From: an uncultured Pelagibacteraceae bacterium
GTDB taxonomy: Bacteria; Pseudomonadota; Alphaproteobacteria; Pelagibacterales; AG-422-B15
NCBI GenBank assembly: GCA_902510025.1
Contig: CABWZX010000006.1
Coordinates: 1 to 33,646 of the forward strand
Direction: 5' to 3'
Length of the DNA stretch: 33,646 nucleotides
The position numbers and the translations under genes are program-made. The notes beneath the pieces were generated by a model. It saw only the letters and a list, made by a program, of their open reading frames with translations, was not told the DNA's origin and ran no database searches. This document shows positions 1 through 33,646 of the stretch, piece by piece (positions within the stretch are counted from its first letter, which is position 1; the number at the start of each line of letters is the position of its first letter).

Positions 1-71
1 ATTTTTTCCTTGTTACGCTCAATTGCATCTTCAATTTTTTCATAATAAATCTTATTATCTTTACTACTCAT
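1..71 (-). CDS. Hypothetical protein, N-terminal fragment cut by the left window edge
   Basis: An ATG at 71..69 on the minus strand opens a frame that runs off the left edge without a stop. The 23 visible residues are strongly charged (start MSSKDNKIYYEK, then IEDAIERNKEK), consistent with an amphipathic helix; no domain can be named from so little. The start lies only 3 bases past the stop of the cupin gene at 75, in the same direction, so it is probably the next gene of the Rieske/glyoxalase/cupin operon. No function is assigned. Confidence 0.55.
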   Translation of the reverse strand, partial: MSSKDNKIYYEKIEDAIERNKEK

Positions 72-74
72 TTT

Positions 75-485
75 TTATTCACTTTCTTCAGATTGCGGCA
101 TGTCTTCTGGATCAATACCAGGAACAAAAGTTATTCCAGCCTGTTGTTTCCAATCATGTGGGTAAGCTGCATAAAATATAATACACACTTCGTCACATTC
201 ATATGCAATGTGATTATCTTTAGGAATATAAAGAACATCTCCCGGGTTACAAATGTATGACTCTCCATCACATGTAAGTCGGAATGTACCTTTCATACAA
301 TAAATTATTTCATCACAAGTTAGATCCCATGGGACTGATACTTTATTAAGAAAATTTAATCCTCCACACATTGTGTCACTAACCTTGCTTGTCACAAATG
401 GTTTAATATAGGATTTACCTGGTTCTAAAGTATGTAAACGGTGTTCAATTTCTGAAAATTTGTATAACTGTGGTTTATTTGACAT
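75..485 (-). CDS. Small cupin-domain protein
   Basis: This 136-residue protein has a single cupin fold. Residues about 45-110 carry the beta-barrel pattern, with EIIYCMKGTFRLTCDGE as the first strand group and GDVLYIPKDNHIAYEC as the second (GD-x-x-x-IP-x-x-x-x-H). The acidic C-terminus EDMPQSEESE is probably disordered. It resembles EutQ-like cupins and small sensor or isomerase cupins; the usual H-x-H pair of the first motif is not clear, so catalysis is uncertain. It lies 2 bases after the glyoxalase gene and is probably co-transcribed with the Rieske oxygenase, which suggests it handles or senses the same substrate. The specific role is unknown. Confidence 0.75.
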   Translation of the reverse strand: MSNKPQLYKFSEIEHRLHTLEPGKSYIKPFVTSKVSDTMCGGLNFLNKVSVPWDLTCDEIIYCMKGTFRLTCDGESYICNPGDVLYIPKDNHIAYECDEVCIIFYAAYPHDWKQQAGITFVPGIDPEDMPQSEESE

Positions 486-487
486 TA

Positions 488-913
488 TTATTTTTCCTTT
501 GCTATTGTTTCATTTAACTCCACCTTATAACCATCTGGATCTTCGCAAAAAGCTATAACGCGAGTACCATGTTTCATTGGCCCAGGTGGGCGAGTTATTT
601 TAATTCCATTGGCAGCCAAGTCTTCACAAGCCTTATAAACATTTGGTGTCTCAATGCATATATGACCCCATCCATCTCCTTTGTTATAATTATCTTTTTG
701 ATCCCAATTATAAGTTAGTTCTAATGTAGGAAATTCTGCTTCTGGTCCATAGCCAATAAACGTATTTGTAAATCGACCATCAGGATAGTCTGTTCTACGA
801 AGGACTTGCATTCCTAGTATTTCACAATAAAACTTTAGTGATGACTCAAGATCAAGCACTCTTAGCATAGTGTGGGCTAGTCTAAATTGAGTATTGGTGT
901 TTGATTCAGGCAT
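488..913 (-). CDS. gloA: Lactoylglutathione lyase-like (glyoxalase I, VOC superfamily)
   Basis: Glyoxalase I isomerises the hemithioacetal of methylglyoxal and glutathione to S-lactoylglutathione. The 141-residue protein has the two beta-alpha-beta-beta-beta modules of the family. The expected metal ligands are visible as H14 (AHTMLRV), E65 (LELTYNW), H84 (GWGHICIE) and E132 (YKVELNE). Their spacing of 51, 19 and 48 residues nearly matches the E. coli enzyme, and the substrate-binding arginine R18 is present. Metal ligands are shared by other VOC enzymes, so the position in a Rieske oxygenase operon leaves open a dioxygenase or other lyase role. The start overlaps the end of the Rieske gene by 8 bases, indicating translational coupling. 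Confidence 0.85.
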   Translation of the reverse strand: MPESNTNTQFRLAHTMLRVLDLESSLKFYCEILGMQVLRRTDYPDGRFTNTFIGYGPEAEFPTLELTYNWDQKDNYNKGDGWGHICIETPNVYKACEDLAANGIKITRPPGPMKHGTRVIAFCEDPDGYKVELNETIAKEK

Positions 914-2021
914 TAACTCTATCTTTTCTTTTTTTTGCAGATTTACTTACAGATTTAATCACATGAATATGGAATGCACGAACACTTTTTTCCCAGTACG
1001 GAGACAATACACCTCCTTTAGCTGATACTGGTGAAGCACGCCCTAATTGAAGTCTTTCGCAGATATCATGGTCTTCCTTGTGAACATCCCACCATAATTT
1101 TTTTAAACCATTGGCTTCTTTTGCTGTCATCTTATATCCATTGGTTGCATAAATTATTCTTTTTTGAATAGTATGACCAGAATCTACTGGAAGATTTAGG
1201 TGAACACCTATCTGGTTGGGGTAATATGTTCCTATAATAAAGTTGGGAAATAATGATAAATAACGAGAGCTTACAGCTAAATTTCCACTTGATGCATTTT
1301 CTTCATTTAAATCTACTCCACTACCAAAACAGTTTCCATCAACTATAGTATAGTGATCTTTTAGTGGTTGACTTGTGGTTGTTGGATGTACAAATTGAAC
1401 ATGGTAAGGTTCTATATAATTTTCGACCAAAAATTTCCAGTTGGTTGCTATTTCTCCAAAATCAAGAGTTGCAACAGGCTTAATTTTGTCTAAGTCCACA
1501 TCACTAAGCTGATTAGAAATTTTCTTTACATATTTTTCAAAAGGTGGGGCTTTTTTATCAAGATTTACAAAAATCCAATCATGCCATATTTTAATTCTAA
1601 CAGGTTCAAGTCCATATTGCTTTGGTTCAAATCCATTTGGTTTATGATTATCTGTTCCTCCAAAATGAGGAGATGCGATTAATTTTCCATTAAGATCATA
1701 GGTCCATGAATGATAAGGACAACGAATTAACTTGCCTGTATTTTTTGGTTCATGAACTAACTTCAAGCATCTATGTCTACATACATTATGAAATGCAGCA
1801 ATTTCACCTTTGAAATTCTTCACCAAGATTAATGGTTTTCCCGCTAATACAATAGGTAATATATCTCCTGGCTTAACTAACTCATGTACAAAACCAACAA
1901 AGACCCAATTTTCTGAAAATACAGTATCAGATTCTAAAGCTAAAAAATTTTCATCTGTATAAGCTGCTGATGGTAATCCATTAGTAACATTTCTTTCTTT
2001 CAGTAAAGATGATAATTTCAT
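906..2021 (-). CDS. Rieske non-haem iron oxygenase, alpha-subunit family
   Basis: This is a member of the aromatic ring-hydroxylating dioxygenase alpha-subunit family, which also includes demethylases and quaternary amine oxygenases. The Rieske [2Fe-2S] site is C81-R-H83 and C101-P-Y-H104. The mononuclear iron site is in NYIEPYHVQFVHP, with E204, H207 and H212, and a probable third ligand D317 in KEDHDICERLQLG. The last 15 residues are rich in lysine and arginine. At 371 residues it is slightly short for the family. The overall look, with the EDHDICER segment, is closer to GbcA/CntA-type or uncharacterised marine oxygenases than to benzene or naphthalene dioxygenases, but the substrate cannot be read from sequence. 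No ferredoxin or reductase gene is adjacent. It heads an operon with gloA-like and cupin genes. Confidence 0.88.
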   Translation of the reverse strand: MKLSSLLKERNVTNGLPSAAYTDENFLALESDTVFSENWVFVGFVHELVKPGDILPIVLAGKPLILVKNFKGEIAAFHNVCRHRCLKLVHEPKNTGKLIRCPYHSWTYDLNGKLIASPHFGGTDNHKPNGFEPKQYGLEPVRIKIWHDWIFVNLDKKAPPFEKYVKKISNQLSDVDLDKIKPVATLDFGEIATNWKFLVENYIEPYHVQFVHPTTTSQPLKDHYTIVDGNCFGSGVDLNEENASSGNLAVSSRYLSLFPNFIIGTYYPNQIGVHLNLPVDSGHTIQKRIIYATNGYKMTAKEANGLKKLWWDVHKEDHDICERLQLGRASPVSAKGGVLSPYWEKSVRAFHIHVIKSVSKSAKKRKDRVNA

Positions 2022-2087
2022 TTCAATATTTCCGTCTCTTCATTAAACGGATTATCCTATCATTCAATTTAAAGAATCATAGAATAC

Positions 2088-2114
2088 TTTTGCACCTTAA
2101 TTTCAATTGCAAAA
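2088..2114. promoter_or_regulatory. Inverted repeat, candidate operator upstream of the Rieske operon
   Basis: A perfect 7-base inverted repeat TTTTGCA-N13-TGCAAAA (arms 2088-2094 and 2108-2114) lies about 70 bases upstream of the Rieske start. Arm centres are 20 bases apart, about two helical turns, as expected for a dimeric regulator. No regulator gene is adjacent, and the assignment is by pattern only. Confidence 0.3.
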
Positions 2115-2144
2115 TCAGGAAAAGTGCTAGAATTTTAAAAAAAT

Positions 2145-2195
2145 AAAACGGACCCAACGGAGGAAAATAAGGGGATCTTAATCTGGGCCCGTTTT
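2145..2195 (-). terminator. Rho-independent terminator after amtB
   Basis: Arms at 2145-2156 and 2184-2195 form a 12-base stem. On the minus-strand transcript the one mismatch becomes a G-U wobble (AAAACGGGCCCA with UGGGUCCGUUUU), while on the plus strand it would be an A-C mismatch. A U-rich run follows on the minus strand. The hairpin begins 18 bases after the amtB stop. The 27-base loop is longer than usual. Confidence 0.7.
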
Positions 2196-2212
2196 AAATG
2201 AGAACTATATAT

Positions 2213-3493
2213 TTAGTCTCTTATGGAGTAAGCAATTACTCCAACTTCTGCTTTGTCTGTTCCTAGTTGTTCAGCTTCTTCGCTGATTCTAAGACCAATA
2301 GTTTTCTTTATGATCATAAAAACTAAAAAAGAAACTACGAAAACAAAGGTGATTACAGAAAGAACTCCAATAAGTTGCATCAAGTAAGATGCATCAGGAT
2401 TCGAAAATGGAACAATTAATGTTCCCCAAATACCTGCAAACATATGAACTGGAATTGCTCCAACAACATCATCAAGCTTTAATCGATTCAATAGATTTGT
2501 ACCTAAATACATAATTAATCCACCTACAGCACCAATTAAAATTGCAGCCATTGGACTTGGCATTAAAGGTTCAGCTGTAATAGAAACAAGTCCAGCAAGT
2601 GCACCATTCAACATCATGATAATATCAGTTTTTCCACCAACCAATCGAGTAATAATGGCTCCTGCAGCACATCCACCACAGCCCGCAAGATGAGTATTTA
2701 CAAAAATCTTTCCCATAGCAGTTGAATCTTCAAATGACCCCAGTGCTAATTGAGATCCGCCGTTAAATCCATACCAGCCCATCCATAATATAAATGTACC
2801 AAGAGTAACTAGTGGAATTGAAGATGCTGCAAAAGGTTGCATGTTTGCTGGACTACCATCATCTGTAAATCTTCCAAGACGTGGTCCCAGTAAAATAACT
2901 CCTGCTAAAGCAGCAGCGCCACCACAAGCATGAACTATGGTTGATCCAGCAAAATCTGAGAAGCCTAAAGTAGCAAGCCATCCACCACCCCATTGCCAAC
3001 CCATTTGTATAGGATAAATAATACCTCCAAGAATTGCTGCAAAGATAAAGAACGGCCAAATTTTTATTCTTTCAGCTACAGCACCAGAAACAATTGAAGC
3101 TGTTGCGCAAACAAAGAGTGCCTGAAAAAACCAGTCTGAAGAATCTGAATATCCTGTTTCTAATGAAGAAGAATCAGACCATGTTGAAAAAGATCCAATA
3201 TATCCTCCTTCAGGAATACCATATCCAAGATTATACCCAACGACATAGAACATAATTGAAACTATTGCAAACTTGCCAATATTTTTTGCAGCAATTGTTG
3301 AAACGCTCCTTGTTGTCACAAGTCCTGATTCTAACATGCAAAATCCAGCAGCCATCCACATGACTAAGAAGCCACAAACTAAGAATGAAAAAGTATTTAA
3401 TATATATTCAACCTCAGCATCTACTCCAGCATACGCAGAAGATGCAAAAATTGATAAAAAAATGAATGTAAAAAACAATATTTTTTTAAGCAT
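2213..3493 (-). CDS. amtB: Ammonium transporter, Amt family
   Basis: This is an inner-membrane ammonium channel with 11 membrane segments after a cleavable signal peptide (residues 1-22, ending SSAYA before GVDAE). From the start used here, conserved features are D180 in FSDFAGSTIVH, pore histidine H188, and the second pore histidine H350 in DDVVGAIPVHMFAGIWG. The C-terminal tail from about residue 400 carries the usual cytosolic segment for PII contact (GLRISEEAEQLG). The ATG at 3493 is chosen because AAGGGAGG lies 4 bases before it and the signal peptide starts there; an upstream in-frame ATG at 3544 has no such site. It is a single-gene unit with its own terminator and no glnK neighbour. 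The 426-residue length is normal. Confidence 0.95.
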   Translation of the reverse strand: MLKKILFFTFIFLSIFASSAYAGVDAEVEYILNTFSFLVCGFLVMWMAAGFCMLESGLVTTRSVSTIAAKNIGKFAIVSIMFYVVGYNLGYGIPEGGYIGSFSTWSDSSSLETGYSDSSDWFFQALFVCATASIVSGAVAERIKIWPFFIFAAILGGIIYPIQMGWQWGGGWLATLGFSDFAGSTIVHACGGAAALAGVILLGPRLGRFTDDGSPANMQPFAASSIPLVTLGTFILWMGWYGFNGGSQLALGSFEDSTAMGKIFVNTHLAGCGGCAAGAIITRLVGGKTDIIMMLNGALAGLVSITAEPLMPSPMAAILIGAVGGLIMYLGTNLLNRLKLDDVVGAIPVHMFAGIWGTLIVPFSNPDASYLMQLIGVLSVITFVFVVSFLVFMIIKKTIGLRISEEAEQLGTDKAEVGVIAYSIRD

Positions 3494-3497
3494 ATTT

Positions 3498-3505
3498 CCT
3501 CCCTT
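3498..3505 (-). promoter_or_regulatory. Strong Shine-Dalgarno site of amtB
   Basis: Minus-strand AAGGGAGG is followed by AAAT and the ATG at 3493. It is among the strongest ribosome binding sites in this window, where most starts have little or none, and it decides the amtB start. Confidence 0.8.
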
Positions 3506-3586
3506 ATAAATTTTGTTGATACATAATGAATAAACCGAGATCACAGTTTCTCAAATAGGTATTAATGCCAGAATGACACGCAAATA

Positions 3587-3640
3587 AAATGGCTCAAAAC
3601 AAGAGTATTATAAATAGATTAAATGGCTGGTAAGAGTATT
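3587..3640 (-). promoter_or_regulatory. Candidate amtB promoter with duplicated flanking motifs
   Basis: On the minus strand a perfect TATAAT lies at 3612-3607, with a weak -35-like TTACCA at 3633-3628. The region holds two copies of a composite repeat. On the plus strand, AAATGGCT is followed by AAGAGTATT at 3587-3594/3601-3609 and again at 3621-3628/3632-3640, about 31-34 bases apart (three helical turns). These may be regulator sites around an amtB promoter. Nothing like a sigma-54 GG/GC element was found. Assignment is by pattern only. Confidence 0.3.
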
Positions 3641-3641
3641 C

Positions 3642-6023
3642 TTAAAGGTAATCTACATAAATAGGAGATGACCATGCTCTGTGTTCACCTTCTTCAGAAC
3701 ATGATTCTACATCACGAGGATGCTTCCAATCTTGAGAACATAGCTTAAATTCAACGCATTCTCCGTTCTCCTCACGTTTACATACACCGCCCTTTACATT
3801 GATTGTAGGTGAAGGCTCTTCAATAGCGCGAACATAATAGCTCACATCTTGTTTAGCAGCTAAGAATTCATTGTCTTGGAAAGTAAAGCTGCATCCAACT
3901 TCAGAGGTGTCACAGTCATGAACTTTCCACGAATCTTGAATACGATCATCCACAGGCTGGTCTTCATATTCCTGCGGCATCACTCTAATAACTTCTATTC
4001 TTGTTATTTTCTTACGTTCATCTGATGGATTATAACACTCATCATAACATAGCTCTTCTACTCTCTCTTCTCCAAGAGCAGTAAAGGCATCCTCTGGGCA
4101 TCCAGGCTTTTGCTTAAACGATCCCATAGCTTTAACTTCGAATCTAGGTACATCATGCATTTCAACAACAGAACCCATTGGTAAATTTAATTCACTGTTA
4201 ACAAGATTAAACCACAACAAAATCCTTGGACCGCTTGTGGCATATGTTTCACGTCTCTTCATTGCCTCCCAAATTTCTTGTTTGGAACGGCCTTCTGAAT
4301 GAACAGCTGCAAGACCGCCTGTAGTAAAGAACCCTCTCTGTCTCTCAAATTCTATAGTATTAAATCCAAGTCTGACATCAGCAGGATCATAAAGAACAGG
4401 CTCAGCATCAGAAACATAATCATCTCTAACATCATAATTATCTTCACCTAATACATAATTTTTTGAGTGAAGTATTTTGTCATAAAATTTATTAGGTGGT
4501 CCAACACCATCAAGATTAGAACCAAAAATTTCTTTATAGCCACTACCCGGTGCAGCTTGATGGTTATCGCTTGATCCTATAAAGCCATAGCGGAAGCGAT
4601 GTTTTGATCCATCTTCATTAAATTTTGTTAAAGCTAAGCCATATTGAGCACTGCCTGTCGGAACATGATTCAGTGGAGGACTATAACAATCGGTGCATTG
4701 TCCAGAGGTTCCTTTTTCTGCTTCAGAATAGTTTGGAACAACTTTAAATCCATCACGCTGTCGATTAGCTGAAGCAGTTCTAGTTACTTCTTCCCTCATT
4801 TTGCACTCAGATTCATCAATTCCTTCGTCAATGCACCTTTTATAAATCACTTCACCAGCTCTCCAACAAGGTGCTACAAAATTTTCACTTGGTTCAGGAC
4901 ATGTCTGAGTTCCAAGATCATAAACTTTCTTCTGACCATCTTCTTCAATTTCAAGAGTACCTTTTTCAAGATCTGCGTTTCCATTTCTATAAGTCCAAAA
5001 ATTCAGTGGCAAATCACCTCCTTGGCGAACAACATCAACTCCTCTGTAAGACCTATATTCTTCAGAATTTCCATGACCTGAATAAATTTCCAAAAGTTCG
5101 AACTGTTTAGGATACTGCTTAGAAAGTTCTAGTCCTTTATCCAAAGAGTATGCCATCGGAGTATAAAATCCCCATGATTGTCCATGAGGAATAATCATGT
5201 AATCACTTTCATATTCCTCAACTTTATTTACTAATTCTAATGGATTGAATGTTTCTTCGTGACAATCTAGTGGTAAATCTTTTGAAGGAATCCCTTTTTC
5301 ACAAATTGGAAGTTCTGCGCTTTCTGCAACATATTTTCCATAATCATTGTATCTTTTAAAATTCTTTATATCGACAAAAGGATAGGTAACATTAGGCCAA
5401 ACTGGATTAAGAAATAGTGCTTGTCTGGTAACTGATGCAGACGCAATTGCTCTTTCAGGCAATAGTTCGTCATCTTCTTCTGCAAGTATTACATTATGAT
5501 GTCCCCAGTGAATATTTCGGTTAATACCAACTTGAGTCCACTCCCAACCAATAAATGCAACACAGTCAGGATTTGATTTGTCAGTATTTAAACTGTTACA
5601 TTTTCTAATAGTTTCTTTTGTTTCTTGCCATCTCTTTGGAGTAGATGCCTCAGCGTGGTCAGTAATTGCCCAAAAATCTAAAGCTGAACAATGACGTGCA
5701 AAATCACAAGCATCGGCAACAGGGTGTAAACCTGTTCCTCCTACAATTGGCAAACTCCACTGATGAGCATCTGCAGAATAAGTACTGTGCACGTGAAGAT
5801 CCCCGAAAAGTATTTGTTTAGTTTTCGGTGCCTCTAGTTGCTCCATAGCTAATTGCTGACGGTTAATCTTATCTTCAATAAAATCAGTTGAATTGATCGA
5901 TCCGGTAATTTCACCTGGCCCAACACTTTCACTGAAAAGATCTAACTGAAGTACAACTACAGATGAAATAATGAAGAGTATGGATAAAATTAAGAAATAT
6001 CTTATAAACTTGATAATGCTCAT
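3642..6023 (-). CDS. DUF3604 domain protein, membrane-anchored PHP-like metalloprotein
   Basis: The 793-residue protein has one N-terminal membrane segment (about residues 8-27) without a clear cleavage site, so it is probably anchored in the inner membrane and faces the periplasm. The DUF3604 region starts with a PHP-type metal motif, H77-V-H79 in GDLHVHSTYSADAH. It continues with D122-H123 (TDHAE), W160-E161-W162, H172/H175/H176, H280 (IIPHGQSWGF), H317 (YSGHGN) and D486-N-H488 (GSSDNH). These fit a di- or trinuclear metal site as in PHP-fold phosphoesterases. The mature part has about 21 cysteines, suggesting several disulfides. The substrate of the family is unknown to me. It is divergent from the PpiC-like/HupE-like pair, 34 bases away. 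Confidence 0.85.
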   Translation of the reverse strand: MSIIKFIRYFLILSILFIISSVVVLQLDLFSESVGPGEITGSINSTDFIEDKINRQQLAMEQLEAPKTKQILFGDLHVHSTYSADAHQWSLPIVGGTGLHPVADACDFARHCSALDFWAITDHAEASTPKRWQETKETIRKCNSLNTDKSNPDCVAFIGWEWTQVGINRNIHWGHHNVILAEEDDELLPERAIASASVTRQALFLNPVWPNVTYPFVDIKNFKRYNDYGKYVAESAELPICEKGIPSKDLPLDCHEETFNPLELVNKVEEYESDYMIIPHGQSWGFYTPMAYSLDKGLELSKQYPKQFELLEIYSGHGNSEEYRSYRGVDVVRQGGDLPLNFWTYRNGNADLEKGTLEIEEDGQKKVYDLGTQTCPEPSENFVAPCWRAGEVIYKRCIDEGIDESECKMREEVTRTASANRQRDGFKVVPNYSEAEKGTSGQCTDCYSPPLNHVPTGSAQYGLALTKFNEDGSKHRFRYGFIGSSDNHQAAPGSGYKEIFGSNLDGVGPPNKFYDKILHSKNYVLGEDNYDVRDDYVSDAEPVLYDPADVRLGFNTIEFERQRGFFTTGGLAAVHSEGRSKQEIWEAMKRRETYATSGPRILLWFNLVNSELNLPMGSVVEMHDVPRFEVKAMGSFKQKPGCPEDAFTALGEERVEELCYDECYNPSDERKKITRIEVIRVMPQEYEDQPVDDRIQDSWKVHDCDTSEVGCSFTFQDNEFLAAKQDVSYYVRAIEEPSPTINVKGGVCKREENGECVEFKLCSQDWKHPRDVESCSEEGEHRAWSSPIYVDYL

Positions 6024-6057
6024 AGCTGAAAAATTTTTAATACCGTAACTGATAAAA

Positions 6058-6978
6058 ATGATAAAGTTAAGGCAAATTATTATGAAAAATTACAATATTC
6101 TATTTGGATTTTCAATATTTCTCGGGCTTTGCTTAATTGCTTATGAACTATTTTATCTAAAAGATAGTCAAAATATTTTTTTTGAAAGAAAAGCTGTAGC
6201 AATAGTAAACGACGTGGACATTACTGAAGATCAATTCTTAAAATATGCAATAAATTTAGGGGCTGATATAGAAGAGGAGGAGGACAGAGAAATACTTGAA
6301 TTAATACTTGAAAGAATGATTGAAGAAGAGCTTTTGGTTCAAAGAGGTCTTGAATTAGATTTGCATACTAAAGATGTACAAGTGAGAAAAGAACTTATCC
6401 AGCAGGTTATTAATTTTATTATTAAAATAGAAAATGCTGAACCAACAAATGATCAATTAGAGGATTATTTTCTGAAAAATATTAAGAAATATGAATCTAA
6501 TAAAAAAATTCAAATTAACACAATTTTTATAAAATCGTTAGATCCTGAATCGCAGTTCCTTGGAACTGAGTATGATTATAAAACATTAGAAAATAAATTT
6601 GATCAAATTTATAATGACATTGAAAGTAAAAGTTTTACAGAAGCTAAAAATAATTACAATCAGGAAACTTTCTTTGAAATTCCAAGAGATTTAATCAACA
6701 TAAAAGATTGTAAACAATATCTAGGGCCTACTATTTGCAAAACTCTATCTTCCTTTAAAAAAAATCAAATTTCAAATCCTCTTTTTTATCAAGATGGATT
6801 TTACATTATAAAACTTGAAGACAATATAAAACCTAAGGTAGATTCATCATTTTTTGAGAATATGAAAGACAAAGTACTTTTTGATTATAATAATGAAAGA
6901 GATGACAATAGGTTAAAAGATTATATTCAATACTTAAAAGATAACGCTGAAATTAAGCGGTATTCTCTAAATGACTAG
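6058..6978 (+). CDS. PpiC/SurA-like peptidyl-prolyl isomerase or chaperone, membrane-anchored
   Basis: This 306-residue protein has an N-terminal membrane anchor (about residues 12-32), then a SurA/PpiD-like helical domain (about 45-130: AIVNDVDITEDQFLKYA, then LELILERMIEEELLVQRG). A divergent parvulin-like domain follows (about 135-260, ending GFYIIKLEDN) with a helical C-terminus. It probably acts in the periplasm as a folding factor; parvulin catalytic residues cannot be confirmed by eye. An in-frame ATG at 6082 with AAGG 9 bases before it is an equally good start. The stop overlaps the HupE-like gene by 8 bases, so the two are translationally coupled. A dedicated folding helper for that permease or for the divergent DUF3604 protein is inference. 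Confidence 0.75.
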   Translation: MIKLRQIIMKNYNILFGFSIFLGLCLIAYELFYLKDSQNIFFERKAVAIVNDVDITEDQFLKYAINLGADIEEEEDREILELILERMIEEELLVQRGLELDLHTKDVQVRKELIQQVINFIIKIENAEPTNDQLEDYFLKNIKKYESNKKIQINTIFIKSLDPESQFLGTEYDYKTLENKFDQIYNDIESKSFTEAKNNYNQETFFEIPRDLINIKDCKQYLGPTICKTLSSFKKNQISNPLFYQDGFYIIKLEDNIKPKVDSSFFENMKDKVLFDYNNERDDNRLKDYIQYLKDNAEIKRYSLND

Positions 6979-8200
6979 AGCAATAAAATTTATTTTGCTT
7001 TTTAGTTTTTTGTTTTGTTTCTCTGCAAGTGCTCACTATTACAGCGAGTCATTCTCTACTTGGAAAATTAACAATAACGAAATCAGCGGTAATTTTAGTG
7101 TTTTGGAAGTTGAATCGACAAGAATATTAAATATAGAAAAATATAGAGACCTTGCCGTTAAAGAGAACTTATCTGAAGCAATGGTTTTTAAAAAATATCT
7201 GGAAGATCATGTTTTTGTTCTATCTAAAAATAAAATTTGCCCATTAAAAACACCTTTTGAATTTAACTTGCAAAAAGAAGCCTTTGTAAACATTTTGATG
7301 AGTTTTCAGTGCTCTTCAAATGAAGATATTAAGATCGTTAACAATGCATTTTTTAATCTGATTCAAAGCCACGTTCATATAGGAAGAGTTTATGATGGCA
7401 AAGAAATATTAATCGAGAAAGCTTTATTCTTTAATGATCAGACCTTAGAAATTAATCCTGAACAAAAAGAATTAGAATTTAATTTCTTTAAAAATTTTTA
7501 TAGTTTTCTGAAATCAGGAATAAATCATATTTTAAATGGATTTGATCATCTTATTTTTATTGTTGGTCTATTAATTCTAATAAGTGGAATAAGAAATTTA
7601 CTAGTTGTAATTACTGGATTCACAATAGGTCACAGTATTACGCTAAGCTTAGCTGCTTTAGAAATAATGTCTCCAAATGGAATCTTAGTAGAATCAATTA
7701 TTGGATTTACAATTATGTTTATTGGAGCAGAGTATTTAATTAAAAAAACTAATAGATATCTTGTAACTAATTCTTTTCTTACAATTTTGATAACTTTTTT
7801 ATTGGTGCTCAATATATCTACTAAAAATAATTTTTCATCAATACTGTTAATTGGTCTACTTATATTTTCTCTGGGATATTTCTTTCTTCATAGATCAATT
7901 AACAATAAGAATAATCTTCTTATTATGATAACCGTCTTATTTGGAATGATTCATGGCTTAGGATTTGGGAGTTATTTAGTTTCCACTGGCATTAATTCTA
8001 GTAATATTATTACAGCACTTTTGGGATTCAATTTAGGTGTAGAAATTGGTCAAATTATTTTTGTATTAGCTATTCTTTCAGTGATATGGATATTGATGCA
8101 ATTCAAATTAAATAAAATTATAGATCTCATTAAGAATGGTTCATTTGTGCTTGTAACTTCAATGGGATTTTTTTGGTTTATCCAAAGACTTGTTTTCTAA
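6971..8200 (+). CDS. HupE/UreJ family membrane protein, putative metal permease
   Basis: The 409-residue protein has a signal peptide (residues 1-21, ending SASA before HYY), an extracytoplasmic N-terminal domain (about 22-175), and about seven to eight membrane segments. The membrane part carries the HupE/UreJ-type signatures NH186-ILNGFD192-H193, GFTIGH221-S, MIH328-GLGFG and GFN354-LGVE358-IG. HupE/UreJ proteins are linked to nickel or cobalt uptake; the residues listed are plausible metal-path ligands. No hydrogenase or urease gene is in the window, so the metal would serve another enzyme, with the DUF3604 protein an obvious candidate by position. The gene ends 3 bases before a convergent gene, with no visible terminator. 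Confidence 0.85.
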   Translation: MTRAIKFILLFSFLFCFSASAHYYSESFSTWKINNNEISGNFSVLEVESTRILNIEKYRDLAVKENLSEAMVFKKYLEDHVFVLSKNKICPLKTPFEFNLQKEAFVNILMSFQCSSNEDIKIVNNAFFNLIQSHVHIGRVYDGKEILIEKALFFNDQTLEINPEQKELEFNFFKNFYSFLKSGINHILNGFDHLIFIVGLLILISGIRNLLVVITGFTIGHSITLSLAALEIMSPNGILVESIIGFTIMFIGAEYLIKKTNRYLVTNSFLTILITFLLVLNISTKNNFSSILLIGLLIFSLGYFFLHRSINNKNNLLIMITVLFGMIHGLGFGSYLVSTGINSSNIITALLGFNLGVEIGQIIFVLAILSVIWILMQFKLNKIIDLIKNGSFVLVTSMGFFWFIQRLVF

Positions 8201-8203
8201 TAT

Positions 8204-8644
8204 CTAGAAAAAAAATAAAATAGAAGTCAATATAATCACCACTAAAGATAGTGGGATACGTAAGCTTAAAAACCAATGAGGTGTCAATTTTTGTTGGTAT
8301 AAGTAGTAATCATGCAAACTTGAGATTATAAAAGATATAATAATAAGAATGAGAGATGTTGTTAGGTCTTCTAACGTTAATAAAGCGCTCCATGCAGTTA
8401 AACAAGGGATTGTGGAAATAAACAACGGAAGAAAAACAGAATAAACTCTTTCAGCAGATGCTGTAATCAACCCCCATTGTATTCCTCCTAGAAATGAAGA
8501 AATTACAGCAGCATAAGAAATATAAATAAAAATTAATAATTCATAAATTGCATCATCTGAAGGGGTTATAAAAGTAGCAGCAATCAATAAGACGAAAGGT
8601 ATTAATCCAAGTAATCCTAATATAAATGACTGGCGGTATCCCAT
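8204..8644 (-). CDS. DUF3429 family membrane protein
   Basis: This 146-residue protein has about five membrane segments. It begins with the family pattern LGLLGLIPFVLLIAAT and includes FLGGIQWGL (about residues 51-59), the most conserved DUF3429 motif. The family also includes mitochondrial TMEM69-like proteins; its function is not established. The ATG is 2 bases after the stop of the alkylsulfatase-like lipoprotein gene, so the two are probably co-transcribed. No enzymatic residues are evident. Confidence 0.8.
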   Translation of the reverse strand: MGYRQSFILGLLGLIPFVLLIAATFITPSDDAIYELLIFIYISYAAVISSFLGGIQWGLITASAERVYSVFLPLFISTIPCLTAWSALLTLEDLTTSLILIIISFIISSLHDYYLYQQKLTPHWFLSLRIPLSLVVIILTSILFFF

Positions 8645-8646
8645 TA

Positions 8647-10359
8647 TTAATCCTTAAATAAGGATAAAGTTTTTAGAAACTCCATTTTTCCGCCTTCGAC
8701 TTCTATTGTACCGTCAGTAAGTGCCAATGAAATGGAAGCAACATTTTTTAGACCTGCAAATATTTCCTTTAAACTTTGTTGATCAGTAGTAACAATTAAA
8801 TCTGGTTTCTCAAAACCAGTGAAGATTAGCTGAGCTATTCCTCTTCTAATGTGTAAACCAAATACATCGTTAATATCTGAAAACTTGAAAACAATTTTCC
8901 TATCTATTTCAATAGCTTTATCGGCATTTAAATTGACAGGTAGTGACTTCATAATACTCTTCATCGGAGTACTCTTTAATTGTTGTGGGGTAACTTTATT
9001 ATTTGCTGAAGCAACATCAATCTCCCCTCGCAACTCTCCTGCAATAGTTTTATAGAAATAATAATCATTAGATGCTGTTTGTATTAAAGCAAAATGATCT
9101 GCAGCAGCAGCTTTAATATTTTTTGCTTCACTATCATCCGGATTTATTGCCAATAGAACATCAGCTAACTCCATCGCCCATTGAAACTCTCCGTTAGTTA
9201 ATGCTTGGTTAGCTTCATCTATAATTTTCACTTGTTTTTCAGCAAGTGCAGCAATTTTTTCTGCTTTAAGTTTAGACTCTAAAGGATGAAGCTCTGTGAT
9301 ATTCCCACTAAACCAACCAATATATCCGCTAAAAATTGATCTAATATAGGAGCTAATAGAACCATAAAATTCTTTTAGATAAGGAGACTGGTTAAGATGA
9401 GGAGGCAACTTTACTCGTTGCACAATCTCATCAGGCGTTAAACCTTTATTAATATAACGAATTGTCTGATCATGAATAAATTGAATTCCGTCTCGATAGT
9501 CAGTTAGTGCCTTTGATATATTTTCTTTTCCTATAATTGGGCGAGTATGACTTGGAACAAGGTATTCAGCATTTAATAGTCTAATTTTATCTAAACTTTC
9601 TACCCATTCCATTGGATTTCGAAATTTAGTTCCTCGAATTGCATACAGGTTTGCAAAGGATCGATAAAAATTATCTCCAACTGCAACTACCTTTTTATCT
9701 GGCAACCATACATATAAATGATCGTCTGTCTCTCCAGGAACATGAACAAGCTCAACAGTTAAATCATCAACTTGAATTGTTAAATTGTCTTCAAAAACTA
9801 TAGTGGGCATTACAAGTCCTAAAGTAGACTCATCATTTATTTCTAAAAAACCTCCTATACCTTGATGAATGATTTCTTCTTCGGCCAATGGAATTCCAAA
9901 CTGGCGGGCAGATCGTTCAAAAATGATAGGCCTAATTGTTGTGGCAATATTAGCTATGTTATAAAGAATATTCTTTTGAGCATATACTTCAGGCTTCGTA
10001 TCATTATAAAATATTGTCGCTCCACCAAGATGATCTAAATGGTTATGAGTATAAATAATTGCCTTAATAGGTTTGGAAGAAATTTTTTTAAATTCGTCTA
10101 ATAAAACTCTAGCTCTCTCCTCAGAACCAAGGGTATCAACAATAACTAAACCTTCGGCGCTTTCAATCATTATAGAGTTGGCCAATCCAAAACCTACTCC
10201 AGCAAAGACTCCATCTGTAACTTTAATAATTTCCTGAATAAATTCATTTTTATGATCAAGAGACAAGCCTTGATCAGTCTTGGATAACTCTTTAGACTGA
10301 TCCTGTTGTTCACTACATGAGATAAGCAATAATAGGAAAACTAAAAAAAACTTTTTCAT
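8647..10359 (-). CDS. Alkylsulfatase-like (SdsA type) metallo-beta-lactamase-fold lipoprotein
   Basis: The protein has a lipoprotein signal (MKKFFLVFLLLLIS before C15) and so should be membrane-bound outside the cytoplasm. The MBL domain spans about 48-275, with T104-H105-N-H107-L-D109-H110, E210 in VPGETDDHLYVW, D229 in AVGDN and H271 in VPSHTRP. A dimerisation-type helical domain (about 280-440) and an SCP2-like C-terminal domain (about 455-570) follow, as in SdsA1, which cleaves primary alkyl sulfates. At 570 residues it is clearly shorter than SdsA1 (about 660), and H-N-H replaces H-S-H. The substrate could be an alkyl sulfate or another ester. It is followed by DUF3429 and divergent from an EamA exporter. 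Confidence 0.82.
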   Translation of the reverse strand: MKKFFLVFLLLLISCSEQQDQSKELSKTDQGLSLDHKNEFIQEIIKVTDGVFAGVGFGLANSIMIESAEGLVIVDTLGSEERARVLLDEFKKISSKPIKAIIYTHNHLDHLGGATIFYNDTKPEVYAQKNILYNIANIATTIRPIIFERSARQFGIPLAEEEIIHQGIGGFLEINDESTLGLVMPTIVFEDNLTIQVDDLTVELVHVPGETDDHLYVWLPDKKVVAVGDNFYRSFANLYAIRGTKFRNPMEWVESLDKIRLLNAEYLVPSHTRPIIGKENISKALTDYRDGIQFIHDQTIRYINKGLTPDEIVQRVKLPPHLNQSPYLKEFYGSISSYIRSIFSGYIGWFSGNITELHPLESKLKAEKIAALAEKQVKIIDEANQALTNGEFQWAMELADVLLAINPDDSEAKNIKAAAADHFALIQTASNDYYFYKTIAGELRGEIDVASANNKVTPQQLKSTPMKSIMKSLPVNLNADKAIEIDRKIVFKFSDINDVFGLHIRRGIAQLIFTGFEKPDLIVTTDQQSLKEIFAGLKNVASISLALTDGTIEVEGGKMEFLKTLSLFKD

Positions 10360-10411
10360 TAAAACTATAATTTTGATTAATTAATTTAAACATACCTTCT
10401 ATTAAAAATAT

Positions 10412-11281
10412 ATGAAACTCAATAATGAAATGTTTGGTGCGTTATGTCTTCTTGGAGCAGGGTTTTTCCTAAGTTTTGGAGGATTGTTAATTCGACTTAT
10501 TGATAACGCTTCTACAATGCAAATTACTTCGTATCGTTCAGTCACATTTTCACTTGTAGCACTCCTATATATAATCATAAAATTTAAAGGTAAGACACCA
10601 CAAGCTTTTAAAAATATCGGCATGGGAGGTATTGTTCTCGCATTTATTCTCGCCTTTAGTAATGTCTTTTTTGTCTTTGGAATGAGCAACACCACTGTTG
10701 CTAATGCAGTTTTTATTATGAGCACGGGCCCATTATGGGCGGCTGTTGCAAGTTATTTTTTTTTAAAGAAAATAGTTGGTAAAAAAACATTGATCGCAAT
10801 TACAGGATCAATGATCGGCATTGGGATTATGTTCTCGCAAGGTTTTCAATCTACAAATATTTTAGGAAATATAATAATTTTGGGAGTGCCAATATCTTTT
10901 GCTATTCAACTAACACTTATTAATAGATCATCAGAAATAGATTTTATGCCAGCTACTTTCTTAGCAGGAATTATAGTTTGTTTATTAGGAGTAATATTTA
11001 TCAATGATCACACTATAAGTAATCATGACTTATTTTTGGTTTTATTTATGGGTGCATTCCAAGTAGGAATTGGTTTTTTATTAATTACAGTTGGCTCGAG
11101 ATACATACCCCCTCACCGAGCAGCATTATATATTCTATTAGAACCTGTATTAGCGCCCATTTGGGCGTGGCTAGGAGTAGGAGAAATACCTCCTACAATA
11201 GAACTAATAGGAGGACTTATTGTATTTTCTTTTGTAGCTTGGAGATTAATAGACCAATTCAGAGAGGTTGAAAAAAACTAA
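10412..11281 (+). CDS. EamA/DMT family exporter
   Basis: This 289-residue inner-membrane protein has ten predicted segments in two repeated EamA halves (about 8-140 and 150-280). The half-signatures are seen at STMQITSYRSVTFSLVALL with NTTVANAVFIMSTGPLWAA, and at GSRYIPPHRAALYILLEP with LAPIWAWLGVGEIPP. Family members export amino acids, nucleotides and other metabolites; no substrate can be inferred. It starts 52 bases from the divergent lipoprotein gene and is followed after 39 bases by the TauD-like gene in the same direction. Confidence 0.88.
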   Translation: MKLNNEMFGALCLLGAGFFLSFGGLLIRLIDNASTMQITSYRSVTFSLVALLYIIIKFKGKTPQAFKNIGMGGIVLAFILAFSNVFFVFGMSNTTVANAVFIMSTGPLWAAVASYFFLKKIVGKKTLIAITGSMIGIGIMFSQGFQSTNILGNIIILGVPISFAIQLTLINRSSEIDFMPATFLAGIIVCLLGVIFINDHTISNHDLFLVLFMGAFQVGIGFLLITVGSRYIPPHRAALYILLEPVLAPIWAWLGVGEIPPTIELIGGLIVFSFVAWRLIDQFREVEKN

Positions 11282-11320
11282 TTTAATGACAGCTTATTTT
11301 AAAAAAAGTAATGTTTGCAT

Positions 11321-12151
11321 ATGGAAGTTAAATTATTATCTGGTGCTTTAGGAGCAGAAATTGATGGCATAGACTTAAAAAAAGTCACGTCTGACAACTT
11401 TAAAACTATTAATGATTTACTCTTAGAACATAAAGTTATTTTTTTTAGAAACCAGAATATAACTCCAGAAGAGCAAATTAATTTAGCTAAATTTTTTGGA
11501 CCAATTGAAGAACATGCTTACGTTAAAGGAAGAGAAGATTATCCTCAAATTACCCGACTAATCAAAGGTGCAGAAGAAAAGAATCAGTGGGGCGAAGGTT
11601 GGCATAGTGACGTAAGTTATAATCCTGAGCCAACTAAAGCTATCATTTTAAGATCATTAAAAATTCCTCCTGTTGGTGGTGATACTGTATTTTCAAATAT
11701 GGAACTGGCTTGGGAAACTTTAGATGAAGATATAAAAAAAATTGTAGTTGATAAAAAGGCTGAGCATTTTTCATTAGGCGCTGGATTTTTCCTTGATAAA
11801 TTCAAGTATTTTGAAAGTAATGGAAATAATCCAAAGGAATACTCTAATAAACATCCAATTGTAAGAACTCATCCTGAAACAGAAAATAAAATTCTTTTCG
11901 TTAATTGGACTTACACTAAAAAAATAGTTGGCTTGGAAGAATCGGAAAGCAACGAGATACTAAATAAGATATTTGATCACCAAGCACGACTTGACCTAAC
12001 CTGTAGATTTTCATGGACGGAAAATGCTGTGGCAATCTGGGATAATCGAAGTGTAATACATTACGCGATAGCTGATTTCTATCCTGAAAGAGGGATGGGT
12101 TACGAAAGAGTTATGGATAGAATTGCTGTAATGGGAGATCGACCTTTTTAG
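11321..12151 (+). CDS. TauD/TfdA-family 2-oxoglutarate-dependent dioxygenase
   Basis: This is a non-haem Fe(II)/2-oxoglutarate oxygenase of 276 residues. The iron triad is H95-x-D97 in GWHSDVSYNPEP and H247 in WDNRSVIHYA; the 2-oxoglutarate-binding arginine lies in RVMDRIAVMGDRP (about 263-275). The N-terminal GALGAEIDGIDL is typical of the taurine/2,4-D/sulfonate group. Taurine itself is plausible but not established, as no taurine ABC genes are near. The ATG at 11321 is used; a TTG two codons upstream is also in frame but has no better ribosome site. The last 4 bases overlap the convergent yciB gene. Confidence 0.9.
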   Translation: MEVKLLSGALGAEIDGIDLKKVTSDNFKTINDLLLEHKVIFFRNQNITPEEQINLAKFFGPIEEHAYVKGREDYPQITRLIKGAEEKNQWGEGWHSDVSYNPEPTKAIILRSLKIPPVGGDTVFSNMELAWETLDEDIKKIVVDKKAEHFSLGAGFFLDKFKYFESNGNNPKEYSNKHPIVRTHPETENKILFVNWTYTKKIVGLEESESNEILNKIFDHQARLDLTCRFSWTENAVAIWDNRSVIHYAIADFYPERGMGYERVMDRIAVMGDRPF

Positions 12152-12690
12152 TTTTCAATTGAGTTTTTTTGAATGAAAAAAACTTGACTAAAAATAAATA
12201 TAAAAGTCAGCCCCATAATACCAAATAGCTTAAAGTTTACCCAGACTGCGTCGGAAAAATTTCTATAAACAATCTCATTACAAATAGCTAAAGATAAGAA
12301 AAAATAAGCCCATCTCTTACTTAATCCCATCCATCCGTAATCTGTTAACTTTATTGAGGACCCCATTAAACTCTTTAAAAATGGTTTTTTAAAATAAACT
12401 CCAATAAATAAGACTATAGAAAATATTAAATTGACTAAAGTAACCTTGAATTTAATAAAGAATGGATCATTAAAATAAATTGTTAGCGATCCAAAGATCA
12501 ATATTAAAATTGTACTAAAAAGCAACATTGGAGAAACTTTTTTTTCTAAAATTAAAGATGCAACTATAGCAATAACCGCTGCTATCATAAGTGGTAAAAT
12601 AGCTGACTGAATTTCTCCAGTTTTAATAAAATAATAGAAAAAAACTGCTAGAGGGCCAAACTCTATAAGAGGTTTTATTGAACTCTTCAT
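12148..12690 (-). CDS. yciB: Inner membrane septation-associated protein YciB (IspZ)
   Basis: The 180-residue protein has about five to six membrane segments and the YciB/IspZ pattern. That pattern is an N-terminal KPLIEFGPLAVFFYYF, the SLILEKK loop, FGSLTIYFNDPFFIKFKVT near the middle, and LSKRWAYFFLSLAICNEIVYR towards the end. YciB is linked to cell envelope synthesis and septation in enterobacteria. It is the last gene of the long minus-strand run from chvI, 11 bases after hspQ. Length is typical. Confidence 0.9.
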   Translation of the reverse strand: MKSSIKPLIEFGPLAVFFYYFIKTGEIQSAILPLMIAAVIAIVASLILEKKVSPMLLFSTILILIFGSLTIYFNDPFFIKFKVTLVNLIFSIVLFIGVYFKKPFLKSLMGSSIKLTDYGWMGLSKRWAYFFLSLAICNEIVYRNFSDAVWVNFKLFGIMGLTFIFIFSQVFFIQKNSIEN

Positions 12691-12701
12691 TATTTTCTTA
12701 A

Positions 12702-13034
12702 TTAGTTATGTTTTGATCTGGTTACGTACTTACCGTTTTTAATTCCTTTAAACATCTCTTCTATTAAAGGATGTGATAAAGGATCTTCAGAACTATCTGG
12801 TAATAAATTTTGTTGAGAAACGTATGCAACATAAGAAGGTTGACTTGGAGCCTCAGCAAGCAAATGGTAGAAAGGCTGATCTTTTCTTGGTCTTACTTGA
12901 GAAGGAATTGATTGATACCATTCTTCAGTATTATTAAATTCAGGATCAACATCAAATATTACTCCTCTGAAATCAAAATACTTATGTTTAACAATTGATC
13001 CTATTTCAAACTTTGCCTTATTGATCATATTCAT
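12702..13034 (-). CDS. hspQ: Heat shock protein HspQ (YccV-like, hemimethylated DNA-binding domain)
   Basis: The 110-residue protein matches the HspQ/YccV fold throughout: KFEIGSIVKHKYFDFRGVIFD, DPEF...EEWY, RPRKDQPFYHLL, YVAYVSQQNLLPD and SHPLIEEMF. HspQ is a proteolysis-related factor in E. coli (it enhances Lon), and the domain also binds hemimethylated oriC DNA. The start could be the first or third codon (both ATG); neither has a clear ribosome site. It follows the dsbA-like gene by 36 bases. Confidence 0.92.
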   Translation of the reverse strand: MNMINKAKFEIGSIVKHKYFDFRGVIFDVDPEFNNTEEWYQSIPSQVRPRKDQPFYHLLAEAPSQPSYVAYVSQQNLLPDSSEDPLSHPLIEEMFKGIKNGKYVTRSKHN

Positions 13035-13070
13035 AGGATAAGTATATTCGCAAATATTTTCAATGCTTAG

Positions 13071-13676
13071 TTATTGACTGATCATCTTCTTAAGCTTGGC
13101 TAACTGAACATATCCTGGGATAATAGTATCATTTACTATAGAAGCAGGGGTCCCCCTCAAGCCTAAATTTTTAGCAATTTTAATATTAGAATCAATAATT
13201 AAATTTTTCTCAGAAGTTTGTGCTTTCGAAAACATACCTGCACCATCAAAACCATTCGTATCTAGCAATTGGATAAGATCATTTTTTTTCATTTTTGGCC
13301 CTAGTTTCATAAATTCATTGTGGATTTGAAAATATAAATCTGGCTTTTGTTCCCAAACATCCATAGCAAGTTTGGAGGCAGTTTCAGAAATGCCACCGAA
13401 AATAGGAAATTCTAAATAGATAATTTGAACATTGTTATGGGACTCAAGAAGCTTTGCATAATCATATGCTTGTTTACTGCAATACCCACACCTATAATCA
13501 AAAAATTCAACTATTACATAGTCTGGATTGTCACTGCCGACATTTGGAACTTCCTGCAAATCATAATTTCTAACAACAAATTTTGCTAAGTTTGATTGGT
13601 CTTCTGCAAAATTAATATTAGTTAAACCAAATATTACAATTAAGGAAAATAATACTAATCTTAATTTATTTCTCAT
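13071..13676 (-). CDS. Periplasmic DsbA-family thiol-disulfide oxidoreductase
   Basis: The 201-residue protein has an N-terminal signal (residues 1-24, ending INFA before EDQ). Its thioredoxin-fold DsbA/Com1-type domain carries the active site C63-G-Y-C66 in FFDYRCGYCSKQA and the cis-proline loop RGTPAS near residue 175. The helical insert lies at about 95-160. It should oxidise or reshuffle disulfides in exported proteins; the cysteine-rich DUF3604 protein encoded nearby is a candidate client by inference. The start overlaps the end of murU by 11 bases, so expression is coupled to the muramate recycling genes. The length matches the short DsbA/Com1 group. Confidence 0.88.
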   Translation of the reverse strand: MRNKLRLVLFSLIVIFGLTNINFAEDQSNLAKFVVRNYDLQEVPNVGSDNPDYVIVEFFDYRCGYCSKQAYDYAKLLESHNNVQIIYLEFPIFGGISETASKLAMDVWEQKPDLYFQIHNEFMKLGPKMKKNDLIQLLDTNGFDGAGMFSKAQTSEKNLIIDSNIKIAKNLGLRGTPASIVNDTIIPGYVQLAKLKKMISQ

Positions 13677-14370
13677 TAAATTGATCCAGTGTTTCTATTG
13701 ATCCTATATGAAAGATTTCATTACTATTTTTATATCCCATAAGTCTATCATTGGAAATGCTTCTATTCCAGATCTTGTTTATGGAAAAAATATTTTCTTC
13801 AAAATTAACGAACGCATTTTTTGAAATAATTTGAGCCCCACAATAGACAAAAGGGCTTTTATCATTGTCTTGATATCTACAAATTTTATTTTCATCTAAA
13901 AAAACAAAATCTCCTTCTCCCTTATAGCCTTTAGTATTTTCCATCGACGAAAGACAAAGCAACGCGTCGCAGGAATTTTGATCAAACATAGCATCCATTG
14001 CTTTTAAAGAACTAATTTGCTTTTCATCCCATAAAACATCACTGTTCACTACTATGCTTTCAGTTCCATTAATTAAGCTCATGGCCTTTTTGACACCCCC
14101 GCCAGTATCTAGTATTTCAGAAGATTCATCAGAAATCTTTATTTTTGAGTTACCTAAATTTTTTAAGAACTCATTTATCTTCTCAGATTTATAGTGAACA
14201 TTAATGATGATTTCTTTAACTTCTAACGATTCAAGAAAATCAATACTGTATTGAATCAGAGGTTTTCCCTTAAAACTAATTAAAGGTTTAGGAACTTCAT
14301 GTGTTAGATGACGCATACGTTTCCCGAACCCCGCTGCTAAAATAATGGCTGATTTTGTATTTATACTCAT
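13666..14370 (-). CDS. murU: N-acetylmuramate alpha-1-phosphate uridylyltransferase (MurU-like)
   Basis: The 234-residue nucleotidyltransferase has L11-A-A-G-F-G-K-R-M-R20 as the nucleotide loop, K28-P with PLIQYSIDFL following, DTGGGVKKA in the acceptor region and VNSDVLWD as a metal-binding aspartate segment. MurU makes UDP-MurNAc from MurNAc-1-phosphate in the peptidoglycan recycling shortcut that bypasses fosfomycin-sensitive steps. The assignment over a generic sugar-1-phosphate transferase rests on the upstream AmgK-type kinase, with which it overlaps by 4 bases, and on the tsaE-amgK-murU order common in Alphaproteobacteria. Confidence 0.85.
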   Translation of the reverse strand: MSINTKSAIILAAGFGKRMRHLTHEVPKPLISFKGKPLIQYSIDFLESLEVKEIIINVHYKSEKINEFLKNLGNSKIKISDESSEILDTGGGVKKAMSLINGTESIVVNSDVLWDEKQISSLKAMDAMFDQNSCDALLCLSSMENTKGYKGEGDFVFLDENKICRYQDNDKSPFVYCGAQIISKNAFVNFEENIFSINKIWNRSISNDRLMGYKNSNEIFHIGSIETLDQFNEK

Positions 14371-15344
14371 AAGAATTTATTTTTGTAAACCGATATCCAT
14401 GATTTTAATTCTATAAAACTTGGATCTTCAAGATGTAAATTAATAAAATTCCAAGCATTATTTATTAACTCCATATATTTAGGTTTTTGATCTCGATATT
14501 TTAATCTTGAAAAAATTCCAATGATCTTAAGGTTTCTCTGGACAGAAAAAAATCTCATTTCTTTAAAAAGTTTTTTTCGGTCATAGTTAGTAATATAAAT
14601 ATATTCTTCTATTAATTGCTCTTTCAGCTGAACTGTAATAGGTCTTCGTACATCTTCTAATAAAGAAACAAGGTCATAGATATTAGAACCTATCACTGCA
14701 TCTTGAAAATCAATAACTCCAACTTGGTTTATTCCTTTTCTGTCTTTTAATAGAATTAGATTGTCTACATGATAATCGCGTAAAACTAATGAAGAGTTTG
14801 TAGAATCAATTCCTTTAAATATTTTTTTTAAGATCTCTTGATATTCTAATTTTTCTTTATTTGTTAATTTTATTTGACAATGCTTTTCCATAAACCAATC
14901 ACAAAATAGATTCGATTCTTCAAGCAATTTATCTATTGAATAAAAAGGTATTTCTTTCTTATTAAATTTTTTCTCATTTGACTCTAAATAAATATGTGCA
15001 AGAACACCAATTGCATTTTGGTATAATGCATATTCGTTTTCATCTTTTAATATTCTTGAAAATATTTGGTCACCCAGATCTTCTAATAAAATAAATCCAT
15101 TATTCTCATCAATGCTATGTATAGCTGGAGCACTTATGCCCATTTCAAGAAGAATTTTATCAACTAGATGAAACGATTTAACAGATTCTCCTTTTTCATG
15201 TGGGGCGTCCATAATCAAAGTGTTATTCCCACTGATACGATAGTATTTTCTAAATGATGCATCTGTTTCAATAAGGTGCATATCATTATTTGAAATGTTA
15301 TTAGATTTTATAAATTTGTTTAAAAGCTCTATTCTTGCATCCAT
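14367..15344 (-). CDS. amgK: N-acetylmuramate/N-acetylglucosamine anomeric kinase (AmgK-like)
   Basis: The 325-residue protein belongs to the aminoglycoside phosphotransferase/choline kinase fold. Catalytic features are D190-Y-H-V-D-N195 (Brenner-type motif in VLRDYHVDNL) and the metal site I-D212-F-Q-D in VIDFQDAVIG. The N-terminal lobe has DASFRKYYRI, typical of AmgK. It phosphorylates recycled MurNAc or GlcNAc at C1 in the cytoplasm and passes the product to MurU, encoded next with a 4-base overlap. The start overlaps tsaE by 16 bases, a tight coupling. Confidence 0.87.
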   Translation of the reverse strand: MDARIELLNKFIKSNNISNNDMHLIETDASFRKYYRISGNNTLIMDAPHEKGESVKSFHLVDKILLEMGISAPAIHSIDENNGFILLEDLGDQIFSRILKDENEYALYQNAIGVLAHIYLESNEKKFNKKEIPFYSIDKLLEESNLFCDWFMEKHCQIKLTNKEKLEYQEILKKIFKGIDSTNSSLVLRDYHVDNLILLKDRKGINQVGVIDFQDAVIGSNIYDLVSLLEDVRRPITVQLKEQLIEEYIYITNYDRKKLFKEMRFFSVQRNLKIIGIFSRLKYRDQKPKYMELINNAWNFINLHLEDPSFIELKSWISVYKNKFL

Positions 15345-15787
15345 AAATAATTTTTTTTGTTATATAAACCAAGTAAAGCAAATGTAATTGATCTTTTATT
15401 ATTTGGTTTTATTTCAAAATTTATTTCTATTCTGTTAGATGGTAAGGCTTTTTTAAATTTGTTAGCCCATTCTATAATACAAATATTATTTTCAACAGAT
15501 TCACTATAATTTAATTCAATTAACTCGTCTATTTTGTTCAATCGGTAAAAATCATAGTGATAGATGCTTTTTTTTTGATCTTCATATATTTGAAGTAATG
15601 TAAACGTAGGACTTGGAATATCGTCATTGATACTATTTGAAAGCAAAGAACGTATAAGATATCTAGAAAATGTGGTTTTTCCAGAACCTAAATCTCCGTT
15701 TAAGCAAATTGTGGCATTTGTATTATTGATATCCTTAGCAAGTTTATTTGCTATTTTCTGTGTTTCTTCTTCATTAGAAGCAATCAT
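15329..15787 (-). CDS. tsaE: tRNA t6A biosynthesis ATPase TsaE
   Basis: The 152-residue P-loop protein has Walker A G31-D-L-G-S-G-K37-T-T, the switch-like SPTFTLLQIYE, HYDFYRL and IIEWANKF, all standard for TsaE (YjeE). It works with TsaB and TsaD to make N6-threonylcarbamoyladenosine at position 37 of ANN-decoding tRNAs. Length is typical. It starts 30 bases after ahcY and overlaps amgK by 16 bases. The C-terminus YNKKNYLWMQE is slightly extended. Confidence 0.93.
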   Translation of the reverse strand: MIASNEEETQKIANKLAKDINNTNATICLNGDLGSGKTTFSRYLIRSLLSNSINDDIPSPTFTLLQIYEDQKKSIYHYDFYRLNKIDELIELNYSESVENNICIIEWANKFKKALPSNRIEINFEIKPNNKRSITFALLGLYNKKNYLWMQE

Positions 15788-15817
15788 GCCATAGATAATA
15801 TCACTAACTAATTAAAA

Positions 15818-17113
15818 TTAGTATCGGTAAGCTTCAGGTTTATAAGGACCTTCTTGTGTAACGCTTATATAGTCTGCTTGATCTTTAGATAATTTAGTTA
15901 ATTTTGCTCCAACTTTATCTAAATGTAATCTGGCAACTTTTTCATCCAGGTGTTTTGGTAGAACATAAACTTTTTTCTCGTATTGATCTGGATTATTCCA
16001 CAATTCAATTTGTGCAGTAACCTGATTTGTAAAAGAAGCACTCATTACAAAACTTGGATGGCCTGTTGCACAACCCAAATTAACAAGTCTACCTTCTGCT
16101 AATAAAATAATTCTCTTGTCATCTTTAAGAGTAATCTCGTGTACTTGCGGTTTAATTTCGTCCCACCTATAGTTCTTAAGGGCATCAACTTGGATCTCAT
16201 TATCAAAATGACCAATATTGCACAAAATAGCTCTATCTTTCATTTCTCTCATGTGATCAGCAGTAACTATGTCTTTATTTCCAGTTGCAGTCACAACAAT
16301 GTCTGCTTCTTTTATCATGTCATCCATTAAAACAACTTCATAACCTTCCATAGCTGCTTGTAATGCACAAATAGGATCTGTTTCTGTTACCATGACTCTA
16401 GCTCCACTCTGACGTAACGAGGCAGCGCTTCCTTTTCCAACATCACCAAACCCAGCAACTATTGCTACTTTTCCTGACATCATAACATCTGTAGCTCTTT
16501 TGATTCCATCCACTAAACTTTCTCTACAGCCATAAAGATTATCAAATTTTGATTTTGTAACAGAGTCATTAACATTGATTGCTGGAACCAATAAACTGCC
16601 ATCTGTTTCCATTTTTTTTAGAGCTAGTACTCCAGTTGTAGTTTCTTCTGATAAACCCCTAACTTCTTTAAGTAGTTCTTTATAATCTTTGTGCATCAAT
16701 GCTGTTAAATCTCCGCCATCATCAAGAATCATGTTTGGTGTCCATCCTTCTTTTCCCTCTATGGATTGTTTGACACACCACCAATATTCTTCTTCTGTTT
16801 CACCCTTCCATGCAAATACTGGAATACCTACCTTTGCAATAGCTGCAGCTGCATGATCTTGTGTTGAAAAAATATTACAAGAAGACCAGCGAACATCTGC
16901 TCCTAAATCAACTAGAGTTTCAATTAAAACTGCAGTTTGAATTGTCATGTGAAGACATCCAACTATTCTAGCTCCATCCAAGGGCTTTTTATCCTTATAC
17001 TCTTTTCTTAATGCCATTAATCCAGGCATCTCTGTTTCCGCTAGAGAAATTTCTTTTCGTCCAAACTCTGCGAGCTCTATATCAGCTACTTTATAATCTT
17101 GTTTATCAGTCAT
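15818..17113 (-). CDS. ahcY: Adenosylhomocysteinase
   Basis: This enzyme hydrolyses S-adenosylhomocysteine to adenosine and homocysteine in the cytosol, relieving inhibition of methyltransferases. The 431-residue protein shows H55-M-T-I-Q-T, [22 protein letters not shown], the NAD-binding [10 protein letters not shown] loop, [10 protein letters not shown] and a C-terminus KPEAYRY. It lacks the approximately 40-residue insert seen in many bacterial enzymes, so its length resembles the eukaryotic type. It lies 63 bases after chvG; I see no SAH riboswitch-like fold in that spacer, which is AT-rich. Confidence 0.96.
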
Positions 17114-17176
17114 CTTTAAAAAAATTCTCCAAATAGTATGAAATAAATATAAATAATCAATGCTAATATTTATAGC

Positions 17177-18706
17177 TTAATTTCCCAAAGGCAAGTTAAT
17201 AATGAACCTTGCTCCACTTATAATATTATCTTCACTAATATTATTTGCAGAAATGTACCCACCATGTGAATCTATGATTTGCTTTGCAATATTTAGTCCC
17301 AATCCAGAATGCACAATGCGCGATAATTGATCTTCTTCTCTTAAAGAGTAAAATCTATCAAAAATTCTCTCAATATTAGGCTCTTTAATCCCGGGACCAT
17401 TATCTGAAACTGAGATAGTTAGATAATTTGAAGTGGAACTAAGAGAGATTATAACTACTCCATCATTCCCAGCAAAAGATATAGCGTTATCAATAATATT
17501 CTTTATTGCTTGTTCGATAAAAGACTCTTGGCCTTTTGCCAATAACTCATTTGACTTATCCTTATCAGAAATAAACTCAAATTTAATGAGTCCGTTATTA
17601 ACCTTTTGATATCCCTCTATAATAGTGAGAATTAAACTAGTTATATTGAATTTTTTTGAAACACTTTTAGAAAGAAGCGCCTCATCTTTAATCATAGAAG
17701 AGTAATCTGTAATAATATTTTCTATTCTTGAAATATCCGTTTGTATTAGATTTAAAAACTTCTTCTGGTTATCACTCATATCATCAGTAATAACCTCGGA
17801 TGCCATCTTTATAGAAGCGAGGGGGTTTCTAATCTCGTGCATTAAGTCAGCTGAATAATTCTCAGTATTATCAATTTTTAAATATAGATTTTTTAACATT
17901 TCATTTAAAATTTTTGATAAATCTCCTATCTCATCAGTTCTTTTGTCTAAATCTGCAATTGTAGGCTTTGATTTAAAATCATTTTGTATTTCTCGAGCTG
18001 ATCCAGCCAATGATTTTATTGGAGTTAAAATTACATAATTTAAAAAAATAGAAAATATTATTAAACAAACTGCAATTGCTAGAACTCCCATTAATACATT
18101 TAGCCTAATCTGTTCAATTATATTTCCAATTTCTGTATTGTCCTCATGAGCAATTATGAAAAATTCACTTTCTATATACTTAATTGGGAATATTGAAATT
18201 AAATGTAATTTATTATTTGGTAGTTTAATTGAGAACATTTGCTCTTCACCCTTAATTGATTTATTAAAATATTCTTTAAAAATAATATTGTTTAAAAAAA
18301 TTCTATTTGAAATATTTTTTACTTTTTCTGATAGTTCACTGACTTGACTTTCGTTGTCAATGCTTTCAATATTAACATAACTTTCTTCTTCAAATGATTC
18401 TGAATCAAGATCATATCCTTTTGAATCAAAAAGTACTTTCATATTTTGATCTAATATAATTATAGAGAGATTCTTTATTTCAAGATTTGATGTAATTTTT
18501 TCTAAATCTATACCTTCTTCAATATCTCTTAATAAATTTGAAGAGTTTAGAAAGTTATGAATCATCAACGCTTGATTGTTAATTTGAGAAAGTCTTTTAT
18601 TCAGTTGATATTGGTTAGAAAAAAATATTAGTGCTACAGTAATCATTGCCAAAATGATTAAGCCAATAAAATTATAAAATAAAAATTTTTTAAATAAACT
18701 GTCCAA
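17177..18706 (-). CDS. chvG: ChvG/ExoS-type sensor histidine kinase
   Basis: The 509-residue kinase has a first membrane segment (about 10-30), a periplasmic sensor (about 31-200), a second segment (about 203-227), and HAMP (about 225-280, VILTPIKSLAGSAREI). The dimerisation box follows with H290 in ADLMHEIRNPLASIK, then the ATPase domain with the N box (NIIDNAISFAG, about 401-411), DNGPGI and GLGLNIAKQI. In Alphaproteobacteria ChvG senses acid and envelope stress and phosphorylates ChvI. It starts 27 bases after chvI. The periplasmic domain is rich in serine, asparagine and acidic residues and differs from classic rhizobial sensors, so the stimulus is unknown. Confidence 0.88.
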   Translation of the reverse strand: MDSLFKKFLFYNFIGLIILAMITVALIFFSNQYQLNKRLSQINNQALMIHNFLNSSNLLRDIEEGIDLEKITSNLEIKNLSIIILDQNMKVLFDSKGYDLDSESFEEESYVNIESIDNESQVSELSEKVKNISNRIFLNNIIFKEYFNKSIKGEEQMFSIKLPNNKLHLISIFPIKYIESEFFIIAHEDNTEIGNIIEQIRLNVLMGVLAIAVCLIIFSIFLNYVILTPIKSLAGSAREIQNDFKSKPTIADLDKRTDEIGDLSKILNEMLKNLYLKIDNTENYSADLMHEIRNPLASIKMASEVITDDMSDNQKKFLNLIQTDISRIENIITDYSSMIKDEALLSKSVSKKFNITSLILTIIEGYQKVNNGLIKFEFISDKDKSNELLAKGQESFIEQAIKNIIDNAISFAGNDGVVIISLSSTSNYLTISVSDNGPGIKEPNIERIFDRFYSLREEDQLSRIVHSGLGLNIAKQIIDSHGGYISANNISEDNIISGARFIINLPLGN

Positions 18707-18733
18707 TAAGAAATATTCTAATCAAATTAGAAT

Positions 18734-19432
18734 TTATTTCCATTGATATCCTGAACCGTAGAGGGTGTGAATTGACTGAAAATCTTGATCAATTTTTTTA
18801 AATTTCTTTCTAATGCGTTTTACATGACTATCAATTGTTCTATCATCGACATCAATTTCATCTCTATACGCTATGTCCATCAATCTATCTCTAGTTTTTA
18901 CTACCCCTGGTCTTTGGACAAGTTCCTTAATAATCTTAAATTCTGTTGTTGTAAGAGGGTCTTCTAACAGCTTACCTTTCCATTCACATTCTTGTCTCAA
19001 ACAATCAAGTCTAAGATCGTCGTGAACTAAAATCTCATTGCTATCTTGTTCATCAGTTTCAAGTTTTATTCTATTTAAAGTATTTTTAATGGTTTCAATT
19101 AATATCTGTTTTGAAAAATTACCACCTTTTGTAACGTAATCGTCAACACCCTGCATCAAGCCTTTTAACCGATCTTGCTCTTGATCTTTCGATGTTAAAA
19201 AAATAACGGGAGTTTTTAATTTCTCTCTTAATTTTTTGAATAATTCATACCCATCCATTTTTGGCATCTTAATATCTATGACTGCTAAATCAGGAGGATA
19301 TCGGAACATACCGTTAAGCGCCGACTGTCCATCACTATAAGTATGTATAGAAAAATCTTCTTTTTTGAGCAGCTCTTCTAAAGAGATAAGGATGTTTCGA
19401 TCATCATCTACCAGTGCTATTAAAGGTTTCAT
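18734..19432 (-). CDS. chvI: ChvI-type response regulator, OmpR family
   Basis: The 232-residue regulator has a receiver domain (1-120) with acidic pocket D9-D10-D11, phospho-acceptor D53 in AVIDIKMPKMDGYELF, T/S in FLTSKD and a lysine there. The OmpR-type winged-helix domain (about 135-232) ends with DDRTIDSHVKRIRKKFKKID and LYGSGYQWK. Pairing with the downstream kinase and divergence from pckA identify it as ChvI. It has almost no ribosome site. A direct repeat 39 bases upstream (19471-19487) could mediate autoregulation and control of pckA. Confidence 0.9.
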   Translation of the reverse strand: MKPLIALVDDDRNILISLEELLKKEDFSIHTYSDGQSALNGMFRYPPDLAVIDIKMPKMDGYELFKKLREKLKTPVIFLTSKDQEQDRLKGLMQGVDDYVTKGGNFSKQILIETIKNTLNRIKLETDEQDSNEILVHDDLRLDCLRQECEWKGKLLEDPLTTTEFKIIKELVQRPGVVKTRDRLMDIAYRDEIDVDDRTIDSHVKRIRKKFKKIDQDFQSIHTLYGSGYQWK

Positions 19433-19470
19433 GTTAATAATTTCATATAAACTATTATGTACATTACTCT

Positions 19471-19487
19471 ATGGCATTTTAATGGCA
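19471..19487 (+). promoter_or_regulatory. Direct repeat, candidate ChvI binding site between chvI and pckA
   Basis: Two ATGGCA hexamers (19471-19476 and 19482-19487) are 11 bases apart, one helical turn, the usual geometry of OmpR-family regulator half-sites. The site lies 39 bases upstream of chvI and 95 bases upstream of pckA in the 149-base divergent spacer. A role in ChvI autoregulation or pckA control is inference. Confidence 0.4.
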
Positions 19488-19581
19488 AATAACAACAACT
19501 TGATCCCCAGGATATGGACCAAATCTAAATTTTAGGGGTTAACATAAATTGTATTATATGTTTTCATTCCTGCTCTAAGTT

Positions 19582-21162
19582 ATGGAAAATGCAATAAATT
19601 CAATAATTCTTGAAAAAGCTAAGTCGATAAAGAGAAATCTATCGTCGGATGAATTATATGAAATCGCCTATAAAACTAAAGAGGGAAAAGTTTCAAAGCA
19701 CGGTGCTCTTGTAGTTAATACTGGAGAGCATACTGGCAGATCCGCTAATGATAAATTTTTTGTTAAGGAAGCCAAGAACGAAAAAAAAATCCACTGGGGA
19801 GAAACCAATGTTCCAATTAGTGAAGAAAAATTTGATAAAATATTAGAAAGTTTTATTGATTACGCTCAGAACAAAGATCTATTTGTACATGACCTTCTAG
19901 GTGGAGCTGACAGGGACAATTGCTTAGGAGTCTCAATTATTACTGAATATGCCTGGCATGGATTATTTGCTCGACATTTATTGGTCAGGCCAACTACAGA
20001 GGAAACTAAAAATTTTTCTAGTGAATTTACGATTATTAACTTTCCTAATTTAAAAATGGATCCTGCTCATCATGGAACAAGGAGTGAAACAGTAATAGCT
20101 GTCAACCTTGATAAAAAAATTATCCTTATTGCTGGAACTAAATATGCCGGCGAAACTAAAAAGTCTGTTTTCACTCTATTAAATTTTATCTTACCAGAAA
20201 AAAATATAATGCCCATGCACTGTTCAGTAAATACTGGTAAAAATGGAGACTCAGCAATATTTTTTGGTTTGTCAGGAACTGGCAAAACTACCTTAAGTGC
20301 AGATCCAAACCGCTCTCTCTTAGGAGATGATGAACATGGTTGGTCTGATCAAGGATTATTTAATTTTGAAGGAGGTTGCTACGCTAAACTTATTAGACTC
20401 TCTAAAGAAGCGGAGCCAGAAATTTATGCAACCACTCAAATGAAAAATTCAGTAATCGAAAATGTCGTAATGAACGAGGAAGGTGAACTAGATCTTGATG
20501 ATAACTCCTTAACTGAAAATACTAGAGGAGCTTATCCTATTGATTTTATTCCTGGTGTAACACTTTCAGGCAAAACCACACATCCAAAAAATATTATTAT
20601 GTTAACAGCCGATGCATTTGGTATTTTGCCACCTATTGCAAAACTTACTCCTAATCAAGCTATGTACCATTTTTTGTCCGGGTATACTGCTAAAGTTGCT
20701 GGGACAGAAATTGGACTTTCAAACGAACCACAAGCAACATTTTCTACATGCTTTGGTGCACCATTTATGCCAAGAAATCCAATAGAGTATGGAAACCTTC
20801 TTAAGGAAAAAATATCAAAGCATAATGTTAATTGTTGGCTGGTTAATACAGGCTGGTCAGGGGGTGTCTATGGAATAGGCAAAAGAATTTCAATAAAGTA
20901 TACTCGAACACTTCTCAATGCTGTACTTACTGGTGAGTTAGATAATATTGAAATGCGTAAAGATAGTAATTTTGGTTTTTCAGTTCCTCTTAAAGTAAAA
21001 AATATAGACAGCAATATCTTAGATCCGCGAAATACTTGGCAAAATAAAGATGATTATGATAGTCATGCAAAGAAATTAGTTCAGATGTTTATAGATAATT
21101 TTGTTAAATTTCAATCTGACGTTGAAGAAAAAGTGCGAGCGTCAGGACCGATTTCAAATTAG
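19582..21162 (+). CDS. pckA: Phosphoenolpyruvate carboxykinase (ATP)
   Basis: This cytosolic enzyme converts oxaloacetate and ATP to PEP, CO2 and ADP, the entry step of gluconeogenesis. The 526-residue protein has the substrate loop TGEHTGR53-S, HHGTRSE (about 163-169), Mn-site HCSVN, P-loop G229-L-S-G-T-G-K-T236, kinase-2 motif LLGD249-D250-EHGW, GGCYAK, and [11 protein letters not shown]. All are typical of the ATP-dependent form. Divergence from chvI is the normal alphaproteobacterial arrangement and suggests ChvI control. The stop overlaps the convergent MFS gene by 4 bases. Confidence 0.96.
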
Positions 21163-22427
21163 TTGCTTACTGCAAGCTCAGAATCTTTTTTATAAGAAAA
21201 TCCAGCAATATAAAAACAAATAATAGATATTATGCCAGTTGCACCAACAGTAATTAAAGAGAATGTATAAGGTGCAGATGAATTATTAAATACATGATCA
21301 ATTAAGTAACCTGTAAAGAAACTTCCAACGCCCATTCCAACTATATTTACCCCTAAAATAAAAATTGCTACCATTGTTGATCTTACTTTAACTGGTGTTA
21401 ATGCTTGGACTGAACCAAAAACAGGTCCATAAAAAAAAGTCACGTTTAGAGAAATAAAGAATAGTGTAAAATAAAAAATAAAGGTATTTGGGTCTACAAA
21501 GCGATAGCTAATTGTGAGAGGAATTAAAACCAAATAAGAAATGGTCAAAAAACTCATTACACCATTTTTAAATAAATGATTCAATTTGTCAGACAATACG
21601 CCCCCCAAAACTGCACCAATTGAACCACCTACTATAAAAAAAATACCAAACAGAGAATTATATTCACTAGATGTAAATCCTCTTTCATTCACAGCCCAAA
21701 GAACTTCAAAATTACCGGCTCCAAGAGGTATATGTAAAAAAATACTACCTATAATAATTAAAGTTAGAGACTTTGAATTGTATAATGTTGATTTTGTTAA
21801 ACTAATAATTTCTCTAATGCTCATAGATTTTTTATCATTTTGAGAGGAGTTATCTAATTGACCTCTGATGGGTTCAATTAAAAAATATGTGATAATGGCT
21901 AAAACCACACCTATAAGTCCTAGTGAAATAAATACTGCCCGCCATCCAAACATTGGTCCAAATATTGAGGCTATCAACATGGCTAAGCCAACACCTAGAG
22001 GTATACCAAGATAGTAAATGGCAGAAGCAGTTCCTCTTTTATTTTGATTGTATACATCTGAAAGCATTGAAATTGAATTTGGAGTTAAAGCTGACTCACC
22101 AACCCCAATCAATGCTCTTGCAACTATTAAATGAGCAAAGTTTTTAGCCATGCCAGTAAATGCTGTCATAAGACTCCACAAAAAAACTCCTGCTGCAGCA
22201 ATCTTCATTCTGTTAAATTTATCACCTAGTACTCCCATAAATATTCCAAATACAGAGTAAAAGAAAAGGAAATAAACGCCTGTCAACAATCCCCATTCTA
22301 CATTTGTAAGATTGAAGTCTGACTTAATCTGAGGCGCAAAGGCAATGAGAAGATTTCTGTCGATAAAATTAAATATATTTAGAAGTAAAAAAAAGGCTAA
22401 ATAAAAATGTGGTGAGTACGTTCTCAT
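21159..22427 (-). CDS. Major facilitator superfamily transporter, spinster-like
   Basis: The 422-residue protein has 12 predicted membrane segments. The N-terminal [19 protein letters not shown], the loop 2-3 motif GDKFNRMKI and [16 protein letters not shown] are typical of the spinster-like/ACS branch of MFS. Position R83-area K/R residues and the central loop ([17 protein letters not shown]) split it into two halves. Substrates in this branch range from organic acids to lipids; none can be inferred. It is the last gene of the polA operon, 3 bases after the nucleotidyltransferase-cupin gene, and overlaps pckA convergently by 4 bases. Confidence 0.88.
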
Positions 22428-22430
22428 ATA

Positions 22431-23207
22431 TTAAGCCCTACTGTAATCATCTTCATATCTTTGTATATCATCTTCTCCAAAATAACTACCTGTTTGAATT
22501 TCAATAATATGAAGTGGTTCATTTAATTTATTTTCAAGTCTATGCTTAGATCCGGTCGGAATATAAACTGAATCATTAACTTTTAAGGTTGAAATATTTT
22601 CATCAACGGTAACTGTTGCTTCGCCTTTAATCACAACCCAAATTTCTGATCTTTTGGAATGTGATTGTAAGCTTAATCTTGATTTAGAATTGACTTGAAT
22701 TTCCTTTACCTTGTGATCTTCGCTGCCATCGATAACTCTATAGCATCCCCAAGGCCGTTGTTCTTTTGGTCCATGCCAATTCTTTAAAATCCAACTTGAT
22801 GAGTTTTTCTTAAAATTACCACCAACACTAAATTCAAAATGAACATTTGGATCATCCCCATGCATTTTCATTTCAGGTATATTTTCAGAATTACGATCGC
22901 CTCCATTTGCAAATATTATTTTATGATTTGGATATTTTTCTGCAACAACAGTAATTGCATTCGCCGCTGAATTATATTCGTCATCTTCAAATTCTATTGT
23001 CTCATCAACCACCGATAAGTTTGAGACTATTTCGATTCGTTCATTTATTGGAAGGAATGCACTTCCTTTTTTTTGAACAAGCCATTTATCTGAATTCAAA
23101 CCAACAACCAATTTATCACCTAACATCTTTGCAGACTTAAAATATGCTATGTGTCCTGAATGTATGGGATCAAATCCACCTGTTACTAATACTATTGTTT
23201 CAACCAT
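22431..23207 (-). CDS. Fusion: HIGH-type nucleotidyltransferase plus ManC/PMI-type cupin
   Basis: Residues 1 to about 135 form a cytidylyltransferase-like domain with TGGFDPIH16-SGH19, LVVGLNSDKWL and a later NSSSWILKNW segment, related to HldE2/RfaE2 and TagD. Residues about 145-258 match the C-terminal cupin of type II mannose-6-phosphate isomerase/mannose-1-phosphate guanylyltransferase: EQRPWGCYRVID, SRLSLQSHSKRSEIWVV, YIPTGSKHRLEN and GSYFGEDDIQRYEDDY. The N-terminal part of ManC (GMP transfer) is absent, so this is not ManC. It probably activates a sugar phosphate or polyol and isomerises a sugar, but the substrate is unknown. Its ATG shares a base with the polA stop. I cannot name a characterised homologue. 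Confidence 0.8.
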   Translation of the reverse strand: MVETIVLVTGGFDPIHSGHIAYFKSAKMLGDKLVVGLNSDKWLVQKKGSAFLPINERIEIVSNLSVVDETIEFEDDEYNSAANAITVVAEKYPNHKIIFANGGDRNSENIPEMKMHGDDPNVHFEFSVGGNFKKNSSSWILKNWHGPKEQRPWGCYRVIDGSEDHKVKEIQVNSKSRLSLQSHSKRSEIWVVIKGEATVTVDENISTLKVNDSVYIPTGSKHRLENKLNEPLHIIEIQTGSYFGEDDIQRYEDDYSRA

Positions 23208-26008
23208 TAGTGAGCTTCATTCCAGTTTGCACCATAATTACTATCTACTACCAATGGAACATCTAATTGAAATAATGGCTCTAAGGCTTTCTCCATCTCT
23301 TGGGTAATCATTTTTATATATTTATCAATTTTACTTTTTTTTATCTCAAAAATTAGCTCATCGTGTACTTGTAATAGCATTTTACAATCTTTCTCGTCCA
23401 AAGATAACTTATTATTAATATTAATCATTGCAAACTTAATAATGTCAGCTGCTGTACCTTGTATAGGTGCATTAATAGCTGCTCTTTCTTGAAAAGATCT
23501 GAGTGCAAAATTTTTATCTTTTATTCTGGGGAAAAAGCATTTTCTTCCACATAAGGTTTCTACAAATCCATCTAAACGACACTTTTCTTTTGTTGTATCC
23601 ATAAACTCTTTTATTCCTGAGAACTTATTGAAATAACTTTTTATAAATTCATTAGCCTCAAAATTTGTAATCGATAATTGTTTTGCTAAACCAAAAGCTG
23701 AAATTCCATAAATGATTCCAAAATTTACCGCCTTTGCTTGCCGTCTTAAATCTTGAGTAACATCTTTTAATTTTACATTAAATATTTCTGAAGCAGTGAT
23801 TTGATGGATATCTTCATTATTATTGAATGCTTCTTTTAATTGAGATACATCGGCCATATGAGCAAGCACTCTTAACTCAATCTGACTGTAATCAGCTGAC
23901 AAGATTACATTTCCTTTTTCTGCTATAAAAGCAGTTCTAATTGAACGTCCTTCATCAGTTCTAATTGGAATGTTCTGTAAATTTGGATCAGAAGATGCTA
24001 GACGGCCTGTACTTGTTGAAGCCATAGCATAGGAGGTATGTATTCTTTTAGTTTTGTTTACTATATGGTTTTGAAGAGCTTCGGTGTATGTATTCTTTAG
24101 TTTTGATAATTGTCTCCACTCAATAATATCCTCAGCTACTTCATTACCCTCATATGCGAGATCTTCCAATACAGATATTCCAGTTGATTTTTCACCGGTT
24201 TTAGTTTTTTTGGGGGGAGATAATTTTAATTTATTAAATAATACATCAGATAATTGTTTTGGAGAGCCAATATTGAATTCTACTTTAGTCTTTTTATATA
24301 TTTCTTTTTCCAGCCCTAATATTCTTTTAGAAAAATCATTAGATAATTTCTGAAGATAACTATTATCAACTTTAATACCATTAATTTCCATTCTCATGAG
24401 GCAAGCAACTAATGGTTTTTCAATAGTCGAATAAACCAAGGAATTGTTTTCTTGTTGAACCCTTTTCTTGAAAAATCTATACAGTTTATAAGTTATTTCT
24501 GCATCTTCAGCGGCATATTCTGTAGCTCTTTTTAAATCTACTTGATCAAATGTTAATTGTGACTTTCCGGATCCAACAACATCTTTAAATTTTATTGTCT
24601 CTCTATTTAAATGGATCCTTGCTAATTCGTCCATTCCATGACGATTAACTCCAGCATCACAAGAATAGGACATGAGCATAGTGTCTTCATAGCTATTAAC
24701 TTCTAAATCATATTTTTTGAGGATTGAGATATCATACTTGATGTTATGTCCTATTTTTATGATTGATTCATCTTGCATTAATAACTTCATTTCATTCATA
24801 AAATCTTTCATTGGAACTTGTTCTTGTACCATAGTATTCAATGCATCTTTATGTTGCAGGGGTATGTAGTAAGCATTTTCAAAATCAAAACAAATAGAAA
24901 CCCCCACTAAATTTGCCTCTATAATATTTAAAGAGTCTGTTTCAACATCAAAAACAAAATGGCCTACATCATTAATATCATTAATTATTTTTTTTAATTT
25001 TTCTATTGAGCTCACTAAGAAATATTTAACTTTTTTGGATGGGAAATTATTTTCTTCTGTATCATTGCTAACATCTTTAGATTGTTCTGTTTTTTGAAGA
25101 GGTCTTTGCTTTGCTTTAATTTTAATATCTGGATTTTTTTTAATAATTCTTTCTGATAATTTGTTTAATTCTAAATCAACTAAAAAGGGAACAAGTTTAG
25201 AAATAGAAATTTCCTTTTTTTCTAATTCTTCAAGTTTTGGAATATCTTTGACATCATTCTTGAGCGTAACTAGTTCTTTGCTAATTTTAATTTGATTAAT
25301 ATTATCTTTAATGCTTGCTTTTCTTTTAATTTGTTTAATCTCATCAAAATTCTTCAATAATTTTTCTAAGTCTCCAAATTGATTAATTAAATCTGCCGCA
25401 GTTTTTATACCTATACCAGGAGCTCCCGGTATGTTATCGGAGCTATCTCCCGCAAGAGCCTGGACATCTATAACTTTATCTGGTTTAACACCAAATTTTT
25501 CATAAACTTGATCTGGGCCTATAGTCTTATTTTTCATGGTATCTAGTAAATTTATATCTTTACTTACAACCTGCATTAAATCTTTATCAGAAGAAACAAT
25601 TGAAACTTTCCATTTTTTTCTTGAAGCCTGGGTGGCATAAGTTGCAATAATATCATCAGCTTCAAAACCTTTTAATTCTATAGATTTAATCCCAAAAGCT
25701 TCGACTGATTCTTTTATAATTTTAAATTGTGGAATTAAATCTTCTGGAGGATCTCCTCTATTTGCCTTGTACTCATTATAAATCTCATTTCTAAATGTCT
25801 TTCTCGCACTATCAAAAATTACTGCAATGTGTGATGGTTTAATTTTAATATTAGTATCTTCAATAAGTTTATAGAGCATATTACAAAATCCGTTAACAGC
25901 ACCTGTCGGAAGCCCATCTTGTTTTCTATATAGTGCAGGTAAAGCATAATAAGCTCTAAAAATGTATCCTGACCCATCGATTAGGAATAAATGATTTTTA
26001 TTGGACAT
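23207..26008 (-). CDS. polA: DNA polymerase I
   Basis: The 933-residue enzyme has three domains. A 5' nuclease spans about 1-290 (LIDGSGYIFRAYYA, VIFDSARKTFRNE, EADDIIATYA, SSDKDLMQ, ALAGDSSDNIPG). A proofreading 3'-5' exonuclease covers about 325-520, with catalytic D354-x-E356 in FVFDVETDSL, the NIKYD motif and YAAEDAEIT. A family A polymerase occupies about 540-933, with SADYSQIELRVLAH, RRQAKAVNFGIIYG and LLQVHDELIFE. All active-site motifs are intact, so proofreading is retained. It fills gaps in replication and repair. It begins 3 bases after the zinc-finger gene and shares one base with the next gene. Confidence 0.97.
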   Translation of the reverse strand: MSNKNHLFLIDGSGYIFRAYYALPALYRKQDGLPTGAVNGFCNMLYKLIEDTNIKIKPSHIAVIFDSARKTFRNEIYNEYKANRGDPPEDLIPQFKIIKESVEAFGIKSIELKGFEADDIIATYATQASRKKWKVSIVSSDKDLMQVVSKDINLLDTMKNKTIGPDQVYEKFGVKPDKVIDVQALAGDSSDNIPGAPGIGIKTAADLINQFGDLEKLLKNFDEIKQIKRKASIKDNINQIKISKELVTLKNDVKDIPKLEELEKKEISISKLVPFLVDLELNKLSERIIKKNPDIKIKAKQRPLQKTEQSKDVSNDTEENNFPSKKVKYFLVSSIEKLKKIINDINDVGHFVFDVETDSLNIIEANLVGVSICFDFENAYYIPLQHKDALNTMVQEQVPMKDFMNEMKLLMQDESIIKIGHNIKYDISILKKYDLEVNSYEDTMLMSYSCDAGVNRHGMDELARIHLNRETIKFKDVVGSGKSQLTFDQVDLKRATEYAAEDAEITYKLYRFFKKRVQQENNSLVYSTIEKPLVACLMRMEINGIKVDNSYLQKLSNDFSKRILGLEKEIYKKTKVEFNIGSPKQLSDVLFNKLKLSPPKKTKTGEKSTGISVLEDLAYEGNEVAEDIIEWRQLSKLKNTYTEALQNHIVNKTKRIHTSYAMASTSTGRLASSDPNLQNIPIRTDEGRSIRTAFIAEKGNVILSADYSQIELRVLAHMADVSQLKEAFNNNEDIHQITASEIFNVKLKDVTQDLRRQAKAVNFGIIYGISAFGLAKQLSITNFEANEFIKSYFNKFSGIKEFMDTTKEKCRLDGFVETLCGRKCFFPRIKDKNFALRSFQERAAINAPIQGTAADIIKFAMININNKLSLDEKDCKMLLQVHDELIFEIKKSKIDKYIKMITQEMEKALEPLFQLDVPLVVDSNYGANWNEAH

Positions 26009-26011
26009 TTA

Positions 26012-26194
26012 TTAATTATTGTTTTCTAGGACAAACAACTTACTGCAGTACGGACACACTATTTTTTTTTCCTTGCCCATGTCTAAATAAATTTTTGGAT
26101 GCCCTAAAGCTCCTCCATCTCCATCACAAGCAACATTGGATGATGAGACTACCTGTAATTCTTTATTTTTTATGTCTGGAGATTCCATTATCAT
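26012..26194 (-). CDS. CHCC-type zinc-finger protein
   Basis: This small protein of 60 residues has one zinc site, C23-x8-H32-x14-C47-P-Y-C50, in the pattern VACDGDGGALGHPKIYL and IVCPYCSKLFVL. It matches the zf-CHCC family related to the mitochondrial complex I subunit NDUFS6. In bacteria it is usually a stand-alone protein, possibly an accessory of respiratory complex I, with unproven function. The start could be the first or third codon. It lies 3 bases before polA and heads that operon, divergent from the ABC ATPase. Confidence 0.88.
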   Translation of the reverse strand: MIMESPDIKNKELQVVSSSNVACDGDGGALGHPKIYLDMGKEKKIVCPYCSKLFVLENNN

Positions 26195-26251
26195 GATGAT
26201 ACAAGAATTCTGAATGAAAAACTATAATTAGTAAAATATAGCTAAAAATTT

Positions 26252-27184
26252 ATGAATAATAACATTGCTATTTCAGTAAAAAATTTAACAAAAATTTATA
26301 ATGCTGGCTCAAATAATCAAATCCTTGCTCTGGATAATGTCTCTCTTGATATAACGGCGGGATCTATATTTGGCTTGTTAGGACCCAATGGAGCTGGCAA
26401 ATCTACTTTCATAAATATTTTAGCTGACTTAGTTAGAAAATCTGAAGGTGACATAAAGATTCTTGAAACTGATCATGCCACCAATCTAAAAAAAGTAAAA
26501 TCTCTTATGGGCATTGTCCCTCAAGAATTAAATATTGATCCTTTTTTTACACCTTTTGAATTACTAGAAATCCACGCAGGACTTTATGGTGTCCCAAAAA
26601 AGGAGCGACGTACAATGGAGATTTTAGGAATGCTTGCTCTTGAAGATAAAGCTCATGTATATGCAAGAACGCTTTCAGGAGGAATGAGAAGAAGACTCTT
26701 AATAGCTAAGGCAATGGTTCACGATCCAGCTATCCTTATTCTTGATGAACCAACAGCTGGGGTTGACGTAGAACTAAGAACAAACCTTTGGAAGAATATA
26801 GAAAAATTAAACTCTAAGGGTAAGACCATCATTATTACAACTCACTATCTACATGAAGCTGAGGAGTTGTGTGATGAAATAGCTATTATTGATGAAGGTA
26901 AGTTAATAGCTCATGATCATACATCAAAAATTAAATCTTTTATTGATAATCGTGAAATTAAGATCATCCATAATAATAAAAATAATTTAGATTTATCTTC
27001 TTTAAAAAATTTGAATATTGATCTGAAACCCAATGGTGAGACTCTTGAAATAAACTACAAACCTAGTGAAATTAAATTTAATGAGTTACTGAAAGCTATA
27101 AATGAATCTAAAATAGATATCCAAGATATATCTATAAAAGAAACAAGGCTTGAAGATGTTTTTTTAAAGCTTACGCAGAGTTAA
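26252..27184 (+). CDS. ABC-2 type ABC transporter ATP-binding protein
   Basis: The 310-residue ATPase has Walker A G44-P-N-G-A-G-K-S-T52, Q-loop Q91, signature L141-SGGM, Walker B ILILDEP (161-167), D-loop and H198 in TTHYLHEAEEL, all intact. Residues about 225-310 form the C-terminal extension seen in DrrA/CcmA-like drug or polysaccharide exporters (YadG group). A permease partner is expected immediately downstream, but the next gene is an RND transporter on the opposite strand overlapping by 14 bases. The partner is therefore elsewhere, or the ATPase acts with a distant permease. The cargo is unknown. Confidence 0.9.
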   Translation: MNNNIAISVKNLTKIYNAGSNNQILALDNVSLDITAGSIFGLLGPNGAGKSTFINILADLVRKSEGDIKILETDHATNLKKVKSLMGIVPQELNIDPFFTPFELLEIHAGLYGVPKKERRTMEILGMLALEDKAHVYARTLSGGMRRRLLIAKAMVHDPAILILDEPTAGVDVELRTNLWKNIEKLNSKGKTIIITTHYLHEAEELCDEIAIIDEGKLIAHDHTSKIKSFIDNREIKIIHNNKNNLDLSSLKNLNIDLKPNGETLEINYKPSEIKFNELLKAINESKIDIQDISIKETRLEDVFLKLTQS

Positions 27185-29855
27185 TTTTCTTTCTTGGAAA
27201 TAGTCTTTCCAATATTACTGCAAGTGCGGGTAAAGTTGTCATTGCACATATCATATTTATGAAGAACATGAATGTTAACAATGACCCCATATCTGCTTGG
27301 AATTTAAGTGCAGAAAACGACCATGTTGAAACACCAATTGCGAGAGTTAGTGCAGTAAATACCACAGCTGCACCTGTGTTTTTAAATGTCTGATCAAAAG
27401 CCTCTGTCATATCTAATCCGCTCTTTAAATGTGTATTGAGTCGATTATAAATATAGAACGCATAATCAACTCCAACTCCTACTGCAAGCACCATAACCGG
27501 TAGAGTAGAAACTTTTAGACCTATTTGAGCAATATCCATAAAAGCATAACCAAGCATAGTTGCAAAAGTCAATGGAACTGTGCAACATATTGTTGCTCTC
27601 CAATCAAAATATGTAAGGAACACTAATATAATAATAACTGCATACACAATTAGCATCATTGGAAGCTCGCCAGTTTCTATAACTTCATTAGTAGCATGTT
27701 GAATGCCTACTGTGCCACTAGCAAGCCTGTATTTTATTTCATCAGTCTCAAAAACAATATGTGAATATTCTGGATTTGAGTTAAAAAACTCTTTGAAGAC
27801 TTTTTCAGACTGTTTTATGTCTTTTACTCTGAAGTTTACATTTTCATCAAAATCATCAATGCTTCGATAATAGTTAGCTAAACTGGTAACCCATAAGTTT
27901 CTAGAATTAAATGCATTTTCATATGCGAAATCTGTAAATTCCTCATCAGTAAATACTTTTGGATTTTCAACTCCTAAATCTTCAATTGGTTGCTCAGTAT
28001 TATTTGCAAAATTTGCATCAGGAATTATTTCAGTTCCTTCAGCTGGCTTTTGAATCAAAACCCTAAATGTAATCGTTTCTTCAAGCTCTCTGAACTTTTG
28101 GTTATAATCTTCTATCTGATGAATTATATGACTAATTGTTGTTGCTTTATGATCTTTTGTAAAAACATAGATGGGCATAATTGAACAGGCTTCATTTATT
28201 AAACCAGTTGATGGATCAACAACACTTGTTGCAAATGAAAGAGCTCTTTCATTATGAGGTAAATAAGTCCATTTTAGATTACCTTCGGCATACCCACTAA
28301 GTGCTCTTTTAGCTATACTTGATAGTGATATAACTTTGGTAACGCCATCAATATTTTCTAAATACCAGTGAAAATTATTTTGGGCCTCAACAACGTAAGT
28401 AGACCTGCAAGGATTCACTCCTAATGCTGCTCCAACTTCAGGAATAACAACAAGAACATCAGTTGTAACATTATATCTTTTTGTAATTTCAGTTATGTCT
28501 TTATTATAACGAGCCTCAGGTCTTAGCTCAGGCGCGCCAGCATGTAGATCTCCAACATGACGTTCACTTGCAAGATATGCTGCGCCGGCAAACAGTACGG
28601 CACTAACGGTTAAAGTGATTACTGCCTGACGAGGTTGAGCTAATCTAGCAAAAAAACCCATCATATTTTGTCTGTAATTTATTGCTGATTGGGCAGAAAC
28701 TGCAAATTTTGGACTATACCTCGCATAGGAAGCCGCTAATGGCAACATAACTAGGTTAGTAATAATCTTAAAGGCCACTCCAATAGAAGCTGTAATACCT
28801 AATTCCTGTATCATTCCTATTGGCAATAATATTAATGTTCCAAATCCAACAAGATCTGTAACTAAAGCCATTGAACCAGGAACTAGCAACCTTGAAAAAC
28901 TTGCCCGTGCAGCTACCTCAGAAGATTTTCCATCTATAACTTCTTTTGTAATTTGATTAACCTGTTGAATACCGTGAGAAACTCCAATAGCAAAAACTAA
29001 GAAAGGAACGAGTATGGCTAAAGGATCTAATCCGTATCCTAATATTTTTAACATACCAAATTGCCATACCAATGAACACAGTGAGCAAAATAAAGGCAAG
29101 AAAGTTAAAGTCCAAGATCTTGAATACCAATACACTGCCAAAATTGTTAATACAAAAGCTAGTGCGAAAAATATAACGACATTATATGCTTCACTTGCAA
29201 TATCAGAAATCATCTTTGCAAACCCAGTTATCTCAACTCTATAGAATCCTTGTTCATACTCATCTCTTATTGACTCAATTTCCGCTCCAAGTTTTAAGTA
29301 GTCTAATTTCTCACCTGTTCGTGGATCGTATTCAGTCAATTCAACTTTTATTAAAGATGAAGTGAAATCATTAGAAACCATACTACCGACATGACCACCT
29401 GTTAAAATTCTCTCTCTAATTTTATTAATTTCATTCTCATTTAATTTTTCAGGAATAATATTTCCAGGAATAACTGCTGTTCTTTCAAATCCTTCTTCGG
29501 TAACCATCATCACTGCAACATTTGGTGTCCATAAAGATTGCATGGATGCTTGGTTAACCCCTGGAAGATATCTAATAGTTTCAGAGAGATTAAAAAGTTT
29601 AGTAAGATATTCTTTACTAAAGATATCACCTTCTGTAGTTCTTAGGGCAACTGTAATGCTATTAGTGCCGCTTAAATCACCTTGATACGCATAGTATGTT
29701 TTTATAAATTCGTGATTACTTGGTAGCTGTTTATAGAAGCCTGCATCCATTTTAATTTGCACAGCAAAATAGCCCATTATAATTGTCAAAATTATAAAGC
29801 TTGAAAGAACAACAACTCTAAATTTAAAAAACCAATTTTCTATTTTCTGTAACAT
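27171..29855 (-). CDS. RND superfamily transporter, HAE3/MMPL type
   Basis: The 894-residue inner-membrane protein has the twofold RND layout: TM1 (about 12-32), a large periplasmic loop (about 33-220), a five- to six-helix bundle (about 222-380, with GVSHG at 291-295 in TM4), TM7 and a second loop (about 400-720), and a second bundle (about 725-885) with GVGVDYAFYIYNRL in TM10. The D-Y pair there is typical of proton-coupled HAE3/MMPL proteins. Such proteins move lipids, hopanoids or hydrophobic compounds; the cargo here is unknown. No membrane-fusion partner is adjacent. It ends inside the ABC ATPase gene (14-base convergent overlap), and about 220 bases separate it from the diiron gene. 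Confidence 0.85.
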   Translation of the reverse strand: MLQKIENWFFKFRVVVLSSFIILTIIMGYFAVQIKMDAGFYKQLPSNHEFIKTYYAYQGDLSGTNSITVALRTTEGDIFSKEYLTKLFNLSETIRYLPGVNQASMQSLWTPNVAVMMVTEEGFERTAVIPGNIIPEKLNENEINKIRERILTGGHVGSMVSNDFTSSLIKVELTEYDPRTGEKLDYLKLGAEIESIRDEYEQGFYRVEITGFAKMISDIASEAYNVVIFFALAFVLTILAVYWYSRSWTLTFLPLFCSLCSLVWQFGMLKILGYGLDPLAILVPFLVFAIGVSHGIQQVNQITKEVIDGKSSEVAARASFSRLLVPGSMALVTDLVGFGTLILLPIGMIQELGITASIGVAFKIITNLVMLPLAASYARYSPKFAVSAQSAINYRQNMMGFFARLAQPRQAVITLTVSAVLFAGAAYLASERHVGDLHAGAPELRPEARYNKDITEITKRYNVTTDVLVVIPEVGAALGVNPCRSTYVVEAQNNFHWYLENIDGVTKVISLSSIAKRALSGYAEGNLKWTYLPHNERALSFATSVVDPSTGLINEACSIMPIYVFTKDHKATTISHIIHQIEDYNQKFRELEETITFRVLIQKPAEGTEIIPDANFANNTEQPIEDLGVENPKVFTDEEFTDFAYENAFNSRNLWVTSLANYYRSIDDFDENVNFRVKDIKQSEKVFKEFFNSNPEYSHIVFETDEIKYRLASGTVGIQHATNEVIETGELPMMLIVYAVIIILVFLTYFDWRATICCTVPLTFATMLGYAFMDIAQIGLKVSTLPVMVLAVGVGVDYAFYIYNRLNTHLKSGLDMTEAFDQTFKNTGAAVVFTALTLAIGVSTWSFSALKFQADMGSLLTFMFFINMICAMTTLPALAVILERLFPRKKINSA

Positions 29856-30041
29856 ATAGGAGTGTATGATTTATGATAATCGATCAAAAATATTGGAAAA
29901 TAGATCTTTTGTACAATACTTAATCTCATTATTTATTTAAGCATTATTAGGTTAATTCTATGACATCTGCTATAAACAAATTTAAATAACTGATTTATTT
30001 TGGAATTTTTGATATAAAAATGAACGCTCTCTCATTTTTTC

Positions 30042-30069
30042 TTTAATAGATATAATTTTTGACTATAAT
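30042..30069 (+). promoter_or_regulatory. Candidate promoter giving a leaderless diiron-gene transcript
   Basis: A perfect TATAAT at 30064-30069 has TTTAAT at 30042-30047, spacing 16. Transcription would begin near 30076, at the ATG (30077), consistent with the absence of a Shine-Dalgarno site. A second TATAAT at 30051-30056 has no clear -35. The rest of the 29856-30041 spacer holds no gene or repeat that I can see. Confidence 0.35.
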
Positions 30070-30076
30070 TACATAT

Positions 30077-31273
30077 ATGGTTGAGCTGAGACAAAGAATA
30101 GATTTTGCAAAAATATTTGCTAGAGATCAAGTGTTCAAATTAAAGAGGGCTTGGCAAGTTTCAAAAAGTGGAAAAAATTCCATGACTAAGGATCCGGCTT
30201 ATAATGCTGCAAATCCTAAACATTTTATCCCAATGATTGAAGAAGATCGTTATACGGAACGTACTGACACATTTGACCAAATGATTGCTGCTACCCATAA
30301 GCATTTTTGGGACCCAAATGACAAAAGGTTTATTGATTTTGACCAACCTTTTGATATGGAAAATGAATACATTGTAGATCCAAGAATATTTTGCATAGAA
30401 CTAAAAATTCCATCTGTTGCTGAAAGGTTAACTGAAAAACAAAAAATAAAATTAAATAATGAAAGCTTTAGATGGACCTTGTCGCAAATATTGCATGGAG
30501 AACAAGGAGCTTTATCTTTAAGCGCAAGTCTCTGCCATATATTAAAAGATCCTGGAGCACAAGAGTATGCTGCTAATCAAACGAGAGAAGAAGCAAGGCA
30601 CGTTACAGGATTTACAAATTATATTAAACTTAGATGGGGAACTCCATATCCGGCTGGTCCGACTCTTGGAAGACTTTTAGAACAAGTGGTTTCTTCTGAT
30701 GTAGTTTATAAAAAAATTGTTGGCATGCAAATGCTCATTGAGGGATTAGCTATGGGAGCTTTTGGTATGGCTCATCAAGATACTAATGACCCTTTACTCA
30801 AAACATTGCTAAAATACACAATGAGTGATGAAGCTTTCCATCATAAATTTGGAAAAATTTGGGCTGATCGAACAATACCAAAACTAAGTCCATCTGAGCG
30901 CAATAAAGTTGAAGACTGGTCACATACAGTGTTCCATGACTTATTATATAATTTGGTTAACCCTTGGGAAAAAAAATTAATTTATGAGAGTGTTGGCCTT
31001 GATCACAAATTTGTCACTGAAGCTTTCATGAAAGAAATGGACCGTGATACAATCATCCGAGATGAAATGATGGAAAACAACAATATATTTAGGGTTCTTT
31101 GTAAAACATTACTTAAAGCAAACATAATTACTGAACGCACAAGAAAGCATTATGCTGAATTTGTTAATATGGAAGAACTGCAGGCAGAAGATGACGAGGT
31201 TGCAGGAATTGATATTGCAAATGAAGGGCTTGATATTCTTGAAAAAATTAACAAAACAAGAAAAGTAGCTTGA
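30077..31273 (+). CDS. Ferritin-like diiron protein, R2/AurF-like putative oxygenase
   Basis: This 398-residue, mostly helical cytoplasmic protein shows two diiron half-sites in the ferritin-like fold: E142 (HGEQGALSLS) with E172-A-R-H175, and E222 (MLIEGLAMGAF) with E252-A-F-H255. The E...ExxH...E...ExxH pattern is that of ribonucleotide reductase R2, rubrerythrin-type and AurF-type enzymes. Its length and the acidic C-terminus (EELQAEDDEVAG) do not match R2, and no nrdA gene is near, so an oxidase or N-oxygenase role is more likely but unproven. The ATG at 30077 is used; an in-frame TTG at 30059 overlaps the -10 box. It stands alone, divergent from the RND gene and 3 bases from the convergent hldD. 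Confidence 0.82.
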   Translation: MVELRQRIDFAKIFARDQVFKLKRAWQVSKSGKNSMTKDPAYNAANPKHFIPMIEEDRYTERTDTFDQMIAATHKHFWDPNDKRFIDFDQPFDMENEYIVDPRIFCIELKIPSVAERLTEKQKIKLNNESFRWTLSQILHGEQGALSLSASLCHILKDPGAQEYAANQTREEARHVTGFTNYIKLRWGTPYPAGPTLGRLLEQVVSSDVVYKKIVGMQMLIEGLAMGAFGMAHQDTNDPLLKTLLKYTMSDEAFHHKFGKIWADRTIPKLSPSERNKVEDWSHTVFHDLLYNLVNPWEKKLIYESVGLDHKFVTEAFMKEMDRDTIIRDEMMENNNIFRVLCKTLLKANIITERTRKHYAEFVNMEELQAEDDEVAGIDIANEGLDILEKINKTRKVA

Positions 31274-31276
31274 TAG

Positions 31277-32242
31277 CTATTTTACTAAGTAGTTTTTAAT
31301 ATAATCCTTAACTCCTTGTTCGATAGTTAAAAAATCTTTTTTATACCCAGCTTTGCGTAAATTATTCATTTTAGCTTTTGTATAATATTGGTAGCCATTT
31401 CTTATTCTGTTTGGAGTTGGGACATAGTTGATATTAGGTTTGATATTAACATTTTTAAAAACTGTCTTTGCTAGATCATAGAATGTTCTCGATTTACCAG
31501 TGCCTACGTTATAGATGCCTGTTAGTTTTCTTTTTTTAAGCAACCAAATTACAACTTTAACACAATCTTTAATGTAAATAAAATCTCTTGATTGTTTGCC
31601 ATCGGCAAACTTTTTATGATGAGATTTAAATAATTTTAGTTTCTTTGTCATTTGAATTTCCTTTAAGAATTTTGGAATAGGACTCATCATAAATCCTTTA
31701 TGTAATTCATTTGGTCCATAAACGTTAAAGAACTTTAAACCAACAGGATTTGATTCTAATTTTTCACCTGATTTAATTAAGCTGAGAATGTGTAGATCAA
31801 ATAAATGCTTACTTAATCCATAATAGTTTATTGGTTTAAGTTTGAGAAAATTATTAAATGAATTTTCATCGTCATAATAGTCAAAACTGTTTCCATACGT
31901 AGCAGCTGATGAAGCATATATAAATTTAATATTATATTTATTACAAATATTAAAAAGTTTGAGAGAATATAAATAATTATTATTAAGTAAAAGCTCTAAA
32001 TTGGTTTCATCTGTTGCGCTAATTGCACCCATATGAATAACAGCAGATATTTTTTTCTTATTTTTTTCAACAAATGAGAATATTTCATTAATCTTAATTA
32101 TCTTTTTTCCTTTAACAGGAGCGATATTCTTCTTCTTTATTGGATCATTAAGTTTATCACATATGACAACTCTATATTTTTTAGATAATTCTTGAGCAAT
32201 ATTTGAACCAATAAAACCTGCGCCTCCTGTAACTATAATCAT
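31277..32242 (-). CDS. hldD: ADP-L-glycero-D-manno-heptose 6-epimerase
   Basis: This short-chain dehydrogenase-fold enzyme inverts C6 of ADP-D-glycero-D-manno-heptose to give the L,D form for LPS inner core. NAD(P)-binding T5-G-G-A-G-F-I-G-S is at the N-terminus; SSAATYG carries the catalytic serine/threonine and Y141-G-L-S-K145 is the Y-x3-K pair. KFFNVYGPNE and RDFIYIKD are typical of HldD/RfaD. The 321-residue length is normal. The start overlaps hldC by 4 bases, making it the third gene of the heptose operon. It is lysine-rich, as expected in this AT-rich genome. Confidence 0.92.
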   Translation of the reverse strand: MIIVTGGAGFIGSNIAQELSKKYRVVICDKLNDPIKKKNIAPVKGKKIIKINEIFSFVEKNKKKISAVIHMGAISATDETNLELLLNNNYLYSLKLFNICNKYNIKFIYASSAATYGNSFDYYDDENSFNNFLKLKPINYYGLSKHLFDLHILSLIKSGEKLESNPVGLKFFNVYGPNELHKGFMMSPIPKFLKEIQMTKKLKLFKSHHKKFADGKQSRDFIYIKDCVKVVIWLLKKRKLTGIYNVGTGKSRTFYDLAKTVFKNVNIKPNINYVPTPNRIRNGYQYYTKAKMNNLRKAGYKKDFLTIEQGVKDYIKNYLVK

Positions 32243-32709
32243 TTCATTCTCTCATTGATAATTTTGGTTGTGCTAAATCCTGGCAATAAATCAATGACTT
32301 CTACAGAACCACCATTTTCTATTACAAACTTAGATCCAACTATATCGGCCTTATTATAATCGCCTCCTTTTATTAGTATGTCTGGGTTTAAATATTTAAT
32401 AATATTTTCTGGAGTTTCGGTATTGAATATAGCTACAGCATCAACCTCTTTCATTTTTGATAAGTTCTTTGCTCTTTGTTCTTGATTTTCTATTGGACGG
32501 TTCTCGCCTTTAAGTATCTTTACTGATTCATCTGAGTTCAAACCTACTATTAAAAAATCACATCTCTTTTTTGCTTCTCTAATTAAATAAAAATGCCCCT
32601 CATGAAGCAAGTCAAAGCAGCCATTGGTAAAGCCAATGATTTTCTTATTACCGATATCAGCAATCTTTTTTAAAATTTCTTTTTCTCTAAGAACCTTTTC
32701 TTCGCTCAT
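32239..32709 (-). CDS. hldC: D-glycero-beta-D-manno-heptose 1-phosphate adenylyltransferase
   Basis: The 156-residue HIGH-type nucleotidyltransferase has TNGCFDLLH36-E-GH39 for ATP binding and GLNSDESVK and KGGDYNKADIVG further on, as in the HldE C-terminal domain. It transfers AMP to heptose 1-phosphate to give ADP-heptose. It is separate from the kinase (split HldA/HldC form) rather than fused as in E. coli HldE. It abuts hldA with no gap and overlaps hldD by 4 bases. It is a distant relative of the fusion protein at 22431-23207, but without a cupin domain. Confidence 0.92.
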   Translation of the reverse strand: MSEEKVLREKEILKKIADIGNKKIIGFTNGCFDLLHEGHFYLIREAKKRCDFLIVGLNSDESVKILKGENRPIENQEQRAKNLSKMKEVDAVAIFNTETPENIIKYLNPDILIKGGDYNKADIVGSKFVIENGGSVEVIDLLPGFSTTKIINERMK

Positions 32710-33646
32710 CTAGAACTTGATCATTTCTTCTTGTGTTGTAACAGCAGTCCCTTTTTTACCCACAACGATCCCAGCAGCATGATTTGATAAAAGCGCGGAA
32801 GTTTCTATATCAAAACCACTTGCTATCATAATTGCCAATACAGCTATAACAGTATCTCCTGCTCCACTAACATCATAAATTTCTTTTGCAAGGGTCGGAA
32901 AATTCTTAAAGTTTTTATTACTAATTAAAATCATTCCCTTTTCAGATCTGGTAACAAGAACATTTTTTATTTTACACTGTTCAATAATTTGCTTTCCACT
33001 TTTGACAGCTTCTTTCTCAGAATCAATAAAATTATTTGTCGCCTCAGATAGTTCTTTTTGATTTGGAGTAAGAAAATCAACGCCCTCATAAATTTTAAAA
33101 TCCTTACTTTTAGGATCAACTAGGACAATTTTTTTACTTTTTTTAGCTAATTGAACTATTTCTTTTATAAATTCTTTTGTAATCAAACCTTTTTTATAAT
33201 CAGATATTATAATTGCATCACAATGCTCTATCTGTTTCTTTACCTTGTCTTTGATTTTCCTGATATATGAGCTTTGAGATATTGGCCTAACTTTTTCCTT
33301 ATCAGCCCTCAGAAGTTGAGTAAAATTATTCAAAAAACGCATCTTAAGCGGCGTTGAATAATTCTCATCAACTACAAAATCACTTTTCAAATTCTTCTCT
33401 TTTTTTATTAATTTTTCTATATCTTTAGATGAAGAATCCTCTCCTATTATGCTAACAATAGTAGCCTTTCCCCCTAGGCTAGATATGTTCCTAGCAACAT
33501 TTCCTACTCCACCAAGTTGAAAATTTTCTTCATTAATTGAAAGAATTGGAACAGGGGCCTCTGGTGACATTCTTTCTACCTTCCCATATATATATTGATC
33601 AAGAATCATATCTCCAACACATAGTATTTGTGTTTCACTAATCCTT
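32710..33646 (-). CDS. hldA: D-glycero-beta-D-manno-heptose-7-phosphate kinase, 5' end cut by the right window edge
   Basis: This ribokinase (PfkB) family enzyme phosphorylates heptose 7-phosphate at C1. An in-frame ATG exists at 33609, but the open frame continues to the window edge with residues RISETQILCVGD before MILDQYIYG. These match the conserved VVGDVMLDRYWYG of the family, so the true start lies outside, probably 10-20 codons upstream. Visible features are SPEAPVP (about residue 27 of the fragment), GGVGNVARNISSLG, DPKSKDF, LTPNQKEL and the catalytic region DVSGAGDTVIAV. It is the first visible gene of hldA-hldC-hldD. gmhA and gmhB are not in the window. Confidence 0.92.
   Translation of the reverse strand, partial: RISETQILCVGDMILDQYIYGKVERMSPEAPVPILSINEENFQLGGVGNVARNISSLGGKATIVSIIGEDSSSKDIEKLIKKEKNLKSDFVVDENYSTPLKMRFLNNFTQLLRADKEKVRPISQSSYIRKIKDKVKKQIEHCDAIIISDYKKGLITKEFIKEIVQLAKKSKKIVLVDPKSKDFKIYEGVDFLTPNQKELSEATNNFIDSEKEAVKSGKQIIEQCKIKNVLVTRSEKGMILISNKNFKNFPTLAKEIYDVSGAGDTVIAVLAIMIASGFDIETSALLSNHAAGIVVGKKGTAVTTQEEMIKF

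What the first reader, a model, noticed from the sequence alone, without database searches (positions are those of the whole stretch)
22431..23207. Unusual nucleotidyltransferase-ManC cupin fusion in the polA operon
A HIGH-type cytidylyl/adenylyltransferase domain is fused to the cupin that normally ends ManC (type II phosphomannose isomerase), while the ManC guanylyltransferase part is missing. The pair of activities suggests a two-step activation of an unrecognised sugar or polyol. It is separate from the genuine hldC of the heptose operon.
Basis: partly seen in the sequence, partly recalled or inferred. Interest (0 to 1): 0.6.

Follow-up and report, generated by a model that had tools for sequence, protein, structure and literature searches.

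The report
Stand-in GDP-mannose enzyme, shared with phages
A small marine SAR11-type bacterium carries a two-domain enzyme, also common in bacterial viruses, that probably makes the sugar donor GDP-mannose with a nucleotide-attaching domain from a protein superfamily not known to do this job; it appears to replace the standard enzyme ManC.

Summary
The ORF (22431-23207, minus, 258 aa) is real. It joins a HIGH-superfamily nucleotidyltransferase (NTase; residues 1-145) to a ManC-type phosphomannose isomerase cupin (147-258), with both active sites intact. It is not an oddity of one genome: 49 of 53 genomes of its SAR11-order family have it (30 of 30 loci read lie between polA and a transporter gene), and the same fusion fills 78 of the 80 best IMG/VR phage hits. 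The 'unrecognised sugar' is most likely ordinary mannose. Unfused relatives in other Alphaproteobacteria sit in operons with the PMI cupin, phosphomannomutase, GDP-mannose dehydratase and GDP-fucose synthase. In 385 alphaproteobacterial genomes the NTase occurs only in genomes that keep the PMI cupin but lack the ManC guanylyltransferase (17 of 38, against 0 of 347 others). Some of these genomes use GDP-mannose yet hold no known enzyme able to make it. I therefore infer that the NTase is a non-orthologous mannose-1-phosphate guanylyltransferase and the fusion a ManC analogue with the same domain order. GTP/mannose-1-P specificity is inferred, not shown. polA adjacency is conserved in this family but absent from related lineages. 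No paper or NCBIfam model assigning this reaction was found.

The parts
22431..23207 (-). NTase-cupin fusion ORF, 258 aa
22773..23207 (-). HIGH-superfamily nucleotidyltransferase domain (residues 1-145)
   Evidence: Pfam PF01467; AlphaFold model pLDDT 90.1, nearest solved folds HldC 5xf2, 3glv and TagD 1coz
23151..23162 (-). HxGH motif HSGH (residues 16-19)
   Evidence: H16, G18, H19 invariant in 67 of 67 relatives
22893..22907 (-). subfamily signature NGGDR (residues 101-105)
   Evidence: invariant in 67 of 67
22794..22802 (-). C-terminal SSS motif (residues 136-138), at the place of the S/T-rich nucleotide-binding motif of TagD/HldC
   Evidence: S137, S138 67 of 67, S136 65 of 67; comparison with TagD from own knowledge
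22434..22769 (-). ManC-type phosphomannose isomerase cupin (residues 147-258)
   Evidence: PF01050 E 3.9e-38; fold match to phosphomannose isomerases 7zvm and 7zvy, TM 0.86
22644..22667 (-). cupin metal-site motif QSHSKRSE (Q181, H183, E188)
   Evidence: Q181, H183, R186, E188 72 of 72, also in ManC cupins
22542..22544 (-). fourth predicted cupin metal ligand H222
   Evidence: 71 of 72
23207..26008 (-). polA, upstream gene, stop/start overlap TAATG with the fusion
21159..22427 (-). MFS transporter gene downstream (3-nt gap), conserved neighbour in the family; substrate unknown
32239..32709 (-). genuine hldC, separate paralogous NTase (not part of the system)

Best explanation
The protein is a bifunctional enzyme of GDP-mannose synthesis that works like ManC. 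The C-terminal cupin interconverts fructose-6-P and mannose-6-P. A separate phosphomannomutase makes mannose-1-P. The N-terminal HIGH-superfamily NTase condenses mannose-1-P with GTP to GDP-mannose and pyrophosphate. The HIGH domain is a non-orthologous replacement of the GT-A guanylyltransferase domain of ManC, in the same N-terminal position. GDP-mannose then feeds GDP-mannose dehydratase-type pathways (deoxy and amino sugars, fucose) or mannosyltransferases for surface glycans; in phages it feeds the glycosyltransferases encoded next to it. Shown: architecture, intact active-site residues, operon context, phyletic replacement. Inferred: both reactions, GTP as the nucleotide, mannose-1-P as the sugar.
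For: (1) Operons with unfused relatives: G117 and G272 carry PMI cupin - phosphomannomutase - NTase in a row; G379 has GDP-fucose synthase - GMD - glycosyltransferase - NTase - PMM; G169 GMD - GT - NTase - PMM; G267 GMD - FCL - NTase. PMM identity: PF03332 E 1.8e-26 to 2.8e-31, PDB phosphomannomutases E to 7.6e-29. GMD over its cut-off. (2) Replacement: 385 alphaproteobacteria; NTase in 17, all among the 38 with a cupin-only ManC match, none of the 218 with the ManC GTase, none of the 129 with neither; Fisher 4e-7 and 1.6e-19, not corrected for phylogeny but spread over 10 families. Two more of the 38 have a copy cut at a contig end. All 18 tested genomes of the window's family lack the ManC GTase; all 7 tested sister-family genomes have it and lack the NTase. 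(3) Demand: among genomes without the ManC GTase, GMD (E<=1e-90) in 12 of 17 with the NTase against 9 of 80 without; p 1.5e-6. The window's genome has GMD at 556 bits. (4) No other candidate: G145 (97% complete, GMD present) has one GT-A NTP_transferase, GlmU; G267 has GalU-like and GlmU-like; G272 one GalU-like. (5) Fusion itself, with the same domain order as ManC, and perhaps formed twice. (6) Phage copies with GMD directly upstream (L108, L128) and GT8 genes directly downstream.
Against: No enzyme of the HIGH superfamily is known to me to use GTP or mannose-1-P; known members use CTP or ATP. GMD is missing from 7 of 18 tested family genomes and from three isolated cyanophages with the unfused NTase. 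Nineteen cupin-only genomes have neither ManC GTase nor an NTase found, one of them (G185) with GMD, and 8 GMD-bearing genomes have none of the three, so a third solution or gaps exist. Phylogenetic correction was not done. No phosphomannomutase gene adjoins the fused gene in the window.
Confidence: 0.72

Rival explanations
1. The NTase activates a different sugar phosphate (an uncommon hexose, pentose or polyol phosphate) with CTP or ATP, and the cupin is an isomerase for that sugar; the first reader's idea.
For: Nearest characterised folds and profiles are HldC (ATP), TagD (CTP) and choline-P/ethanolamine-P cytidylyltransferases. The phage NTases lie in variable glycosylation cassettes.
Against: Partners are PMM, GMD and FCL, which need mannose-1-P and GDP-mannose, and the NTase occurs only where the ManC GTase is lost.
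Confidence: 0.17
2. The NTase makes a mannose nucleotide other than GDP-mannose (CDP- or ADP-mannose), and GDP-mannose comes from elsewhere.
For: Known nucleotide preferences of the superfamily are CTP and ATP (own knowledge).
Against: GMD and FCL are in the same operons, and genomes such as G145 and G267 have no other detectable GDP-mannose-forming enzyme.
Confidence: 0.07
3. A heptose adenylyltransferase paralogue (HldC-like) with a regulatory, non-catalytic cupin.
For: TIGR02199 is the best NTase profile, 66.9 bits.
Against: Far below that model's cut-off of 181.5; a genuine hldC is in the same window; cupin metal ligands are invariant; the unfused cupin sits in the same operon.
Confidence: 0.03

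Closest known systems
ManC / AlgA (TIGR01479, type II phosphomannose isomerase-GDP-mannose pyrophosphorylase)
   Same: Order NTase then cupin; the cupin is homologous (profile positions 358-466, E 5e-37) with the same metal-site residues; predicted overall pathway the same.
   Different: The N-terminal guanylyltransferase is a 145-aa HIGH-superfamily domain instead of the GT-A NTP_transferase domain of about 350 positions.
HldC / HldE adenylyltransferase domain (TIGR02199)
   Same: HIGH fold and HxGH motif; best NTase profile and among the best PDB fold matches.
   Different: About 115 bits below the equivalog cut-off; own signatures NGGDR and NSSSW; partners are mannose, not heptose, genes.
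TagD glycerol-3-phosphate cytidylyltransferase (TIGR01518)
   Same: Fold and catalytic motifs.
   Different: 43.7 bits against a cut-off of 165.4; no glycerol-P context.
HIGH NTases and cupin isomerases of jumbo-phage/cyanophage sugar clusters (PMC7824862)
   Same: That review already places HIGH-superfamily NTases and cupin isomerases together in phage NDP-sugar/glycosyltransferase clusters.
   Different: The passages read name no fusion, no mannose-1-P or GTP and no replacement of ManC; they suggest PfkB kinases as the source of phospho-sugars.
Cyanophage mannose-6-phosphate isomerase of S-SCSM1 (PMC9602691)
   Same: Homologous cupin near GMD and GDP-fucose synthase genes in a phage.
   Different: Monofunctional; that study's environmental copies are all described as monofunctional.

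Membership tests
ManC / GMP_PMI (TIGR01479) | Full-length match above cut-off (372.95 bits) | tested here: not met
   127.7 bits, positions 358-466 only
ManC / GMP_PMI (TIGR01479) | GT-A NTP_transferase domain | tested here: not met
   No PF00483 match in the protein
ManC / GMP_PMI (TIGR01479) | C-terminal type II PMI cupin with Q, H, E, H metal site | tested here: met
   PF01050 E 3.9e-38; Q181, H183, E188, H222 conserved; fold match to PMI 7zvm/7zvy
ManC / GMP_PMI (TIGR01479) | Mannose-1-P guanylyltransferase activity | not testable with these tools
   Inferred from operons and phyletic replacement
HIGH-superfamily nucleotidyltransferase | HxGH motif, conserved Lys/Arg and C-terminal S/T motif, Rossmann-like fold | tested here: met
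   fold matches HldC and TagD
HldC/HldE heptose-1-P adenylyltransferase (TIGR02199) | Match above cut-off (181.5 bits) | tested here: not met
   66.9 bits
TagD (TIGR01518) | Match above cut-off (165.4 bits) | tested here: not met
   43.7 bits
Anti-phage defence protein (PADLOC) | Any PADLOC model | tested here: not met
   No match at E 0.01

The most novel reading that the evidence does not exclude
A second, evolutionarily unrelated kind of mannose-1-phosphate guanylyltransferase exists, built on the HIGH nucleotidyltransferase fold and using GTP. It replaced the ManC catalytic domain in several alphaproteobacterial lineages, including a SAR11-order family, fused to the PMI cupin perhaps more than once, and circulates widely in aquatic phages, where it supplies GDP-mannose to phage glycosyltransferases.
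Probability: 0.6. Interest if true: 0.75.

Novelty: new variant of a known kind. Interest (0 to 1): 0.66.

Why it matters
It would fill a pathway hole (GDP-mannose without ManC) in abundant marine bacteria. It would add GTP and mannose-1-P to the chemistry of the HIGH superfamily, and give a function to a phage gene family with at least 594 IMG/VR matches now named only 'cytidyltransferase-like' or 'heptose adenylyltransferase'. The prediction is precise and cheap to test with one purified protein.

Tried and rejected
- Link to DNA replication: the gene follows polA here and the phage NTase follows gp43 in cyanophages. Rejected as incidental, because other lineages place it beside pyrE, pyruvate kinase or capsule genes and the phage fusions lie near recA-like genes or sugar genes.
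- Heptose or glycerol-phosphate activation: profile scores far below cut-off.
- MurU-like NTase of the window (13666-14370) as the missing mannose-1-P guanylyltransferase: it matches MurU/HddC only weakly, a similar-sized NTP_transferase occurs in the sister family that has ManC, and none is found in G145 or G267.
- Sister-family 402-aa cupin proteins as similar fusions: they are shortened but genuine GT-A ManC.
- Defence gene: no PADLOC match.
- Single versus repeated fusion: the trees suggest a separate fusion in f51 (NTase 94/94, cupin 88/92), but one origin is not rejected (p-AU 0.32), so left open.
- Phylum-wide sample of 399 genomes gave no further bearers, but all rows shown were Alphaproteobacteria, so it says little about other classes.
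Literature searches found no paper assigning this reaction; preprints and most subscription papers are not covered.

Full report
What is there. The ORF at 22431-23207 (minus) encodes 258 aa. Residues 8-103 match CTP_transf_like and 149-253 match MannoseP_isomer, both over their Pfam cut-offs; no GT-A NTP_transferase domain is present. TIGR01479 (ManC) matches only positions 358-466, the cupin. The start overlaps the polA stop (TAATG) and the stop lies 3 nt before an MFS transporter gene. AlphaFold gives a confident model of both domains (pLDDT 90.2; pTM 0.58, so their mutual placement is uncertain). The cupin matches archaeal phosphomannose isomerases 7zvm and 7zvy (TM 0.86); the NTase matches 3glv, HldC (5xf2) and TagD (1coz).

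Distribution. The genome belongs to the SAR11 order: its nearest named relative is a Pelagibacteraceae single-cell genome with an 88% identical copy. In the window's family 49 of 53 genomes match, one copy being cut at a contig end, and the 30 loci read all have polA - fusion - MFS - pckA. In the sister family the cupin belongs to a genuine, sometimes shortened, ManC. Published phages instead show the two domains in separate genes. The best viral structure match is an unnamed-function 'cytidyltransferase-like' protein of an uncultured virus (33% identity over 216 columns). So the architecture is widespread but, as far as I could find, functionally unassigned.

Active sites. Over 67 NTase rows, G10-P14, H16, G18, H19, N38, W42, L43, K46-G48, F51, R57, N101-R105, E112, G129-G130, K133, S137 and S138 are invariant. 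Over 72 cupins, including ManC ones, W153, G154, K168, S179, Q181, H183, R186, E188, W190 and G195 are invariant and H222 is in 71. Both domains should be catalytic.

What it most likely does. The unfused relatives give the clue. In two alphaproteobacterial genomes the order is PMI cupin - phosphomannomutase - NTase; PMM identity is firm (PF03332 and PDB matches). In others the NTase lies with PMM, GDP-mannose 4,6-dehydratase and GDP-fucose synthase. These steps are F6P to M6P to M1P to (NTase) to GDP-mannose to GDP-fucose. In a sample of 385 alphaproteobacteria, 218 have the ManC guanylyltransferase, 38 have only the cupin and 129 have neither; the 17 NTase bearers are all in the 38, and two more there have a copy cut at a contig end. 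Those 17 are spread over 10 families. Among genomes without the ManC GTase, GMD is found in 12 of 17 NTase bearers against 9 of 80 others. G145 has GMD and no GT-A NTP_transferase except GlmU; G267 has only GalU-like and GlmU-like ones. The window's own genome, 55% complete, has GMD beside a DegT-type aminotransferase gene, and its detectable GT-A NTases are RmlA-like, MurU-like and a 456-aa one of GlmU length. PGM/PMM-type mutases are present in all window-family genomes tested. The simplest reading is that the HIGH-type NTase is the mannose-1-phosphate guanylyltransferase.

In phages the fusion is usually followed on the same strand by a gene that overlaps or abuts it (74 of 78 on the same strand; most often a 4-base stop/start overlap). 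Of ten such genes scanned, four match glycosyltransferase family 8 above the Pfam cut-off, one GT8 weakly and one another glycosyltransferase weakly; four have no match. One 710-aa phage ORF (L134) appears to add glycosyltransferase-like sequence to the fusion (sequence reading). GMD-like genes occur in 6 of 47 phage contigs with the fusion or NTase, directly upstream in two. This fits supply of GDP-mannose to phage glycosylation of host or virion, which is inference. A 2021 review already grouped HIGH NTases, cupin isomerases and glycosyltransferases in cyanophage clusters without naming the sugar in the passages read (PMC7824862).

Limits. No biochemical evidence exists here. GTP use would be new for the superfamily as far as I know. 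Some cupin-only genomes have neither enzyme, one with GMD. The isolated cyanophages with the unfused NTase lack GMD. The association tests are not phylogenetically corrected. Whether the fusion arose once or twice is unresolved.

Verdict. By the family's own definition it is not a ManC: two defining features fail. It probably works like one.

Noticed in passing
L003-L005 (cyanophages S-SSM7, Sf-FS3, P-TIM68): The unfused phage NTase lies directly downstream, or one small gene downstream, of the gp43 DNA polymerase gene, a curious parallel to the bacterial fusion behind polA; other lineages do not share it.
   Followed up: partly
L134:4995-7127: 710-aa phage ORF: NTase-cupin fusion continued by glycosyltransferase-like sequence.
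   Followed up: partly
L054:2616-3821 and L056:2097-3290 (sister family): Shortened ManC of about 400 aa; the TIGR01479 match breaks between about positions 289 and 339, i.e. the linker region before the cupin is missing.
   Followed up: no
G185 and 18 other cupin-only alphaproteobacteria: PMI cupin without ManC guanylyltransferase and without detected NTase; G185 also has GMD. A third mannose-1-P guanylyltransferase, another use of the cupin, or assembly gaps.
   Followed up: partly
L166 (G362:C17): Two near-identical NTase copies 8 kb apart in one polysaccharide-type region with GMD downstream.
   Followed up: no
G272: No PF02878 phosphohexomutase found in a 95% complete 0.8-Mb genome, although it has a PF03332 phosphomannomutase.
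   Followed up: no
window 13666-15787: Genes resembling murU, amgK and tsaE in a row, which looks like peptidoglycan (MurNAc) recycling; the MurU match is below its cut-off.
   Followed up: partly
L188 (G000:C19): The window's genome carries GMD beside a DegT-type aminotransferase gene (possible GDP-amino-sugar) next to pseB and pseC of a pseudaminic-acid-type pathway.
   Followed up: partly
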